Made by a program: the position numbers and the translations under genes
Origin: Solirubrum puertoriconensis
GTDB taxonomy: Bacteria; Bacteroidota; Bacteroidia; Cytophagales; Hymenobacteraceae
Assembly (NCBI RefSeq): GCF_001483135.1
Contig: NZ_LNAL01000008.1
Span: 62,001 to 126,000, forward strand
Direction of reading: 5' to 3'
DNA: 64,000 bases
Notes under the pieces: generated by a model
Databases searched by the model: none
Told to the model about the DNA's origin: nothing
What the model saw: only the letters and a program-made list of their open reading frames with translations
Shown: positions 1 through 64,000 of the stretch, piece after piece
Layout: each line of letters opens with the position of its first letter
Numbering within the stretch: the stretch's first letter is position 1

Positions 1-988
<988 letters not shown>

Positions 989-1025
989 TTACACCGAATG
1001 GTTGTGCAGCCCGCAGCCTCGCACC

Positions 1026-1466
1026 CTAGGTATGCTTAGTTGCCGGCGCCTGCTGGCAACTAAGCAGCCACTCTACGGCCTGGGCCTCGTCGGTAAAGCG
1101 GCTCGACATATAGGGCTTGTCCTGAAAGTAGCTGACCGGCGGAAAGTTCGCATCAGAAGCCACGTCGCGCAGGTGCGTAGGAGCCACCAGGTACGCCAGG
1201 TAAGAGCGTTGGCCACCTAGGCGCAGCGGTAGTTGCGGAGCAAAGTAGCTCAGCATCCAGCCGGTCGCATCCTTGTCGGTATCGACGCGCCGACGGGCAT
1301 CGAGCAGCCAGTATGGGCACTGGTGGGCAGCAGCCAACTCGAGCATATCGAGGTAGCCCTGCTTGAGTTCTTCTAAGTTTATCTGCCGCAACCAGCGGCC
1401 CACCACAATGTGCAGATCGGGGCGGTAAGCGAGGTCGAGAAAACCACGCGTAACGTACGAAGTCAT
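1026..1466 (-). CDS. STAS-like/SpoIIAA-like small protein, paralog 1 of 3
   Basis: A 146-residue protein without signal peptide or membrane segment. I chose the ATG at 1466 because homology to the paralog at 55442-55864 begins there; the longer reading frame upstream has no recognisable content. Shared features are a YRPDL start, RW about 10 residues later, a helix with LELA..HQ, then a W-L-D-x-R strand, and a second half with LAYLV. The alternating strand/helix pattern fits the STAS/SpoIIAA-like fold, but the identification is by pattern only. A third, more diverged copy is at 23586-24026. STAS-like proteins often sense or relay regulatory states; the role here is unknown. Confidence 0.75.
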   Translation of the reverse strand: MTSYVTRGFLDLAYRPDLHIVVGRWLRQINLEELKQGYLDMLELAAAHQCPYWLLDARRRVDTDKDATGWMLSYFAPQLPLRLGGQRSYLAYLVAPTHLRDVASDANFPPVSYFQDKPYMSSRFTDEAQAVEWLLSCQQAPATKHT

Positions 1467-1621
1467 ACTTGAAGAAAAGGGGCGGGTGGCACCGCAAATG
1501 TAGGCAGCAGCTCGACAATAAGCTGCTACTCGCCAACTGCACGAAAACCCGCACAGCCCATTAATTGTAATACGCCTTTGTTGCTTCTCAGCGGCAAGCT
1601 GCCCCAGGCAGCCATCACTCC

Positions 1622-1628
1622 TACTTTG
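1622..1628 (+). promoter_or_regulatory. Putative -7 box of the pirin gene, near-leaderless
   Basis: TACTTTG followed by C lies 8 bases before the pirin ATG at 1637. It resembles the Bacteroidota sigma-A -7 box TAnnTTTG with one base missing. No clear -33 TTTG lies at the usual spacing. Confidence 0.4.
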
Positions 1629-1636
1629 CATAAACC

Positions 1637-2491
1637 ATGCGCACCATCAAGCAACAGCACCGCGCGCTTAGCGCCCCCATCGATGATCTGATAACCTACC
1701 GGGCGCTGCCCACGCAGTCCGTCGAGCATCTCGATCCGTTTCTGTTTCTGAATCACCACGGGCCGCAAACCTACCAACCCAACAACCGCGGCTTGCCTTT
1801 TGGCCCGCACCCGCACCGCGGCTTCGAAACGGTAACGTTTATTCTGGAGGGCGACATCATGCACAAGGATACCGGCGGGCACGAAAGCGTGATTAATGCG
1901 GGCGGTATTCAGTGGATGACGGCCGGCTCGGGGCTTATCCACGCCGAGGTATCGTCGGCGGAGTTCAAGCGGCAAGGCGGCCCGCTCGAGATTCTGCAGC
2001 TGTGGGTTAACCTGCCCGCTAAGCACAAAATGACGGCCCCGCGCTACATTGGCCTGCAAGCTCCCGATATTCCGCAGGCGTCGCTCGACGAAGGCCGCGT
2101 AACGCTGCACGCCGTATCGGGCGAGTGGGCGGGCACCACCGGCGCCGTGCAGCCGCTGGCGCCTGTTGCCCTGGCTTGGGCCGAGTTACGCGCCGGTGCT
2201 AAGCTGCACCTCAGCATTCCGGCCGAACACACCATTTTCTTCTATACCGTACGCGGCAAGCTACGCGTGAATGGGCAAGAGACCGAGGCCCTGCGCCTTA
2301 CGGAGTTCAACCACGACGGCGACGAGCTTCAACTTGAGGCGCTTGCCGACGCGGTGGTACTACTGGGCCACGCCAAGCCCTTCAACGAGCCTATTGTGTC
2401 GTACGGACCCTTCGTGATGAACTCGCCGCAGGAGATTGAGCAGGCTTATCACGATTACCAAGCGGGTAAGTTCGGCCGCTGGCGGGGCTAG
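1637..2491 (+). CDS. Pirin family protein (cupin)
   Basis: 284-residue bicupin of the pirin family. The metal-binding residues of the N-terminal cupin are visible: His58 and His60 in HPHRGFETVT, and His102 and Glu104 in SGLIHAEVS. Bacterial pirins such as E. coli YhhW bind a divalent metal, and some oxidise quercetin; others affect central metabolism. The length matches the family. A possible promoter box sits 8 bases upstream, so the mRNA may be nearly leaderless. The gene is transcribed away from the STAS-like gene and followed by a hairpin. The physiological role cannot be deduced. Confidence 0.93.
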   Translation: MRTIKQQHRALSAPIDDLITYRALPTQSVEHLDPFLFLNHHGPQTYQPNNRGLPFGPHPHRGFETVTFILEGDIMHKDTGGHESVINAGGIQWMTAGSGLIHAEVSSAEFKRQGGPLEILQLWVNLPAKHKMTAPRYIGLQAPDIPQASLDEGRVTLHAVSGEWAGTTGAVQPLAPVALAWAELRAGAKLHLSIPAEHTIFFYTVRGKLRVNGQETEALRLTEFNHDGDELQLEALADAVVLLGHAKPFNEPIVSYGPFVMNSPQEIEQAYHDYQAGKFGRWRG

Positions 2492-2497
2492 GACCCT

Positions 2498-2533
2498 AGG
2501 TGCTGCCAAGGCAATGCAGCCTTGGCAGCACCT
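2498..2533 (+). terminator. Hairpin after pirin gene (15-bp perfect stem)
   Basis: Arms 2498-2512 and 2519-2533 are perfect complements around a 6-base loop, just after the pirin stop codon. The left arm overlaps a CCTAGG palindrome. No T-run follows, so it is a terminator-like or mRNA-stabilising hairpin rather than a canonical intrinsic terminator. Confidence 0.6.
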
Positions 2534-2772
2534 AATAATAAGGCAACCGTTGCTAGCTGACCTACGCAGCCAGCCTACTTCATCGCAAAGCAAGCTCAAC
2601 TATATGGAATCCAATATTATATAGATGGGAACAGATGCTTTAAAACATACAATTTTATCCTCCTAACCTATTACCACAATCCCGGAATTATATAATAAAC
2701 TTGCTAAACGGTTCGAAGCCTTGATGAGGAGCCGCCAACGAGTTTGTACAACTTATACATTAAGCGGGGTTA

Positions 2773-4587
2773 GTGAAGAAGTGGCTTACGGTGCTGCTAG
2801 GGCTTTGGTCGCTGGCGGCGGTGGCGCAAACGGGGGTTTCTGATCCGGAGTTGGCGCAGTGCGACGCGGCGGTACAACGGTTTATGCAACGTTGGAAAAT
2901 ACCAGGCGCCACGGTGGCTATCAGCCGCCAAGGCAAGCTAGTGTACTCCCGCGGGTTTGGCCATGCCAACTTAGAGCGCACCGAATCAATGCAACCTTCG
3001 CACCTGCTGCGGGTAGCCAGCGTATCGAAGCCGGTTACGGCGGTGGCAATCATGAAGCTGGCAGAAGATGGCCAGGTGCAGCTCACGCGCAAGGCTTTCG
3101 GCCCCGATGGCTACCTCAACACCCCTTACTACACCGGTGTAATCGAAGATGAACGCATCTACGACATCACGGTGCAGCAGCTGCTCGAGCACACCGCCGG
3201 CTGGAACCGCAACGCCGGCGTGGATGGCTTCAGCAGCTCCGACCCCATCGATTTTCCGCTGCACGTAGCCGCCGTAATGCAGGTGCCCAACCCCGTACCT
3301 GATTCTACGCTGGTGCGCTACCTGCTGGGCAAGGGCCTCAACTTTACGCCCGGCAGCCGCTTTGCCTATTCCAACATCGGCTACATCGTATTGGGCAAGA
3401 TTATCGAGCGCGTAACGGGGCAACCCTACGAAGCTTGGGTGCGCCGGAATATCCTGGAGCCCAGCGGCGTGCGCGAAGCCCACCTAGGCCACAACCTGCT
3501 GGCCGATAAGCTGGAGCGCGAAGCCGAGTACTTCAGCAAGGATTACAAAGAGTCGTGCTACGGCACGGGCAAGCGCGTGCTGTACCCCTACGGCGGCTGG
3601 AACCTGGAAGCCATGAACGCCCACGGCGGCTGGCTGTTCTCGGCCCGCGACTTGGTACGCCTGATGCTGGCCGTTGATGGCTCGCCCACGCGCCCCGACC
3701 TGTTGCTGCCTGCCACCATCGATACCATGATAACCTCGCACGAGCCGAACCACCGCTACGCCAAGGGCTGGCTCGTGAACAAGGACCGCACCACGTGGTG
3801 GCACACCGGCTCGCTCGATGGCACTGCCAGCTGCGTGGTTCGTACTGCCTCGGGCTACACCTGGGCCATTCTGCTAAACGCCCGCTCCACTACCAACCGC
3901 TTCTGGAACGACCTAGAGGAGCTGGGCTGGGAGTGCATCAACAGCACCAACACCTGGCCCGCATACGATCTATTTCCGCCGGAGCGAAACGCCAGCAACC
4001 TGCGCTTAGCCAACCTAAGCCCTACCAGTGCCCGCTTTACCTGGCACAACGGCAATGGCAACGGCCGCCTGCTGGTGCTGCAAGAAAAAGGACCTGTAAA
4101 GGAAATGCCGCAGGACGGCACCAACTACGTAGCCGATGTTTCGTTTGGCCGGGGGGCCATACTGGGCAGCGGCTCGGTAGTGGCTGCGGGCGCCGACAGC
4201 CTGGTAACGGTGCGCGCTTTGCAGCCCGGCAAAACGTATTACGCCCGCCTCGTTGAGTACAACCAGAGCGAGGCGACGGGACAACACCCAGTGTACGCAC
4301 TGGAAGGCAGCCCCGTGCTCGAGTTCACCACGCCGGCAGCGCCGGTGGTAGCCAAGAGCAAGGCCAGCAAGGCGGCAGTGGCCCGCGTCGCCAAAACGCG
4401 AAACAAGCGAAGCACCCCGGCTACGCGTACGGTACCCAGCGTAATGCCGGCAACCAGCTCGGAGCGCGCGCAAACCGATCAGCCGATGCCAGTTTCACCA
4501 GCCATCGAGCCACAATCGGCTTCGTACTGGATTCGGCTACGCGAAATGAGCCGAGGCCTGTTCAAGTGGTTCGGCACTTCGAGCTAA
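2773..4587 (+). CDS. Secreted serine hydrolase, class C beta-lactamase/DD-peptidase family, with C-terminal beta-sandwich
   Basis: 604 residues from a GTG start, chosen because it begins the signal peptide (MKKW followed by a hydrophobic stretch and AVAQ). The beta-lactamase/transpeptidase domain spans about residues 25-390. It has SVSK at 83-86 (catalytic Ser and Lys), YSN at 199-201 (the Y-x-N motif) and HTG at 344-346 in the place of KTG. Residues about 395-520 look like a fibronectin III-type sandwich, ending in an EFTTPAAP strand; a low-complexity K/A/T tail follows. The family hydrolyses peptides, esters or beta-lactams in the periplasm or outside. This combination suggests an esterase or peptidase rather than a resistance enzyme. 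The spacer upstream (2600-2770) is AT-rich and probably holds the promoter, but no clear box was found. Confidence 0.9.
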   Translation: MKKWLTVLLGLWSLAAVAQTGVSDPELAQCDAAVQRFMQRWKIPGATVAISRQGKLVYSRGFGHANLERTESMQPSHLLRVASVSKPVTAVAIMKLAEDGQVQLTRKAFGPDGYLNTPYYTGVIEDERIYDITVQQLLEHTAGWNRNAGVDGFSSSDPIDFPLHVAAVMQVPNPVPDSTLVRYLLGKGLNFTPGSRFAYSNIGYIVLGKIIERVTGQPYEAWVRRNILEPSGVREAHLGHNLLADKLEREAEYFSKDYKESCYGTGKRVLYPYGGWNLEAMNAHGGWLFSARDLVRLMLAVDGSPTRPDLLLPATIDTMITSHEPNHRYAKGWLVNKDRTTWWHTGSLDGTASCVVRTASGYTWAILLNARSTTNRFWNDLEELGWECINSTNTWPAYDLFPPERNASNLRLANLSPTSARFTWHNGNGNGRLLVLQEKGPVKEMPQDGTNYVADVSFGRGAILGSGSVVAAGADSLVTVRALQPGKTYYARLVEYNQSEATGQHPVYALEGSPVLEFTTPAAPVVAKSKASKAAVARVAKTRNKRSTPATRTVPSVMPATSSERAQTDQPMPVSPAIEPQSASYWIRLREMSRGLFKWFGTSS

Positions 4588-4703
4588 ACTTAGCCCCGCG
4601 GGTCGGTCGGCACATCTGTTTTTTTCAGCTGATGGTGCATTGAAATGGCCGCATTAGTTGCGGAATAAATTCTTCTGCTAACTTAGCTATCTAGCTATAT
4701 CTC

Positions 4704-4709
4704 AAGGAG
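4704..4709 (+). promoter_or_regulatory. Shine-Dalgarno-like AAGGAG before SUKH-3 gene
   Basis: AAGGAG lies 13 bases before the ATG at 4723. Clear Shine-Dalgarno sequences are uncommon in Bacteroidota and few others stand out in this window, which may point to foreign origin of the gene. The distance is longer than optimal. Confidence 0.35.
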
Positions 4710-4722
4710 CCGCAGAGAAAGA

Positions 4723-5172
4723 ATGATCAGCTTTTCGGATGAAGTCCTACATCTGCTGCAAGAGGCAGGTTGGTACGAAGGGAGAAATGTGGACACCAAC
4801 CGTTATGCCGCAGCCATTCGCGCAAGCAAGTATCCTTGGCAGGAGGCTGCGCACCGGTTCCTGAGCGAATTTGGCGGCTTACTCCTGCGTTTTTTGCGCA
4901 GCGACGGCAGCGTTTCCACGCTGCATTTCAACGTGCCACAAGCACTAGCTAGCCAAACCAGCGCCAACGTACTAGCCGACTGCATGAAGCGCTTGGGCTC
5001 GGGTGGCTTTACAATTATCGGGCAAGCCTACGCCGAGGATTTGGTGTTGCTGATGGATAGCCAAGGCCGCGTATACGGCGGTGGCTGCGACGATTGTCTT
5101 TACCTCATTGCCAATACCGGCGAAGAGGCCATCGAGACCATCTGCCTCGATCTGGCCTTCGAGGTAGTCTAG
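4723..5172 (+). CDS. SUKH-3 family immunity protein (orphan)
   Basis: 149-residue cytoplasmic protein. The N-terminal pattern L..AGWYEGRNVD, followed by a helix ending RFLSEFGGLLLRF and a later GRVYGGG strand, is that of the SUKH-3 branch of the SMI1/KNR4 superfamily. These proteins are widespread immunity partners of polymorphic toxins. No toxin gene, Rhs/YD repeat or secretion gene lies within several kilobases; neighbours are a secreted hydrolase and an acetyltransferase. The stop codon overlaps the stop of the convergent GNAT gene. Family assignment is by motif; the immunity role is inferred from the family and no partner is visible. Confidence 0.8.
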   Translation: MISFSDEVLHLLQEAGWYEGRNVDTNRYAAAIRASKYPWQEAAHRFLSEFGGLLLRFLRSDGSVSTLHFNVPQALASQTSANVLADCMKRLGSGGFTIIGQAYAEDLVLLMDSQGRVYGGGCDDCLYLIANTGEEAIETICLDLAFEVV

Positions 5173-5687
5173 TGTGCTGGGGCACCTAGGCGCTTTTCGT
5201 AGCAGTAGAAGCGCAGTCCCGGCCGAAAGGCCAACGTAATTTCGCCGGCAAAGCGGTAGCCCAGCTTTGGAAAGAGCTGCTGCGTGGCTTTATTCTCCGA
5301 GTTCGTATCCACGCGCAGGCTGCGCAGCCCCCACTCGGCGGCCAGCACCTCGGCTTGTTGCAGCAAGGCAGCCGCAATGCCTTTGCCCTGCACTTCGGGG
5401 TCGACGGCCAAGCGGTGGGTAACCACTGCTTGTTCGGCAGCATCCCAATCGGCTTGGGCATACTCGGAGTCTTGGTCGGTGGTTAGGGCTGCCACGCCCA
5501 CTACTTGGCCCGCTAGCTCGGCCACCCACAGCTGCTCCCGCTCGATGTCGGCTTGGAATACGGCTTCGTTGGGGTAATCGGCCTCCCACTGGTAATTGCC
5601 CGCGGCTTGCATTAGCGGCACCACGCGGCGCACAACATTCAGGATAGCAGGCAAATCGGCAGGGGTGGCGCGGCGAATGTGCAGCAT
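5169..5687 (-). CDS. GNAT family N-acetyltransferase
   Basis: 172 residues, complete GNAT fold. It opens with IRRATPADLPAI (beta1-alpha1). Motif A (RLAVDPEVQGKGIAAAL, near residue 100) carries the Q-x-x-G-x-G/A acetyl-CoA pyrophosphate loop, and a C-terminal NKATQQLFPKLGYRF segment follows. The substrate is unknown; the layout resembles RimI-like or small-molecule acetyltransferases. Start chosen at the ATG that begins beta1. The gene converges on the SUKH-3 gene, with the two stop codons overlapping in the palindromic CTAG at 5169-5172. It is followed at a short distance by the exporter gene on the same strand, which lies upstream of it and could share a transcript. Confidence 0.9.
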   Translation of the reverse strand: MLHIRRATPADLPAILNVVRRVVPLMQAAGNYQWEADYPNEAVFQADIEREQLWVAELAGQVVGVAALTTDQDSEYAQADWDAAEQAVVTHRLAVDPEVQGKGIAAALLQQAEVLAAEWGLRSLRVDTNSENKATQQLFPKLGYRFAGEITLAFRPGLRFYCYEKRLGAPAH

Positions 5688-5740
5688 GCGGATGGCAGTT
5701 CGGGAAAGAAATAAGCAGCAAAAGGAGCGGCGCTGCAGTT

Positions 5741-6994
5741 CTACTCGGCAAGCACCTGCTCCGGGGCAGTGGGCACCGCTTGGTGCAAGTTTTTGCGCAA
5801 CGAGCGCCGGGCCAGCAACACGCTGATAACCGTGAGCACCGCGCCCGTCAGGAATGGTGCTCCGGGAAAGTAAACCGGCGCTTTCGGCCCGGTGAAGTAG
5901 GCAAACAAGTTAGTCATCAGGGGCGGACCTATGATGGAGGTAACGCTTACCAAGCTGGTAAGCCCACCCTGCAGCTCGCCTTGCTCGTTGGCAGGCACCT
6001 GCGACGAAATGAGCCCCTGCAGCGCCGGCCCGGCAATGCCACCTAGGCAGTAAGGCACCAGAAACGCGAACATCATCCAGCCCTCGGTGGCAAATGCAAA
6101 CAAGGCAAACCCCACGGCGTACAACGCCATACCTAGGTAAATGGAGCGTGCCGCGCCTAGGCGCGGGTTGATGTAGCGTATGAGTACGCCCTGCACCAAC
6201 GCCACCATCAGCCCCACAACACCCAGGGAGTAGCCCACCCAAGCCTTGTTCCAGCCAAACTTCTCCATGGTATAGTACGACCAGGTGCTTTGCGTGGCAT
6301 GGGCCGCGATGTATATGAATACCAGCGAGCCAACCAGCCCCAGCACCACCGGGTAGCGTTGCAGCTGCCGCAGCGAGCCGATGGGGTTGGCCCGCCGCAG
6401 CTCAAAAGGCCGGCGGTTCTCTGGCTTCAGCGACTCGGGCAACACCAGGTAGCCGTAGAGCCAGTTAAGGAAAGTAAGCCCCGCCGCGGCCAGAAAGGGC
6501 ACGCGTGGGCCCAGCTCGCCCAACACGCCCCCAATCACCGGCCCGATGATAAAGCCCAGGCCAAACGCCGCACCCACCATGCCGAAGTTCTGCGCCCGAT
6601 CCTCGGGCGGACTTACGTCGGCAATGTAGGCGGTGGCGGTAGTCATGCTGGCACCCGTAATGCCCGCAATTAATCGGCCCACGAACAGCCAGGCCATGGT
6701 GGGCGCAAACGCCAGCAATATATAATCGAGCCCGAAGCCGAACAGCGAAATCAGCAGCACTGGCCGGCGCCCGTACCGGTCGGACAGGTTGCCCAGCACC
6801 GGCGAAAACAAGAACTGCATGACGGCAAACGCAAACACCAGCCAGCCGCCGTACTGGGCCGCCTCGCTGATGCTGCCGCCCGTGAGCTGCCGAATCAGAT
6901 CGGGCAGAACCGGAATGATGATGCCAAAACCGATTACATCGATGAGCAGCGTAACGAAAATGAAGCCCAATGCGGCTTTACGTTTATCGGCCAT
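5741..6994 (-). CDS. TCR/Tet family MFS drug transporter (TetA-like)
   Basis: 417 residues with twelve predicted membrane segments. N-terminal segment [19 protein letters not shown] and the loop 2-3 motif [15 protein letters not shown] match TetA-type 12-TM drug/H+ antiporters of the [13 protein letters not shown] and [16 protein letters not shown] match motifs C/G of the family. It probably exports a small hydrophobic compound from the cytoplasm. Chromosomal TetA-like proteins of this kind are common in Bacteroidota and do not imply tetracycline resistance. A promoter box (TACTTTTG, 7091-7098) lies about 95 bases upstream. Confidence 0.9.
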
Positions 6995-7090
6995 GGTTGC
7001 GGGGTGCGGCTACAACTAAGCAATGTGCCTTGGCCAAGCCCGAGCCCTAGGTAGTAAACCCGGTTGGCGGCTGCCGGCGGAGGCAAAGAG

Positions 7091-7098
7091 CAAAAGTA
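7091..7098 (-). promoter_or_regulatory. Putative -7 box TACTTTTG for the TetA-like gene
   Basis: Read on the minus strand the sequence is TACTTTTG, a full match to TAnnTTTG. It would give a leader of about 90 bases for the exporter gene. A TTG lies roughly 16 bases upstream as a weak -33 candidate. About 40 bases away a TACTTTG on the plus strand (7135-7141) could serve the divergent VOC gene. Confidence 0.4.
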
Positions 7099-7183
7099 AT
7101 CGGCTCTGGTACGCCAAGCATTAGCCTACGCTATTACTTTGGTGCGGCAGCCGTAGTCGGCTGCCTAACCGCACTATTTTCTT

Positions 7184-7546
7184 ATGATTCAAGGATTACG
7201 CACGGTGGTGTACCCCGTGGGCGACTTGGCCCGCGCCAAGCAATGGTACAGCCAAGTATTGGGGCAAGAGCCGTATTTCGACGAGCCGTTTTACGTGGGC
7301 TACAACGTGGGCGGCTACGAGCTGGGCCTTGACCCCGATGGCCCCGTAGCAGGCCAGTGCGGCCCTACCGCTTACTGGGGAGTGGCCGATGCCCAGCAGG
7401 CCTACCAGCGCCTGCTCGAGCTAGGTGCCCACCAGCACGAACCCATACGCGATGTAGGAGACGGCGTTTTACTCGGCACCGTGCAAGATCCTTTTGGTAA
7501 CCTCTTCGGAATCATCGAGAACCCGTATTTTCAGCTGCCAGCTTAA
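7184..7546 (+). CDS. VOC family protein (glyoxalase/bleomycin resistance fold)
   Basis: 120-residue cytoplasmic protein with the paired beta-alpha-beta-beta-beta modules of the vicinal oxygen chelate family. It has an early VVYPVGDLARAKQWYSQVLG segment, the second-module helix AYQRLLELGAH, and the C-terminal strand VQDPFGNLFGIIENP typical of glyoxalase-like proteins. Members include dioxygenases, isomerases and antibiotic-binding proteins; the substrate cannot be inferred. The single-domain length fits a homodimer. An 11-bp-arm inverted repeat follows at 7578-7601. Confidence 0.88.
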   Translation: MIQGLRTVVYPVGDLARAKQWYSQVLGQEPYFDEPFYVGYNVGGYELGLDPDGPVAGQCGPTAYWGVADAQQAYQRLLELGAHQHEPIRDVGDGVLLGTVQDPFGNLFGIIENPYFQLPA

Positions 7547-7577
7547 CCCAGCCTGACGCTGCGACAGAATAGCCACA

Positions 7578-7601
7578 GTCAGCTTGTACATACAAGCTGA
7601 C
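7578..7601. repeat. Inverted repeat between VOC and Hsp20 genes
   Basis: Perfect 11-base arms (GTCAGCTTGTA and its complement) flank a 2-base spacer. A T-rich stretch (ATTATTTTTTG) begins 10 bases later. It could terminate VOC transcription or serve as an operator for the Hsp20 gene. It is unlike CIRCE (TTAGCACTC-N9-GAGTGCTAA). Confidence 0.5.
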
Positions 7602-7737
7602 ACCATGGCATTATTTTTTGTTTGGAAAGCACTTTGCTCAGAAACAAAACAGCTACTCCGGTGGTAATCAAGCTTTCGAGCAGTGCCGCACCGGAGTTCC
7701 GATGTTGTCTTCTTCCCAACTTAAAACGCTAAGTACC

Positions 7738-8508
7738 ATGGCTATTCAACGTTATTCCGAGTCATTCGGCGACATGATACCGCAGAGCTTCTCGTCGATG
7801 CTGGATCGTTTCTTCAACGATTCGTTGAACACGCGCGGCCGCATGAATGCTTTTATGCCGCACGTGGATGCGTACGAAACCGAGCGGAGCTACGAAATAG
7901 AGGCTTCGTTGCCGGGCATGAAGCGCGAAGACATCAAGGTGGAGTTTCAGCAAGGCCGGCTGTCCATCTCGGGCGAGCGGCGCCTGCAAAACGAGCGTAA
8001 CGACCGTCGTTACCACATGATGGAAAGCCAATACGGCTCGTTTCAGCGTTCCTTCCAGTTACCCGACGTAGCTAATGGCCAGGGCATTGAGGCTACTTTC
8101 GAAGATGGCGTGCTGCGCATTACCGTGCCTAAGGATCAGCAGAAAACCATGCGGCACCAAGTACAGATTCGGGGCGGCCAGCAGCAACAAAACAACCTCC
8201 AAACCGGCCAGGTATCGGCCCGCATGGGCCAGCAGGCGGTTGATGTTTCGGGAGGAGGAGAAGTAGGCAACGGCCATCAGCACACCGACCAGGGCATACA
8301 GCAAGAGCAGGCCGCTCGTTCGTACCAAGGTGCCACGGCCTCGGCTAGCACACCCGCTAGCGGCAGCTCGCAACCAAACACCACAATGGGCGGCCAAACC
8401 AATGCTGGCGGCTCCTGGACCAACGCCAGCTCGGCCTCGGACAGCTACGGCGACGGCCACCCCGACGACGGAGCCGGCACCATGCGCGGCTCGGGCGTAG
8501 GCTCCTGA
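7738..8508 (+). CDS. Hsp20/alpha-crystallin small heat shock protein with long disordered C-terminal tail
   Basis: 256 residues from the ATG at 7738; the upstream in-frame extension has no Hsp20 features. The alpha-crystallin domain spans about residues 40-150 (YEIEASLPGMKREDIKVEF, GSFQRSFQLP, ATFEDGVLRITVPK). The tail of about 100 residues, rich in Gln, Ser, Gly, Ala and Asn, is far longer than the 10-20-residue tail of bacterial Hsp20s and lacks charged-block structure. Hsp20s form oligomers that hold unfolding proteins in the cytoplasm. A second Hsp20-type gene (9467) and cbpA/cbpM lie close by, suggesting a stress-protein neighbourhood. The tail may tune solubility or oligomer size (inference). 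Confidence 0.93.
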   Translation: MAIQRYSESFGDMIPQSFSSMLDRFFNDSLNTRGRMNAFMPHVDAYETERSYEIEASLPGMKREDIKVEFQQGRLSISGERRLQNERNDRRYHMMESQYGSFQRSFQLPDVANGQGIEATFEDGVLRITVPKDQQKTMRHQVQIRGGQQQQNNLQTGQVSARMGQQAVDVSGGGEVGNGHQHTDQGIQQEQAARSYQGATASASTPASGSSQPNTTMGGQTNAGGSWTNASSASDSYGDGHPDDGAGTMRGSGVGS

Positions 8509-8529
8509 TTATTGCTAGTTTGTGAATGC

Positions 8530-8567
8530 AAAAAGGCGCTTTCTCCGCTGGAGGAAGTGCCTTTTGT
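8530..8567. terminator. Bidirectional intrinsic terminator
   Basis: A 16-bp stem with two G-U pairs (left arm begins AAAAGGCG, right arm ends GCCTTTT) around a 3-base loop, followed by TTTG. It lies between the convergent Hsp20 and hydrolase-like genes and is A-rich/T-rich on both sides, so it can work in both directions. Confidence 0.85.
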
Positions 8568-8570
8568 TTG

Positions 8571-9272
8571 CTAGGTAACAGGACTAGGTGTGGGGTTATG
8601 CTCTACCGATTGCCCATCGGCCGCCGGACCTAGGGCGGCCAGGGTAATGGGGCCGGGTGTAACCAGGCGCAATGTGGCCGGCAGGCCCACATCAAGTAAG
8701 TCCTGCACGAGGCCGTCGCCGGCGGCTTCAGGGGTGTAGGTATCCACGGTAGTGGCTACCACGGTTACGGGCCGCTCGGGCAGGCTAACCAGCGTGGCGC
8801 GGCGGTCGAAATCGGGCGGAAATACTCCGGCGTACAAAATCAGCCGCTCGTAGTTGAGGCGGTTGCCGCTAAGCCAACGGCAGGCGGCAGCGGCGCCTTG
8901 GCCGTAGCCCAGCACAGTGCAGCTGACATCGGGCGGGCACTGCGCCAGGATGTGCTCGGCCAGGGCGTCGAGGTAGGCGGTGAGGTCAGTGAGGTCGGGC
9001 AGTAAGTCACCGCTACCGGGCGCTAGCCACGCAGCCGCTATGTGCGGTACCTCGGCCATGCTGTTGCCCGGCACGGTGTAGCGCGATAACCCCTCGGGCA
9101 AGACCAGCAACCGCTCGGCCGTATCGATAGGCGTTAGCTGCGCGGCCAGATCGGCTACGGATTGATCGGCATCGTGCAAGCAAAACCACACGCTGCGGAT
9201 ACCCGGTCCGGGCTCGCCGAGCAAAGCATACCGGGCCGTGCGGGTGGTAGCAAAATCGTGGAGGGGCAGCAT
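8571..9272 (-). CDS. Alpha/beta-hydrolase-like protein lacking the nucleophile serine
   Basis: 233 residues resembling the phospholipase/carboxylesterase (YpfH-like) branch of alpha/beta hydrolases, with a WFCLHDADQS strand near the N-terminus and a hydrophobic strand before the elbow. The nucleophile elbow, normally G-x-S-x-G (often GFSQGA), reads GYGQGA at residues 122-127, so position 124 is Gly instead of Ser. The codon is an unambiguous GGC. The protein is otherwise intact and full length. It is probably a non-catalytic relative, or uses another residue. It lies between two Hsp20 genes and is transcribed toward the first. Family assignment is moderate. Confidence 0.7.
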   Translation of the reverse strand: MLPLHDFATTRTARYALLGEPGPGIRSVWFCLHDADQSVADLAAQLTPIDTAERLLVLPEGLSRYTVPGNSMAEVPHIAAAWLAPGSGDLLPDLTDLTAYLDALAEHILAQCPPDVSCTVLGYGQGAAAACRWLSGNRLNYERLILYAGVFPPDFDRRATLVSLPERPVTVVATTVDTYTPEAAGDGLVQDLLDVGLPATLRLVTPGPITLAALGPAADGQSVEHNPTPSPVT

Positions 9273-9466
9273 AGGCAGGAGTTTGTTAGGTGGGCATTAG
9301 CCTATACGCACACCTAGGGTTTTGGCTGCCAAGCTGGCGCGCGTTTGGCACAGGTAAACTGCCAAATCCGGCCAATGTGGCAAGCCAACTATTCGGCACG
9401 CCTACATTTAGAGTTGGTACATAGTTTGCCTATAACCCTCTGACAAACAGAAGGACGACTTACATC

Positions 9467-9850
9467 ATGAAGCTCATAAGCCAACAATTCCTGCACAACA
9501 TCGCTCCCCAGCTCGACTTGCTGAACACCCTAGGTGGTGGGGTAGCGCAGGCGCAGGTTAAAGTGCATAAGCGCGAGCAGGGCGTGGTCATCCGGGTGTC
9601 GGCTCCAAGCGTACAACCCGAGACGTTCCACGTGGTGCTCAACAACAATACCTTGAGCGTTTTTGCTGAGTACCGCCACTCGCCCGAAGACAAGCTAGCG
9701 GCGCCGTTGTTCGTGCAGACGTTCGACCTGCCCGAAACACTTGATGTTACCCGCATCGATGCCGTGCATCAAGACGGTGAGTTGCGCGTGCGCATTCCGT
9801 ACGAGGACCCTGCCGACCGCAGCCGCGAAATCAACATCAAGCGCCGCTAA
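9467..9850 (+). CDS. Small Hsp20/alpha-crystallin family protein
   Basis: 127 residues, almost entirely an alpha-crystallin domain. VVIRVSAPSVQPETFHVVL corresponds to beta2-beta3, LFVQTFDLPETLDVTRI to the middle strands, and DGELRVRIPYE to the A-x-x-x-n-GvL segment in diverged form. It lacks the C-terminal I-x-I tail that drives assembly of large oligomers. Probably a holdase chaperone or a cofactor of the larger Hsp20 at 7738; the two proteins are diverged, not a recent duplication. Good intrinsic terminator downstream at 9931. Confidence 0.85.
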   Translation: MKLISQQFLHNIAPQLDLLNTLGGGVAQAQVKVHKREQGVVIRVSAPSVQPETFHVVLNNNTLSVFAEYRHSPEDKLAAPLFVQTFDLPETLDVTRIDAVHQDGELRVRIPYEDPADRSREINIKRR

Positions 9851-9930
9851 GCTCGCGCCCATGAGCGCCGGTGCCTTTAGCTCTTCATTGCTCTACATAA
9901 CGTCGGGACCGACCGACACCCATGGTTTCA

Positions 9931-9961
9931 CAGCCACTGCAGCCCAGCAGTGGCTTTTTTG
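9931..9961 (+). terminator. Intrinsic terminator after second Hsp20 gene
   Basis: Nine-base perfect stem (AGCCACTGC and its complement) with a 6-base loop, followed by a run of six T. Confidence 0.85.
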
Positions 9962-10119
9962 TGTTTAGAAGCTTGGGGTTTAACAGCCGAAGTTTTGGTT
10001 TACGCTTAGCTTAGGACGACAGCCACTGGTTGCTGTCAGCACGCAAGATGCCTCACCAAGCTCGCCATGACGCTCAGATAAAGTCGACTGACAACGCGAA
10101 ACGAACAACCACTACCGCC

Positions 10120-10449
10120 CTACCCAAACAACGGCCAGAGCAGAAAGAACATGGTTACAAGCGAAAGCAAGAACCAACGCATGATTTGCCCGCGGTATTG
10201 ACGCGGCAGCATGTTGCTGAGCACCAACAGGGCTGCAATCATCAGGGCCAGGTGCAGCAACAAAAAGGCGGTTGTTTTCACCCAATTGCGCACAATGGTG
10301 TTTTCGGGCTGAAACTGGTTGCTTTCGCCCAGGCCCGATACAACCCAGCTAAGCAGGAAATACGCAAGTACCTCGAAGGCCACAAAGCCCGCTAAACCAG
10401 CAAGAAATGCTTTGGAGCCATCAGAATTGGGTTGTACGTCGGTAGCCAT
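10120..10449 (-). CDS. Small three-helix membrane protein, unknown function
   Basis: 109 residues from the ATG at 10449. Three hydrophobic segments are visible at about residues 15-40 (FLAGLAGFVAFEVLAYFLLS), 60-80 (TAFLLLHLALMIAALLVL) and 90-108 (FLLSLVTMFFLLWPLFG). There is no recognised family. A near-consensus -7 box (TATCTTGG, 10454-10461) ends 4 bases before the ATG, so the mRNA would be leaderless. It is divergent from the GH25 gene with about 110 bases between them, suggesting a shared control region. Real gene by composition and promoter; function unknown. Confidence 0.7.
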   Translation of the reverse strand: MATDVQPNSDGSKAFLAGLAGFVAFEVLAYFLLSWVVSGLGESNQFQPENTIVRNWVKTTAFLLLHLALMIAALLVLSNMLPRQYRGQIMRWFLLSLVTMFFLLWPLFG

Positions 10450-10453
10450 ACCG

Positions 10454-10461
10454 CCAAGATA
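10454..10461 (-). promoter_or_regulatory. Putative -7 box TATCTTGG at leaderless distance
   Basis: One mismatch to TAnnTTTG; four bases (CGGT) separate it from the ATG of the small membrane protein. Confidence 0.35.
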
Positions 10462-10561
10462 GCAGCCGCCGATGATTGCACCTCCAAGCCATTTGCTGCC
10501 GCTGCTGGGCACGAGTTACGCCCGTGTTGGCGTTATCTTCGCTCTTAGCACCGTTTACCTC

Positions 10562-11419
10562 ATGCCAAGTACCCGACGTTCTGTGCCCGTTTCGCCCCGG
10601 CCCCGCCCGGCCCCGAAGCGCCGCTCGTGGCTGCCGGCTGCGCTCTGGACGCTGGTAGTGGTGCTGCTGGGCACGGGTGCTTTTTACTGGCACTACCGCC
10701 GCCAGATCCACCGCTACGCCCGCCGGGCCTGGGCCACCTTCACGGCGGAGCAGCTTACGGGCCGCGAAAAAACCCCGCTGCTTTCGGGCTACTCGGTCCA
10801 CGGCATCGACGTGTCGTCGTACCAGGGCCGCATCGATTGGGACGAAGTATCGCGCCACAACGTGCGCTTCGCCTTCATCAAAGCTACCGAGGGCGTGAGC
10901 CTGCGCGACCGGCGTTTTCAGCGGAACTGGGGCGCGGCCAAGCAGGCGGGCATCGTGCGCGGCGCTTACCACTACTTTCAGCCCAATTACGACGGTACCG
11001 ACCAGGCCAACCTATTTGTGCGCACCGTGCCCCTAGGTACCGGCGACCTGCCGCCCGTGCTCGATGTGGAGCACCCCGAGTTTCATGACGTGGCCGTGAT
11101 GCGCCGCAACGTAGCTACTTGGCTGCGCCTGGTGGAGCGGCACTACGGCGTGCGGCCTATCCTATACTCCAACTACAGCTTCTACAAGCGTTACCTAGCC
11201 GGCCACTTCGATAAATACCCGCTGTGGCTGGCCCACTACGAAGTGGAACGCCCCAGCCTGCCCCGCGATAAATGGATTATCTGGCAGCACTCCGACGAGG
11301 CCTACATTCCGGGTATTCGCGGTGCTGTCGACTTCAACGTGTACCAGGGCAGTTATGAGCAGCTGCTTTCGATGCGCATTCCGGATGCGGCGGGTTCTCC
11401 GGCCGGCCAGGCCAACTAG
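10562..11419 (+). CDS. Membrane-anchored GH25 lysozyme (N-acetylmuramidase)
   Basis: 285 residues from the ATG at 10562. A basic N-terminus is followed by one membrane segment (about 24-44), placing the enzyme on the periplasmic face. The GH25 barrel starts at GIDVSSYQG (Asp83) and contains VLDVEHP with Asp168 and Glu170 in the catalytic D-x-E motif. YSNYSFY, WQHS and VDFNVYQG complete the family pattern. GH25 enzymes cut the MurNAc-GlcNAc bond of peptidoglycan. It is followed by the RlpA-like lipoprotein gene on the same strand, another predicted peptidoglycan-active protein, so a cell-wall remodelling pair is likely. Confidence 0.93.
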   Translation: MPSTRRSVPVSPRPRPAPKRRSWLPAALWTLVVVLLGTGAFYWHYRRQIHRYARRAWATFTAEQLTGREKTPLLSGYSVHGIDVSSYQGRIDWDEVSRHNVRFAFIKATEGVSLRDRRFQRNWGAAKQAGIVRGAYHYFQPNYDGTDQANLFVRTVPLGTGDLPPVLDVEHPEFHDVAVMRRNVATWLRLVERHYGVRPILYSNYSFYKRYLAGHFDKYPLWLAHYEVERPSLPRDKWIIWQHSDEAYIPGIRGAVDFNVYQGSYEQLLSMRIPDAAGSPAGQAN

Positions 11420-11534
11420 TGCCCCCTGTGGCACCGAGGCAACCGAGCTTCCGGCAGGGTTTTGGCTCGTCGGTTAGCAACAATCCGCCATACGGGTCTA
11501 TTTTAGGCTTCGGTTGAGCTTGTGTTCGTTGCTT

Positions 11535-11924
11535 ATGGTATCTGCTTACTCCCGATTGTTTTTCTCCTTGGCCCTAGGTGCCAGCCTGTTGGTGGGCTGT
11601 GCGGGCAGCAAGGCCTACACCGAAACCGGCAAAGCCTCGTACTACGCCGATAAATTCGATGGCCGCAAAACGGCTAGCGGCGTGCCTTACCGGCCGGGCA
11701 AGCGCACAGCGGCGCACAAAACCTTGCCTTTTGGCACAGTGGTGCGCGTTACAAATCAGCAAAACGGCCGCTCGGTAAAAGTGACCATCAACGACCGCGG
11801 CCCGCACGTAAAAGGCCGCGTAATTGATCTTTCGAAGAAAGCCGCCCGTAAAATTGGGGTTGATAAGGCAGGCGTGGCGCCGGTGCAAGTGCGCGTGGTG
11901 CGCCAAGCCAGCGCTGCCCGTTAG
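11535..11924 (+). CDS. RlpA-like septal ring lipoprotein (double-psi beta-barrel)
   Basis: 129 residues from the ATG at 11535. The signal sequence ends in a lipobox, LLVGC, with Cys22 as the likely lipidated residue. The rest is a double-psi beta-barrel: GKASYYADKFDGRKTASG, then HKTLPFGT, VRVTN and VTINDRGPHVKGRVIDLS. This includes the Asp of the catalytic NDRGP segment found in RlpA lytic transglycosylases, which cut peptidoglycan strands lacking stem peptides. There is no SPOR domain, so septal targeting is not implied. It follows the GH25 gene by about 115 bases. Confidence 0.92.
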   Translation: MVSAYSRLFFSLALGASLLVGCAGSKAYTETGKASYYADKFDGRKTASGVPYRPGKRTAAHKTLPFGTVVRVTNQQNGRSVKVTINDRGPHVKGRVIDLSKKAARKIGVDKAGVAPVQVRVVRQASAAR

Positions 11925-11948
11925 CTATCTACTTTCTCCTTCAACCTC

Positions 11949-12146
11949 ATGCGCATCCGTAAAAAAGTAAAATGGACTGTGCCGCCCGCCACTGCCGAGC
12001 GGTTTGTGGTTCTCAGCCAATTCATCAAAGCCGCCGAACAACAAGGCTGGACGGAGCAGGAAGTTCAGTTTGTGATTGACGAGGTGGTAGAAGCGCGCGA
12101 CGATGCCGAAGCCCGCGACATCCTGGCCGACTACACCTTTTCCTAA
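11949..12146 (+). CDS. Conserved-looking small protein, unknown function
   Basis: 65 residues, 24 bases after the RlpA-like gene and probably in its operon. It starts with a basic RIRKKVKW strand and continues into amphipathic helices with an acidic C-terminal half ([16 protein letters not shown]). No signal peptide or membrane segment. Composition and spacing support a real gene; I do not recognise a family. Confidence 0.65.
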
Positions 12147-12168
12147 GTTCTACCCTAGGTACGAAAAC

Positions 12169-12206
12169 GCACAAGAGCCCGCAGCAGCAACTGCGGGCTC
12201 TTGTGC
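12169..12206. terminator. Hairpin, 16-bp perfect stem, between convergent genes
   Basis: Arms 12169-12184 and 12191-12206 are perfect complements around a 6-base loop. It sits between the convergent small-protein gene and the DUF6799-like gene. It lacks a long T-run. Confidence 0.7.
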
Positions 12207-12228
12207 ATGGGCGGAGTGCAAATACGGT

Positions 12229-12651
12229 TTAGCCTTTGCGCTTTGATTTAACCTTGGCTTTACCGGATTGACCTGCTTTTACGGCTTGCATCAGGCTGTC
12301 CTGTTCGGCCTTCATGCGGGCTGTGGTAATGCGGCCGCTCAGCGACATGTAATCGCCTTCTTGCAGCTGCGAGGTGTTGCCATCGGCCATTACTACTACG
12401 CCATCGGCCTGTACTTTGGTACCGTTTGGGAAATCCTTAATGTTAGGGGCGGTCAGCTCGACCGTGTGGCCGTGCTCGGTCACCATTACCTTGCCTTGCT
12501 GCATGGTTACGCCGTCTTTAACGCCGGCGTTCTTCATTACGGGTCGTGGCGCGGGGGTAGCCGCTTTGCGCGGCGCCGGCCGGGTTTGAGCCTGTGCCGA
12601 CAGCGTGAGGGCCAAGGCACCTAGGGTCAGGAGCGAGAAGAGAATTTTCAT
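12229..12651 (-). CDS. Secreted DUF6799-like protein
   Basis: 140 residues from the ATG at 12651, with a signal peptide (MKILF followed by a hydrophobic stretch to LSAQAQ). A Pro/Ala/Arg-rich linker leads into a domain of short repeated units of the type DG-x(2)-M-x-x-GK-V. Visible units are VKDGVTMQQGKVMV, FPNGTKVQADGVVVM and LQEGDYMSLSGRI, the pattern of DUF6799 proteins of Bacteroidota. The C-terminus is Lys-rich. Its role is unknown, probably periplasmic. It is transcribed toward the RlpA operon. Confidence 0.7.
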   Translation of the reverse strand: MKILFSLLTLGALALTLSAQAQTRPAPRKAATPAPRPVMKNAGVKDGVTMQQGKVMVTEHGHTVELTAPNIKDFPNGTKVQADGVVVMADGNTSQLQEGDYMSLSGRITTARMKAEQDSLMQAVKAGQSGKAKVKSKRKG

Positions 12652-12897
12652 GTGTGGGTAGGAATGCAGAGAGAGCATTGAAGTTAACTACTGGCACGTT
12701 ACCATGCTACTACCGCTTGCGCAATGCCTCGCCCAGAACGTGGTGGTAACCAGAGGCAATAAACGCGCCAGCTTGGTTGCACCTAGCCCTTCGAAAAAAG
12801 CAACCTAAACCCAACTGCCCTCGAATTATGAACTCTGGCGGCTGCTCGCGTCTTTGGCAGCCGATAAGCACCTAGCCCACGCGCAGCCCTGCCGGCC

Positions 12898-13851
12898 ATG
12901 GAATACAAAGACTACTACAAGATTTTGGGCGTTGAGAAAAACGCTACCAAAGACCAGATCAAGAAGGCCTACCGCAAGCTCGCGCGCCAGTACCACCCCG
13001 ATGTAAACCCCAACGACGCCGAGGCGGAGCGCAAGTTTAAGGAGGTGAACGAGGCCAACGAAGTACTCAGCGACGACGACAAACGCCGGAAGTACGACCA
13101 GTTGGGCGCCGACTGGCAGCGCTATCAGCAAGCGGGCGGCCGCGGCGGCTTTGGCGGGCAAGGTGGCTTCGATTGGTCGCAGTATGCCAACCAGGGCGGT
13201 GGGTTTGGCGGCTTCGGTGGTGCCCACGATTTTGCCGATGCCGGCGACTTTTCCGACTTCTTCAGCTCCTTTTTCGGGGGCATGGGCGGCCACGGCCACG
13301 CCCGCGCTGCGCGCCCCGCCGCCGGCCACGATTTGCAGGCCGAAATGGAGCTTACCCTCGACGAAGCATACCACGGCGGCCCGCGCACCGTGGTGGTGGG
13401 CGAGCGAAGACTACGCATCAACATTAAGCCCGGCGTGGAGGATGGCCAAACCATTCGGCTGCGCGACCAAGGAGCGCCCGGCCGCAACGGCGGCCCCAGC
13501 GGCTCGTTGCTTATCACCTTCCGCATTCAGCCCGATGCACGCTACGTACGCACCGGCCCCGACCTGACCATGGATGTGCCCGTAAGTCTGTACAAAGCCC
13601 TCCTGGGTGGCGAGCAGGTGGTGGAAACCCTAGGTGGCCCGGTGAAAGTGAAAATTAAGCCCGAAACGGCCAACGGCACCCGCCTGCGCCTGCGGGGCAA
13701 GGGCTTTCCGGTGTACGGCCACGCGGGCCAGCATGGCGACTTGTACCTGCGCCTGCAAGTGCAATTGCCCCAGCACCTCTCGGCACAAGAGCGTGAACTG
13801 TTTCAGCAATTGGCCCAGCTCCGCGGCGAAGAGGTAAGCCAACCTTCCTAA
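12898..13851 (+). CDS. cbpA: CbpA-type DnaJ co-chaperone
   Basis: 317 residues. The J-domain (1-68) carries HPD at 33-35, required to stimulate DnaK ATPase. A Gly/Phe-rich linker (about 78-140) follows, then the two beta-sandwich C-terminal substrate-binding domains ([16 protein letters not shown] to [10 protein letters not shown]). The Cys-rich zinc domain of true DnaJ is absent, which defines the CbpA type. The gene is followed 14 bases later by cbpM, its usual modulator, which supports the assignment. Acts with DnaK in the cytoplasm, mostly under stress or in stationary phase in known systems. Confidence 0.95.
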
Positions 13852-13865
13852 TCCAGCCCATCACC

Positions 13866-14195
13866 ATGACCATGCGCTACATCACCCTTTCCTTTCGCGA
13901 CTGCGCCACTGCTTATGGCCTTCCCGAAGAGGCGCTGCAGGAACTGGCCGACCTAGGATGGCTGCGGCTGCAGCCGCAACCTGCCGCCGAGCCGCTTATC
14001 GAAGACGAGGCCGAGCACTTGGCCCGTATTGCGCGCCTGCACCACGAGCTGCACCTCCCACCCGAAGGCATTGATCTAATCTTAAACATGCGCCAGCGCA
14101 TGTTGCAGCTGCAATACGAGCTGCGCCGCCAAACAGCTCGTGCTACCCAGCTCGAGGCTTGGGTACGCCGCCACCCCTCTACCGATGTGGATTAG
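13866..14195 (+). CDS. cbpM: Chaperone modulator CbpM
   Basis: 109 residues. A MerR-like helical N-terminus (YGLPEEALQELADLGWL) is followed by an acidic linker (EPLIEDEAEHLARI) and a long C-terminal helix rich in Arg, Gln and Leu. This is the layout of CbpM, which binds the CbpA J-domain and inhibits both its co-chaperone and DNA-binding activities in E. coli. Position 14 bases after cbpA on the same strand strengthens the call. It has no HPD or DNA-binding wing of its own. Confidence 0.9.
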   Translation: MTMRYITLSFRDCATAYGLPEEALQELADLGWLRLQPQPAAEPLIEDEAEHLARIARLHHELHLPPEGIDLILNMRQRMLQLQYELRRQTARATQLEAWVRRHPSTDVD

Positions 14196-14295
14196 TTAAG
14201 GCGTTTTTTCAGCTTGCTATTTTGTGAATCACGAGTTTAAGAGTTGTCGGAATAGAACTCCTAGACTCCTACCCTCGCTAACTCATTAACTAACC

Positions 14296-15030
14296 CTAGT
14301 GGCTGTTTGCTAGTAAAGCCAGCGCCGCACCTAGGAGCGTAGCCAACAGCTTGCGCACGTTAATCTTATGCTCGGGGCTGACCTCGAACAAAATGGTAGT
14401 AGACACGTGCAGAAAATTGCCGCTCACCAAGCCCAGCAATGCCGGGTACCAGCCGCCCTGCTCCTGTGGGTTCAAACCGCTGTAGTGGCTCCAGAGCACA
14501 CCTAGGGGCGCCGCGGCCGCAAACAGCATCAGCCAGGGTAAGGCCCGGCCAAAGCTGCCAAGGCGCGTTACCAGCACCGCCATCAGGGCAAAAGCGGCTG
14601 GTATGTGGTGCAGCGCCACCCCAGCCAGCACGGCATAAAAGCCACCGGGCACCTCGGTGTGCGGCTGGCGCACCAAAATGCTGCCCTCCAAGAAAGCATG
14701 TAGCGTAAGCGAGCTAAGCAGCAGCCACGGTACCCCGGCATGGGCATGTTCGGCGTGTACGTGCTGGTGGCCGTGCTCCACGCCCTGCGAAAACAGCTCG
14801 AGCACCAACTGGCCAAAAAAGCCGGCTAGCAAAAAGTACCCCACGCGGTGCGCCGAGCCATCGAGGGCAATGGCCTCGGGCAGCAGGTGCGTAAGCGTGA
14901 GCGTAACTAGGTAAGCACCGCTAAACGCCAGCAACGGACGAAGCCAAATGGTGTGGCTGGTGGGCACAAAGCGCGTAAGCCAGCCGGCGCCAAGCACCGT
15001 TCCGAACAGCAGCAAAAGAGCTACGAGCAT
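14296..15030 (-). CDS. ZIP family metal transporter
   Basis: 244 residues with about eight hydrophobic segments. A His-rich cytoplasmic loop (EHGHQHVHAEHAHAG, near residues 84-98) lies between segments 3 and 4. The metal-path motifs appear as HAFLEG in segment 4 and LHHIPAAFAL in segment 5, where ZIP proteins have HNxxEG and HNIPEG. The Glu of the second motif is Ala here, leaving a partially degenerate binuclear site. ZIPs move zinc, iron or manganese into the cytoplasm. No Zur or Fur box was recognised. Confidence 0.88.
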   Translation of the reverse strand: MLVALLLLFGTVLGAGWLTRFVPTSHTIWLRPLLAFSGAYLVTLTLTHLLPEAIALDGSAHRVGYFLLAGFFGQLVLELFSQGVEHGHQHVHAEHAHAGVPWLLLSSLTLHAFLEGSILVRQPHTEVPGGFYAVLAGVALHHIPAAFALMAVLVTRLGSFGRALPWLMLFAAAAPLGVLWSHYSGLNPQEQGGWYPALLGLVSGNFLHVSTTILFEVSPEHKINVRKLLATLLGAALALLANSH

Positions 15031-15065
15031 GGCGGAGAAGCTGCAGCACCGCGCGCGGGGCGCGG

Positions 15066-15815
15066 TTACTTTTTAAGAATGAAGATCATACGAGGACTCT
15101 CGGCCTCGATGTAAGGGTTCAGGTCGTAGTCGCCCAACACCTCGCCTAGGCGCAGGCCCGCGAGGTAGAAGTACTCCCTGAATCGGTCGATGGTAAGGGC
15201 CCGCACGCGCTCCTGAAAGTGCTGCTCCCGGCCCGCGGCATCGGTAAACCGGATGTCCTTAACGATAAAGTCACGGTCGAGGTGACGGTCGATGCGGAAC
15301 AGCGTGCCCTCTACCTGTTTTTGCTCGTGCGCAACCAGCTCGCGTACAGTGCGCTCGGTGTTCATAAAATCGATGACGAGCTTGCCGCCGAACTGCAGCG
15401 CATCGGCTGCGTTGCGCAGCGCCACCACGTTTTCGGCTTCCTCATCAAAGTACCCAAAGCTGGTAAACAGATTCAGGATAAAATCGAAGGGCCCCTCGGG
15501 CAAGGGCGCCCGCATATCGTGCACGAAGAAGTGCAGCCGCTCGTTCTCAAACTGCCGGGCATGGTCGATGCTCTGCGGCGAGAGGTCGATGCCGGTTACG
15601 TCGTAGCCATGCTCATTTAGGTAAATGGCATGGCGGCCCTTGCCGCAGGCCAAATCGAGCAGGCGCTCCTTCGGCTTAGGATGCAGGTGCACCAATAGCT
15701 TATCCAGAAACTCACGGGCTTCGTCGTGGTTGCGGTGCTGGTACAGCAAATGGTAGTAGGGCGAGTCAAACCAAGTGCTGAACCACTCGGCCGATTCGGC
15801 GTAGGATCGTGCCAT
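15066..15815 (-). CDS. Class I SAM-dependent methyltransferase
   Basis: 249 residues. Motif I LLDLACGKGRHAIYL lies near residues 52-66, followed by the acidic end of beta2 (VTGIDLS), then a NLFTSFGYF segment after beta4. The N-terminus has WFSTWFDSPYYHLLY, frequent in this Bacteroidota methyltransferase subgroup. Small-molecule or protein substrate unknown. It is the gene upstream of the ZIP gene on the same strand, 35 bases away, so they may be co-transcribed without obvious functional link. Confidence 0.9.
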   Translation of the reverse strand: MARSYAESAEWFSTWFDSPYYHLLYQHRNHDEAREFLDKLLVHLHPKPKERLLDLACGKGRHAIYLNEHGYDVTGIDLSPQSIDHARQFENERLHFFVHDMRAPLPEGPFDFILNLFTSFGYFDEEAENVVALRNAADALQFGGKLVIDFMNTERTVRELVAHEQKQVEGTLFRIDRHLDRDFIVKDIRFTDAAGREQHFQERVRALTIDRFREYFYLAGLRLGEVLGDYDLNPYIEAESPRMIFILKK

Positions 15816-15961
15816 AAGGCAGAAGGCAATAAGGCGGAGTAAGCAGCCGAGCCGCTTTAGGGGTTAGCCAGCACGCACCGGCGCCCCGGCGCAGCCACTG
15901 GCGGGCATGCCAGCGCTGCGCCGGGGCGCTCTAGCAAACAAACTGGGGCGTGGGCCGAAGC

Positions 15962-16357
15962 TTAGTTCTGCTTCTGTACGCCTTCCTTGTTGTTCAGGTC
16001 GTGTTGGGTCTCGGTGGGGGCCGGAGTGTTGGCCTCGCCTACTTTATTACCTGCACCGCCGGCCGCGTCGGGCGTACTGGCGGCATCGGCTTGCGGCTTA
16101 TCGGGCAGGCCACGGGCGGGGTCCAGCGTCTGCTCTACTTCCATTTGCGAGTTGGCTGGCTTCTCGATAGCGCCGCCTTTGTGCTGGCTCGGCGCGTCGG
16201 TAGCTTGGTCGAAATCGTACGACTCGCGGGTACCTGGAGGCACCATATCAACCGATACTTTTTTGTCGGCGCGCCAGTCCGAAGGTTCGCTGCTGCACGA
16301 AGCCAGACCCAGCAGAGCTACGGCAGCCAGGCCCAAAATGCTTTTGTTGGAGGTCAT
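15962..16357 (-). CDS. Putative lipoprotein, disordered
   Basis: 131 residues. Signal sequence ends in lipobox LGLASC (Cys near residue 21). The mature part is hydrophilic, rich in Asp, Ala, Pro, Gln and Glu, with no visible fold; probably a disordered envelope lipoprotein. No family recognised. It lies 51 bases downstream of the YcxB-like gene on the same strand. Confidence 0.7.
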   Translation of the reverse strand: MTSNKSILGLAAVALLGLASCSSEPSDWRADKKVSVDMVPPGTRESYDFDQATDAPSQHKGGAIEKPANSQMEVEQTLDPARGLPDKPQADAASTPDAAGGAGNKVGEANTPAPTETQHDLNNKEGVQKQN

Positions 16358-16408
16358 AAAGGAGAGAATGCGGAAGAAATCAAATGCGAAATACGGAGAA
16401 ATCGACCA

Positions 16409-17053
16409 TTAGGCCGCTTTCGGTGCGTTAGGAGTTGCGCCAGCCTCGGCGGGCAACAGGTTTTTGCGGCGCAGCAGGTTCTCAAACATCTGCTGATCCT
16501 TGCTTGAGTTAAAGATGCGGGTAGGAATGTGCAGGAACACGGGCACCCACATCAGCTTGGCCAACCACAGCCGCCAGCCCGAAATGTGTTCGGCTACGTC
16601 GGGCTGCTTCAGATTCAGTACGTAGGCATCTTTGTCGCGGCGCACCGACTCAATGGTGTCCCAGTTCATGCCGCGCGGCGGGTCTTTTTCGTTGCTGCGC
16701 ATGGCAATGTAGCGCGGGTCGAACTCGTAGCTCACCCGATCGAACAGCACTTTGCTTTGCTCCATTTGGGTGACACCCGTTACCTGCGCCGAGCGCACCA
16801 GCACGTACAGCACTGCTACCAATAAAGCAGCCGCTACCCACCACCACGAAAAGCTGAACACGGCCGGTAGCAGCAGCACTACCAGCGGAATAACAGCCTG
16901 CCACCAATCGCGCTTCCAAACCTGGGTAAGCGCCATGCGGGTGAAGGTGTTCTTGTCGAGTTGATGTTTTTTGGTGCGTATGGCCAGCGGCGAAGATGCT
17001 TGCTGCTGCTGAACGAATTGCCGGCCGCCACCACGCGGAATAGGAGGTTGCAT
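16409..17053 (-). CDS. YcxB-like membrane protein
   Basis: 214 residues. The N-terminal IRTKKHQLDKNTF segment precedes two adjacent membrane helices (about 52-88, VIPLVVLLLPAVFSF and AALLVAVLYVLV). A C-terminal cytoplasmic domain follows with YEFDPRYIAM, NWDTIESV, DKDAYVLNL and the final IPTRIFNSSKDQQMFENLL. The W-x-x-I-x-x-V and I-P-x-R-x-F patterns are those of the YcxB-like C-terminal domain. The family has no defined function. Confidence 0.8.
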   Translation of the reverse strand: MQPPIPRGGGRQFVQQQQASSPLAIRTKKHQLDKNTFTRMALTQVWKRDWWQAVIPLVVLLLPAVFSFSWWWVAAALLVAVLYVLVRSAQVTGVTQMEQSKVLFDRVSYEFDPRYIAMRSNEKDPPRGMNWDTIESVRRDKDAYVLNLKQPDVAEHISGWRLWLAKLMWVPVFLHIPTRIFNSSKDQQMFENLLRRKNLLPAEAGATPNAPKAA

Positions 17054-17060
17054 GTCTAGG

Positions 17061-17166
17061 TAATGTGCTGATGTGGGTAAATGTGGGTAATGTGCTAGTG
17101 GACGTGCTGGAAGCCAAGGGAGTAACCTCTCATTAGCACGTCAGCACATTCCAACACATTCGCACA
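17061..17166. repeat. Degenerate ATGTGCTGATGTG-type repeats in inverted arrangement
   Basis: Left part: units AATGTGCTG, ATGTGGGTAA, ATGTGGGTAA, TGTGCTAG, GACGTGCTGG. Right part carries the complements (CATTAGCACG, TCAGCACATT, CCAACACATT, CGCACATC). Together they form a long imperfect hairpin between the nadC stop and the YcxB-like start. Units are 8-11 bases and variable, unlike a CRISPR array. It could terminate nadC transcription or be a mobile/REP-like element. Confidence 0.6.
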
Positions 17167-17171
17167 TCGAA

Positions 17172-18032
17172 TTAAAAGGCTTTCAGACTGAGGTCCAGGC
17201 TTTTTACGGAATGCGTAAGCGCCCCGACTGAAATAAAATCGACGCCGGTTTCGGCCACCGCCCGGATAGTATGCTCCGTGATGCCACCCGAGGCTTCGGT
17301 TGGGAAACGTCCGGCAACCAGCTCCACGGCTTCGCGCAAGGTGTCGGGTTTCATGTTGTCGAGCATGATGCGCTCGATGCCGCCTACTTCCAACACCTGC
17401 TGCACTTCCTCGATCGAGCGAGTTTCAACCACAATGGGCAGCTCACGGCCTAGCTTCTGCAAGTAGATGTGCGTAGCCTCAATAGCCTGCCGAATACCGC
17501 CCGCGTAGTCGACGTGGTTGTCCTTTAGGATAATCATGTCGAACAAACCGTAGCGGTGGTTTACGCCACCGCCAATCAGCACTGCCCATTTCTCGCAAAT
17601 GCGGAAGTTGGGTGTGGTTTTGCGGGTATCGAGCAGGCGGGCTTTGGTGCCGGCCAGCAGGCTAGAGAGGTAAGCCGTGTGGGTAGCAATGCCGCTCATG
17701 CGCTGCATGCAGTTGAGCACGAGGCGCTCGGCCGTCAGGATGCTGCGGGCCGGGCCCTCAACGGTAAGCGCTACGTCGCCGTGCTTCACGCGGCTGCCAT
17801 CGGGCAGTTGCACTTGCACAGTAAGCGCGGGGTCTACTTCCTGGAAGATAAGCTCAGCCAACTCTACGCCAGCCAGCACGCCCTCATCCTTCACCAGCAG
17901 GCGGGCCTGCTTGCGGGCGCCCTCGGGCACCCCGGCCAGCGACGAATGGTCGCCGTCGCCGACATCTTCGGCTAAAGCCGATTGAATAAAAGAGCGAAGG
18001 GCTTCGGGAGTGAGGTAAGGAGCGTTTTGCAC
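17172..18032 (-). CDS. nadC: Nicotinate-nucleotide pyrophosphorylase (carboxylating)
   Basis: Converts quinolinate and PRPP to nicotinate mononucleotide in de novo NAD synthesis, in the cytoplasm. 287 residues from the GTG at 18030-18032, matching the family's 280-290. The GTG was chosen because homology starts there and a full promoter box lies 4 bases upstream. Visible motifs: ALAEDVGDGDHSS, RMSGIATHT, LLDTRKTTPNFR, KWAVLIGGGVNHRYGLFDMIILKDNH, and the C-terminal EASGGIT and FISVGALTHSVKSLDLSL. These include the phosphate- and quinolinate-binding Arg, Lys and His residues. No nadA or nadB is adjacent. Confidence 0.95.
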   Translation of the reverse strand: MQNAPYLTPEALRSFIQSALAEDVGDGDHSSLAGVPEGARKQARLLVKDEGVLAGVELAELIFQEVDPALTVQVQLPDGSRVKHGDVALTVEGPARSILTAERLVLNCMQRMSGIATHTAYLSSLLAGTKARLLDTRKTTPNFRICEKWAVLIGGGVNHRYGLFDMIILKDNHVDYAGGIRQAIEATHIYLQKLGRELPIVVETRSIEEVQQVLEVGGIERIMLDNMKPDTLREAVELVAGRFPTEASGGITEHTIRAVAETGVDFISVGALTHSVKSLDLSLKAF

Positions 18033-18036
18033 GGTG

Positions 18037-18044
18037 CAAAAATA
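18037..18044 (-). promoter_or_regulatory. Putative -7 box TATTTTTG, leaderless nadC
   Basis: Read on the minus strand, TATTTTTG is followed by CACC and then the GTG start. If used, transcription would begin at or within the start codon. It lies directly after the terminator hairpin of the upstream gene. Confidence 0.45.
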
Positions 18045-18048
18045 GCAA

Positions 18049-18075
18049 AAGGCCCCGACTTGAAGCCGGGACCTG
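18049..18075 (-). terminator. Intrinsic terminator of the DUF4783 gene
   Basis: On the minus strand a GC-rich stem (CCCGGC/GTCGGG with flanking pairs, 5-base loop) runs into CCTTTTGC. It separates the DUF4783 gene from the nadC promoter. Confidence 0.7.
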
Positions 18076-18126
18076 CTATTGTGTTCAGACCGCAAAAGAG
18101 AGGAGGAAAGTAGCGGTCTAAACCAT

Positions 18127-18525
18127 CTATTCGTGTGTAAAATCGATGGTGTCGATCTGCTGGCTACCCTGGGTCGGTTTCATCTTGATGAAAACGCGGT
18201 AGCTGCCACTTTTGCCGGCATATTTGCCGATTGCATATTGAATGCCTTCGTTTGAAGCGCCTTGGTGCACTAGCTCAAACGTGGCGGGCGAGTTTTTGGC
18301 GAAGAAGTCCTTCAACACAAACTCGGCTTGCGTAGCACTATAGCTCTGCTTGTCGCCGTCGAAGCCCAACTCTACCGTACCCCCAAAATACTGGGATATA
18401 GCGCGGGAAGAGCCGTTGCGAATGGCCGAGCGCACCGCCCCGAACGTATCGCCCTGGGCGGTGACTGCGGGCGTGGCCAAAGCCAAGCACAGCACAGTCA
18501 GAACTCGGAAAAACAATCGTTTCAT
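18127..18525 (-). CDS. Secreted DUF4783 protein
   Basis: 132 residues with a signal peptide cleaved near AVTAQG. The mature domain starts FGAVRSAIRNGSSRAISQYF and has VELGFDGDKQSYSATQAEFVL and FFAKNSPATFELVHQG, the NTF2-like pattern of DUF4783 proteins of Bacteroidota. Periplasmic, function unknown. The pair with nadC on the same strand is common in this phylum as far as I recall, though the terminator between them argues for separate transcription here. Confidence 0.85.
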   Translation of the reverse strand: MKRLFFRVLTVLCLALATPAVTAQGDTFGAVRSAIRNGSSRAISQYFGGTVELGFDGDKQSYSATQAEFVLKDFFAKNSPATFELVHQGASNEGIQYAIGKYAGKSGSYRVFIKMKPTQGSQQIDTIDFTHE

Positions 18526-18655
18526 GTGTTAAGCTGGGTTGCAGCGGCGTTTGTGCCAAAACTGTGCCAAGGTAGGCAGGTATATAAGAAGCGACAAATG
18601 GGCGGCTGCTACCCCAAAATAGTGAATCGGTGCCGTTTGCCACTTGCCTTCCCGC

Positions 18656-18663
18656 TATCTTTG
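18656..18663 (+). promoter_or_regulatory. Putative -7 box TATCTTTG, leaderless gpmI
   Basis: Exact TAnnTTTG match, separated from the gpmI ATG by only CTTC. A TTTG lies 16 bases upstream as a possible -33 element. Confidence 0.5.
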
Positions 18664-18667
18664 CTTC

Positions 18668-20212
18668 ATGAATAAACCGGTACTGTTGGTAATCCTTGAT
18701 GGGTGGGGTTTAGGCACCAATCCGGCCGTGTCGGCTATTGCCGCGGCCAACACACCCTTCGTGGATTCGCTATTTCAGCGCTTTCCGCATAGCCGCTTGC
18801 AAGCTTCGGGCGAGGCTGTGGGTTTGCCCGAAGGGCAGATGGGCAACTCCGAAGTAGGCCACATGAACCTAGGCGCAGGCCGCGTGGTGTACCAGGATCT
18901 GGTGCGCATCAACAAGGCCATCCGTGAGCGGAAGCTCGGTGCCATGCCGGCGCTGCAGCAGGCCTTTGAGTACCTGCGCCAACACCCAGACAAGAACCTG
19001 CACCTGATGGGTCTGCTGTCGGACGGCGGCGTGCACTCGCACATCGAGCACCTGAAGGCCCTATGCACCCTTGCCCACGACGAGGACGTGCACCGCGTGT
19101 TTATTCATGCCTTTACCGACGGACGCGACACCGACCCCAAGAGCGGTGTGCGCTACGTAAACGACCTCGAGGAGCACTTGCAACACGGCGCCAGCGGCAA
19201 AATTGCCTCGATTGTGGGCCGCTACTACGCTATGGACCGCGACAACCGCTGGGAGCGGGTGCAAGTAGCCTACGATTTGCTCGTAAACGGCAAAGGGCAG
19301 CGCTGCACCAACCTCATCGGGGCCATGCTCGATTCGTACAAAGCCGGCGTTACCGACGAGTTTCTGAAGCCGCTGGTGAAAATCGGAGCGGACGATCAGC
19401 CGCTGGCCACCATGCAGAATGGCGACGTGGTTATCTGCTTCAACTTCCGCACCGACCGCGGCCGCGAAATCACGCAAGCCCTCACGCAGCAGGATTTCCA
19501 CGCCTTTAACATGCACCGGCTGAACCTGCACTACCTCACGATGACGAACTACGACGCCACGTTCGTAGGAGTGCAGCCGATCTTCGACAAGGACAACCTG
19601 AACCTGACCCTAGGTGAAGTACTGGCCGCCAACGGCCGCACCCAGATCAGGATTGCCGAAACCGAGAAATACCCACACGTAACGTTCTTCTTCTCGGGTG
19701 GCCGCGAGGCCGAGTTTGCCGGCGAAAAGCGCATTCTGCGCGCTTCGCCCAAGGTGGCAACCTACGACCTGCAGCCCGAAATGAGCGCCTACGAGCTGCG
19801 CAATGCGCTGGTGCCCGAGTTGCGCGCCCGTACATCCGACTTTATCGTGCTGAACTTTGCCAACCCCGACATGGTAGGCCATACCGGTGTGTTTGAGGCG
19901 GCTGTGCGCGCCTGCGAAACCGTTGACGAATGCACCCGCGACGTGGTGACAGCGGCAATGGAAAGCGGCTACGCCAGCATCATCATTGCCGACCACGGCA
20001 ACGCCGACATGATGATTAACCCCGACGGCACGCCTAACACAGCGCACACGACCAATCTGGTGCCGTGCATTTTGGCCGACCCCGATTACCACGGCACTCT
20101 CGCCGACGGCAAGTTGGGCGACATAGCACCTACCGTGCTGCAGATACTGGGCTTGCCGCAGCCCGCCGAAATGACCGGCGAATCCCTGCTGCGCCCTCAG
20201 GCCCATGCGTAA
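18668..20212 (+). CDS. gpmI: 2,3-bisphosphoglycerate-independent phosphoglycerate mutase
   Basis: Interconverts 3- and 2-phosphoglycerate in glycolysis and gluconeogenesis, in the cytoplasm, with two metal ions (usually Mn2+). 514 residues from the ATG at 18668, the family norm. LLVILDGWG carries the first metal-ligand Asp (residue 11). GQMGNSEVGHMNLG carries the phosphorylated Ser61. Later motifs are HAFTDGRDTDPKSG, FNFRTDRGRE, KYPHVTFFFSGG and the metal-binding pairs NPDMVGHTG and ADHGNAD. An exact -7 box lies 4 bases before the ATG, so the transcript is probably leaderless. The downstream lipoprotein overlaps by 8 bases. Confidence 0.97.
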   Translation: MNKPVLLVILDGWGLGTNPAVSAIAAANTPFVDSLFQRFPHSRLQASGEAVGLPEGQMGNSEVGHMNLGAGRVVYQDLVRINKAIRERKLGAMPALQQAFEYLRQHPDKNLHLMGLLSDGGVHSHIEHLKALCTLAHDEDVHRVFIHAFTDGRDTDPKSGVRYVNDLEEHLQHGASGKIASIVGRYYAMDRDNRWERVQVAYDLLVNGKGQRCTNLIGAMLDSYKAGVTDEFLKPLVKIGADDQPLATMQNGDVVICFNFRTDRGREITQALTQQDFHAFNMHRLNLHYLTMTNYDATFVGVQPIFDKDNLNLTLGEVLAANGRTQIRIAETEKYPHVTFFFSGGREAEFAGEKRILRASPKVATYDLQPEMSAYELRNALVPELRARTSDFIVLNFANPDMVGHTGVFEAAVRACETVDECTRDVVTAAMESGYASIIIADHGNADMMINPDGTPNTAHTTNLVPCILADPDYHGTLADGKLGDIAPTVLQILGLPQPAEMTGESLLRPQAHA

Positions 20213-20789
20213 GGGCTCATTTCTGATACAAATGGCGGCGCTGCTCCTACTAGGGTGCAGCGCCGCCTGCTCTTCCGACCCCTCGGAGCGGCCGGCCCGA
20301 CAGCCTGCCGGATACTTTGATGTGGTGGGCTTGCTCGACGCCCAAGTGAAGCAGCTGCAGCAGCAAGGCCCAATCCTGCAAAAGCGCGTGGTACTGCGCA
20401 ACAATCAGCCCGAAACGAGCCGCCTTACGGCTCCTAATTGGGCCAATGAGCTACAGCTGTTTTACCAAGCCGACATCAACAAGCCTGCGTTGCGCGGCGC
20501 TTACCAAGAGTCGGCTACGGATTCGGCTGGGTTGACGCGCCGCATATTTCGCCGCCGCCCCGAGGTAGACCACCCCGTAACGGAGCTGACCGTGCTGCAA
20601 GCCGGCCCAGTGGTGCGCGAGCTTACGGCCACCGTTAGCCAGGATAACCCGCTGTTTTTTTCGGGCAAGCAGTTTCGGATGCGTTTTGGCACAGATGGCA
20701 GCCTGAGCAGCTACGAGGTACGCGGGCAGCAAAAATTAGTCGCCTTCGACACTACGCGCTACCTAGCCAACGGACAGGTGGTGCGCTAA
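20205..20789 (+). CDS. Putative lipoprotein, translationally coupled to gpmI
   Basis: 194 residues, starting 8 bases inside the gpmI end. The signal region has two Cys candidates, LLLLGC (residue 18) and SAAC (residue 22), either of which could be the lipidated one. The mature part is mixed alpha/beta, with an early helix (VGLLDAQVKQLQQQGP), strands and a C-terminal SSYEVRGQQKL segment. No family recognised. The overlap points to co-translation, but a functional link with phosphoglycerate mutase is not evident. Confidence 0.8.
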   Translation: MRKGSFLIQMAALLLLGCSAACSSDPSERPARQPAGYFDVVGLLDAQVKQLQQQGPILQKRVVLRNNQPETSRLTAPNWANELQLFYQADINKPALRGAYQESATDSAGLTRRIFRRRPEVDHPVTELTVLQAGPVVRELTATVSQDNPLFFSGKQFRMRFGTDGSLSSYEVRGQQKLVAFDTTRYLANGQVVR

Positions 20790-20807
20790 CCTAGGCGGTA
20801 CGGCTGC

Positions 20808-21371
20808 TTAATCGAGGTAAGGCTCGATGCGCACTTTGCGCACTTGTCCGCTGCTCATGGAAGCCACTACGCGGTTCATCTGCATGTCATCGGAGATGAG
20901 CAGACTGTCGCAGCTGCCGCCTTGGCGGCGGTAGCTAGCCCCCACCCGGCTGCGCAAGGTTTGGCCATAGGGCGTGGTAAACGATACCAGCGTAGCGCTG
21001 CTAAGCAAATCCTTTTCGGGGGTACGGTAGAACACCCATCGGTTGCCGCTTTGCAGCACCGTAACCAACGTATCGGTTTGCTCAGGCGCGTGGGCGTTCT
21101 TCACGGCTTTGCGGCCGACGATACGCCCGCCGCTGCGCACGATATCGGCGGCAGTGACTTCGGCGCCGAAGGGGTCGTTGGCGGCCGCGGCGTCGGTGAT
21201 GGTGCACACGCGCTTGGCCCGTACTACGGCAGACTTAGCCGGCACGGCCTGGGCACGCGCCTTCGGTACCGAGCGGCGGGGCGGCTCGGTGCTGGCTGTC
21301 TGCGGATCGTCGCGGCAAGCAACCAGGATCATTATGCCTGTTAGGAGCATACCGGGCACCATAATGTTCAT
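20808..21371 (-). CDS. Putative lipoprotein
   Basis: 187 residues from the ATG at 21371. Signal sequence with lipobox ILVAC followed by an Ala/Pro/Arg-rich linker. The mature domain has two Cys (in KRVCTITDA and GGSCDSLL) that could pair, and strands such as NRWVFYRTPEKDL. Envelope protein of unknown function. Convergent with the gpmI-linked lipoprotein, 18 bases apart. Confidence 0.75.
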   Translation of the reverse strand: MNIMVPGMLLTGIMILVACRDDPQTASTEPPRRSVPKARAQAVPAKSAVVRAKRVCTITDAAAANDPFGAEVTAADIVRSGGRIVGRKAVKNAHAPEQTDTLVTVLQSGNRWVFYRTPEKDLLSSATLVSFTTPYGQTLRSRVGASYRRQGGSCDSLLISDDMQMNRVVASMSSGQVRKVRIEPYLD

Positions 21372-21421
21372 GCGCAAAGGCTATTTACTGGCCTATACGC
21401 AGCTCGACGCAAAATAACTAT

Positions 21422-21847
21422 TTAGCCCACACCCATTAAGGTAAGTACCACCCAGCGCCGGCCGCCGTCGTTGCGATGCTCGCCTAGGTACACGCCCTGC
21501 CAAGTACCTAGGGCCAGCTCGCCGTTGCTTACCGGAATGCTTATGCTGCTGCCCAACATGGCTGCCTTTAAGTGCGCGGGCATGTCGTCGGGGCCTTCGA
21601 GGGTGTGGCGGAAGTACGGGGCGTTTTCGGGAGCCGTGCGATTGAAGAACTGCTCGAAGTCGTGGCGCACCGTGGGGTCGGCGTTTTCGTTGATGCAGAG
21701 GCTAGCCGAAGTGTGCTGAATGAACACATGCAGCGTACCAATCCTTACCTGCTCCAACTCGGGCAGCCCAGCCGTGATAAGATCGGTAATGAGGTGAAAA
21801 CCGCGCCGCACAGCAGGCAGGCGCATTCGTTTCTGAACGCTAATCAT
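21422..21847 (-). CDS. YjbQ family protein (UPF0047, secondary thiamine-phosphate synthase type)
   Basis: 141 residues from the ATG at 21847. Signature segments are GTLHVFIQHTSASLCINENAD and LGTWQGVYLGEHRN, with the conserved His, Thr, Ser and Asn pocket of the UPF0047/YjbQ family. E. coli YjbQ shows weak thiamine-phosphate synthase activity in vitro, but its true function is open. Small cytoplasmic trimer in solved structures. No thiamine gene is adjacent. Confidence 0.92.
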   Translation of the reverse strand: MISVQKRMRLPAVRRGFHLITDLITAGLPELEQVRIGTLHVFIQHTSASLCINENADPTVRHDFEQFFNRTAPENAPYFRHTLEGPDDMPAHLKAAMLGSSISIPVSNGELALGTWQGVYLGEHRNDGGRRWVVLTLMGVG

Positions 21848-21917
21848 GAGGCAGAGTTTGGAACGTAGCGCAGCCGAACTTACGCCCACCGTTTGGCAGG
21901 AGCCGCGGAGCAGGCCA

Positions 21918-23438
21918 CTACGGGTTTACGCGCTCGTACGCACCAGGGTCGGGGGTGGTAGCGCTGCGACCTAGGTTGCGCAGGTCGGTGCCGAGTTGCG
22001 GCAGCGGCAAGGCTCGGTTGCTGGCCGGCGACAACGTATCGAGGCGGTAATCGAAACGCGAGGTGGCGTTTTCGGGCGTGCGGCGAAACTTGGGGTTCAC
22101 GTTCAGCAAGTTGCCGTTGCGCGCTAGGCCGGGTCGGCCACTGGCATCGGTGGCCGCGTCGTAGTCTTTGGTGCGCAGCACGCTGTTGCGCACGGTAATT
22201 TGCCCTAGGTACTTCTGGCTGTTCACGAAGAGCAGCTCATCCTCAACCGAGCCCCACACGATGCTGTTCTGTAGGTTGAACACCGGTAGCACGCTCAAGG
22301 TAGGTTCGCGCACGGGCAGCACATCGGCAATGGTGATGGAACGCGTTTCGCGGCGGAACTGCGGTGTGTAGTTGGCAATGGTGCAGTACTGCAGGTTGTA
22401 GGTGCCGCCCTGGAAACCACCTAGGGCATACTCGCCGCAGTTGGTAAACAGGGTGTTGCGCACGTCGAAGTCGCCCGAAAAACTCAGGATACCGCCGCCG
22501 TTGAAGCGCTGCCCACCGCTGGCAAACGTGAGCCCCGCCCCCGAAATATTGTGGATAATGGTGTTCTCGACGGTGACTTTCGGGAAAGGCTGTTGGGCCT
22601 CGGGGTTGTACACCAACAGGCCAAACGAGGCGTTCTTGATTTCGCAGAAGCGCACCACGCTGTTGCGGCTGCTGCTGGCCTCAAACTGAATTCCGGCCCA
22701 TTGGCCCGGAATATCGTTGTAGAACGCCTCAAGCCGGTCGCCCTGAAAGCGCACGATGCGGCGGTCGTCGGGGCGCACCTCGCCGGTGGGCTGCAAGGTG
22801 GGGTTCACCAGCAGCGTACCGCGTATGATAATGCCCGCCCGCGAGTGGCAGTACACGCGGGTACCCTCTTCGATGCGCAGGCTGCAGCCAGCCGGCACCA
22901 CCACCCCGCCGTAGATGACATGCGGCTTATCGTTGCGCCACACGGAATTGCAAGCCAGCGTTTCGTTGAAGTGGAAGTAGGCATTTTGGCCGTAGGCCAC
23001 CAGCTGCACGCGCTGTTGGTTGCCGTTGGTTCGAAACTCAATGCGGTCTTCCTGCAAGAACGGCCGGTTTTGCGGCTGGGCGTTGGCACCTAGGGTAGCC
23101 TTCACCAAAATCAGCAGGCTGTCATTGCCCCGGATGGTAAGGTTTTGGACCGCGGCGCCCGAGTCGCCGTTGATGATCAGTTTGTACGGGTCGCCGTAGG
23201 GCCCAGCGAGCTTAATTTCATCTACCCGCACGGCCCGCTTGTTGCGGTTGTACACCCACAGGCGCTTGGCTACAGTGCGCGTTTGCACGAACACCGTATC
23301 GAAAGCCACGGTATCGGCCGAAAAGGCGAGTTGCGCGCTGCCGTCGGTAGTAATCAGTTCCTCTTTGGGTTCGCAGCCGGGCAACACGGTGGCAGCCAGC
23401 ATGGCCAGCAAAAGCAGAACGGGTAAGAGAAAGCGCAC
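21918..23438 (-). CDS. Right-handed beta-helix lipoprotein
   Basis: 506 residues from a GTG start that opens the signal sequence; lipobox VLPGC. Residues about 35-165 form a beta-sandwich-like region (FDTVFVQTRTVAKRLWVYN, RVQLVAYGQNAYF). From about 170 to 430 there are irregular repeats of short strands of the parallel beta-helix type (NSVVRFCEIKNASFGL, VENTIIHNISGAG, NTLFTNCG, NSIVWGSVEDE, NSVLRTKD). The C-terminus ends SATTPDPGAYERV, where DPGAYE is typical of beta-helix surface proteins. Probably outer-membrane-anchored and polysaccharide-binding or lyase-like; no catalytic motif recognised. Confidence 0.85.
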   Translation of the reverse strand: MRFLLPVLLLLAMLAATVLPGCEPKEELITTDGSAQLAFSADTVAFDTVFVQTRTVAKRLWVYNRNKRAVRVDEIKLAGPYGDPYKLIINGDSGAAVQNLTIRGNDSLLILVKATLGANAQPQNRPFLQEDRIEFRTNGNQQRVQLVAYGQNAYFHFNETLACNSVWRNDKPHVIYGGVVVPAGCSLRIEEGTRVYCHSRAGIIIRGTLLVNPTLQPTGEVRPDDRRIVRFQGDRLEAFYNDIPGQWAGIQFEASSSRNSVVRFCEIKNASFGLLVYNPEAQQPFPKVTVENTIIHNISGAGLTFASGGQRFNGGGILSFSGDFDVRNTLFTNCGEYALGGFQGGTYNLQYCTIANYTPQFRRETRSITIADVLPVREPTLSVLPVFNLQNSIVWGSVEDELLFVNSQKYLGQITVRNSVLRTKDYDAATDASGRPGLARNGNLLNVNPKFRRTPENATSRFDYRLDTLSPASNRALPLPQLGTDLRNLGRSATTPDPGAYERVNP

Positions 23439-23585
23439 GGCAAACGGCTAAAATGAGAAATGACTGCCCGGAGCGGCATGGGCGTTGGCTTTGCGCCTGA
23501 AACCTGCAGCGCGCCTTGCAACCATTTGAATACAAACCTACGAGTCAGCAGCTTAACAACGAAGCCAGCCTAAAGTGCCACGGTG

Positions 23586-24026
23586 CTAATCACGCGGAGG
23601 TAACTGCATCGATACCAGCGGTTGGCGCACCCAGCGCCGGGCCTCTTCTACCCCGTCAAAGTACATCACGTGGGGTTGTAGCATCAGGCCTTTGCTGCGT
23701 GCCGTGCGCAAAGCCGTTTGCAGTTGCTCGTGGCGCACCGCATTGGCGGGCTTAACCACGGCTACTTTGTGCAGCGGTAGCTCTTGGTAGCGCGGAAAGT
23801 ACTGCTGGTGCAGCCACGCATGCTCGGTGGGCAGCAAGGCGGGCAGCCGGCGCAGGTCGCTCAGCCACGCTTGCACTTGGTAGCGCTCTGCCATCAGCAA
23901 ACTCTGCCACAGGCCCTCCCGAAACTGCTCTACGCCCACATTCTCGTTCAGCCACTCGCTTTCCAGCAACCGCAGGTGCTGATCGTAGTGCATGTGCAAA
24001 AAAGGTTGGTCGTAGAGTTTAATCAT
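23586..24026 (-). CDS. STAS-like small protein, paralog 3 (diverged)
   Basis: 146 residues from the ATG at 24026. It keeps the layout of the proteins at 1026 and 55442: a first strand pair with LRLLESEWL, a helix (FREGLWQSLLMAERYQ), a W-L-x-D-L-R strand, a middle helix, a VAVVKPAN strand in place of LAYLV, and a final YFDGVEEARRWV. No signal peptide. Identity with the other two is low, so the grouping rests on spacing of these elements. Function unknown. Confidence 0.65.
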   Translation of the reverse strand: MIKLYDQPFLHMHYDQHLRLLESEWLNENVGVEQFREGLWQSLLMAERYQVQAWLSDLRRLPALLPTEHAWLHQQYFPRYQELPLHKVAVVKPANAVRHEQLQTALRTARSKGLMLQPHVMYFDGVEEARRWVRQPLVSMQLPPRD

Positions 24027-24110
24027 GAGCACGAGCAATGTACGGTGGCGAACAGCAAGCGGCCTCGTTTAACCATAAAGTACCGCAATAGTTTAACCAA
24101 TTATAAAACA

Positions 24111-24144
24111 GTAACGCCGCAACCCGGCTGGGCTGCGGCGTTAC
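24111..24144 (-). terminator. Intrinsic terminator of fumC
   Basis: Eleven-base perfect stem (GTAACGCCGCA and its complement) with a GC-rich loop, 36 bases after the fumC stop. On the minus strand it is followed by TGTTTTAT. Confidence 0.8.
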
Positions 24145-24179
24145 AACGCTTGCTCGGCCATATTATTGGCCGAATACAA

Positions 24180-25583
24180 CTAGCGGGGCAGCTCGCCCAC
24201 CATGTCTTCGGGGCGCAGCCACTGATCGAACTGCTCCTCGGTGAGGTAACCCAGCTGCAGGGCGGTTTCCTTCAGCGTCGAACCGTTTTTGTGGGCCGTT
24301 TGGGCAATTTCGGCCGCCTTGTAGTAGCCGATGTGCGGGTTCAGGGCCGTTACCAGCATCAGCGACGACTGCACGTGCTTGCGAATGTTGTCCTCGAGCG
24401 GGCGGATGCCCACGGCGCACTTGTCGTTGAAGGCCACGCACACGTCGCCGATGAGGCGGGCCGAGTGCAGGAAGTTGTAGATCATTACCGGCTTAAACAC
24501 GTTCAGCTCGAAGTGACCGTTCATGCCGCCGATGTTGATGGCTACATCGTTGCCCATTACCTGCGCGGCCACCATGGTCATGGCTTCCGACTGGGTGGGG
24601 TTTACCTTGCCGGGCATGATGCTGGAACCGGGCTCGTTGTCGGGGATGAACAGCTCGCCGATGCCGGCGCGCGGCCCCGAGGCCAGCAGGCGAATGTCGT
24701 TGGCAATCTTCATCAGCGAAGCGGCCACCGTTTTCAGGGCGCCGTGGGCTTCCACGATGGCGTCGTGGGCGGCCAGGGCCTCGAATTTATTTTCGGCCGT
24801 GATGAAGGGCAGCCCCGTGAGGTCGGCAATGTGCCTGGCCACGTTCTCGGAGTAGCCGGGAGGCGTGTTGATGCCGGTGCCCACGGCGGTGCCGCCTAGG
24901 GCCAACTCCGAGAGGTGCGCCAAGGTGTTGCGGATGGCGCGCAGGCCGTGGTCGAGCTGCGAGGCATAGCCCGAAAACTCTTGGCCAACCGTCAGCGGCG
25001 TAGCATCCATCAGGTGAGTGCGGCCGATCTTGACGATGTGCATAAACTCGCGGGATTTGGCCGCCAGCGTGTCGCGCAGCTTCTCGATGCCAGGGATGGT
25101 AACCTCCACCAGCGCCTTATAGGCCGCAATGTGCATGGCCGTCGGGAAGGTGTCGTTCGACGACTGCGACTTGTTCACATCGTCGTTCGGCGCCAGCGCC
25201 TTTTTCTCATCGGTGAGGCTGCCGCCCTGCAGCACGTGGCCGCGGTAGGCAATTACCTCGTTCACGTTCATGTTCGACTGCGTACCCGAGCCGGTTTGCC
25301 ACACCACCAGCGGGAACTGGTCGTCGAGCTTGCCTTCCAGAATCTCGTCGCACACGCGGCCAATCAGCTCGGCCTTTTCGGCGGGCAGAATGCCGGCGTC
25401 GCGGTTGGTGAGGGCAGCGGCTTTCTTGAGGTAGGCGAAGGCGCGTATAATCTCCTTGGGCATGCGGTTGATGTCCTGCGCAATCGGGAAGTTCTCGATG
25501 GAGCGTTGGGTTTGGGCGCCCCAGTAGGCGTCGACGGGTACCTGTACGGTGCCCATGGTGTCTTTTTCGGTGCGGAATTGCAT
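24180..25583 (-). CDS. fumC: Class II fumarate hydratase
   Basis: Interconverts fumarate and L-malate in the TCA cycle; iron-independent cytoplasmic tetramer. 467 residues from the ATG at 25583, the class II length; the longer frame upstream is not homologous. Visible motifs: [62 protein letters not shown], and the fumarase/aspartase signature [13 protein letters not shown] with the mobile loop serines. A TACCTTTG box at 25625-25632 would give a leader of about 37 bases. A hairpin terminator follows. Confidence 0.97.
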
Positions 25584-26480
25584 CAGCAGCAGACGACTCG
25601 GTGAAACGATGGGAATAAGCGCGGCAAAGGTAGGCAATGAGCCCACTTGACCTACTGCCGAGCTTGACGTGCGCGCAGCCACTTAGGGCATTGGCTTGCG
25701 GGCATCTATCAACGTTACTTTTTGCGAACGGTGGGCTGCAATATCAACCTAGCACCTCACGCTTCGCACACGCGCCAATCCGCATAATATCAGTTCGGAG
25801 GCCTAAGAATTAAACTATTCAAACATGCTGTGACATTTTGGGTTTACCTGATCCTAGGCAATGTTCATCGAGCAATAGTCGAGCTTCATCGAATAGCTCG
25901 AACCAGTAGGGAGGCCTGCCGTTTAGGTTGCGCTGTTGAAATACTGCCAACTCAACACTCCCCTATGCCCAAAAACTACTATTCTACTTGCCGTTTGATT
26001 GCTTCAATGCCGCTTGGCGCTACCCCAAGTACTACTGCTGCTTCGTACGGCCTGAAAGGCCAAGAGGCCCCGCTTCCAACCTTTATAACCGCCTAGGTAA
26101 AGCGGATGGCATCGGCAATGCTATTGGGTGTATTGCCGGGCCAACCTGGTGCCGTGCCCACCGCGGTAGCAGAAAAATACTAGTTGGCTAAATCCGCTTA
26201 CTGACGAGCTTCCGTACATCCGCCGCTCAGCGTGTAACTGCCTGCCGGCTTGGGTAATAATGTTGATTTAGGTGCCATAGGCCCTAGTCTGCAAGTCAGC
26301 CCACACAGCCCCTGCCCAGGACTGCTACCCGCATGCTGGCTTTCCTTTTCGCTTGCGCCCTAGGTGGCTTGGTGCTGCCCAAGGCTCCTGAGTGCCGCTC
26401 CACAGCTTACTAGCTGCCGCGGCCACTATTACCCGCTTTCTCCTCACACGCCTCAGCCGCTTGGCGGCTTCCTGTTGCAT
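25584..26480. other. 897-base spacer without a supported gene
   Basis: Apart from the fumC promoter at its left end I see no convincing gene. Short frames exist (for example 25965-26096, giving about 43 residues starting MPKNYYSTCRLIAS) but have no recognisable family, signal or repeat structure. The base composition is less GC-rich than the flanking genes, and three CCTAGG copies are present (25853, 26093, 26359). It may be a decayed gene or a large regulatory spacer before the cytochrome operon. Confidence 0.5.
25625..25632 (-). promoter_or_regulatory. Putative -7 box TACCTTTG of fumC
   Basis: Exact TAnnTTTG match on the minus strand, followed by C, about 41 bases before the fumC ATG. Confidence 0.45.
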
Positions 26481-26840
26481 ATGCACCGATACGCTCTACT
26501 CTTTTTTATGACCCTTACGGGCTGTGCCTACGATAACGTGGAGGAACTGGCCGGGCCGAAAGTACCCTGCACCACGCCCGAGCAGGTTTCGTACTCGCTT
26601 AACGTGTCGCCGGTACTCGACCGCAACTGCCGCTCCTGCCACGCATCGGTGCTGCGTTCGGGCAACTTCAACATGGACGACATGAACGAGCTGCAAATCC
26701 GCGCCCGTAGCGGCCTGCTTATGCACGTCGTCAACCACGACCCCGGCTACCCGCAAATGCCACAAGGCGGCGCGAAGCTCTCCGACTGCGACATTGCTTT
26801 GCTGCAGAAGTGGGTTGACGCTGGCGCACCGAACAACTAA
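26481..26840 (+). CDS. c-type cytochrome lipoprotein
   Basis: 119 residues from the ATG at 26481. Lipobox LTGC (Cys15) predicts outer-membrane or periplasmic anchoring. Heme c is bound by CRSCH at residues 50-54, with a methionine-containing C-terminal half (YPQMPQGG) that could supply the axial ligand. The pattern V-x-P-V-L-x-x-N-C-x-x-C-H and the ending LLQKWVDAGAP resemble the small cytochromes of PF07635/Planctomycete C type. First gene of a four-gene block; the next gene starts right after its stop codon. Confidence 0.88.
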   Translation: MHRYALLFFMTLTGCAYDNVEELAGPKVPCTTPEQVSYSLNVSPVLDRNCRSCHASVLRSGNFNMDDMNELQIRARSGLLMHVVNHDPGYPQMPQGGAKLSDCDIALLQKWVDAGAPNN

Positions 26841-27446
26841 ATGGCCACGCTCCCGACAACCGCATTCTGGCGGCGATATGGAGGCTGGCTGCTGATAACC
26901 CTGCTCTGGTGCATGCCCGAAGCGGGTGCCCAAGGCAAGTACCAAACCCGCACGGGCACGGTCACTTTCTTCTCGACGAGTATTCTGGAAGACATCGAAG
27001 CGCGCTCGGAGCAAACCGCGGCGCTTATCGACTTGCAAGGTGGGCAGGTAGCCTTTGTCATCCCGATTAAGTCGTTCCAGTTCAAGCGCACCCTCATGCA
27101 GGAGCACTTCAACGAGAACTACATGGAATCGGAGAAGTACCCGAAGGCCACCTTCAAAGGCCAAATCCAGAACCTCGACCGCGAAGCCCTGGCCAAAGGC
27201 CTGTCGCAGCAAGTGCAGGTAGAGGGCGACCTGAACATCCACGGCGTAACCAAGCGCGTGCAGGTGCAGGGCGCGCTCGAACTGCAAAAGGGCAGCCTGC
27301 TGGTGCACGCCTTTTTCAGCGTAGCCCCGGCCGACTACGGCATCGAGATACCCTTGCTGGTGCGCGAAAACATTGCCCGCATCGTGAGCATCAAGCTGGC
27401 AGCCACTTGCGAATCGGTGTCGCAGATATCGGCCGCCAAGCCCTAA
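26841..27446 (+). CDS. YceI family periplasmic protein
   Basis: 201 residues with an N-terminal hydrophobic segment ending near GAQGKYQTRTG, probably a signal peptide. The YceI lipocalin-like barrel is shown by TGTVTFFSTSILEDIEARS, VAFVIPIKSFQFKRTLMQEHFNENYM, YPKATFKGQI and GDLNIHGVTKRVQV. YceI proteins bind polyisoprenoids or similar amphiphiles in the periplasm. The ATG directly abuts the stop codon of the cytochrome gene, so the two are probably coupled. Confidence 0.93.
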   Translation: MATLPTTAFWRRYGGWLLITLLWCMPEAGAQGKYQTRTGTVTFFSTSILEDIEARSEQTAALIDLQGGQVAFVIPIKSFQFKRTLMQEHFNENYMESEKYPKATFKGQIQNLDREALAKGLSQQVQVEGDLNIHGVTKRVQVQGALELQKGSLLVHAFFSVAPADYGIEIPLLVRENIARIVSIKLAATCESVSQISAAKP

Positions 27447-27473
27447 CAACCCCTCATCAACTCCTACACTCCT

Positions 27474-28397
27474 ATGCATTTAACCGCTACCCGCCTAGGT
27501 CGCCGGTTGGCCGCTACACTGTTGGTGGGGGCCGCTGCCTCTACCGCCGCCCTGGCCCAAGACGACGACTTGCTGAACCAGCTGGAGCAAACGCCCCAAA
27601 CCGCCACGCCCGAGTTGGTGGAAGCCACTTTCAAGGGGTTGCGCCTGATCAACGGCCACACCGTGCAAACGCCTGGCCAGGGCACGCTGGCCTTTCTGAT
27701 CAGCCACCGCTTTGGCGCCCTCAACAGCGGCGCCTACAACTTCTTCGGCCTCGACCAAGCTACGCTGCGCCTGGGTTTTGAATATGGCCTGACGGACCGC
27801 CTCACGGTGGGCATCGGCCGCAACTCCATGGAAAAGGCGTTCGATGGCTTCCTAAAATACAAGGCGTTGCGCCAGAGCACCGGCCCGCGCGCTGTGCCCG
27901 TAACGGTGACGCTGCTGGCTACCTCGGCCCTGAACACGCTGCGCATCACCGACAACGTGGAGCGCACCTTCGGGCGGCGCCTTACCTACACCTACCAAGC
28001 GTTGGTAGCGCGCAAGTTCAGCCCCGATCTGTCTATTCAGGTGATGCCTACGCTGGTGCACCGCAACCTGGTGTCGCGCGCTACCGAACCCAACGACGTG
28101 TACGCCCTAGGTGTGGGCGGCCGCCAGAAGCTTACGAAGCGCACCTCGCTCAACCTCGAGTACTACTACCTCGTGCCCGCAACCAAGCCTTCCGATCTGC
28201 GCAATTCGCTGGCTGTGGGCTTCGATATCGAAACGGGCGGGCACGTGTTTCAGCTGCACCTCACCAACTCGCAAGGCATGATTGAGAAGCAGTTCATCAC
28301 CGAAACGCGCGGCAATTTCTTCAAAGGCGACCTGTTTTTCGGCTTCAACATGGCCCGCAACTTCACGGTGCGCGCTAAGGAGGGCTTCCGCAAGTAA
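27474..28397 (+). CDS. DUF5777 beta-barrel outer-membrane protein
   Basis: 307 residues with a signal peptide (ending near AALAQDD). The DUF5777 signature is clear: FKGLRLINGHTVQTPGQG, FLISHRFGALNSGAYNFFGLDQ, LRLGFEYGLTDRLTVGIGR and FDGFLKYKALRQ. The rest alternates amphipathic strands, and the C-terminus ends in a strand-rich segment (DLFFGFNMARNFTVR). Unknown function; probably an outer-membrane barrel. It follows YceI by 27 bases, in the order commonly seen in Bacteroidota. Confidence 0.9.
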   Translation: MHLTATRLGRRLAATLLVGAAASTAALAQDDDLLNQLEQTPQTATPELVEATFKGLRLINGHTVQTPGQGTLAFLISHRFGALNSGAYNFFGLDQATLRLGFEYGLTDRLTVGIGRNSMEKAFDGFLKYKALRQSTGPRAVPVTVTLLATSALNTLRITDNVERTFGRRLTYTYQALVARKFSPDLSIQVMPTLVHRNLVSRATEPNDVYALGVGGRQKLTKRTSLNLEYYYLVPATKPSDLRNSLAVGFDIETGGHVFQLHLTNSQGMIEKQFITETRGNFFKGDLFFGFNMARNFTVRAKEGFRK

Positions 28398-28453
28398 GCT
28401 CCTCCGCCCCAATCTGTTCCCTCTTTTTTCCTCTCTTCTTCACACCTCTTTAC

Positions 28454-28888
28454 ATGAAGCGTTTTTCTACCATGCTGCTGCTGGCCGGCCTCATTGCTAC
28501 CACCGCCTGCAACAACGACGACAAAGACAACACCCCTACCGTGATGCAGGCCTCGGCCACCTTGAACGGCAGCCAGGAGGTACCGGCCAATAGCTCGGCA
28601 GCTACGGGCACCATGACGGGCACTTACGACAAGGGCACCCGCACGCTCACCTACACCGTTACTTACCAAGGCTTTACGCCGGCGGCTGGCCACATTCACC
28701 AGGCTGCTCCGGGCCAGAACGGGGGCGTAATTGTACCATTCTCGAGCGTGGCTAGCTCGCCCATCAAGGGCTCGGCTACCCTCACGGAAGCCGATGCCGC
28801 TAGCCTGATGGCCGGCAATACCTACGTAAACCTGCACTCCAGTACGTACCCCAACGGCGAAATCCGCGGCAACATCACGCTGAAGTAA
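28454..28888 (+). CDS. CHRD domain lipoprotein
   Basis: 144 residues. Lipobox region ATTAC (Cys near residue 19) followed by an acidic Asn/Asp linker. The CHRD domain runs from QASATLNGSQEVP through TYTVTYQGFTPAAGHIHQ and GVIVPF to YVNLHSSTYPNGEIRGN. The His-rich GHIH and NLHS positions are conserved in the family and may bind metal. Found in chordin and many bacterial surface proteins; role unknown. Probably last gene of the cytochrome/YceI/DUF5777 block, 56 bases behind. Confidence 0.92.
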   Translation: MKRFSTMLLLAGLIATTACNNDDKDNTPTVMQASATLNGSQEVPANSSAATGTMTGTYDKGTRTLTYTVTYQGFTPAAGHIHQAAPGQNGGVIVPFSSVASSPIKGSATLTEADAASLMAGNTYVNLHSSTYPNGEIRGNITLK

Positions 28889-28920
28889 ACCGCGGCTAAT
28901 ACCCAAAAATCGGTTGTACC

Positions 28921-28968
28921 GCCCCACTTGTCGACAGCTGCCCGTGCGGCGGTGGCGGCAGGTGGGGC
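28921..28968 (+). terminator. Intrinsic terminator of the cytochrome/YceI block
   Basis: Outer stem GCCCCACTTG with CAGGTGGGGC (one G-U pair) encloses a smaller GC-rich hairpin and is followed by TTGTGTTTTT. Confidence 0.75.
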
Positions 28969-29046
28969 TTGTGTTTTTAGGGCCGCCGATAGCAGACAAG
29001 CTGCTTCTTATCGCGCACTTGAAAAGTATTTGAAACGAACTATATA

Positions 29047-29158
29047 GTTTATCTATAAACACTATAAGTGCTTCTGCATAAATACATTGCATATTGTAAA
29101 CAAGTTTACAGTAAGCTCAACAATTAGCTCGGCTGTATATAGTTGTAAACGGGTTTAC
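29047..29158. promoter_or_regulatory. Three operator-like inverted repeats upstream of the dodecin gene
   Basis: In an AT-rich spacer (28969-29297) three short palindromes share one half-site. They are GTTTAT-CT-ATAAAC at 29047-29060, GTAAAC-AA-GTTTAC at 29096-29109 and GTAAAC-GG-GTTTAC at 29145-29158. The last two are centred 49 bases apart. The repeated 6-2-6 design suggests binding sites of a dimeric repressor or activator acting on the dodecin gene, which starts about 140 bases downstream. No candidate regulator gene is adjacent. Confidence 0.55.
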
Positions 29159-29297
29159 TACCGGTGATTTTGCTTGCTTCGGGGCGGGGCCTGCGCCCGA
29201 GGTAGCAGCTTTTTGAGTGGTGGCTGCGTAGTACCCAATGCCTTGCCTGGTCGGCCGGCCGGGCGACGCTTGCTGTTCACCTAACACCCCATCGGCT

Positions 29298-29672
29298 ATG
29301 AGCACCATCAAAAAAGTCATCGAAGTGCTGGCGTCTTCGGATAAGAGCTTCGAGGATGCCCTGCAGCGCGCCCTAACCGAGGCCAGCACCACGGTTAAGG
29401 GCATCAAATCGATCTACATTAAAGACCAGAGCTGCAAAGTACAGGACAACAAGATTGTAGAGTACCGCATCACGGCCAAAATCTCGTTTGAGGTGATGCA
29501 CCGCTGGCAGCCCAACCAACACGGCTCGGCGGCCGCTACCGAAACCATCGACGGAGGCGGCGTACCCGATTATTCCGGCGTCGACATTAACGCCGAGCCG
29601 CAGCTGCCCCGCCCTGTGGTACCGGGTGGCAGCGCCACCGCCCCCGAAAGCGGCGGCGGTTACAGCGGCTAA
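29298..29672 (+). CDS. Dodecin family protein with C-terminal extension
   Basis: 124 residues from the ATG at 29298. Residues 1-68 match dodecin: KKVIEVLASSDKSFEDALQRAL, then TTVKGIKSIYIKDQ, and a last strand ITAKISFEVMH. Dodecins are 65-70-residue cytoplasmic dodecamers that store or buffer flavins (or CoA). Here about 55 extra residues rich in Gly, Pro, Ala and Ser follow, with no predicted structure. The Trp that sandwiches flavin in archaeal and halophilic dodecins is not visible in the usual position. Flanked by operator-like repeats upstream and a very strong terminator downstream. Confidence 0.88.
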   Translation: MSTIKKVIEVLASSDKSFEDALQRALTEASTTVKGIKSIYIKDQSCKVQDNKIVEYRITAKISFEVMHRWQPNQHGSAAATETIDGGGVPDYSGVDINAEPQLPRPVVPGGSATAPESGGGYSG

Positions 29673-29685
29673 AACGCTTTATTGT

Positions 29686-29739
29686 AAAAGGCCCGTGGGC
29701 CCTAGGTGCAGCCATGCACCTAGGGCCCACGGGCCTTTT
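29686..29739. terminator. Bidirectional terminator with 25-bp perfect stem containing paired CCTAGG
   Basis: Arms 29686-29710 and 29715-29739 are perfect complements around a 4-base loop, bounded by AAAA and TTTTTT. Each arm contains CCTAGG, as CCCTAGGTGCA and its mirror. It separates the convergent dodecin and anti-sigma genes. Paired inverted repeat copies in terminators are a hallmark of uptake sequences in Neisseria and Haemophilus. Confidence 0.92.
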
Positions 29740-29757
29740 TTCATATGTAGGCCGCAG

Positions 29758-30876
29758 CTACTCGCGGAAGGGCACCTCCAAGAACACCGGCATGGTGGTG
29801 CGGCGGCCGTTTACGATGCCGGGGTGCCAGCCAGGGCCTTCGCACACCAACCGAATGGCTTCGGCATCGGCTTCAGGGCTCAGCCCTTTCACCACCTGAA
29901 TATTCTGCAGCGAGCCATCGGCCTCCACAATGAATTTCAATTTCACGCTGCCGCGCACCTTGGGGGCTTCGGGGGGTAGTTGTTGCTCTTGCCGCAGGTA
30001 GCGCGTAAGGGCCGGGTAGCCTCCGGTGGGCAGCGGCGCTATGGGCGGCACGGCGGGCATGGCGGCTTTGCGGCGGGCGGCACCCTCGTAAGCTACCGCT
30101 GCTTTGCTTTGTTCGGTCAGCATCATCTTGCTGTCGGGGGCAGCGGCGGCCCGGCTGCGCAAAGCAAAAGCGGCAGCGCCCGAATCGGGTGTTGCGGCGG
30201 GTGGTGCAGCGGCAATGGTGGGGGCGTCGGCCTGCGGCTCGGTGGCGGCCACCGCGGCTGGGGGCGGAGTGGCTACATCAAGCTGCGGCGGCGGGGTAGC
30301 ACCTAGGCGCGTAGCGCGGCGCGGTTTGGCAGGCGCAACAACAGCGTAGACCGGCTCGGAGCGCTTGGGAGCCACTGGCTTGGTGCTAGCCGCAGCGGTG
30401 GCCTCGGCCGGACCGGGTGCGACTGGCGTAGCGGTCGACGTTTCAGCTTCCGAAGCAGGTGCGGGTGGCGCTACGGCTATGCTTTCCGTGGCGGGTTGCT
30501 TGGTTTGTTTACTGGCTACTGGCGGCTGCTGCAGGTTGGGCCACTGCCACACCCCTAGGGCCACGAGCAGCACCAATACGGCCGCGGCTACGCCCATCCA
30601 CCAAGCGCCAGTGCGCTGCGGCTCGGCGGCTTCGGTTACGCGGGTGTGCAGGCGCTGTTGCAAATCGGCCAGGGCAGCGGGGGCTATGGCTTGGGGCGCA
30701 GCGCCTAGGTAGCCCTCGAGGGCATCGGCGCACAGGGGGCAGTCCAGGGTATGGTGCTCTACCTGCCGGCGCTCGGCAGCCGCGAGGGTGCCGGCCGCAT
30801 ACTGGCGCAGCACCGCAGCCGGCACGTGTGCGGCGGCCGCGGCGGGGGCGTTCGGATGCTGGTTAGCGGGCGACAT
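29758..30876 (-). CDS. Anti-sigma factor fused to a TonB C-terminal domain
   Basis: 372 residues. N-terminal zinc-finger-like H-x3-C-x2-C (HTLDCPLC, residues 42-49) of the anti-sigma ZAS type. One membrane helix lies at about 93-113 (WWMGVAAAVLVLLVALGVW). A roughly 150-residue Pro/Ala-rich periplasmic stalk follows. The C-terminal TonB domain starts near 295 (GSVKLKFIVEADGSL, VKGLSPEADAEAIRLV, WHPGIVNGRRTTMPVFLEVPF). The start overlaps the ECF sigma gene end by 14 bases. This implies transmission of a cell-envelope or TonB-linked signal to the sigma factor. Such fusions occur in Bacteroidota; the trigger is unknown. Confidence 0.9.
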   Translation of the reverse strand: MSPANQHPNAPAAAAAHVPAAVLRQYAAGTLAAAERRQVEHHTLDCPLCADALEGYLGAAPQAIAPAALADLQQRLHTRVTEAAEPQRTGAWWMGVAAAVLVLLVALGVWQWPNLQQPPVASKQTKQPATESIAVAPPAPASEAETSTATPVAPGPAEATAAASTKPVAPKRSEPVYAVVAPAKPRRATRLGATPPPQLDVATPPPAAVAATEPQADAPTIAAAPPAATPDSGAAAFALRSRAAAAPDSKMMLTEQSKAAVAYEGAARRKAAMPAVPPIAPLPTGGYPALTRYLRQEQQLPPEAPKVRGSVKLKFIVEADGSLQNIQVVKGLSPEADAEAIRLVCEGPGWHPGIVNGRRTTMPVFLEVPFRE

Positions 30877-31456
30877 GGCTGGCGAGGTAGAGTTTGAGGT
30901 TGCGCTTGCCGTTTTGCAGGTGGCTTTTTACTTGCTTGAGGTCGTAGCCGGTGAGGTCGGCTATTTCCTGATACGATTGCTGCTGGCGGTAAAACAAATC
31001 GAGGCAGCGTTGCTGCTCCGGAGGCAGCCGCGCCATGGCCACCTCGAGCTGCTGCAGGTGCTCTTCGGTCGGAAAATCATCGTCGGCATCAAGCAGATGC
31101 GCCACGCCGTCGGATTCCACACCGGGCAACGAAATTTCTACGGCTTCGGGCGAGGCTTTGCGCCGGCGCAGCTCCATGAGGCAGTGGTTGCGGGCGGTGG
31201 TGTGCAGCCAGCTGCTGAGGTTTTGCACCTCGTGCCGGCGCAGGTCCGTCACCAGCTTCTCGAAGATCTGCATCACGGCATCCTTGGCGTCGGCCTCGTC
31301 GTGGAGGTAGCGCAGGCACACGCCGTACACCAGGTGCAGGTAGGGCTCGTAGAGGCGCCCTAGGTCTTGCACATCGCCGTGGGTGCGGTAATGCGCCAGC
31401 AGCTCCGCCTCGGTGGGCGGCTGCTCCTGGGGCTTGGTGCGGCGAAACAAAAACAT
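30863..31456 (-). CDS. ECF-type RNA polymerase sigma factor
   Basis: 197 residues. Region 2 is visible as LGRLYEPYLHLVYGVCLRYL..AKDAVMQIFEKL, and WLHTTARNHCLMELRRRK ends it. Region 4 is LPPEQQRCLDLFYRQQQSYQEIADLTGYDLKQVKSHLQNGKRNL, with the helix-turn-helix. Co-transcribed with, and overlapping, the anti-sigma/TonB gene, which probably holds it at the membrane. A TACCTTTA box at 31482-31489 with a TTG about 17 bases upstream may be its promoter. Divergent from the VWA gene, a plausible target. Confidence 0.95.
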   Translation of the reverse strand: MFLFRRTKPQEQPPTEAELLAHYRTHGDVQDLGRLYEPYLHLVYGVCLRYLHDEADAKDAVMQIFEKLVTDLRRHEVQNLSSWLHTTARNHCLMELRRRKASPEAVEISLPGVESDGVAHLLDADDDFPTEEHLQQLEVAMARLPPEQQRCLDLFYRQQQSYQEIADLTGYDLKQVKSHLQNGKRNLKLYLASHVAR

Positions 31457-31481
31457 GCGGCAAGGGTGAGCGGGCGGTTGC

Positions 31482-31489
31482 TAAAGGTA
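31482..31489 (-). promoter_or_regulatory. Putative -7 box TACCTTTA of the ECF sigma operon
   Basis: One mismatch to TAnnTTTG on the minus strand; preceded at about 17 bases by a TTTTTTTG stretch as -33 candidate. Confidence 0.4.
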
Positions 31490-31588
31490 GTGGCTTTGGG
31501 CGGCGGCAAAAAAAGTTGCGGGCGTCGTGTGGAATTTCTGGCGAGGCTACATCAACCCAACAAACGCCACCGCTAACCACTCACCGCC

Positions 31589-33529
31589 ATGCGCACCGTT
31601 CTATTCTGCGGCCTCCTAGGTGCCGCCCTATACCTAAGCGCTGCCACCCCGGCCGCGGCCCAGGTAAAACCCCAAGCCGAGCCCATCAGCCCCGCTTCCG
31701 ATTCGCTTGCCATCAGAGGGCTCGTAACCGACGTTAGCACGGGTGTGGGCATACCGGGAGTTGCCGTGCTCCTGAAGGGCACTACCACCGGCGTCAGTAC
31801 CGATGCCAAGGGAGGCTTTCGGCTTGTACTGCCCTCGACCAAGGGCAAATACCTACTGCAGATCAGCAGCGTAGGCTATGTTACCAGAGAAATGCCCGTA
31901 CGGCCGGGGCAAACGGTATTTGTGGGCCTTTCGGCCGACACCAAAGCGTTGAACGAAGTGGTAGTAACGGGCGCCCCTTCGGGGCGAGTTGCCGGAGTTC
32001 AGATACGGGGAGCTGTCGGCAAAGCCAGGCGTTCACATGCCTCAGCTCCTAGCTACTACCCGTACGACCAAGCCCGACGCCCGCGCGAAAACCGCGAATC
32101 GTACGAGCATACTACCGAAAACGGCTTTCAGCAAGTACGCAAAGCGCCGCTGAGCACGTTCAGTATTGATGTGGATGCGGCCTCGTACAGCAACGTGCGC
32201 CGCTTTTTGCTGCAAGATGGCCAGCTGCCCCCGCCCGATGCCGTGCGCACCGAGGAACTGGTAAACTACTTCCGTTACAACTACCCGCAGCCTACCGATG
32301 CCAGTGCCCCTTGTGCCCTAACCCTGGAGCAAGCCCGCTGCCCGTGGGCCCCGCAACACCAGCTGGTACTAGTGGGCATGCAGGCGCGCACCGTGCCCAC
32401 CGACAAGCTGCCGCCCGCCAACTTAGTGTTTCTGATTGATGTGTCGGGCTCGATGTCGTCGGCCGATAAGCTGCCGCTCGTGAAGGCCTCACTGAAGCAG
32501 CTGGTACGCGAGCTGCGGCCGCAAGATAAAGTATCGATGGTGGTGTATGCTGGCGCCGCAGGTTTGGTGCTGCCGCCCACGCCCGGCACCAAACGGGCTG
32601 ATATTCTGGCAGCGCTGGATAACCTCGAAGCAGGCGGCTCCACGGCCGGCGGCGAAGGATTGCGCCTGGCCTACGCCACGGCCCGGCAGCACTACCTGAA
32701 AGAAGGCAACAACCGGGTGATTTTGGCCACCGACGGCGACTTCAACGTGGGCGAATCGTCGGACGATGCGATGGAGCACCTCATAAAGCAGGAGCGCGAA
32801 TCGGGCGTGTTCTTGTCGGTGCTGGGCTTTGGCACCGGCAACTTGCAGGACAGCAAAATGGAGCGGCTGGCCGACAAAGGCAACGGCAACTACGCCTACA
32901 TCGATAACCTCGCCGAGGGCCGCCGCGTGCTAGTGCAGCAGTTTGGCGGCACCCTATTTACGCTGGCCAAAGACGTGAAGCTGCAGGTCGAGTTCAACCC
33001 TGCCCGGGTGCAGGCCTACCGCCTCATCGGCTACGAAAACCGCCTGCTAGCCGACGAGGACTTCAACAACGACAAAAAGGACGCCGGCGAACTGGGTGCT
33101 GGCCAACAGGTAACGGCCTTGTACGAGGTAGTACCCGTAGGCGCGCCGCCCGTGGTAGATGGCCTGAAGTACCAGCCCGTAGCCCAAGCCCCCACCGGCG
33201 CGGCCACCGCCGAGCTGCTCACCGTGAAGATGCGCTACAAAGAGCCCCAGAGCCAACAGAGCCGCTTGGTAAGCCAGGCCCTAGGTGCAGCCGATGCCAA
33301 GAGCATAACCGACGGCTCCGAAAACCTGCGCTGGGCGGCAGCCGTGGCCCAAATGAGCCTGCTGCTGCGCCAAAGCGAGCGGCGCGGCAACGCCACCTGG
33401 GACAACACCCTGCAGCTGGCCCGCCCGGCCCGCGGCCGCGACGATGATGGCTACCGTGCCGAGTGCATCCGGATGATGGAAGCCGCCGCTGGCCTTGCGC
33501 CCACCAAAGAAGTGTACGGCAGCCGCTAA
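31589..33529 (+). CDS. VWA (YfbK-like) protein with N-terminal carboxypeptidase-regulatory domain
   Basis: 646 residues with signal peptide (cleaved near AAAQ). Residues about 42-120 form a CarboxypepD_reg-like domain (GLVTDVSTGVGIPGVAVLLKG, LLQISSVGYV) ending NEVVVTG, a motif otherwise typical of the start of SusC-type receptors. Residues 190-270 match the YfbK-specific N-terminal region (APLSTFSIDVDAASYSNVRRFL). The VWA domain from about 278 has a complete MIDAS, DVSGSMS (Asp284, Ser286, Ser288), then a Thr/Asp site in ILATDGDFNVG. A DUF3520-type C-terminal region follows. Probably a surface or periplasmic metal-dependent adhesion/assembly protein. Confidence 0.93.
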   Translation: MRTVLFCGLLGAALYLSAATPAAAQVKPQAEPISPASDSLAIRGLVTDVSTGVGIPGVAVLLKGTTTGVSTDAKGGFRLVLPSTKGKYLLQISSVGYVTREMPVRPGQTVFVGLSADTKALNEVVVTGAPSGRVAGVQIRGAVGKARRSHASAPSYYPYDQARRPRENRESYEHTTENGFQQVRKAPLSTFSIDVDAASYSNVRRFLLQDGQLPPPDAVRTEELVNYFRYNYPQPTDASAPCALTLEQARCPWAPQHQLVLVGMQARTVPTDKLPPANLVFLIDVSGSMSSADKLPLVKASLKQLVRELRPQDKVSMVVYAGAAGLVLPPTPGTKRADILAALDNLEAGGSTAGGEGLRLAYATARQHYLKEGNNRVILATDGDFNVGESSDDAMEHLIKQERESGVFLSVLGFGTGNLQDSKMERLADKGNGNYAYIDNLAEGRRVLVQQFGGTLFTLAKDVKLQVEFNPARVQAYRLIGYENRLLADEDFNNDKKDAGELGAGQQVTALYEVVPVGAPPVVDGLKYQPVAQAPTGAATAELLTVKMRYKEPQSQQSRLVSQALGAADAKSITDGSENLRWAAAVAQMSLLLRQSERRGNATWDNTLQLARPARGRDDDGYRAECIRMMEAAAGLAPTKEVYGSR

Positions 33530-33547
33530 CCGCTCACGCCTGACTTT

Positions 33548-34318
33548 ATGCATCGTGAAACTATACAAGTGGAGGTGCCGCGCCCGTGTGCCGAGGCGTG
33601 GGAGGCCATGACGCCAACCGCGCACGGGCGCCATTGCGCTGCTTGCCAACACACCGTTACCGATTTCACCCACAAAACCGACGCCGAAGTGCTGGCCCTG
33701 CTGCGCCAGGCTGCCGGCCGGCGCGTGTGCGGCCGCTTTCGGGCCGATCAGCTGCAGCGGCCGTTGCTAGTACCCCAGTCGGCTTCGCGCTGGCAAACGC
33801 GGCTGCTGGCAGCTAGCACACTATTGGGTTTGCGCACCCTAGGTGCTGAGGCTACCCAGGCGCAAGCCGTACAAGTGCAGCACCCGGGCCCGCCCGCACC
33901 CGTTGCGCCAGCATCAATTAACCCTGATAAGGTATCGGGAGAAGCATCCATTTCACCCATAAGGTACCTCCAAATCAGCGGGCGTGTGCTCGATGCTGTC
34001 ACTGGTGAACCTCTTCCAGGCGCTACGGTGTTGGTAAAAGACACAAGGGTTGGCGCTGCAACTGGTGCGGATGGAAGTTTTGAGTTTAATGCGCCAAGTG
34101 GTAAAGGAATGTTGCTGATCAGCAGCGTAGGGTTCAAACCTCGGGTGTTGGCTATTTCAGCAATAACCTCTCCCATTCAAATAGCATTGCAACAAGATGA
34201 TACACGACTGCTAGGCGAAGTAATCATCATCCCAGTACCAAGGCCTTGGTACTCGCCGCGGACGTGGTGGTATACGTTACGCTCGGTACCGCACCGGGTG
34301 GCTAACATTTGGCGCTAG
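33548..34318 (+). CDS. Cys-motif protein with carboxypeptidase-regulatory domain
   Basis: 256 residues, 18 bases after the VWA gene. The N-terminus has a Cys cluster (Cys14, Cys30 and Cys33 in RHCAACQHTVTDF, Cys61 in RRVCGRF) that recurs in Bacteroidota and looks metal- or disulfide-binding. A hydrophobic stretch near 80-95 (LLAASTLLGL) may be a membrane segment. A CarboxypepD_reg-like domain lies at about 140-215 (LQISGRVLDAVTGEPLPGATVLVKD, GMLLISSVGFKPRV). The DNA from about 33920 to 34230 is visibly less GC-rich than its surroundings, so the second half may have been acquired. Function unknown, probably acts with the VWA protein. Confidence 0.75.
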   Translation: MHRETIQVEVPRPCAEAWEAMTPTAHGRHCAACQHTVTDFTHKTDAEVLALLRQAAGRRVCGRFRADQLQRPLLVPQSASRWQTRLLAASTLLGLRTLGAEATQAQAVQVQHPGPPAPVAPASINPDKVSGEASISPIRYLQISGRVLDAVTGEPLPGATVLVKDTRVGAATGADGSFEFNAPSGKGMLLISSVGFKPRVLAISAITSPIQIALQQDDTRLLGEVIIIPVPRPWYSPRTWWYTLRSVPHRVANIWR

Positions 34319-34420
34319 GAGGCTAAACCTTGCCCGCATTGAATAATCAAATGAATGCGCAACTTCGCGCCGCGTAAAGAATTGCTAACACACCTCCAAC
34401 CATTCACTCACCTATGCAAA

Positions 34421-34450
34421 CGGCCCGCCATTGGCGGGCCGCTTCTTTTT
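34421..34450 (+). terminator. Intrinsic terminator downstream of the VWA operon
   Basis: Stem CGGCCCGCC with its complement, 3-base loop, followed by CTTCTTTTT; about 100 bases after the last gene. Confidence 0.85.
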
Positions 34451-34484
34451 GGCTGATTTGCTGAGCAAAGGCAAGTGGTAAGCG

Positions 34485-35693
34485 CTACCGGCGGGGCTTG
34501 CTCTCGGCCAAACCGCGCCGGATGGTATCGAACAACGGATTATCGGGCTTGGCTACTTTACGCAGTTGCGCATCGGCTTGCTGAAAGTGCGGGTACGCGG
34601 CGGCCGTACGGCCCAGCTGCATGTTCAGGATGGCTACGTAAAAGTGCAGCATGCCCTGCGCCGTGGGGGTCTGCGGGGCGGTGGGCAATTGCTCCCGAAA
34701 AAACATTTCCATGGCCGGAAACTGGTCGTTGGCCTGGTAAATGTCCATCAGGTCGGCGTACATGCCGTCGTTTTCGGGGTCGAGCTGAAACAGCTTCAGG
34801 GTTAGCTCTTTGGCATTGCTGGCTTTGCGGGCCACGGCGGCAGCTACTTGCTCGCGCAGGGCTGCGTAGGCACCGGCAGGTTGGCTACCGTCAGCGTTGC
34901 GGGTGCCGAGCAGGTTTAGGGCCGGGCCACCTTGCAGGTGCTTTTCGAGGGCCTCCACCATGCCTTGTGCCTCGCCTTTGTAGGGCTGAAACGCGTAGAG
35001 CGCGGCGGCTTGCTTGGCGTGCGGCAAGGCCTCGGCGGGCCGCTCGAGGGCTGCGTAGGCGTAGGCGAGGTTGTAGTGCGCGTTAGGGTATTCCGCGTTT
35101 AGGGCTACGGAGCGCTCCAGTTCGGGCACGGCGGCGGCCAGTTGCTGCTTGCGCATCAGCATAAAGCCCATAGCAAATCGCGACTCGTAATCCTCTTGGT
35201 TGTGGCTGTGGGCTTCGGCATAATATTGTTGCGCTTTTTGCAGCAATTCTTCGTCGCTGAAGCGCTGTTTGCCGCAGCCGCACTGCTGCAGGGTATAGTA
35301 GTAGTGGCCGAGCCCTAGGTCGAGGCGGTAATCGGTGGGGCGACGGCGCTTGAGGGCCGTAAGCACCTCGGCTACCGGTAGTTGGTAGCTGCTGTACTTG
35401 CCCGGCTTGCCGCGCAGCTGCGCTACCTGCTCGTTGGCTTTCAGGTCGCGCAGCCCAAAAACCTCCAAGTTCACGCTGAGCAGGTAGTAGTTCAGGGCTA
35501 TGTCCTCCTTCTTCAGCACCACGGCCACGCGGGTATTTTTGGGGTCGAACTCCTCGAGGGCGCGGTAGGCCGATTCGTATTTCTTTTGCCCGATAAGCTG
35601 CTCGGCTTTGGCCAGCACGGCGGCCTCGGTTTGGGCCCGGAGCGAGCCGGCACCTAGCAAAACCAGGGCGGCCGCCAATAAAAACACGCGCAT
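34485..35693 (-). CDS. Secreted tetratricopeptide-repeat protein
   Basis: 402 residues from the ATG at 35693, with a signal peptide (cleaved near RAQTE). TPR-type helices occur throughout: AEQLIGQKKYESAYRALEE near the N-terminus, the pair AQQYYAEAHSHNQEDYESRFAMG and AAAVPELERSVALNAEYPNAHYNLAYAYAALERPAEAL in the middle, and HFYVAILNMQLGRTAAAYPHFQQAD at the C-terminus. A CGCG motif (QQCGCGKQ) could form a disulfide or bind metal. Periplasmic scaffold protein of unknown partner. Confidence 0.85.
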   Translation of the reverse strand: MRVFLLAAALVLLGAGSLRAQTEAAVLAKAEQLIGQKKYESAYRALEEFDPKNTRVAVVLKKEDIALNYYLLSVNLEVFGLRDLKANEQVAQLRGKPGKYSSYQLPVAEVLTALKRRRPTDYRLDLGLGHYYYTLQQCGCGKQRFSDEELLQKAQQYYAEAHSHNQEDYESRFAMGFMLMRKQQLAAAVPELERSVALNAEYPNAHYNLAYAYAALERPAEALPHAKQAAALYAFQPYKGEAQGMVEALEKHLQGGPALNLLGTRNADGSQPAGAYAALREQVAAAVARKASNAKELTLKLFQLDPENDGMYADLMDIYQANDQFPAMEMFFREQLPTAPQTPTAQGMLHFYVAILNMQLGRTAAAYPHFQQADAQLRKVAKPDNPLFDTIRRGLAESKPRR

Positions 35694-35812
35694 AAACAAC
35701 GATTACAGCCCCGGTTGCTGCCGGAAGCCAAATGGATTCATTAAATATGACTGATTTTGGCCAGTATGGGCAATTGTGCCCCCGCTCGCCACCGGCCGCC
35801 CTCCTACCGAGT

Positions 35813-37213
35813 ATGCTCTTCTACGCTCTGATGAAGCCGCCCGTGCAGCTCGCGCTGCGCGTGTTTTTTCGCCGCCTCGAAATTCGCAACGCCGAGCGCT
35901 TGCAGGAGCCCGGGCCGTTGCTCATCGCCGCCAACCACCCCAACACCCTGATGGACCCCTTGGTGGTGGCCGCCAACTGCCGGCAGCAAATTCACTTTCT
36001 GGCCAAGAGCACGTTTTTTCAGAACCCGGTGTCGCGGTGGTTTTTTGAGCGCTCCAACTGCATACCCGTGTACCGCCGGCAAGATGTGGAAACCGGCGAC
36101 GCCAACGTTACGCCCGAGCAGCTGGCCGCCCTCAACGAAAAAGCCTTTGGCCGCAGCTACGACCACCTAGGGCGCGGCGGCACGCTCATGATTTTTCCGG
36201 AGGGCACCAGCATAGCCGAGCGCCGACTGCGCCCGCTCAAAACCGGCGCGGCCCGCATTGCCCTAGGTGCCGAGGCACGCCACGATTTTAAGCTAGGGCT
36301 GCGCATCCTGCCCATCGGCATCAATTACTCCGAATCGAGCCGTTTCCGCTCCGATGTGCTCGTGAACCCGGCCGCGCCCATTGTGGTAGCCGACTACGCC
36401 GCGCAATACTACCTTGACCCCGAAGCCGCCGCCGATGCCCTTACCGATGAGTTGCGCCAGCGCCTTGAGCAGCACCTGATTGTAACCCGCGACGATGCCG
36501 AAGACGCGCTGGTGCGCCAGGTAGAGGAAACCTTTGGCCAGTACCTAGTGCCCGCGCACGACGAAGGCAGCCCCTACGAAGAATACCAGCTTACGCGCAC
36601 CCTGCTGCAGGCGGTAGCGTGGTTCGAGCGCCACTCGCCCGACCACCTGCAGGAGCTGCACCGCCGCGTAACGCACTATACCGAGGAGCTGCGGCGGCTG
36701 CGCATCAGCGACGAAGCGATGCAGCGCAGCGGCGCCGGGCGCGGCCGCCTCGAGCGCGGCGTGCTTACCACGCTTAAAGTGGTGCTAGGCTTCCCGGTGT
36801 ATGCTTACGGTGCGCTCAACAACTACCTGCCCTACATTATTCCCTCGATGGTGGCGCGCCGCGCCACCAAGGATGTAGAGTTTATTGCGCCCATTATGCT
36901 GGTTACGGGCATGCTCACCTTCGGTATAATGTACCCGCTACAAACGTGGCTGGTGCACCGCCTTACCGACAACAACTGGCTGACGGCACTGTACGCGCTC
37001 AGCTTGCCCATTACGGGCTTTTACGCTTTGCACTACTGGAACCGCCTAACCGTGCGCCTGCAGCGGTTGCGGTTGCTGCGCCTGTTCCGGGAGCAGCGGC
37101 CAGTGGCCGAAGGCATCCTGCGCCAGCGCACTACCATTATGCGCCTGCTGGCCAACGCCCGCGACGCCTACGTAGCCGCCCAGCGCCAAGGCACCGCCGA
37201 GAACCCGGCGTAA
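35813..37213 (+). CDS. Membrane 1-acyl-glycerophosphate/glycerol-3-phosphate acyltransferase (PlsC/SCT1-like)
   Basis: 466 residues from the ATG at 35813; an in-frame ATG at 35732 would add 27 residues without family features. The acyltransferase motif reads NHPNTLMDP, with one extra residue between His and Asp compared with the usual NH-x4-D. This spacing recalls the yeast SCT1/GPT2 branch. IFPEGTSIAERRLRPLKTGAARIAL is motif III, and LPIGINYSESSRFRSDVLV follows. Membrane segments are near the C-terminus (APIMLVTGMLTFGIMYP, ALYALSLPITGFYAL). Transfers acyl chains to a glycerophosphate acceptor in phospholipid synthesis. Confidence 0.88.
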   Translation: MLFYALMKPPVQLALRVFFRRLEIRNAERLQEPGPLLIAANHPNTLMDPLVVAANCRQQIHFLAKSTFFQNPVSRWFFERSNCIPVYRRQDVETGDANVTPEQLAALNEKAFGRSYDHLGRGGTLMIFPEGTSIAERRLRPLKTGAARIALGAEARHDFKLGLRILPIGINYSESSRFRSDVLVNPAAPIVVADYAAQYYLDPEAAADALTDELRQRLEQHLIVTRDDAEDALVRQVEETFGQYLVPAHDEGSPYEEYQLTRTLLQAVAWFERHSPDHLQELHRRVTHYTEELRRLRISDEAMQRSGAGRGRLERGVLTTLKVVLGFPVYAYGALNNYLPYIIPSMVARRATKDVEFIAPIMLVTGMLTFGIMYPLQTWLVHRLTDNNWLTALYALSLPITGFYALHYWNRLTVRLQRLRLLRLFREQRPVAEGILRQRTTIMRLLANARDAYVAAQRQGTAENPA

Positions 37214-37223
37214 CGACTGGTTG

Positions 37224-37901
37224 CTACAAGTCCAGCTTTACTCCAAAACCTAGGGTGAGAATGTCGTGCAGGGGCAGGCCGCCTAGGTTGGTCATGGCGC
37301 TGGTGAGGTACAGGTCGTTGGTGCCCAGCTCGTAGTACGCGGCTACGGTGCGCGGTTGGCCCAAGCGGTTGGTGCCGATTACGCGGGCCACGCGGCCACC
37401 CACAAAGCCGCCAATGCGCGTGTGCGACGACCACCAGTAGTAACCCTTGTAGTACTTCTCGTCGCGCGAGGAATTGATGCCTTTGCTGGCGGTGTAGCTC
37501 ACGAACATGCCCACCGACAGCGGCCGCACCTGCCACTTGGTTGCGCCTAGGTCGAGGGTGAAGGGCGAGTACGTGGCTTTGCCGGTGAATACGCCCATGG
37601 GCGTGATGCTGTACTTTTTGGGCACATAGCCACCTAGCAAGTCCACATCGAGCTTGCCGCGCAGGGTGGTGTAGCCTACGCCGGCTGCTACCATGCCTTG
37701 CCCCCCGGCGGCTTGCACCAGTACGTGGTGCGGGCGGTACCAGGGTTGGGCAATCAGGCCCAGCGGTGTGGCGGGCTCATCGGTAGTGGCCGCAGCGGGG
37801 GCTACGGAGGTAGTATCGGGAACGGCGGCGCCTAGGTGAGCGGCGGGCGCGGGGGCTGGCAGCAGCAGGGCCAGCAGCGGAAGCAGAAACAGGCGACGCA
37901 T
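37224..37901 (-). CDS. Putative outer-membrane beta-barrel protein
   Basis: 225 residues with a signal peptide (ending near APAAH). The mature part begins with an Ala/Thr-rich stretch, then alternating amphipathic strands (HHVLVQAAGGQGMVAAGVGY, KLDVDLLGGYVP, PLSVGMFVSYTASKG, GGFVGGRVARVIGT). It ends LTLGFGVKLDL, with a C-terminal aromatic-poor strand. No family recognised. Its ATG overlaps the stop codon of the phosphoesterase gene by one base (TGATG), so the two are co-translated. Confidence 0.75.
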   Translation of the reverse strand: MRRLFLLPLLALLLPAPAPAAHLGAAVPDTTSVAPAAATTDEPATPLGLIAQPWYRPHHVLVQAAGGQGMVAAGVGYTTLRGKLDVDLLGGYVPKKYSITPMGVFTGKATYSPFTLDLGATKWQVRPLSVGMFVSYTASKGINSSRDEKYYKGYYWWSSHTRIGGFVGGRVARVIGTNRLGQPRTVAAYYELGTNDLYLTSAMTNLGGLPLHDILTLGFGVKLDL

Positions 37902-38752
37902 CAGAACTGTACCGTTTCAAGCTTGAATTCCTTTTCGCCCCACACCGTGAGCACCACGTACTGGCGCTTCTCGAAGCTGTACGAGTTGATGAACGTCACC
38001 TCGTTATCGTAGGGCTTGCCAATGCTGAAATCGTGGTTGTGCCCGTTCAGTTCGAACGCCAGGCGGGGCGCGTCGCCTAGGGTTTGCACGTACGGCCCCA
38101 CCACTTTGGGGTCGAAGTCTTCGCTCATGGGTGCCACGTGGCTCATCACCACCTGGCGCTTTACCTCAGGCGCGGGTTCGCGCAACTCGCGCTGCACCCA
38201 GCCTACATCCGGAATGCGGCCGTTGAAGCCGTACTCGCGTCCGTTGGTATCCACCATCACGAACTTGGTACCGGCGTAGGTAAAGGTGTAGTTGAGCGGG
38301 CCGTACACCTCCTGGTAGGCTTTGCGGCCGTTGGCTACCAAATCGTGGTTGCCAATCACCGTGAGGTAAGGCATGCGCAGTTGCTGGAGTTTATCGTGCA
38401 CCCAGCGCAGCTCGCGCACCAGCCCAAAGTCCGATACGTCGCCGGCTAGCACTACAAAAGCAATGTTGCGCTGCTGGTTTACGCTCTTTACAAAGTCTTC
38501 GGCCTCGGAGTAGAAGCGCTGGGAATCGCCCGTGAACACAAAGCGCACCGTATCGCCGCCCGTGGGGTTGGGCTGCGCCTGCAGGCGCTCCAGGTTTTTC
38601 TGCGTGAGGTTGCGGTAGGCTTCGGGGGTGCGGGTTTCGTTGGGACTGAACTCGATTAGGTCGCAGCTCGCCAGGAGGCACACTACGGCACCGGCCATCA
38701 GGCTGCGGTGGAATAGTGAGATGGTATGGAAAAAGGAGAAGAGTTGTTTCAT
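37901..38752 (-). CDS. Calcineurin-like metallophosphoesterase lipoprotein
   Basis: 283 residues. Lipobox LLASC after a hydrophobic segment (Cys near residue 30). The dimetal phosphoesterase motifs are complete: FTGDSQ (in place of GDxH), LAGDVSDFG, VIGNHDLV, MSHVAPMS and GHNHDFSIG. The GDSQ change removes the usual first-motif His, as in some surface phosphoesterases. Probably hydrolyses phosphate esters outside the cytoplasm. Coupled to the downstream barrel-like gene. Confidence 0.9.
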   Translation of the reverse strand: MKQLFSFFHTISLFHRSLMAGAVVCLLASCDLIEFSPNETRTPEAYRNLTQKNLERLQAQPNPTGGDTVRFVFTGDSQRFYSEAEDFVKSVNQQRNIAFVVLAGDVSDFGLVRELRWVHDKLQQLRMPYLTVIGNHDLVANGRKAYQEVYGPLNYTFTYAGTKFVMVDTNGREYGFNGRIPDVGWVQRELREPAPEVKRQVVMSHVAPMSEDFDPKVVGPYVQTLGDAPRLAFELNGHNHDFSIGKPYDNEVTFINSYSFEKRQYVVLTVWGEKEFKLETVQF

Positions 38753-38940
38753 GTGATCTGCACCGAGCCCACATATGCGGCATGGGGCGTAGTGTGCAGT
38801 GTTCTATACCACCGAATACCTAGTTTTGTTAATATATTTTTTCAATTAAACAATATTTAATACCTAATTACATTTATACAACGCGTAACAAGCTCATCAA
38901 CAGCCACTAAATTTATTTGAATAGCGCTCTAATGTTGAGC

Positions 38941-40602
38941 TTATTCGTCGAGATACTGGTGCACAAACTTGATGGCCATGGCGCCCTCGCCCACGGCCGA
39001 GGCCACGCGGGCCATGGCCCCGGCGCGGCTGTCGCCGGCGGCGAAAATGCCCGGCACTGAGGTTTCGAGGGCGTAGGGTTCGCGGCGCTTTTTCCAGATG
39101 GGGGCAAACCGGGCGTCGGCTAATAAATCGCGGCCGGTAATTACAAAGCCTTTGCCGTCGCAGAGCAGGGCATTGCACAGCCACTCGGTGCTGGGTTTGG
39201 CCCCTATGAACACAAACACGGCCCGGGCGGGGCACTCCTGCTCGGCGCCGGTTTGATTGTGGTGTAGCACCACGGTTTCGAGGCTATCCTGCCCGCGCAC
39301 CTCTTTTATCTCGGTGTAGGGCAGCAGCTCGATGTTGGGCGTGCGCCCGATCTGCTCGATGAGGTAGGCCGACATGGACGCCGCCAACGACGCTCCGCGA
39401 ATCACGATGTACACCTTGCGCGCAAAGGCGGCCAGGTACATAGCCGCTTGGCCCGCCGAGTTGCCACCGCCCACCACGTACACATCTTGCTGGCTGCAGG
39501 AGCGCGCCTCGGTGCGCGCCGCGCCGTAGTACACGCCCGCGCCGGTAAGCCGCTCCATGCCGGGCACCGCCAGCTGCCGGTAGCTTACGCCGGTGGTTAG
39601 CACCACGGCGCGGGTACGCACCTCGCTGCCATCGGCCAGGGTAAGCACCTTGTATTCATCCTGCACGCACAGCTGCGTTACTTCCTGCGGCGACAAAAAC
39701 TCGGCCCCCAGGCGCACGGCTTGCGCCCACGCCCGGTGCGCCAGCTCGGCTCCGCTCAGGCCCGTCGGGAAGCCTAGGTAGTTTTCGATGCGCGACGAGG
39801 TACCAGCTTGCCCGCCGGGGGTTTGGCGCTCAATCAGCAAGGTTTTCAGGCCCTCGGAGGCGCCGTACACTGCGGCACCTAGGCCCGAAGGTCCGGCGCC
39901 CACCACCACTACGTCGTAGAGCGGCTGCGAGGCCTTGAGGGCCAAGCCCAGCTTTTCGGCAATGGTGGTGCGGGTAGGCTGCGCCAAGGCGGTGCCGTCT
40001 TCGAACACGGTTACGGGCAAGTCGCTCGGGGTGAGGCCCAGCGAGCTGAGCAGCACGGCCGCTTCGGGGTTAGTTTCGAAATCGAGCCACTGAAACGCCA
40101 CCATGTACGCTGCCAGAAAGTCCTTCAGCTCGTGCGACTGCGGCGACCATTGAAAGCCCAGCAGCCGCACGCCCTGAAAACGAGGCTGGTACTGCGCCTG
40201 CCAAGTAGCTAGCAAATCGTGCAGCGTGGGGTACAGCAGGTGCTGGGGCGGGTCCCAGGGCTTCATGAGGTAGTAATCGAGGTGCGCCTCGTTGATGGCC
40301 CGGATAGCAGCCTCGGTATCGGCGTAGGCCGTGAGCAGCACGCGCTTAGCCTCCGGAAAAAGGGTGCGCGCCTGCTCGAGCAGCTGCACACCTTCCATGT
40401 CGGGCATGCGCTGATCGGAGAGTACTAGCGCCAGCGGCTCGGCGCGGGCTTTCAGCTGGCGAATGGCCTCGAGCCCCTCGGCCCCCGAGCCAGCGCGCAG
40501 AATGCGGTAATCCTGGCGGAACTCCTGGCGCAAGTCGCGGTCGATGGCGGCAAGCACCTGCGGGTCGTCGTCGACCACGAGCAAAGCGGGCTTTTTGGGC
40601 AT
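38941..40602 (-). CDS. Response regulator fused to thioredoxin-reductase-like FAD oxidoreductase
   Basis: 553 residues from the ATG at 40602. Residues 4-125 are a receiver domain: acidic pair DDD at 11-13, phosphoacceptor Asp63 in LSDQRMPD, Thr in LLTAYAD, Lys near 107 in LMKPWD. A linker of about 90 residues (a thioredoxin-like region, by pattern) leads to a pyridine-nucleotide-disulfide reductase module from about 228: VVVVGAGPSGLGAA, VYVVGGGNSAGQAA and GIFAAGDSRAG. The redox CxxC of thioredoxin reductase is absent; the region reads VYYGAARTEA. Output is therefore probably a redox reaction other than thioredoxin reduction. The upstream gene on the same strand is the cognate-looking kinase. 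Confidence 0.92.
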   Translation of the reverse strand: MPKKPALLVVDDDPQVLAAIDRDLRQEFRQDYRILRAGSGAEGLEAIRQLKARAEPLALVLSDQRMPDMEGVQLLEQARTLFPEAKRVLLTAYADTEAAIRAINEAHLDYYLMKPWDPPQHLLYPTLHDLLATWQAQYQPRFQGVRLLGFQWSPQSHELKDFLAAYMVAFQWLDFETNPEAAVLLSSLGLTPSDLPVTVFEDGTALAQPTRTTIAEKLGLALKASQPLYDVVVVGAGPSGLGAAVYGASEGLKTLLIERQTPGGQAGTSSRIENYLGFPTGLSGAELAHRAWAQAVRLGAEFLSPQEVTQLCVQDEYKVLTLADGSEVRTRAVVLTTGVSYRQLAVPGMERLTGAGVYYGAARTEARSCSQQDVYVVGGGNSAGQAAMYLAAFARKVYIVIRGASLAASMSAYLIEQIGRTPNIELLPYTEIKEVRGQDSLETVVLHHNQTGAEQECPARAVFVFIGAKPSTEWLCNALLCDGKGFVITGRDLLADARFAPIWKKRREPYALETSVPGIFAAGDSRAGAMARVASAVGEGAMAIKFVHQYLDE

Positions 40603-40703
40603 AGTGGGATAATCAGGTAACAAGTGACACGCGATGAGCAACAGGCAACACGTACGTAGGTGGCTTTTTCAGCCTAAGGCATGTTGCGGGTTACCAATCA
40701 TTT

Positions 40704-42107
40704 TTAATCGGCCAGCGGCAGCCACACGCAAAACTCGGTGCGGCCGGGCTCGGAGTTGGCTTGCAAGCGCCCGCCGTGGCTGAGCACGATGCGCCGGGCA
40801 ATATCTAGCCCTAGGCCGGTGCCCTCGCCTACGGGCTTGGTGGTGTAGAAGGGTTCGAAGATGTGCGGCAGCACCTCCGGCGTAATGCCCGAGCCGCTGT
40901 CGATTACGCACACGCAAATAAACTCTCCCTCGCGGCGGGTCCGCAGCGTAAGCGTGCCCTCCTCGGGCAAGGCATCAATGGCGTTGTCGATGAGGTTGGT
41001 CCAAACTTGGTTGAGCGCCCCCGGCGAACCGTTTACCAGCACCAGGCCCGAGGCGTACTCGCGCACCACCTGAATGCGGCGCCGGCGCAGCGGGTAGCTG
41101 AGCAGGGCCAGGGTGCTATCGAGGCCGCCGTGCACATCGGTGGGCACCATGCCGGCGCCGCGGTCCATGTGCGAGTAGTCCTTTACGTTGCGCACCAGTT
41201 CCGAAATACGCCGGGCTGCCTCCTGCACATCGCGCACCAGCTGGCGGCTGGCTAGCTGGCCCTCCAGCCACTTTATTGCGGGCTGCCGTGCGTGCCTAGG
41301 TAGCGCCGACAGCACCGGCTCCAGAGCATCCTCATCGAGGCCGCCGCTGAGCAGACCGGCGGCTAGGTCGTGGGCATCGGTAATGCCTTGCTTGCGCAGC
41401 CAAGCCTCCAGCTCCTCCTCGCAATCGGCCTGCTCCAGCACCGAGAGCGAGGTACTAGCCAGCGCCGAGCGACTGGCCAAAGCCAGCAAAGGCGGCAGCT
41501 GCTCGGCCGGCACGCCAGCGGCCAGCAGCTCCTGCAGCAGCATGGGCTCGGCGCCGGTGCGGGCTGAGAGGTCGGCGGCGGCCCGGCTGATGGCGGCAGC
41601 CGGGTTGTTTAGCTCGTGGGCCAGGCCCGCGGCCAGCTTACCTAGGGCCCGCAGCTTGTCGTCGCGCTCCACGCCGCGGGCTTCTTCGCGCACCCGGTCG
41701 CTCATCAGGCCTACCAGGCGCTGCACCAACTCGGGACTTTGGTGCTCCAGCTCCGGAAACTGGCTGCGGTGCAGCATCAGCATGGTAGCATCGGCCGTAA
41801 CCACGCCCGTGGCGCTGGTTTGGCGCAGCCGCGAATACGGCAGCACGCCCGACACGGCCGGCGCCTCAAAGCGCAGAAAAGGCTCGCGTTGTCCTCCTTG
41901 CTCGCGCCACAGCTGCAACGCGCCGCGCAACAACACAAACATATGATCGGCGGCGTCGCCGGGCCTGAACAGCTCGGTACCAGCAGGTAGAAAACGCGCT
42001 TCGCTGTGCTCCAGCAACCAAGCCAATACCTCCTCGGGCAAACCCGCCAGCACGGGTATAGTGGCTAGGTCATCGGGCGTAACAAGTGGGGTTGTCGAGG
42101 TAGCCAT
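40704..42107 (-). CDS. Sensor histidine kinase with N-terminal cyclic-nucleotide-binding domain
   Basis: 467 residues from the ATG at 42107. Residues about 15-125 form a Crp-type cNMP-binding fold (FLPAGTELFRPGDAADHMFVLLRGALQLW). There is no membrane segment, so the kinase is cytoplasmic. The H-box is GLAHELNNPAAAI with His164. The ATPase region shows NLIDNAIDALPEEG (N), DSGSGI (G1), FEPFYTTK (F) and GTGLGLDI (G2). About 100 bases upstream of the receiver/reductase fusion gene, in the same direction; together they make a complete phosphorelay. The ligand of the sensor domain is unknown. Confidence 0.93.
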   Translation of the reverse strand: MATSTTPLVTPDDLATIPVLAGLPEEVLAWLLEHSEARFLPAGTELFRPGDAADHMFVLLRGALQLWREQGGQREPFLRFEAPAVSGVLPYSRLRQTSATGVVTADATMLMLHRSQFPELEHQSPELVQRLVGLMSDRVREEARGVERDDKLRALGKLAAGLAHELNNPAAAISRAAADLSARTGAEPMLLQELLAAGVPAEQLPPLLALASRSALASTSLSVLEQADCEEELEAWLRKQGITDAHDLAAGLLSGGLDEDALEPVLSALPRHARQPAIKWLEGQLASRQLVRDVQEAARRISELVRNVKDYSHMDRGAGMVPTDVHGGLDSTLALLSYPLRRRRIQVVREYASGLVLVNGSPGALNQVWTNLIDNAIDALPEEGTLTLRTRREGEFICVCVIDSGSGITPEVLPHIFEPFYTTKPVGEGTGLGLDIARRIVLSHGGRLQANSEPGRTEFCVWLPLAD

Positions 42108-42387
42108 GGCCGCGATGAATGATTGAACAGTAAGCCACACGAACGTAGGCAACCGGCAGCAAACAAGCTAGCCGCCGCATGAGCAACCTGCTCGGGCACC
42201 CTAGGTTTGGCCCATGCATCAGTTGCGCAGACGCAGCACCGGGCCGGATGCTTTATGCCATGCCTCAAAAATTTAAGCTGCCGCCGCGCCACCTCGTAAA
42301 AAGTAGCGCCACTAGAGCCGAAATAGCGTTTTTTGCCAAACTTTTCCGCCGAGCTGCGCATTAACCTAGAATACCCCTGAGCATTAT

Positions 42388-43773
42388 ATGGCCAAACTCA
42401 AGACCCTTTATTTCTGTCAGAAATGCGGTGCGCAGTCGGCGAAGTGGATCGGCCGCTGCCCCTCGTGCGGCGAGTGGAACACCTACGTCGAGGAAGTTAT
42501 TCAGAAAGAAGAAATTACCCCGGCTACCGCCTGGAAAGCCTCTACCTCGGTAGGCGGCACCAGCAAAGCGGCCAAGCCTAAAGCCCTAGGTGAAATCCTG
42601 TACGAGGAGGAGTCGCGCCTCGACACCCACGACGGCGAGCTGAACCGCGTATTGGGCGGCGGCCTGGTGCCGGGCTCGTTGGTGCTCATTGGCGGCGAGC
42701 CGGGCATCGGCAAAAGCACCTTGATGCTGCAGATTGCCATGCAGCTCCGCGATTTGCGCATTCTGTACGTTTCGGGCGAGGAAAGCGAGCAGCAAATTAA
42801 GATGCGCGCCGAGCGCCTAGGTCGGCAGCACCAGGGCCTGTACATCCTCACCGAAACCAACACGCAGAACATCTTTAAGCAGATTGATGCGCTGCAGCCC
42901 AACGTGGTGGTGGTCGATTCCATTCAAACCCTGCATTCGCAGCTTGTCGAGTCGGGGGCGGGCTCGGTAAGCCAGGTACGCGAGTGCACCACCGAGCTGC
43001 TGAAGTACGCCAAAGACACGGGCGTGCCGGTGCTGCTCATTGGCCACATCACCAAAGACGGCTCTATTGCCGGCCCTAAAATTCTGGAGCACATGGTAGA
43101 TACCGTGCTGCAGTTTGAGGGCGACCGGCACCTGACCTACCGCATTCTGCGCACCATTAAAAACCGCTTTGGCTCCACGGCCGAGCTGGGCATTTACGAA
43201 ATGCAGGGTTCGGGCTTGCGGCAGGTATCCAATCCTTCGGAAATTCTGCTGTCGCAGCGGGCCGAAACCCTCAGCGGCATTGCCATTGGCGCCACGCTCG
43301 AGGGCAACCGCCCCCTGCTAGTGGAGGTGCAGGCCCTCGTAACGCCCGCCACGTATGGCACGCCCCAGCGCAGCAGCACCGGCTTCGACAGCAAGCGCCT
43401 GCAAATGCTGCTGGCCGTGCTGGAGAAGCGCAGCGGCCTGCGCCTAGGTCAGCACGACGTGTTCCTGAACATTGCCGGTGGCCTGCGCCTCGAGGACCCG
43501 GCCCTCGATGCAGCCGTGTGCGCCGCCGTAGTGTCGTCGCTGAACGATATTCCGGTGCCCGGCGACGTGTGCTTGGCGGCCGAAGTAGGCCTGAGCGGTG
43601 AAATACGCGCGGTGTCGCGCCTCGATCAGCGCCTGTCGGAGGCCGAAAAATTGGGTTTCCGCGAGATGTACATCTCGCAGTTCAACGGCCGTGGCCTCGA
43701 CCTAGGACGGTTTGGACTAAAAGTTCACCCGGTTGCACGTCTCGATGAAGTTCTCAGCGGACTGTTCGGCTAA
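42388..43773 (+). CDS. radA: DNA repair protein RadA/Sms
   Basis: 461 residues. N-terminal zinc finger with Cys10, Cys13, Cys24, Cys27 (CQKCGAQSAKWIGRCPSC). Walker A GGEPGIGKST at 102-111, then the KNRFGS motif in RTIKNRFGSTAELGIYEM that is diagnostic of RadA. A Lon-type C-terminal domain (GLRLEDPALDAAVCAAVVSS, LSGEIRAVSRLDQRL) completes it. A DNA-dependent ATPase that drives branch migration in recombination and, in transformable bacteria, helps integrate incoming DNA. All four of its CCTAGG copies read as X-Leu-Gly codons. Confidence 0.97.
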   Translation: MAKLKTLYFCQKCGAQSAKWIGRCPSCGEWNTYVEEVIQKEEITPATAWKASTSVGGTSKAAKPKALGEILYEEESRLDTHDGELNRVLGGGLVPGSLVLIGGEPGIGKSTLMLQIAMQLRDLRILYVSGEESEQQIKMRAERLGRQHQGLYILTETNTQNIFKQIDALQPNVVVVDSIQTLHSQLVESGAGSVSQVRECTTELLKYAKDTGVPVLLIGHITKDGSIAGPKILEHMVDTVLQFEGDRHLTYRILRTIKNRFGSTAELGIYEMQGSGLRQVSNPSEILLSQRAETLSGIAIGATLEGNRPLLVEVQALVTPATYGTPQRSSTGFDSKRLQMLLAVLEKRSGLRLGQHDVFLNIAGGLRLEDPALDAAVCAAVVSSLNDIPVPGDVCLAAEVGLSGEIRAVSRLDQRLSEAEKLGFREMYISQFNGRGLDLGRFGLKVHPVARLDEVLSGLFG

Positions 43774-43978
43774 TCACATAAAAAGGGGATAATCACCTAA
43801 AAATGTGAGGCACGATATAGGATTTTATATACCTATTCGCCGTAACTTAGACCCAGCAATTGTCTTTTCCCGTGAATGACTTGAGTCACAACTATTATAA
43901 ACTCAAGCACAACGGGGCGGCCTCGGTCGCGTATGCTGATTGTTGTTCTTGTGCCACACCCCGATACCTAGCCGCCTG

Positions 43979-45445
43979 ATGTCTTTCGTCTCACGTCTTT
44001 CTGCTCTATCCCTGTTTGCACTGGGGTTGTTAGCCGCACCAGCGGCCGCACAGGCGCAGAGCACCGTGGTGCTCACCGGCAAAATCAACGGCAAAACCGC
44101 CGATACCGTAGCCGTATCGCTGCGCGAGCACCCCCTCGACCCCAAGGAGCAGCTTACCTACGCCCGCGTGGATAACAAAGGCGAGTTTAGGTTGGCCGTG
44201 AAGGTTGACGGCCCCACCAAGGCCGACCTTGTGTACGGCGACGATGTGGCCGGCCTGTGGCTGGAGCCCGGCACCAACATGGAGGTGCGCTTTAAGGGCG
44301 AAGACCTGGCCACCACGGTGAAGTTTAAGGGCAAGGGCGCCGAAGCCAACACCTACCTCGCCGATTTCGACGAGCGTTTTGTGGAAAACGACGGCTTTCA
44401 GGTGCTGCCCGACAATATTTCGCTTTACGAGGCGCCGTTCTTGTCGTTTCTCGACTACCGCCGCAAGGAGGAAATGAAATTTCTGCAGGACGTGAAGGAA
44501 GACCCCAACGTATCACCTGCTTTCCGCGACTATACCAAGGCCGAAATAGAATACAGCTACGCCAACGACCGCCTCACTTTTCAGGACCTGCGCGAGCAGG
44601 TAGTGGCCACCGAGGGCCGCCTGAAGATGTCGAGCACGTACTACGATTTCCTGAACGACGCGGCGCTGCTCAACAACCCCACAGCGCACCAAAACGAGAG
44701 CTACCAGGAGTTTCTGCTGAACTACGTGCACTACGCTGCTACGGCGGCGGGCCGCAAAAAAGGCGACCCGGAGTTCTACCAAATGTGCTATAACCTGGCC
44801 AAGGAAAAGCTGCAGGGCCCCATGAAGCCCATCATTATGGGCCGGGTGCTGCAGGAGTCGTTCCGCTTTGGCCACGTGAAAATGTCGGCGGCTATGCTGG
44901 AAGATTTTCGCAGCTCCGTTGATCAGAAAAACAAGCTGTACCCCGTTCTCAAAGCCGATTTCGACAAGCACAAGGACTTTGCTATCGGTTCGCCGGCGCC
45001 CAGCTTCAAACTGGTATCGGCTAGCGGCGACTCGTTGTCGTTGCGCGATTTTGCTGGCAAACTGGTGTATGTAAACTTTTGGCGCACCACCAGCGGCTTG
45101 TCGCTGCGCGACTTGCCCTACGCGCAGGAGCTGGCCAAGAAGTTTAACGGCCAGAACATTGTGTTTGTAAACATCGCCCTCGATGAAAACGAACCAGCTT
45201 GGCGCCAGCTGGTTACAAGCAAAAGGCTTTCGGGTGTGCACCTACGGGCGCCTGGTGGGCAGCGTGGCCCCTTGGCTCGTGCCTACATGCTGCAAGAGGT
45301 GCCGGCTTACTTCCTGATTGCTGAAGACGGTACTTTCCTGAACACCAAGCCCAAGCGCCTAAGCAGCCGTGCGGCCGTCGATGAAATAAAGGAATCGTTC
45401 GGTAAGGCCTCTACTTACAGCAGCGCCCTGCCTGCAGGCAAGTAA
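43979..45445 (+). CDS. Secreted TlpA-like thioredoxin-fold protein without CxxC (DUF4369-like N-terminus)
   Basis: 488 residues from the ATG at 43979, signal peptide cleaved near AQAQS. The N-terminal part (about 25-130) has the beta-sandwich pattern of DUF4369 (VVLTGKINGKTADTVAVSL, GLWLEPGTNMEVRFKG). A helical middle follows. The thioredoxin-like domain from about 355 starts IGSPAPSFKLVSASGDSLSL. The active-site region reads VNFWRTTSGLSLRD, so both redox cysteines are missing. It resembles the TlpA/AhpC-TSA lipoproteins of Bacteroidota but cannot act as a disulfide oxidoreductase by the usual route. Periplasmic. Confidence 0.85.
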   Translation: MSFVSRLSALSLFALGLLAAPAAAQAQSTVVLTGKINGKTADTVAVSLREHPLDPKEQLTYARVDNKGEFRLAVKVDGPTKADLVYGDDVAGLWLEPGTNMEVRFKGEDLATTVKFKGKGAEANTYLADFDERFVENDGFQVLPDNISLYEAPFLSFLDYRRKEEMKFLQDVKEDPNVSPAFRDYTKAEIEYSYANDRLTFQDLREQVVATEGRLKMSSTYYDFLNDAALLNNPTAHQNESYQEFLLNYVHYAATAAGRKKGDPEFYQMCYNLAKEKLQGPMKPIIMGRVLQESFRFGHVKMSAAMLEDFRSSVDQKNKLYPVLKADFDKHKDFAIGSPAPSFKLVSASGDSLSLRDFAGKLVYVNFWRTTSGLSLRDLPYAQELAKKFNGQNIVFVNIALDENEPAWRQLVTSKRLSGVHLRAPGGQRGPLARAYMLQEVPAYFLIAEDGTFLNTKPKRLSSRAAVDEIKESFGKASTYSSALPAGK

Positions 45446-45470
45446 CCGCTACCCAGGCAGCTAAGCATAC

Positions 45471-45499
45471 CGGCCCCGCCCCCAAGGCGGGGCCGTTTT
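45471..45499 (+). terminator. Intrinsic terminator after the TlpA-like gene
   Basis: Stem CGGCCCCGCC with its complement, short loop, followed by TTTTGTTTG. Confidence 0.85.
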
Positions 45500-45572
45500 G
45501 TTTGTGCTTTGGCCACTGCCGGCGTGTCGCGCGGTAACTTATACCAGCTTCCTAGGTTTACCAGCCATTCGC

Positions 45573-45580
45573 GACCTTTG
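45573..45580 (+). promoter_or_regulatory. Putative -7 box GACCTTTG, leaderless radical SAM gene
   Basis: One mismatch to TAnnTTTG, followed by CAACC and the ATG at 45586. Confidence 0.4.
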
Positions 45581-45585
45581 CAACC

Positions 45586-46608
45586 ATGCGCTCCACCTTC
45601 CGCGACGGGCTTAATTTCTTTTCCAAGCTTACGCCCCTGCGCGCCCTCAACGCCGTGCAGGTAACGGGCTCCTACGTGCTCAGCCGCCTCACTCGCAAGT
45701 CGCGGGCGTGGGGGCTGCCCATGGCTGTTTCGCTGGAGCCTACCACCTCGTGCAACCTGCGCTGCCCCGAGTGCCCCAGCGGCTTACGCTCCTTTACGCG
45801 CCCTACAGGCATGCTCGAGGGCGAGGTATTCTACCGCACTATTGATGAGTTGGCGCCGCGCTTGTGGTACCTCACGTTCTACTTTCAGGGCGAGCCGTAC
45901 CTGCACCCGCAGTTCCTGGAGATGGTGCAGTACGCCTCGCGCAAAAAGATATACACCGCCACCAGCACCAACGCCCATTACCTAACCGAGGCCAACGCCC
46001 GCAAAACCGTGGAAAGCGGCCTCGATCGGCTGATTGTGTCGCTCGATGGCACCACGCAGGAGGTGTACCAGCAGTACCGCGTGGGCGGCCGGCTGGATAA
46101 GGTGCTGGAGGGCGTAAAGCGTGTGGTGAAGTACAAGCAGGAGCTGCGTAGCGCCACACCGCGTATCATCTTCCAGTTTTTGGTAGTGCGCCCCAACGAG
46201 CACCAGATCGACGAGGCCAAGCAGCTGGCCCGCGACCTAGGCGTAGACGACGTGTGGTTCAAAACCGCCCAGATCTACGACTACCAGCAAGGCTCGCCGC
46301 TCATCCCCACCATCGACTACTACTCGCGCTACCAGAACAACCCAGACGGCACCTGGAGCATCAAGAACCGCTTGCTCAACCACTGCTGGAAGATGTGGCA
46401 CTCCTGCGTGATTACCTGGGACGGGCTGGTAGTGCCCTGCTGCTTCGACAAAGACGCCGAATACCGCCTAGGTGACCTGAAGGGCCAGACCTTCCGGCAG
46501 CTGTGGCACGGCCCTAAGTACCAAGGCTTCCGCAAAGCCCTGCTCAAAGGCCGCGACCAAGTGGAGATGTGCCGCAACTGCACCGAGGGCACGCGGGTGT
46601 GGGGGTAA
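45586..46608 (+). CDS. Radical SAM protein with SPASM domain
   Basis: 340 residues. The SAM-binding 4Fe-4S cluster motif C-x3-C-x2-C is CNLRCPEC (Cys56, Cys60, Cys63), followed by the GxxE-like FQGEPYLHP and the SAM-ribose segment. The C-terminal SPASM region has CWKMWHSCVITWDGLVVPCC and a last pair EMCRNC, ligands for auxiliary clusters. Such proteins modify ribosomal peptides or sugars, or have anaerobic regulatory roles. No precursor peptide or maturase partner is seen nearby. Confidence 0.92.
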   Translation: MRSTFRDGLNFFSKLTPLRALNAVQVTGSYVLSRLTRKSRAWGLPMAVSLEPTTSCNLRCPECPSGLRSFTRPTGMLEGEVFYRTIDELAPRLWYLTFYFQGEPYLHPQFLEMVQYASRKKIYTATSTNAHYLTEANARKTVESGLDRLIVSLDGTTQEVYQQYRVGGRLDKVLEGVKRVVKYKQELRSATPRIIFQFLVVRPNEHQIDEAKQLARDLGVDDVWFKTAQIYDYQQGSPLIPTIDYYSRYQNNPDGTWSIKNRLLNHCWKMWHSCVITWDGLVVPCCFDKDAEYRLGDLKGQTFRQLWHGPKYQGFRKALLKGRDQVEMCRNCTEGTRVWG

Positions 46609-46675
46609 GCTGCGGAACCTAGCTTCAATAAGAAGGCGTAAGCCAAGTATCTGCCTCGACGTAAACCTAGGAAGT

Positions 46676-47089
46676 ATGGCCGAACCAGAAAACCTTGTAG
46701 TGAGCCGAATTGGCAACGCCGAGGCTATTCGTGAGCATTTCGGCCATTGGCCTAGCTTTCACGATGCTGAAATCACCAGGGTGGTTTTCGATGCTAACCC
46801 TGGGTATCATGCCTCAGTCACGTTTTTCATAACCGTTTCTGCAACGTATACACACGTTGATGATCGTGGCCACCACAAGCAAACCAAGCAGTGTGATATA
46901 GAACTGCAGTTCGTCGGCATTAAGGAGTTAGAGGTTGACTACTTCGGGCATCAGAATGTCATTTTTGAATTGCTATTAGAAGAACAAGGCAGCGACATCA
47001 AGTGCACCTTCGATGCTTCGGTTGGTATGGATGCGTTTATCGTGGCCGAAGAAGTGCGTGTAGCCGGACTAACTCCACGGAAGCAGTAG
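46676..47089 (+). CDS. Imm50-type immunity protein (orphan)
   Basis: 137 residues, no signal peptide. The pattern FGHWPSFHDAEITRVVFD, then an ASVTFFITV strand, QFVGIKELEVDYFGHQNVIFEL and a final strand series is that of immunity protein family 50 (PF15594-type), paired with polymorphic toxins elsewhere. No toxin is visible within several kilobases. Base composition is visibly less GC-rich than its neighbours, supporting recent transfer. Family call is by motif memory and moderately certain. Confidence 0.65.
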   Translation: MAEPENLVVSRIGNAEAIREHFGHWPSFHDAEITRVVFDANPGYHASVTFFITVSATYTHVDDRGHHKQTKQCDIELQFVGIKELEVDYFGHQNVIFELLLEEQGSDIKCTFDASVGMDAFIVAEEVRVAGLTPRKQ

Positions 47090-47090
47090 A

Positions 47091-47116
47091 GATGCTTCGA
47101 CGAGCTCAGCATGACG
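47091..47116. repeat. REP-like element GCTTCGACGAGCTCAGCATGAC
   Basis: The segment after the Imm50 stop has the GCTTCGAC-x-AGCTCAGCATGAC form of short intergenic repeats I recall from many bacterial genomes, including Hymenobacter. Only one copy was noticed in this window, so it is not shown to repeat here. Confidence 0.35.
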
Positions 47117-47138
47117 TTCTGAGAGCACACAGCATATA

Positions 47139-47175
47139 AAAACGGGGCGTTGCCACTGCGGCAACGCCCCGTTTT
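47139..47175. terminator. Bidirectional intrinsic terminator
   Basis: Sixteen-base perfect stem (AAAACGGGGCGTTGCC and its complement), 5-base loop, A-run and T-run on the two sides. It separates the convergent Imm50-type and M16 peptidase genes. Confidence 0.9.
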
Positions 47176-47203
47176 GCTTCAGGAGTTGGTTACGACCTAG
47201 GGC

Positions 47204-50200
47204 TTAGTCAGCCTTTTCGGTTTTCACTTTCTCCTTGCCGCCGTCTTCGTCGGATTTGCTCTTGCGCTTCTCCTTCTTGCCGTCGGCGTCTTTCACTTTG
47301 GTTTTGCTCTTCTTGTCGGAAGTAGCGGGGGCGGCAGCCGGAGCAGCGGCCGGGGCCGGAGCTACTTCGGCAGCTACGGCCGGAGCCACGGGGTTGCCAT
47401 CGGCATCCAGCTCAATTACCTCGTAGCCCAGTTGCTTCAGCTCGGGCAGGTACTTCTTGTCGCCCACGGTTACGATGTACATGTTCTCGGCGGGCAGGTA
47501 CTTCTGCGCCATGGCCGCTACATCTTCCTTGGTCAGCTTCTGCAGAATTTCGGCCTGCTTGGACACGTAGTCGGTGGGCAGGTCGTACTCTACCAGGCGG
47601 GCCAGGAAGCTGGCTTTCTGCTGGCCGGTTTCGTACTTCAGCGCATCGCTCTGGCCAATCGAAGCTTTCAGGAACTCCAACTCCTCGTCGGTGATGCCGG
47701 TTTTGCGGAAGGTCTCGATTTCCTTCATGAACTCGCGAACCGACGCAGCCGAGGCATCGGCGCGCACACCCGCTTGGGCGGTGTAGGGGCCAGCGTAGCG
47801 CGAGCCGCTAAAGCCCGAGCGGGCACCATAGGTGTAGCCTTTGTCTTCGCGCAGGTTCAGGTTGATGCGCGAGTTGAAGGCACCACCCAGGATGTAGTTC
47901 ATCAGGTAGGCGCGGTAGTACTCGCCGGTGGCGTCGTAGGGCAGGCCTAGGTAGCCAATGCGGATTTCCGACTGCGGAGCACCGTCCTTGTTCACGAAGT
48001 ACAGCTTTGTTTTATCAGCCTTAGCAGCCATGTTGCCGGCGGGCAGCGTCACGGCTTTCTGCTGCCACTGGTTCAGGAAGGTCAGCTTCGGCTCGATGGC
48101 TTTCTGGGCAGCGTCGCTTACTACCACCAAGTGGCTGATGTTGGGCGCGTAGTTCTCCTGGTAGAACTTCTTCACGTCGTCGAGCGTGAGGGCCGACACG
48201 GTAGCGGCCGTACCCGAGGTGGGCACGCTCATGATGTCGCCGGCACCGTAGAGCAGGCGCGAGAAGGTTTTATCGGCCACCATCACCGGCTGCGTGTTCT
48301 GGTTGGCAATGCCTTCCAGCGTCTGCTTCTTGATGCGGTCGAAATCGGCTTGGTCGAAGCGCGGGTGCAGCAGGCGCTGCTCCAGCAGGGCCAGCGTCTT
48401 GTCGAGGTTTTTGGTCAGCGACTGCACGTACACCGTGGTGTTGTCGGTGCCGGGGCTTACCGAAATCTGGCTGCCCAGCTTCTCCAACTCGGCCGAAAAC
48501 TGCTCGGCGGTGTATTTCTCGGTGCCTTCGTTCAGCAACGAAGCCGTGAGCGAGGCGATACCAGCCTTGTTGCGGTCGTTCTGCTCGAGGCGGTGGCCAC
48601 CGCGGATGGTGAGCAGCATGGTAGTCGTCGGCATCTCGGCGTTTTGGGTGCCGATTACCTTCAACTTATTAGGCATTTCGCTCTTCCACACGGCGGGCAC
48701 AGCCACCATGGGGCTGGTACCGGCTTTGGGCTGCTTCGTGCGGTCGAAGTTGTCCTTGGCCTTCACGTACTTCAGGCCAGCGTACTCGTCTTTGGGGGCT
48801 TTGAAGCCGTCCTTCGATACGGTGTAGTTGTCGGCCTTAGCAACGAGGTCGGGCGAGGTTTTGGGCACCACGCTCAGTACCACGGCGTGTTTGCCTTGAA
48901 CGTATTGCTTAAATACGCGCTGCACATCGGCCTTGGTAAGCGACTGAATGCGCTTCAGCTCCACGGGCAGCAGGTTGGGGTTGCCCGTCTGGTACTGGTA
49001 AGCGGCCAGGGTGCTCACTTTGCCGCTCACGCTGTTGAGGCGGTTAATGAGGTTGGCTTCGGCCGAGGCTTTGTAGCGGGCTACTTCCTCGTCGGTGATG
49101 CCGCGCTTAGCCAGTTCGTCGATCGAAGCACGCATGGTGGCTTCGAGGTCGGCCAGCGGCTTGCCGGGGTAGCTCAGGCCAACCAGCGTAAACTCGCCGC
49201 TCAGCTCGGAGGTGGGGTGGTACGACTGGGCTTGTACGGCCTTCTGGGCTTTTACCAAATTCTGGTACAGCGGCGAAGTTTTCGAGCCACCCAGGATTTC
49301 GGCCAGGGCGTCGAGGGCTACTTCGTCGGGGTGGTTGCCGGGCACCGTCGGGAACACCATCTGCAGCATCGGGAAACGTACGTTGTCCTGGTAGCTGGTG
49401 TAGCGGTCTTGCGTCAGTTGCGGAGCAGGCAGCTTCATGTTCTGCACCTCGGGGCCGCGCGGAATCGAGCCGAAGTACTTCTCTACGAGCTTTACCACGT
49501 CGGCGGCTTTCACGTCGCCACCCACGGTTACGGTAGCGTTGTTGGGGCCGTACCAGCGCAGGAAGAAGTTCTTGAGGTCTTGCAGGTCGGAGCGGTTCAG
49601 GTCCTCCAGGTAGCCGATGGTCAGCCAGCTGTAGGGGTGGCCGTAGGGGTACAGGGTTTTAGCTACGTACTCCGACGCTAGGCCGTAGGGGCGGTTGTCG
49701 TAGTTCTGGCCGCGCTCGTTTTTTACGGTGGCGCGCTGCACTTCAAACTTCTTCTCCGTTACGGCGTCGAGCAAGAAGCCCATGCGGTCGGCCTCGAGCC
49801 ACAGCGCGGTTTCGAGCTGGTTGCTAGGTACCGTTTCGAAGTAGTTGGTACGGTCGCGGTTGGTAGTACCATTGAGGGTACCGCCAGCGGCCGTTACGGT
49901 TTTAAAGTGCTGCTCGTCGGCTACGTTATCCGAGCCTTGGAACATCATGTGCTCGAAGAAGTGCGCAAAACCCGATTTGCCGATGGTTTCGCGGGCCGAA
50001 CCTACGTGGTAGGTTACGTCGACGTGGGCAATGGGGTCGGAGTGGTCCTCGGCCACAATCAGCGTCAGGCCGTTGGGCAGCACGTACTTCTCGTACGGAA
50101 TGGCTACCTCACCGGCTTTGCGGGTAACTTTTTCTACTAGGCGCGTGCCGCCGGTGGTGGCTTTGGCTGCAGTCGCTTTAGCGGCGGGTTTGGCCTGTGC

Positions 50201-50272
50201 CTGGGCTAGCTGCGGCGTACCTGCCGACAGGAAAGCACCTAGGCCCAGCAGCAACAGTTGGTTGCGGGTCAT
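47204..50272 (-). CDS. Secreted M16 family metallopeptidase (two M16 halves)
   Basis: 1022 residues with signal peptide (cleaved near LAQAQ). The first half holds the inverted zinc motif HFFEH (His104, Glu107, His108) and the distal ligand Glu186 in TVKNERGQN. The second half (from about 540, GIASLTASLLNEGTEKY) repeats the fold without HxxEH, as in pitrilysin-like enzymes where it closes the chamber. A Lys/Glu/Ser-rich tail of about 50 residues follows an Ala/Pro-rich linker. It degrades peptides in the periplasm, probably. The tail is unusual for the family. Confidence 0.95.
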   Translation of the reverse strand: MTRNQLLLLGLGAFLSAGTPQLAQAQAKPAAKATAAKATTGGTRLVEKVTRKAGEVAIPYEKYVLPNGLTLIVAEDHSDPIAHVDVTYHVGSARETIGKSGFAHFFEHMMFQGSDNVADEQHFKTVTAAGGTLNGTTNRDRTNYFETVPSNQLETALWLEADRMGFLLDAVTEKKFEVQRATVKNERGQNYDNRPYGLASEYVAKTLYPYGHPYSWLTIGYLEDLNRSDLQDLKNFFLRWYGPNNATVTVGGDVKAADVVKLVEKYFGSIPRGPEVQNMKLPAPQLTQDRYTSYQDNVRFPMLQMVFPTVPGNHPDEVALDALAEILGGSKTSPLYQNLVKAQKAVQAQSYHPTSELSGEFTLVGLSYPGKPLADLEATMRASIDELAKRGITDEEVARYKASAEANLINRLNSVSGKVSTLAAYQYQTGNPNLLPVELKRIQSLTKADVQRVFKQYVQGKHAVVLSVVPKTSPDLVAKADNYTVSKDGFKAPKDEYAGLKYVKAKDNFDRTKQPKAGTSPMVAVPAVWKSEMPNKLKVIGTQNAEMPTTTMLLTIRGGHRLEQNDRNKAGIASLTASLLNEGTEKYTAEQFSAELEKLGSQISVSPGTDNTTVYVQSLTKNLDKTLALLEQRLLHPRFDQADFDRIKKQTLEGIANQNTQPVMVADKTFSRLLYGAGDIMSVPTSGTAATVSALTLDDVKKFYQENYAPNISHLVVVSDAAQKAIEPKLTFLNQWQQKAVTLPAGNMAAKADKTKLYFVNKDGAPQSEIRIGYLGLPYDATGEYYRAYLMNYILGGAFNSRINLNLREDKGYTYGARSGFSGSRYAGPYTAQAGVRADASAASVREFMKEIETFRKTGITDEELEFLKASIGQSDALKYETGQQKASFLARLVEYDLPTDYVSKQAEILQKLTKEDVAAMAQKYLPAENMYIVTVGDKKYLPELKQLGYEVIELDADGNPVAPAVAAEVAPAPAAAPAAAPATSDKKSKTKVKDADGKKEKRKSKSDEDGGKEKVKTEKAD

Positions 50273-50487
50273 AAGTGAGAATAGAGGAGTTAGAGTGAAG
50301 CCAAGTTAAGGACTGTAAGGTAAAACGCGCTGTGTGGCGAAACCTATTCGCGCGAATGACGTAGCCCGCGGCGCAAGGCTGCGTGCTACGGCCAACATAT
50401 CGTGCTATTTTTTTGGCGCTTTGGGCTGCCTAGGTCATTTTGCCACTTCAGGCATTGCCAGGCCTTCTTTTCCACCAACCAAATCCT

Positions 50488-52188
50488 ATGCGTTTCTTCG
50501 CTTTAGCCCCTGCGGCGGCCGCTTTATTGCTGCTCGCCGGCTGCCAAGGGCAATCATCGTCGGGCTCGGCCGCAACCGCCAGCGCCCCAGGCCAAGTTCC
50601 GGCCGACAGCATTAGCGCCCGCGACATTGGCGAGCATATTCGGGTACTGGCCTCCGACGAGTTTCAGGGGCGCAAGCCATTTACCGCGGGCGAAGAAAAA
50701 GCCACTGCCTACATCGCGGCCGAGTTTAAGCGCCTAGGACTGCAGCCCAGCCCCAACGGCACGTACTTTCAGCCGGTGCCGCTGGTCGAAATTACCGGTA
50801 CCCCCGCCGCTACCATGCAGGTAAGCGGCGGCAAGGGCCAACCGCTTACCCTGAAACACCTGCAGGACTACGTGGCCTTTACCGAACGTGAGCAGCCGAA
50901 GGTGAGCCTCACCAACTCGCCGTTGGTGTTTGCCGGCTACGGCGTAGTGGCGCCCGAGTACAACTGGAACGACTACGCCGGGCTCGATGTGAAGGGCAAA
51001 ACCGTGGTGGTGCTCATCAACGACCCGGGCTTTGAAATTGGCGACACCACGCTCTTCAAGGGCAAGGCCATGACGTACTACGGCCGCTGGACCTACAAAT
51101 ACGAGGAGGCCGCCCGCCAAGGCGCCGCCGGGGTGCTGATTGTGCACAACACCAAACCGGCCTCGTACCCCTGGGGCGTGGTGCAAAGCAGCTGGACGGG
51201 CGCCAAGCTGTACCCGCAAACGGCCGACAAAGGCGCCTCGAAGCCAGCCATTGAAGGGTGGGTGCAGCTCGATGTAGCCAAGCGCCTGTTTGCGGCCGCG
51301 GGCCAGAACTATGACGAAGCCTTTGCCGCGGCCAACAAACGCGGCTTCCGGGGCCGGCCCCTAGGTAACCTGGCCGTGAGCACCAGCGTGAGCAACCAGC
51401 TGCGCCGCACCGAGTCGAAGAACGTGGTGGGCGTGCTGCCCGGCACCACCCGCCCCGACGAGTACATCCTCTACACCGCCCACTGGGACCACATTGGCGT
51501 GGGCCCTGTCGTGGCTGGCGACTCCATTTACAACGGGGCTATTGACAATGCCTCGGGCGTGGCCGCCCTCATGAGCATCGCCAAAGGCTTTGCCCGCGCT
51601 AAGGAGAAGCCTGCCCGCAGCATTGTGTTTGTGGCCGTAACCGGCGAAGAGCAAGGCCTGTTGGGCTCGGCCTACTACGCTGCGCACCCGCTGTTTCCGC
51701 TGCACAAAACCGTAGCCGATTTGAACATGGACGCGCTTTCGGCCGCGGGACCCATGAAGGACCTGACGGTGGTAGGCTATGGCCAATCGGAGCTGGATGA
51801 GTACGCCCGCGACGCCGCCCAGGAGCAAGGCCGCTACATCGCCCCCGACCCCACGCCCGAGCAAGGCAGCTTTTTCCGCTCCGACCACTTCAGCCTGGCC
51901 CACGTGGGCGTGCCGGCTTTGTACGCCAGCGGCCGCGCCGAGCACCGCACCAAAGGCACCAGCTACGCCACCCAGCAGCGCGAGGAGTACCGCAGCAAGC
52001 ACTACCACCAACCCTCCGACGAGTACACGCCCGAGCAGTGGGACCTCACGGGCATGGAGCAGGATGCGCGCTTGCTATTCCGGGTGGGCCAGCGCCTGGC
52101 CGGCGAAACCACCTTCCCGCAGTGGAAAGCCGGCTCCGAGTTTAAGGCCATCCGCGAGAAAAGCCTGAAGGCCGCGCCGCGCACCTAG
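50488..52188 (+). CDS. M28 family metallopeptidase lipoprotein with PA domain
   Basis: 566 residues from the ATG at 50488. Lipobox LLLAGC (Cys near 16). An N-terminal SARDIGEHIRVLASDEFQGR segment precedes a protease-associated domain (about 150-270, VFAGYGVVAPEYNWNDYAGLDVKGKTVVVL). The M28 zinc site is visible as AHWDHIG, DNASGVAA, GEEQGLLGS, LNMDA and SDHFSLAHVGVPAL. Such enzymes are aminopeptidases on the cell surface or in the periplasm. Divergent from the M16 peptidase gene. Confidence 0.95.
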   Translation: MRFFALAPAAAALLLLAGCQGQSSSGSAATASAPGQVPADSISARDIGEHIRVLASDEFQGRKPFTAGEEKATAYIAAEFKRLGLQPSPNGTYFQPVPLVEITGTPAATMQVSGGKGQPLTLKHLQDYVAFTEREQPKVSLTNSPLVFAGYGVVAPEYNWNDYAGLDVKGKTVVVLINDPGFEIGDTTLFKGKAMTYYGRWTYKYEEAARQGAAGVLIVHNTKPASYPWGVVQSSWTGAKLYPQTADKGASKPAIEGWVQLDVAKRLFAAAGQNYDEAFAAANKRGFRGRPLGNLAVSTSVSNQLRRTESKNVVGVLPGTTRPDEYILYTAHWDHIGVGPVVAGDSIYNGAIDNASGVAALMSIAKGFARAKEKPARSIVFVAVTGEEQGLLGSAYYAAHPLFPLHKTVADLNMDALSAAGPMKDLTVVGYGQSELDEYARDAAQEQGRYIAPDPTPEQGSFFRSDHFSLAHVGVPALYASGRAEHRTKGTSYATQQREEYRSKHYHQPSDEYTPEQWDLTGMEQDARLLFRVGQRLAGETTFPQWKAGSEFKAIREKSLKAAPRT

Positions 52189-52212
52189 GCGCTGCCTGTT
52201 TTTTTAATCATC

Positions 52213-52250
52213 ACAAAAACGTCCCGGCAGCTCTGCCGGGACGTTTTTGT
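52213..52250. terminator. Bidirectional intrinsic terminator
   Basis: Perfect stem of about 18 bases (ACAAAAACGTCCCGGCAG and its complement), with A-run and T-run, between convergent M28 and glycoside hydrolase-like genes. Confidence 0.9.
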
Positions 52251-52272
52251 TGTGGCTGAAACCCTAGGTCAG

Positions 52273-54108
52273 CTACCGCGCTAGCAGCACCTTTTGCTGC
52301 CAGGTGCCATCGGTAGTGGTTAGCCTGATGATGTAAATGCCCGCAGGCAAAGCCCCGGCCCGCAGCGTTACGGTGTGCCGGCCTGCCGCGTGGCGGCCAT
52401 CGGCTAGCTGCGCTACTTGGCGCCCCGTGAGGTCGTACACGCGTACGCTGGCCTGGCCGGCCGCTGGTAAGCGGAAGCTTAGCTGCGTGCTTTCGCTGAA
52501 GGGGTTGGGGAAAGCCGGCTCCAGCACGGCGGCAGCTACGGCAGCGCGGTTGGACAGCACCGTTGAGAACTGCTCCACGGGGGCGCTTTCGTTATGCAGC
52601 CGGTCGAGGGCCGTTACGGTGTACAGGAACTGCGGCGTACCCGTTTGGGCCGGCACCCGGTAGCTGGTGCTATCCTGCACCGACAAAATGTGCGCCGAGT
52701 TGGCAACGTCGGCGGCAGTGGCGGGGCCGGTATGGTAGGGCACCCGGTACACCACGTACCAGCGGGCCAGTTCGCCATCGGGGGCGGCGGGGCCGGGCTG
52801 CCAGCTTAGCCGCACCGAGCCAGCCGCTTCGGTTTGCATGCTGGCCTGCACCGGCGTGGCGGGCGGCACGTCGTCCTTCCAGGGCATGGTGGGCGGCAGG
52901 GCCCGGTGCCGGTAAAAGTTGGTGCGCAGCGAGTCGGCCACACCTAGGGGATTGGCCAGCAGTTCGGTGCTCTTGTAGAACATGCTGCCCTGCACATTGT
53001 CTTGCTGCCGCGCCAAGCGCAGCTGCGAGGGGATTTGCGTGGGCTGATTAAAGGCATCGGTAGCCGAGGCGCTTACCTTGTAGGCCGCGTGGCCAATGTA
53101 CACGTGGCGCGGCATGGTGCTGAGCACCTGCTGGCTCCACCACGGCACAATCAGGTCGTAGCGGGCGGCTGAGGTGGTGCTGGTCCAGTACACCTGCGGC
53201 GCTAGGTAATCAACCCAGCCTTGCTGCAGCCACTTGCGCGAGTCGGCAAAAATATCGGAGTAGCTCTGGAAGGCTGTGGTGGCCGTGCCGCCCACGCTGG
53301 TGCCGTTGCGCCACACGCCGGGCGGCGAAATACCAAACTTAATGCGCGGCTTGGCCGCCCGAATGCTATCCGAAATGGTGCGCACAAACAGGTTGATGTT
53401 GTCGCGGCGCCAGTCGCTTTTGTTGGTGATGCCGCGCGGATCGGCCAAAAATGCGGCTTCGTCGTCGAAGGTGACGCCGCTCTGCGGGGCTGGGTAGAAG
53501 TAGTCGTCGAAGTGAATGGCATCCACGTCGTAGCGGCGCACCACCTGCATTACTACTTTGGTGAGATACTCGCGCACGGCCGGCAAGCCGGGGTTCAGGA
53601 CGCGCAAGGTGCCGTAGGGCACCACCCACTCGGGGTGCAGCTTCGATACGTGGTTCTCGGCCACGCTGGAGGTGTTGGCGTTGGTTACGGCGCGGTAAGG
53701 GTTCAGCCAAGCGTGCAGCTCCAGCCCGCGCTTGTGCGCCTCCCGAATCATGAACTCCAGCGGGTCGTAAAGCGGCTGCGGCGCGCGGCCTTGCTGCCCC
53801 GTTAGCCACTCGCTCCAGGGCTCCAGGGGGCTAGGAAAAATGGCATCGCCCGAAGCCCGAATCTGCACCACTACGGCGTTGATGCCGTTGGCCTTGTGCC
53901 GATCGAGCAGGCTGATGAAATCGGCGCGTTGCTGCGCTGGTGTAAGGGTTTTGCTGCGGGGCCAATCGAGGTTGAACACGTGCGCCACCCACACGGCGCG
54001 CATCTCGCGTTTGGGGTGGGCCGGCGTTTGGGCCTGGGCACCTAGGCTTAGCCCCGCGAGCAGCAAAGCACAGCCCGCGCGGACTGCATAAGCGTAAGCT
54101 TGCTTCAT
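52273..54108 (-). CDS. GHL10 (YngK-like) glycoside hydrolase with fibronectin III and type IX secretion sorting domain
   Basis: 611 residues from the ATG at 54108, signal peptide ending near AQAQT. The catalytic-like domain (about 28-380) starts REMRAVWVAHVFNLDWP and contains HKANGINAVVVQIRASGDAIF, LHAWLNPYRA and YDVDAIHFDDYFYP, the pattern of the GHL10/DUF187 family. A fibronectin III-like domain (about 415-530) follows. The C-terminal Por/T9SS sorting domain (about 535-611) has EPAFPNPFSESTQLSF, VRVYDLTGRQVAQL and LPAGIYIIRL. The protein is thus exported by the T9SS and probably surface-bound, where it may act on peptidoglycan or glycan fragments. Confidence 0.93.
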   Translation of the reverse strand: MKQAYAYAVRAGCALLLAGLSLGAQAQTPAHPKREMRAVWVAHVFNLDWPRSKTLTPAQQRADFISLLDRHKANGINAVVVQIRASGDAIFPSPLEPWSEWLTGQQGRAPQPLYDPLEFMIREAHKRGLELHAWLNPYRAVTNANTSSVAENHVSKLHPEWVVPYGTLRVLNPGLPAVREYLTKVVMQVVRRYDVDAIHFDDYFYPAPQSGVTFDDEAAFLADPRGITNKSDWRRDNINLFVRTISDSIRAAKPRIKFGISPPGVWRNGTSVGGTATTAFQSYSDIFADSRKWLQQGWVDYLAPQVYWTSTTSAARYDLIVPWWSQQVLSTMPRHVYIGHAAYKVSASATDAFNQPTQIPSQLRLARQQDNVQGSMFYKSTELLANPLGVADSLRTNFYRHRALPPTMPWKDDVPPATPVQASMQTEAAGSVRLSWQPGPAAPDGELARWYVVYRVPYHTGPATAADVANSAHILSVQDSTSYRVPAQTGTPQFLYTVTALDRLHNESAPVEQFSTVLSNRAAVAAAVLEPAFPNPFSESTQLSFRLPAAGQASVRVYDLTGRQVAQLADGRHAAGRHTVTLRAGALPAGIYIIRLTTTDGTWQQKVLLAR

Positions 54109-54184
54109 GAAGAAATAGATTGGGTAGGAATGGAACGAGCTGTAAGTATAGCACTTCGGCCCCGCCTCCCCTACCCAGCCCAGC

Positions 54185-55294
54185 CTACACTTCGGCCCAC
54201 ACGTAGCGGCGCTCCTTCCAGTTGATGTGACCCGGCATGAGGGTGTAACCAATTACCAGCAACGACATGCCCGCCAGGTAGAACTCATATACCAGTAACA
54301 CCCACAGTTTTTCGCGGCGGCCTACCTGCCGCAGACTGCCCCACAAAAACAGCACCTGCAGCAGCACTTTCAGGCCGAACACCAGCGGCGTAAAAGGCCA
54401 CGAGATAAACGGCGGGCAAAACAGCACCGTGTAGAACAGGCCATACATGCCAAACAGCCCCGACAGATACCACGGCAGCCGCGTGGTGCCGCGCATCCAG
54501 CGTTTGCGCTGCTCCAGTAGGCACTTAACGGTAGGCTGCGGCACCGATACGCCCAGCACGTGGCGGTGCCACAGGTTGCGGTAGCCCCAGCCCGCTTGCA
54601 CAATGCAGGCGAACAGCTGCAGGTCTTCGGTTATCTGAAAAGCCAAGGTTTCGTAGCCACCGATGCTGTTGTAGGCCGCACGCGTTACGAGCATGTTGTT
54701 GCCTACTGCGGTTACGGGCAAGCCCGCATCCGACAGAATCCGGATTACGCTTAGGCCAAACAACCAATCGAGCCCTTGCAGCCGCCCAAACAGGCCGCCC
54801 TCGGCCGTTGTAGAACCGGTTACCACGCCTACCCGGCCGCCGTTGTCGATGTCGGCAGCGCCGAGCATGTACTGCACCCAGTCGGGCGCCATAGCCATGT
54901 CGGCATCGGTGAGCAGGAAGTAGTCGGCCGTGGCTTGGCGGCTCAGTTGGGCAATGGCGTTGCTCTTGCCTTTGGCTTTGCCCACCGGCGCACCAATGCG
55001 CACCAACCGAAACTGCGGCTTATCCTTGATGAAGCGCTCCACGATGGCGGCCGTGTCGTCGGTCGAGTGGTCGTCGCCGATCAGGATTTCCAGCTTATCA
55101 ACGGGGTAGTTGAGTGCGGCCAACGCCTGCAAGCAGCGCTCGATGTTAGCCGCCTCGTTGCGGGCCGGCACCAGTATGCTTACCATTGGGCGGGCCTTGG
55201 CCGCCGCCGGCACCCGCCGAGCCCATAGCAGCCGCACTAACAGGTACAGGCACACGCCAAAAAACACAACGAAGAATGCGTAAAGGAGTAACAT
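54185..55294 (-). CDS. Membrane GT2 family glycosyltransferase
   Basis: 369 residues. One N-terminal membrane helix (about 3-23) and a C-terminal cluster of three or four. GT-A motifs are SILVPARNEAANIERCL, IGDDHSTDDT, the DxD TDADMAMAP, and the processive-type ED in ITEDLQLF plus QRKRWMRG (Q-x-x-R-W). It uses a nucleotide sugar to make a surface glycan or glycolipid; product unknown. Upstream of the GHL10 gene, 76 bases away. Confidence 0.92.
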   Translation of the reverse strand: MLLLYAFFVVFFGVCLYLLVRLLWARRVPAAAKARPMVSILVPARNEAANIERCLQALAALNYPVDKLEILIGDDHSTDDTAAIVERFIKDKPQFRLVRIGAPVGKAKGKSNAIAQLSRQATADYFLLTDADMAMAPDWVQYMLGAADIDNGGRVGVVTGSTTAEGGLFGRLQGLDWLFGLSVIRILSDAGLPVTAVGNNMLVTRAAYNSIGGYETLAFQITEDLQLFACIVQAGWGYRNLWHRHVLGVSVPQPTVKCLLEQRKRWMRGTTRLPWYLSGLFGMYGLFYTVLFCPPFISWPFTPLVFGLKVLLQVLFLWGSLRQVGRREKLWVLLVYEFYLAGMSLLVIGYTLMPGHINWKERRYVWAEV

Positions 55295-55407
55295 AATAGC
55301 AGGCTTTCAGGATTCTGGTTGTGCGGCTTCTGCCTTACGTGAAATAACCTAGGTATAGTTACCGACGAGATACCGCCGAGCTGCCTGCCAGGCGCCCTTG
55401 TGGCCGC

Positions 55408-55415
55408 TACCTTTG
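55408..55415 (+). promoter_or_regulatory. Putative -7 box TACCTTTG of STAS-like paralog 2
   Basis: Exact TAnnTTTG match 26 bases before the ATG at 55442; no clear -33 element. Confidence 0.4.
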
Positions 55416-55441
55416 AGCCCCCTCTTGTGCAAATCGCCGCT

Positions 55442-55864
55442 ATGCACGCTGTTAACCACCACGATTACCTCCGCCTGTCGTACCGCCCCGATCTGCAGCT
55501 GCTGTTTATGCGCTGGGTGCGGCCCGTATCGTCGGAGGAACACCGCTCGGGCTACGCCGCCGCTCTAGAGCTGGCCCAACCGCACCAAAGCAACCACTGG
55601 CTTATCGATCTGAGGTCGCGCGGTTTAGCTTCGGTCGAAGATTTGATGTGGGTGCTGACTACCTTCCGGGGCCTGTTGCAACAAAGCGGCCTGCCCGCAC
55701 CTAGGCGCTTGGCTTACCTGGTTACGCCCTACCAGGCCGAAACCATGGATGAACGCCTCCTCACGCTCGAGCCAACTATTGCCGAGCACATCCGGCGGGG
55801 TGCCGATGTACATCATTTTACCGAAGAACTACCCGCCCAAGATTGGCTGCGCCGTAGCTCGTAA
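55442..55864 (+). CDS. STAS-like small protein, paralog 2
   Basis: 140 residues from the ATG at 55442. It matches the protein at 1026-1466 along its length: LSYRPDLQLLFMRWVR, the ELAQPHQSNHWLIDLR segment, RRLAYLVTPYQ and a final VHHFTEELPAQDWL. No signal peptide. An exact promoter box lies at 55408. Same fold-level guess (STAS/SpoIIAA-like) and same uncertainty. Confidence 0.75.
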   Translation: MHAVNHHDYLRLSYRPDLQLLFMRWVRPVSSEEHRSGYAAALELAQPHQSNHWLIDLRSRGLASVEDLMWVLTTFRGLLQQSGLPAPRRLAYLVTPYQAETMDERLLTLEPTIAEHIRRGADVHHFTEELPAQDWLRRSS

Positions 55865-55883
55865 CCCTAGGTGCTACCAAAGC

Positions 55884-55921
55884 AAACAGCCCCGGCTGCA
55901 CAGTGGCAGCCGGGGCTGTTT
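55884..55921. terminator. Bidirectional intrinsic terminator
   Basis: Sixteen-base perfect stem (AAACAGCCCCGGCTGC and its complement), 6-base loop, ending TTT. Lies between the STAS-like gene and the convergent SLC45-type transporter gene; a CCTAGG copy precedes it. Confidence 0.85.
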
Positions 55922-55942
55922 AGCGTAAAATCAACTTGGTTT

Positions 55943-57655
55943 TTACGCCTGCGGATTGGTAAGCACCGGCGTGTCGTAGCCGGGGTTTTCCATCACGGCC
56001 GCCACGTGCGTGTCGTCGTCGTCGCGCACGCGCAAGGTGAGCAACCCAGCCAGCAACATGCTTGCCCCACCTAGGGCCAGCGTGTTGAGGGTATTGCCCT
56101 GGAAGATGTTTACCGTGAAGTACCCTAGAATAGTGGCCGCCACGATTTGCGGAATCACGATGAAGAAGTTGAACACACCCATGTAATAGCCCATGCGGTT
56201 GGCCGGCAGCGAGCCGGCCAAGATGGCGTAGGGCATCGAGAGGATGCTGGCCCAGGCAATGCCCACCAGCGCCATCGACACGATGATGTAGTCGGGGTTG
56301 TTGATGAACCGGAGCGAAATCAGCCCCAGGCCACCCAGTAGCAAGCACAGCATGTGCGTGCGGCGGCGGCTGGTGCGGGCGGCAATCAGCGGAATGATAA
56401 AGGCAAACACCGCCGCCACACCGTTGCGCACCGAGGAGCACAGGCTCAGCCAGTCGGCGCCGTCGTTGTACTGCTGCTGCACGCGCTTGGCGGTTGCCAT
56501 TTCGTTGGGGGTGAGCTGCCCTTTAGAAGTAGCGTAGTTAGCTAGGTTTAGCGTAATCACCTTGTCAGCTTGATCGGCCTGAAAACGGTCAATTTCTGCC
56601 ACATCTTTCCGCAGAGACTTCAACTCGCCCCAGTTCTTTTTCGCAGCCGATGTTGGAGCAAACATTTCCGTAAAGAATGCTGTGATTTTTTCACCAAACG
56701 ACTGCTTATCTGGTGCTTCAGCCTTCGCAGCTATGGCTGCTTGTGCTTCTTCGCGAATCACTTGTTCCTTAACCTTCTGGTACAGCGGCGCATCCACGCG
56801 CATGTTGTAGATGTTGCTGGTAACGGCGTTTGTGGAGTAAATCCACATCGAGAACAGCGCGAACCAGGTGAAGAACTGCACCACGGCCAGCTGGCGCATG
56901 GCCGCCGGCATGTGGAAAATGCCGGTGAAGGATTCGCGCAAACCGTCCCACATGCCCACCTTGGCGTTTTCGGCCCGGAAGGCTTCCATGTCCTCGGGTG
57001 GGGTTTCGGTGCTGGTGAATACCGTGTAGAGCACCGATAGCAGAAAGGCCGCTGCGCCCACGTAAAATGCCCACTTCACCGAAGGCGGAATTTCGCCGGC
57101 CGGGGCCGTATTGCTCATGCCCAGCCAGTTGGTAAATACCCAGGGCAGCAAGGCCGCAATTACCGAGCCTACCCCGATGAAAAAGCTCTGCATGGCAAAG
57201 CCCGTGGTGCGCTGCTCGGAGGGCAACTTATCGCCCACAAAAGCCCGGAACGGCTCCATCGAAATGTTGATGGAGGCATCCATAATCCAGAGCAGGCCGC
57301 CCGCCATCCAGAGCGCCGGCGAGTTGGGCATCAGGATAAGCGCCAAGCTGGCCAGCAACGCCCCGATGAGGAAGAAGGGCCGCCGGCGGCCAAAGCGCGG
57401 GCTCCAAGTGCGGTCGGAGAGGTAACCGATAATGGGCTGCACGAGCAGGCCGGTAACGGGCGCTGCAATCCAGAGTATCGGAATTTCATCCTTGTTGGCA
57501 CCTAGGGTTTCGAAAATGCGGCTCACGTTGGAGTTCTGCAGCTCGAAGCCAAACTGAATGCCGAGGAAGCCGAAGCTCATGTTCCAGATTTGCCAGAACG
57601 AGAGCCGCGGCTTGTGCTGCGTGCCGGCCGGCACAGTGGCGGAAGCGGTGGCCAT
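55943..57655 (-). CDS. SLC45-type MFS sugar (maltose-like) transporter with large cytoplasmic insert
   Basis: 570 residues. N-terminal SFWQIWNMSFGFLGIQFGFELQ and GYLSDRTWSPRFGRRRPFF (with the RxGRRRP loop) are typical of the SLC45/GPH-like sucrose and maltose carriers. The usual size is 430-480 residues. The extra length is an insert of about 120 residues between segments 6 and 7 (starting near PLYQKVKEQVIREEAQAAIAAK), rich in Glu, Lys and Ala, probably helical. Its DNA is less GC-rich than the rest of the gene (56550-56760). Gene order with two GH13 enzymes implies import of maltose or maltodextrins. Confidence 0.88.
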   Translation of the reverse strand: MATASATVPAGTQHKPRLSFWQIWNMSFGFLGIQFGFELQNSNVSRIFETLGANKDEIPILWIAAPVTGLLVQPIIGYLSDRTWSPRFGRRRPFFLIGALLASLALILMPNSPALWMAGGLLWIMDASINISMEPFRAFVGDKLPSEQRTTGFAMQSFFIGVGSVIAALLPWVFTNWLGMSNTAPAGEIPPSVKWAFYVGAAAFLLSVLYTVFTSTETPPEDMEAFRAENAKVGMWDGLRESFTGIFHMPAAMRQLAVVQFFTWFALFSMWIYSTNAVTSNIYNMRVDAPLYQKVKEQVIREEAQAAIAAKAEAPDKQSFGEKITAFFTEMFAPTSAAKKNWGELKSLRKDVAEIDRFQADQADKVITLNLANYATSKGQLTPNEMATAKRVQQQYNDGADWLSLCSSVRNGVAAVFAFIIPLIAARTSRRRTHMLCLLLGGLGLISLRFINNPDYIIVSMALVGIAWASILSMPYAILAGSLPANRMGYYMGVFNFFIVIPQIVAATILGYFTVNIFQGNTLNTLALGGASMLLAGLLTLRVRDDDDTHVAAVMENPGYDTPVLTNPQA

Positions 57656-57743
57656 GAATGTAAGTGTGGTAATGAAGTGGTAAGCGGCAGGCCGTAAGTG
57701 AAACGCACAACCTGCCGCGTGTCACTTGTTCCCTGTGATTAAT

Positions 57744-59600
57744 CTACAAAGGGTTGATTTCAAGCACTACTGCCGACAGCGGCGGCAGCGTAACGCGCGA
57801 AGTACTGCTTACAGCGCGGCCGTTCAGCACGTCGGTGTAGTTGAACTGCGTGCGCAGCGGATCGAGGCCCATCAGCTTCCAGGCCGTGGGCGGCACCTTA
57901 AGCGTGGGCACGTAGGTTTTGGTAGCGCTGAAGTTGACTACCACTAGCACGCGCTTGTTTTCGGTGTAGCGCAGGTAGGCGTACAGGTCTTTGTCGTTGT
58001 ACTCCTTGGCGAGGTTGTTGGCGTCTTGCAGCTCGTAGAAACGGCCGCGGCGCAGGGCCTCGTGCGAGCTGCACAGGTTCAGCAAGCGGCTGTAGAAATC
58101 GCGCAGCTGCTTTTGCTGCAGGCTAAGCTTGCCGCCATCGAACTTGCCGCCGTTCAGCCATTTCTGATGCTCGGGCACGCCCCAGTAATCGAAGATGGTG
58201 GTGCGGCCGTCTTCGCCCGAGAAGCCCTCGGCTCCACGGCCCGGCTCGCCTACCTCTTGCCCAAAGTAAATCATAACGGGGCCAGAACCTAGGGTGGCCG
58301 ATACCGTCATGGCCGGGATGGCGCGCAGCGGGTCGCCGGCGAAGTCCTTGGAGGCGATACGCTGCTCGTCGTGATTTTCCAGAAAGCGCAGCATGTGCGA
58401 CGAGAAGCCGCGGCTTTCTTCGCTCCATACTTTGGTGATGTCCTCGGTTTTGCCCTCGCCGCGCATCAGGCGGCGCAGGCCGTCGTAGAGGCCCACCTTG
58501 TCGTAGAGGAAGTCGAATTTACCTTGCTCGATGTACTTGCGGTACTCCTTGGGGTTGTAGGCTTCGGCCAGGAAAATGATGTTGGGCTTCACCTTTTTCA
58601 CCTCCGGAATAACCCAGGCCCAAAACTCCACCGGTACCATCTCAGCCACGTCGCAGCGGAAACCGTCGACGTCCTTTTTGGCCCAGTACACCAGAATGTC
58701 GCGCATTTTCAGCCACGTATCGGGCACGGGCTCGAAGTAGGTTTTGCGGCCGTTCTGGTAATCTACGCCGTAGTTCAGCTTCGTGGTTTCAAACCAGTCG
58801 TCGATTTTGGGCGCTTCCGAAAATACGTCGTTGCCAGTGGCTTTGGCTGGCGTTTCGGTGTATTTGCCGTCCTCTTTGGGGCCTTTGATGGCGGCACCTA
58901 GGGGGTCGTTGCCTTTGGGCACCACCAGGCTTTTGCCGGGCAGGTAGTAAAAGTTGTTGTTGACGGTGAAGGCTTTCGTTTTGTCGTCCTTTTCGCCTAG
59001 GTCAACCACGCCAGCGGGCTTGGCATCCGACTTATAGCTGCGGGCTACGTGGTTTGGAATGAAGTCGATGAGCAGCTTAAGGCCGTTTTTGTGGGTGCGC
59101 TGCACCAGGGCCTCAAACTCTTTCATGCGGTTTTTGGGGTCGGCGGCCAGGTCGGGGTCTACGTCGTAGTAGTCCTTCACGGCGTAGGGCGAGCCGGCGC
59201 GGCCTTTTACCACGTCGGCGTCGTCGAGGGCAATGCCCAGCTTGGAGTAATCGGCCATGGTGGCGTGCTCCAGCACACCAGTGTACCACACGTGCGATAC
59301 GCCCAGCTTCTTCAGCTCTTGCAAGGCCGTGTCGTTGATGTCGTTGAACTTGCCGACGCCGTTTTCGGCTGCCGAACCGAAGGGCTTGTTGGTGGTTTTC
59401 TGGTTCCCGAACAGGCGCACCATCATCTGGTAGATGACGAGCTTATTGTCCTTCGGTACTTCGTCGGTGGTGTTGGGGTCGGCGGCTAGGTCGGCTACGT
59501 GGTCCACAGGCAAGGGGGCCGGGGGCGTATTGGAGTACAAGGTAAAGGAGGCCAGCCCTAGGCTTAACGCGGTGGCTGACAGGAGGAGGGAGCGTCGCAT
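57744..59600 (-). CDS. GH13 alpha-amylase family protein, secreted
   Basis: 618 residues with an N-terminal hydrophobic segment, probably a signal peptide. GH13 regions are complete: I LLIDFIPNHVAR, II GFRCDVAEM (nucleophile Asp), III IFLAEAYNP (acid/base Glu), IV FLENHDEQR. The domain B insert, about residues 180-300, is large. A C-terminal beta domain follows (VLVVVNFSATKTY). It hydrolyses or transfers alpha-1,4-glucans, probably in the periplasm. Same strand as, and 89 bases upstream of, the transporter. Confidence 0.93.
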   Translation of the reverse strand: MRRSLLLSATALSLGLASFTLYSNTPPAPLPVDHVADLAADPNTTDEVPKDNKLVIYQMMVRLFGNQKTTNKPFGSAAENGVGKFNDINDTALQELKKLGVSHVWYTGVLEHATMADYSKLGIALDDADVVKGRAGSPYAVKDYYDVDPDLAADPKNRMKEFEALVQRTHKNGLKLLIDFIPNHVARSYKSDAKPAGVVDLGEKDDKTKAFTVNNNFYYLPGKSLVVPKGNDPLGAAIKGPKEDGKYTETPAKATGNDVFSEAPKIDDWFETTKLNYGVDYQNGRKTYFEPVPDTWLKMRDILVYWAKKDVDGFRCDVAEMVPVEFWAWVIPEVKKVKPNIIFLAEAYNPKEYRKYIEQGKFDFLYDKVGLYDGLRRLMRGEGKTEDITKVWSEESRGFSSHMLRFLENHDEQRIASKDFAGDPLRAIPAMTVSATLGSGPVMIYFGQEVGEPGRGAEGFSGEDGRTTIFDYWGVPEHQKWLNGGKFDGGKLSLQQKQLRDFYSRLLNLCSSHEALRRGRFYELQDANNLAKEYNDKDLYAYLRYTENKRVLVVVNFSATKTYVPTLKVPPTAWKLMGLDPLRTQFNYTDVLNGRAVSSTSRVTLPPLSAVVLEINPL

Positions 59601-59709
59601 ACGGCTGGTAAGTTAGGAAAAGTGCGAGGTGGTTGGGGCAGCGCGGCTACCGGCTTTTTGTTGCCTGGGTCAACAGGCCGTAAGCTGACTTGGCTTGCTG
59701 CCGATTCGG

Positions 59710-60417
59710 CTACCATTCCTGGGTTACGGGGTGTAGCGTTAGCTCGTCGATTACTACGTGGGCTGGGGCTTCGAGCACGTAGCGTACGGCTTGGGCTACA
59801 TCCAAGGGTTGTAAGTGGGTAAGCTGCTTTTCGGGCGCGCCCGGCCGGGAAGCATTGAAATGGGTATCAACCAAGCCGGGGTAAATCACGCTCACTTTGA
59901 TGCCGTGCGGCCGCACCTCTTTGCGCAAGGCATCGAGTACGGCGTGCTGCGCGTACTTGCTGGCGCCGTAGGCGGTGCCGTGCACAAAGGTGCGCTTGCT
60001 CACGTCGGAGGCTATGCCCACAATGTGGCCGCGGCGCTGCTCCTTAAGGTGCGGCAGGGCGGCTTTGCAGAGCAGAAAGGTACCCTTCACGTTCACGTCG
60101 AACATTCGGTCCCACTCGGCCTCCTCAAAATTTTCGAGCAGGTTAAACGAGCCTACCCCTGCGTTGCACACTACCATATCGAGCCGGCCATAGCGGTTTA
60201 GGGCTTCAGCCACCACGAGCTGTGCGTCGGCTTCCTGGCTTACATCGGCCACTACGGGCAGCCCATTGGTTTTTTGGGCTACTTCTAGCAGGTCGTGTTC
60301 GGAGCGAGCTACGCATACAACGCTTGCTCCTTGCAAGGCCAGCAGCGTGGCAATGGCACGGCCAATGCCGCGGCTGGCACCCGTTACAATGGCTACTTGG
60401 TTGGTTAGGTCGGTCAT
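59710..60417 (-). CDS. SDR family NAD(P)-dependent oxidoreductase
   Basis: 235 residues from the ATG at 60417. Rossmann motif TGASRGIG, NAGVGS, catalytic Ser/Tyr/Lys with YGASKYA, and VIYPGLVDT. Classical SDR; NADP preference is suggested by the Arg after the Gly motif. Substrate unknown. It sits within the alpha-glucan cluster between the two GH13 genes but may be unrelated to it. Confidence 0.93.
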   Translation of the reverse strand: MTDLTNQVAIVTGASRGIGRAIATLLALQGASVVCVARSEHDLLEVAQKTNGLPVVADVSQEADAQLVVAEALNRYGRLDMVVCNAGVGSFNLLENFEEAEWDRMFDVNVKGTFLLCKAALPHLKEQRRGHIVGIASDVSKRTFVHGTAYGASKYAQHAVLDALRKEVRPHGIKVSVIYPGLVDTHFNASRPGAPEKQLTHLQPLDVAQAVRYVLEAPAHVVIDELTLHPVTQEW

Positions 60418-60515
60418 AGCAGAAAGAGCCTTGGTTTGCTTACCCAAGAACTACGGTGTTGTACGCAGCGCACCCTCGGGGTTGGCGAAAATGCGCTGCG
60501 TGCAACACCTAGGGA

Positions 60516-62417
60516 CTACTTCTTCAGTTCCAGCACCCACGCGGTGTAGGCCGGCACTTTCAGCGAGGCCAGGTTATCGAGCGAGGTGCCGGTAATTACC
60601 TCCTGCGCCGATTTGTAGCCCTGCATGCGCTCGGCAAAGCGGGCGGTGTCTACGGTCTTGGCCTCTTTGCTGGCGTTCATCACCACCATCACGGTTTCGC
60701 CCTGCTCGTTGTAGCGGAAGTAGGTGTACACGCCGTTGTCGGGGATGAAGTGCATGTACTTGCCGGTGTGCAGCACCGGGTGGCTCTTGCGGTAGTTGGC
60801 CAGGCGGCTTACGTACTCAAAAGCGGCGTTTTGCTGCTCGTTGCGGCCCGCCTTGGTAAAGCGGTTCTCCTTGTCGCCGGGCCAGCCGCCGGGGAAATCC
60901 TCGCGCACTTTGCCATCGGGGTTGGAGTAGTTCTTCATCAGCACCTCGGTGCCGTAGTACAGCTGCGGAGTGCCGCGCGTGGTGAGCAGCCAGGCAATGC
61001 CCATCTTATACTTCTGGAAGTCTTCGCCCACCACCGAGAAGAAGCGGCTCACGTCGTGGTTGTCGAGGAACACCACGTTGCGCTGCGGGTCTTCGTACAT
61101 CCAGTCGGCCTGCATGGTGTAGTACAGCTTGCTAATGCCTTCCGTCCAACCGGCATCCTTGGTCAGGCCCTCATTAATGGCGTACTGCAACTGAAAATCG
61201 AGCACGCCGGGCATGTTGCTCTTGAAGCCCTGCACCTCCGGGAAGACGTTGCGCGCGAAGTAGGCCTGCTGCCCCGTGCCCTGCACCCAGGTTTCGGCAA
61301 ACATGCCTAGGTTGGGGTACTCATCGAGGATGGCCTTGCCCCAGTCCATCAGGAATTTGCGGTCGGAGTAGGTGTAGGTATCCACGCGGTAGCCGTCGAG
61401 GCCGGTGTACTCTACCCACCACAGGAAGTTCTGGATAAGGTAGCGCGACACCTGCGGGTTGCTCTGGTTCAGGTCGGCCATGTGCTTGTCAAACCAGCCT
61501 TCGCCAAACTGCTTGCGGTCGGCCGCCGACACGTAAGGGTCATTAAAGGCGGCATCGCGGAAGTTGGAGCGCGTAAACTCCGGCCACTGATGAAACCAGT
61601 CCTTCGAGGGCGCATCCTTCACGAGGTAGCCCGAGGTACCCATGTGGTTCAGTACCACGTCGTGCACCACCTTCAGGCCCTGCTTGTGGGCGTTCTGCAC
61701 AAAGCGCACGTAGTCGTCGTTGGTGCCGTAGCGGGGGTCAACGCGGTACCAGTCGGTGGCGGCGTAGCCGTGGTAGCTGGCCTTGGGCTCGTCGTTTTCG
61801 ACAATGGGCGTAGGCCAAATGGCCGTTACGCCTAGCTCCTTGAGGTAGCCGAAGTGGTCTTCGATGCCTTTCAGGTCGCCGCCGTGGCGCGAGAACATGG
61901 AGTCGCGGGCAATGCCCGGGGCGCGCATGCCTTTCACGATGTCATTCTTGGGGTTGCCGTTGGCAAACCGGTCGGGCATTAGCAGGTAAATAAAATCGGC
62001 GGTGTTGATGCCCTGCACCTTCGATTTGTCGCCCGGTGTGGTGCGGGCGCGCAGCTCGTACTGAAATTTTTGCTTTTTGGCTCCGCCCGTAAACGTGAGC
62101 GGCAGCTTGCCCGGCTTGGCCGTGGGCTCGATGCGCAGGTTAACGAGCAGGTAGTTCGGGTTTTCGAGTTTCTCTTGGCTCGTAAGCGTTACGCCGGGGT
62201 AGCTGCCATCGATTGCGGCCGTGCCGGAACCGATTCCGGGCCCGTACACGAGCAACTGCAGCTCGGGGTTTTTCATGCCCACCCACCAAAAGGTAGGGTC
62301 GATGCGGGTGATGCCGCTTTTGGCAACGGCTACGGGGGCCGGCTCGGCCGCTTGGCTGGCCGCAGGCGCGCCGAGCAGCATCAGCAGCAGCGGCGCCCAG
62401 GAATACTTACGGGGCAT
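60516..62417 (-). CDS. Neopullulanase/cyclomaltodextrinase-type GH13 enzyme, secreted
   Basis: 633 residues with a signal peptide (cleaved near SQAAEP). An N-terminal immunoglobulin-like cyclomaltodextrinase-N domain (about 30-130, IDPTFWWVGMKNPELQLLVYG) precedes the barrel. Catalytic regions: I VVHDVVLNHMG, II GYRVDTYTY, III FAETWVQG, IV FLDNHDVSR. Resembles SusA of Bacteroides, a periplasmic enzyme that cuts pullulan and cyclodextrins. Upstream of the SDR and the second amylase on the same strand; divergent from the glucan phosphorylase. Confidence 0.93.
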   Translation of the reverse strand: MPRKYSWAPLLLMLLGAPAASQAAEPAPVAVAKSGITRIDPTFWWVGMKNPELQLLVYGPGIGSGTAAIDGSYPGVTLTSQEKLENPNYLLVNLRIEPTAKPGKLPLTFTGGAKKQKFQYELRARTTPGDKSKVQGINTADFIYLLMPDRFANGNPKNDIVKGMRAPGIARDSMFSRHGGDLKGIEDHFGYLKELGVTAIWPTPIVENDEPKASYHGYAATDWYRVDPRYGTNDDYVRFVQNAHKQGLKVVHDVVLNHMGTSGYLVKDAPSKDWFHQWPEFTRSNFRDAAFNDPYVSAADRKQFGEGWFDKHMADLNQSNPQVSRYLIQNFLWWVEYTGLDGYRVDTYTYSDRKFLMDWGKAILDEYPNLGMFAETWVQGTGQQAYFARNVFPEVQGFKSNMPGVLDFQLQYAINEGLTKDAGWTEGISKLYYTMQADWMYEDPQRNVVFLDNHDVSRFFSVVGEDFQKYKMGIAWLLTTRGTPQLYYGTEVLMKNYSNPDGKVREDFPGGWPGDKENRFTKAGRNEQQNAAFEYVSRLANYRKSHPVLHTGKYMHFIPDNGVYTYFRYNEQGETVMVVMNASKEAKTVDTARFAERMQGYKSAQEVITGTSLDNLASLKVPAYTAWVLELKK

Positions 62418-62759
62418 AGAATTGGGGAAATGAGCAGAAAAAGCAACCTAGCGGAAACGCACCAAAGTAGCATACTCCGGAGCGCGCACTCAAACCTACC
62501 TCGGCAATTGCAGATAATTTGCGTTATTTATTTACTTTTTCTTGCGCTTAGCCCCTAATTCGCATGCACTTTGCTGCGCCTTGGCCGTGCTAGCCCATCA
62601 GCACCTAGGGCTAACGGGCAGGCCAAGGCAGCCAGCCCAGGTAGCTGCGGCTTAAGGGGTTGCGCTCATTGTCTCTCAACGCATTTTGCCGCACTATGCC
62701 GTGCGGTCCTTTTCGATCAACAGCCTTACAAGCCTCATTTCTAACTGATTTCACACGAA
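62418..62759. other. Divergent control region of the alpha-glucan cluster
   Basis: 342 bases between the neopullulanase-type gene (minus) and the glucan phosphorylase gene (plus). On the minus strand a TACTTTGG near 62467 is a possible -7 box. An AT-rich tract lies at 62510-62550. One CCTAGG copy (62604) is present. No operator palindrome for a LacI or SusR-like regulator was recognised. Confidence 0.4.
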
Positions 62760-64000
62760 ATGGCCTTTTCATTTACCTCGTACCAGCCAGCGCCCGAGTT
62801 CAGCAAATCGGCGGCCTACTTCTCCATGGAGTTTGCCATCGACCAAGCCCTGAAAACCTACAGCGGTGGCCTGGGCTTTTTGGCGGGCTCGCACATGCGC
62901 TCGGCCTACGAGCTGAAGCAGAACCTCATCGGCATTGGTATTCTCTGGAGCTACGGTTACTACGACCAGGCCCGCCAGCAAGACGAGACCCTGCGCGTCG
63001 ACTACATCCAGAAGCAGTACAGCTTTTTGCAGGACACGGGCGTGATGTTCGACATCACCATCCACAGCGCCCCCGTGAAGGTGCGCGCCTACTACCTCGC
63101 GCCCGAGGTGTTTGGCACGTGCCCCATGTTCTTCCTGACCACCGACGTGCCCGAGAATGATTACCTCTCGCGCACCATCTCGCACCACCTCTACGACGCC
63201 GACCTGGCCGCGCGCGTGGCGCAGAGCATTTTGCTGGGCGTGGGCGGCGGTAAGCTGCTCGATATCATCGGCAAAACGCCCGAGGTGTACCACCTCAACG
63301 AGGGCCACGGCCTGCCCCTAGGTTTCTACCTCTACAACAAGCACGGCCACAAGCTGGAAGAGGTGCAGAAGCGCCTGGTGTTTACCACGCACACCCCCGA
63401 GCTGGCCGGCAACGAGGAGCACGGCTTTAAGCTGCTCGACGACATGACCTTCTTCGCCGGTGTATCGGGCGACGAGGTGCGCCGCCTGGGTTTTGTGGAA
63501 CACGAGCGCGTGAACTACACTCTCACGGCCCTGCGTATGTCGCAGATTGCCAACGGCGTATCGGCGGTACACGGCCGCGTATCCAACCAAATGTGGGCTG
63601 GCAACGCGGGCATTTGCCCCATCATCCACATCACCAACTCGCAAAACGGCACGTACTGGCGCGACAAGCAGCTGCACGAAGCCCTGGCCGCCAAGGATAC
63701 CGACGCCCTAAAGGCCCGCAAGCGCCAGCTGAAGCAGGAGCTGTTTAAGGAAGTAGCCAACCAAACCGGCAACCTCTTCGACCCCGATGCCCTGACAGTA
63801 GTGTGGGCCCGCCGCTTTGCCGGCTACAAGCGCGCCAACCTCATTCTGCACGACTTTGCCCGCTTCGAGGCGCTGGTGCGCAGCTCGGATCGTCCGGTGC
63901 AAGTAATTTGGGCTGGCAAGCCCTACCCCAAAGACTACGCCGCCATCGGCCTGTTCAACGACCTGATTAAGCGCACCCGCCACCTGAAGCAGTGCGCCGT
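62760..64000 (+). CDS. Alpha-glucan phosphorylase (GT35), partial
   Basis: From the ATG at 62760 the frame stays open to the window end (about 413 residues). Start MAFSFTSYQ is followed by AAYFSMEFAIDQALKTYSGGLGFLAGSHMRSAYEL, typical of the short TIGR02094-type phosphorylases. HLNEGHGLPLGF and FTTHTPELAGNEEHGF correspond to active-site strands, and VVWARRFAGYKRANLIL to the phosphate/substrate site. The C-terminal pyridoxal-phosphate lysine region lies beyond the window. Uses phosphate to release glucose-1-phosphate from maltodextrin or glycogen in the cytoplasm. Divergent from the GH13 operon. Confidence 0.95.
   Translation, partial: MAFSFTSYQPAPEFSKSAAYFSMEFAIDQALKTYSGGLGFLAGSHMRSAYELKQNLIGIGILWSYGYYDQARQQDETLRVDYIQKQYSFLQDTGVMFDITIHSAPVKVRAYYLAPEVFGTCPMFFLTTDVPENDYLSRTISHHLYDADLAARVAQSILLGVGGGKLLDIIGKTPEVYHLNEGHGLPLGFYLYNKHGHKLEEVQKRLVFTTHTPELAGNEEHGFKLLDDMTFFAGVSGDEVRRLGFVEHERVNYTLTALRMSQIANGVSAVHGRVSNQMWAGNAGICPIIHITNSQNGTYWRDKQLHEALAAKDTDALKARKRQLKQELFKEVANQTGNLFDPDALTVVWARRFAGYKRANLILHDFARFEALVRSSDRPVQVIWAGKPYPKDYAAIGLFNDLIKRTRHLKQCA

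Follow-up and report, generated by a model that had tools for sequence, protein, structure and literature searches.

What does a two-component signal act on when the response regulator is fused to a thioredoxin reductase (TrxR)-like flavoprotein that has lost the CxxC dithiol of that enzyme? The question is raised by a pair of genes in the window, by which we mean the whole stretch of 64,000 nucleotides of Solirubrum puertoriconensis DNA that was analysed:

38941..40602, minus strand: response regulator/TrxR-like flavoprotein fusion, 553 aa, ATG at 40602
40243..40593, minus strand: receiver (REC) domain of the fusion, residues 4–120, from the Response_reg match and conservation
40414–40416, minus strand: phospho-acceptor D63, conserved in the alignment
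40704..42107, minus strand: partner histidine kinase, 467 aa, ATG at 42107 the probable start

The genes lie on one strand, 101 bp apart, and the Pfam matches of the fusion (Response_reg 1.6e-16, Pyr_redox_2 1.5e-33) bear out the original prediction of a receiver joined to a TrxR-like module beside a kinase. The longest fusion ORF (38941-40641, minus strand, 566 aa) has a TTG start; on the strength of the family alignment and the start of the receiver we place the beginning of the protein at the ATG at 40602 (MPKKPALL...), from which all fusion residues are numbered. The receiver, fused to Pyr_redox_2, has the complete D-D, phospho-Asp, Thr and Lys set, with D63, T91 and K114 conserved across relatives. 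A scan for promoters and terminators returned no promoter-like element (0.7 expected) and three terminator-like ones (3.2 expected).

The rest of the argument turns on the enzyme core:

38944..39924, minus strand: TrxR-like FAD/NAD(P)H core, residues 227–553, from profile matches and structure comparison
39883..39900, minus strand: GAGPSG FAD-binding motif (235–240), from sequence
39454..39471, minus strand: GGGNSA NAD(P)H-binding motif (378–383), from sequence and conservation
39505..39531, minus strand: YYGAARTEA (358–366) in place of the TrxR CxxC(D), from alignment

The core, ~30% identical to TrxR, has the FAD/NADPH two-domain fold of the low-Mr enzyme (Z 34.6, rmsd 2.1 and 308 aligned residues against 5usx; the whole-chain model has a pTM of 0.66 and a poorly predicted stretch at 271–279). 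Both nucleotide-binding sites are intact, as had been claimed: GAGPSG and GGGNSA are present, and N381, S382, A383 and Q385 occur in 150/150 relatives. The predicted CxxC loss (VYYGAARTEA) also holds. None of the 186 scored relatives has a CxxC in the 30 residues before the NSAG anchor, and all 186 have [YFWH]Y[GAS][GAS] before it; the scored set is 186 of 189 relatives, L079, L080 and L190 being without the anchor, and L079 and L080 carry the same replacement motif and no CxxC anywhere. In the family alignment Y359 is found in 150/150, G360 in 147/150 and E365, which aligns to the canonical TrxR Asp, in 148/150. The dithiol has not decayed but has been replaced by a conserved motif, Y-Y-G-A-A-x-T-E, which, by alignment to canonical TrxR, would lie at the flavin site. 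With this motif conserved and the frame open in the window, we rejected the possibility of a pseudogene. We likewise rejected a CxxC supplied from elsewhere in the chain and lining up with the flavin: the linker between receiver and core has SPxS, the alignment of 150 has no conserved Cys pair and no invariant Cys column along the whole chain, and some CxxC occurs in 6/150 proteins, at other positions.

Could the protein nonetheless be an ordinary TrxR with a regulatory receiver, as some automatic annotations imply? The fold and the identity to TrxR speak for it, as does the label 'thioredoxin-disulfide reductase' on 3/40 of the plasmid relatives listed, but that label is at odds with the missing dithiol, which the reaction needs. 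In addition, the fusion's NCBIfam TRX_reduct match (2e-68, 230.4 bits) is below the equivalog cut-off of 343.45, and the same genome encodes a CxxC-bearing TrxR (L002). We rejected this reading for its lack of a CxxC and regard its probability as close to negligible. Other relatives are annotated vaguely, as 'FAD-dependent oxidoreductase'. Positions 367/368 of the core also lack the FF motif, described in the available text of PMC9025218 as the thioredoxin-binding motif of TrxR. Since this motif is lost along with the CxxC, a non-thioredoxin acceptor is likely, in keeping with the earlier proposal of a substrate other than thioredoxin.

A second dithiol is missing from the linker:

39937..40182, minus strand: mycoredoxin/glutaredoxin (Grx)-fold domain, residues 141–222, from profile matches and predicted fold
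40135..40146, minus strand: S153-P-x-S156 replacing the glutaredoxin CxxC, from alignment to 2lqo

Profiles and modelling identify the linker as a mycoredoxin/Grx-fold domain: it matches mycoredoxin 2lqo at E 7e-9, TIGR02200 is matched by 15/15 members (E ≤ 0.1), with the window linker at 26.7 bits and thus short of the 89.5-bit cut-off, and structure prediction, proposed earlier as a check, gives a Grx-like fold with Z 11.9 to 3zit. The linker model is matched by GST, Spx and SspA chains as well, so it is mainly the profiles that support a Grx-like assignment. In place of CxxC or CxxS this domain has SPxS (S153 in 143/150, S156 in 116/150), and P196, the predicted cis-Pro of the fold, is found in 148/150. 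Mycoredoxin-1 (Rv3198.1, 2lqo) and Grx-like proteins share the sequence profile and predicted fold of the linker, but mycoredoxin-1 has a CxxC where the linker has SPxS. AhpF and its TIGR03143 homologue, the second and third best NCBIfam matches of the fusion and far under cut-off, likewise join a thioredoxin-fold N-terminal part to a TrxR core. In AhpF, however, each of the two parts has a pair of Cys (PMC8945050), and the fusion has both pairs replaced; two dithiol centres of the AhpF kind were rejected, both being absent here.

Receiver–TrxR fusions as such are on record, as had been noted: PMC9953108 tabulates 'TrxB' among the output classes of response regulators, and REC-thioredoxin reductase is called a 'Mycobacterium-like combination' in PMC5847659. 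These have the same REC and Pyr_redox_2 architecture, and since receiver–TrxB fusions already appear in censuses, we assign the window fusion to a class that is known but uncharacterised. For that class the accessible portions of both papers give a name or a count, and are silent on loss of cysteines, on a Grx-fold linker, on a cognate kinase and on a zinc finger. Our literature search, in which annotation names with a slash were not searchable, yielded no account of either the double cysteine loss or the zinc-finger link described below. The identity of the linker, the conserved replacement motif, the zinc-finger link and the existence of cyclic-nucleotide-binding-domain (cNBD)-fused and stand-alone forms go beyond the original prediction.

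We now turn to the kinase, whose longest ORF is 40704-42152 on the minus strand:

41748..41996, minus strand: cNMP-binding-fold sensor domain, from Pfam
41601..41618, minus strand: H-box HELNNP with the predicted phospho-acceptor His, from alignment
40710..41024, minus strand: HATPase_c catalytic domain, from Pfam

It matches cNMP_binding (4.7e-9), HATPase_c (1.1e-26) and HisKA (5.1e-6), has the H-box, N-box and G boxes of a HisKA histidine kinase, and by eye shows no membrane segment. HE[LMVI]NNP is found in 110/116 aligned kinases, six being without a pattern match; ~110 residues separate HELNNP from the next well conserved block, RIsxLV. FGE...R is the phosphate-binding cassette of cAMP/cGMP-binding domains. 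The window kinase has an atypical cassette, SGVLPYSR, with no FGE...R. Of the cyclic-nucleotide-type sensor originally predicted, the cNMP-binding fold stands; given this cassette, binding of a cyclic nucleotide is unsupported by sequence, and we rejected cAMP sensing by this kinase. Some kinase relatives, e.g. L117 and L130, retain FFGE, and sensors differ among the kinases, that of L152 having PAS domains.

Do the kinase and the fusion work together? Across 395 genomes of the window's phylum, to which the kinase survey was confined (E ≤ 1e-60), the pairing is one-to-one: the genomes with the kinase are those with the receiver-type enzyme (48 = 48), and the identical distribution supports the predicted partnership. 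The two genes are ≤600 bp apart in 41/48 genomes, and the pair is kept when they are distant (on two contigs in G231, 29 kb apart in G372); at the same threshold the kinase is absent from all five phylum genomes that have solely a cNBD-fused or stand-alone enzyme. A kinase relative is missing from the surrounding 600 bp at 20 of the best 80 of 586 loci, some of these lying at contig ends. Alternatively, the genes might be neighbours through shared stress regulation without being phosphotransfer partners. The distance correlations leave room for this, since HK-REC (0.52) does not exceed HK-TrxR (0.66), which is no proof of pairing and may reflect common descent alone. The exact 48/48 distribution, unlinked cases included, and the intact receiver residues make this alternative very unlikely.

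The core is not tied to the receiver. Classified with HMMs that were trained on the set itself, the 189 relatives comprise 170 with REC, 13 with cNBD and six with neither (e.g. L204, 651 aa). As judged by sequence, some copies of the core are joined to a cNMP-binding domain and others stand alone, and the input domain switched in four changes on the 103-row tree. The counts 139 and 116 of the conservation and distance comparisons follow an earlier division into REC and other, which places the cNBD-type L064 among REC and L099, with its late-called ORF start, among the others. The scan confirmed at least 586 relatives, and because the best 80 of 586 were taken, the loci studied lean to the receiver type. 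Relatives on the tree or fetched span at least nine phyla; the kinase–regulator pair is widespread.

A small UBP-type zinc-finger gene is often found within the enzyme gene cluster; in the window genome it sits on another contig. On Streptomyces and Tsukamurella plasmids the enzyme, kinase and zinc finger are overlapping genes, and at some loci a Kef-type antiporter (Na_H_Exchanger and TrkA_N) carries the zinc finger as its tail. The enzyme is present in 33/36 phylum genomes with the zinc finger and, counted by genus, in 19/22 zinc-finger genera, the P values of the co-occurrence overstating independence since the genomes are related; 20/53 enzyme genomes have no zinc finger above cut-off. In Actinomycetota 9/41 zinc-finger places are ≤5 kb from an enzyme place (all 53 enzyme places considered), and a named zinc finger is absent at 6/10 annotated plasmid loci. 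The zinc-finger protein is Cys-rich and has CCD where CGR is expected; with the CGR arginine, which we take to be the ubiquitin contact of UBP-type zinc fingers, replaced, we rejected recognition of ubiquitin tails. Kef antiporters have ancillary flavoproteins, KefF/KefG, and the present family resembles them in the genetic link between a Na_H_Exchanger and TrkA_N antiporter and an NAD(P)H flavoprotein; it differs in that the antiporter has a zf-UBP tail and the flavoprotein is TrxR-like, and the functional link is one that we infer.

The TrxR fold can work without a CxxC, as it does in YpdA/Bdr and in ferredoxin/flavodoxin-NADP reductases; the window core is alike in this, and these enzymes have, to our knowledge, no receiver or Grx domain. 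They are less similar to the core than TrxR is (Z ~28 to Bacillus FNR1/FNR2 in the PDB). In the manner of YpdA/Bdr, FADH2 might directly reduce a partner disulfide – Cys pairs of the Cys-rich zinc finger, an adjacent thioredoxin or a low-molecular-weight disulfide. Consistent with this are two cNBD-form loci with clpB, trxA and the zinc-finger gene adjacent, an S-(hydroxymethyl)mycothiol dehydrogenase gene adjoining the Tsukamurella enzyme, kinase and zinc-finger genes, and a weak match of the fusion to TIGR04018 (YpdA; 68.7 vs 339.9 bits). The loss of FF counts against it, as do C369, which is Cys in 112/150 relatives but Phe/Tyr in 33, and the presence of trxA at 2/10 annotated plasmid loci; we consider such a disulfide reductase rather unlikely. 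For the cNBD branch, a thioredoxin-linked role may apply, since thioredoxin genes adjoin two of its loci.

The core might instead be a redox sensor and no working enzyme, its NAD(P)H/FAD state altering receiver phosphorylation or a protein–protein interaction, so that information would run from flavin to receiver and from there to a partner, for example the zinc-finger protein. Thiol chemistry gone from two domains at once, exchangeable input domains and a linked small putative partner protein would all fit; a strongly conserved, catalytic-looking Y-Y-G-A-A-x-T-E aligned to the TrxR active site, together with full cofactor motifs, suggests turnover, and stand-alone forms without a receiver exist. 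We therefore hold the sensor reading to be fairly unlikely.

The reading to which we incline, with moderate confidence, is a phosphorylation-gated NAD(P)H:FAD oxidoreductase whose flavin hands electrons to an acceptor other than thioredoxin, within a redox-stress module. The cNMP-binding-fold domain would receive a stress or redox cue that sets kinase activity, and phosphate would pass from the HELNNP histidine to D63, altering the packing of the receiver and the cysteine-free Grx-fold hinge on the core and so gating hydride transfer from NAD(P)H to FAD. Electrons would leave the flavin directly at Y-Y-G-A-A-x-T-E, the site of the CxxC in TrxR, for a small electrophile, a quinone, O2 or a partner protein. 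Redox/proteotoxic stress would be the setting in which the module serves, with the zinc-finger protein, in some species the antiporter tail, as putative partner or target. The more specific version, in which the phosphorylated receiver switches on the flavoenzyme to act on the zinc-finger protein, free or as antiporter tail, is in our view quite improbable; if true, it would mean that a two-component system controls redox reactions and ion transport with no transcriptional step, a kinase signal gating an antiporter or stress protein in a matter of seconds. In this family an enzyme is probably controlled directly by phosphorylation and has a conserved motif replacing the usual active site; its inputs, receiver or cNMP-binding fold, can be exchanged, and its candidate partners form a defined, testable list: kinase, zinc-finger protein and antiporter.

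Two relatives of the fusion in the phylum, G164 and G358, have one in-frame stop each. Among phage records 36 match, one of which, a 'Bacteriophage sp.' contig with 36% identity, covers ≥80% of the query.

The histidine kinase and the fusion of a receiver with a thioredoxin-reductase (TrxR)-like core lie on the minus strand of the window, kinase gene first, with 101 bp between the two genes:

42107 to 40704, minus strand: histidine kinase, 467 aa (Pfam cNMP_binding, HisKA and HATPase_c)
40602 to 38941, minus strand: fusion, 553 aa (Pfam Response_reg and Pyr_redox_2)

Strand, gap and Pfam domains bear out the original prediction of a kinase directly upstream of such a fusion, and these parts are shown at the level of sequence. 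The predicted cyclic-nucleotide-binding-type sensor of the kinase stands as a cNMP_binding match, although its cassette, SGVLPYSR, is atypical; FFGE is retained in some other partner kinases. The full-length fusion is single-copy in a genome that also encodes a separate, CxxC-bearing TrxR, and its closest named relatives, among the best 80 of 586, are from Hymenobacter (71–76% identity), which would probably place the host in or near that genus. The fusion is real and conserved, and its annotation names are vague or wrong. Near the pair, on the opposite strand, 43940-45442 encodes a protein with a C-terminal Redoxin/AhpC-TSA domain, probably unrelated to the pair because of its strand and its location beyond the gene at 42388-43773.

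For the cysteine question, our alignment combined 150 distinct relatives and the TrxR encoded in this genome. The TrxR motif G-V-S-A-C-A-V-C-D-G-F-F lines up with G-V-Y-Y-G-A-A-x-T-E-A, the replacement being strongly conserved: Y359 (150/150), G360 (147/150), A361 (138/150), T364 (122/150) and E365 (148/150), where E365 takes the position of the TrxR Asp. The thioredoxin-binding FF motif of TrxR, named in PMC9025218, is absent too from the aligned relatives. Once relatives from plasmids and actinobacteria had brought the set to 189 (186 scorable), we found CxxC at the TrxR position in 0/186 and [YFWH]Y[GAS][GAS] in 186/186; two of the three unscored relatives likewise have the motif and lack CxxC. 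The proposed replacement of the core CxxC is thereby confirmed, and the active site of the family reads as replaced rather than decayed. That the fusion is instead a disulfide reductase working independently of CxxC seems improbable to us. The NAD(P)H-site residues N381, S382, A383 and Q385 are found in 150/150 and R402 in 149/150; a TrxR-like core serving as a flavin-based redox sensor is an unlikely reading of this module.

Nor is a CxxC supplied elsewhere in the chain, which had been named beforehand as refuting: the 150 aligned relatives have no invariant Cys column (C369 comes closest, with 112 Cys and 33 Phe/Tyr), and the linker carries S153-P-x-S156 (S153 143/150, S156 116/150) where its CxxC would be, with Pro at the cis-Pro position P196 in 148/150. 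Residues 141-222 are a mycoredoxin/glutaredoxin domain, as judged by profile matches and predicted fold. TIGR02200 matches 15/15 aligned linker members at E <= 0.1 (best 2.1e-10; window linker 5.6e-6, 26.7 bits, below the cut-off of 89.5), and Pfam Glutaredoxin 9/15 at E <= 1, while the window's own segment matched no Pfam family. The linker profile finds mycoredoxin 2lqo at 7e-9. Structures of the thioredoxin/glutaredoxin-like type match the predicted fold (pLDDT 90.6), the best at Z 11.9 with 77 residues superposed at rmsd 1.5. Since a glutaredoxin fold with SPxS precedes a core whose CxxC is replaced, the fusion resembles AhpF in joining a Trx-fold part to a TrxR chain, but with both dithiols removed.

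We infer that the kinase would phosphorylate the fusion, that phosphorylation would gate NAD(P)H-to-FAD transfer, and that the flavin electrons would pass to an acceptor other than thioredoxin. The receiver residues are near-invariant (D63 139/139, T91 137/139, K114 138/139), and HE[LMVI]NNP occurs in 110 of 116 aligned partner kinases, six lacking a pattern match. At least one partner, in L152, has a different sensor, with PAS domains. In the window kinase (40704-42107), ~110 residues separate the H-box from the RIsxLV block, with a few conserved positions within. As anticipated, fused response regulator/reductase annotations exist: PMC5847659 calls REC-TrxR fusions 'Mycobacterium-like' and PMC9953108 tabulates them as TrxB. 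Among titles and abstract starts of the open-access literature we likewise recognised no paper on the biochemistry of the fusion, nor any on its zinc-finger association (see below). As far as the literature was searched, the class is thus already listed and uncharacterised.

A kinase relative lies within 600 bp in 60/80 named loci (best 80 of 586) and in 116/139 of a wider set. Across 395 genomes of the window's phylum (E <= 1e-60), the enzyme core occurs in 53 and the kinase in 48; setting aside the five enzyme genomes with only cNBD-fused (cNMP-binding domain) or stand-alone forms leaves exactly the 48 kinase genomes. Of these pairs, 41 lie within 600 bp and five at 1.1-3.9 kb; the genes of G372 are 29 kb apart and those of G231 sit on two contigs, yet each genome has both. 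An Aquimarina locus has an aldo-keto-reductase-like frame, by eye, between kinase and regulator (L099:6145-6981).

Among the 189 relatives, a sample leaning to receiver types, 170 carry a receiver, 13 a cNMP-binding domain instead and six neither. On a tree built from TrxR and a thinned set of 102 relatives, these three architectures require four changes. The cNMP-binding fold thus seems to act on one core, in cis or, via the kinase, in trans.

Next to the enzyme or kinase gene, 19/80 named loci (best 80 of 586), Hymenobacter wooponensis included, encode a UBP-type zinc finger (zf-UBP), either as a protein of ~90 aa or as a domain; the closest solved relative of the zinc finger is 2ida. In the window's phylum zf-UBP exceeds the cut-off in 36/395 genomes, 33 of which have the enzyme (vs 53/395 overall; by genus, 19/22), and 22/37 zf-UBP places are within 5 kb of it. 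In the Frankia phylum (159 genomes) the enzyme is present in 22/32 zf-UBP genomes vs 35/159 overall, with only 9/41 places that near. In the genome of the window, the single zf-UBP gene lies on a different contig.

A named UBP zinc finger adjoins the genes in four of ten annotated plasmid loci, and an incomplete gene table lists none for the other six; in Streptomyces fungicidicus and Tsukamurella plasmids, enzyme, kinase and zinc finger are overlapping genes. In Rhodococcus and S. angustmyceticus plasmids (L165, L166) dnaJ, cbpM, clpB, trxA and zf-UBP precede the cNBD form, a cluster we take to be reminiscent of transmissible stress-tolerance islands. A Kef-like antiporter (Na_H_Exchanger and TrkA_N) with a C-terminal zf-UBP tail adjoins the enzyme/kinase genes at L141:4628-6766 and L081:1-1315. 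Similarly long frames contain zf-UBP places in G280, G339 and G183, between enzyme and kinase in the first two. A 'Low temperature requirement protein A' (LtrA) gene is annotated near the pair in plasmid loci L174 and L168, and cluster 17, LtrA-like by eye only, lies near it in L115, L140, L155 and L160.
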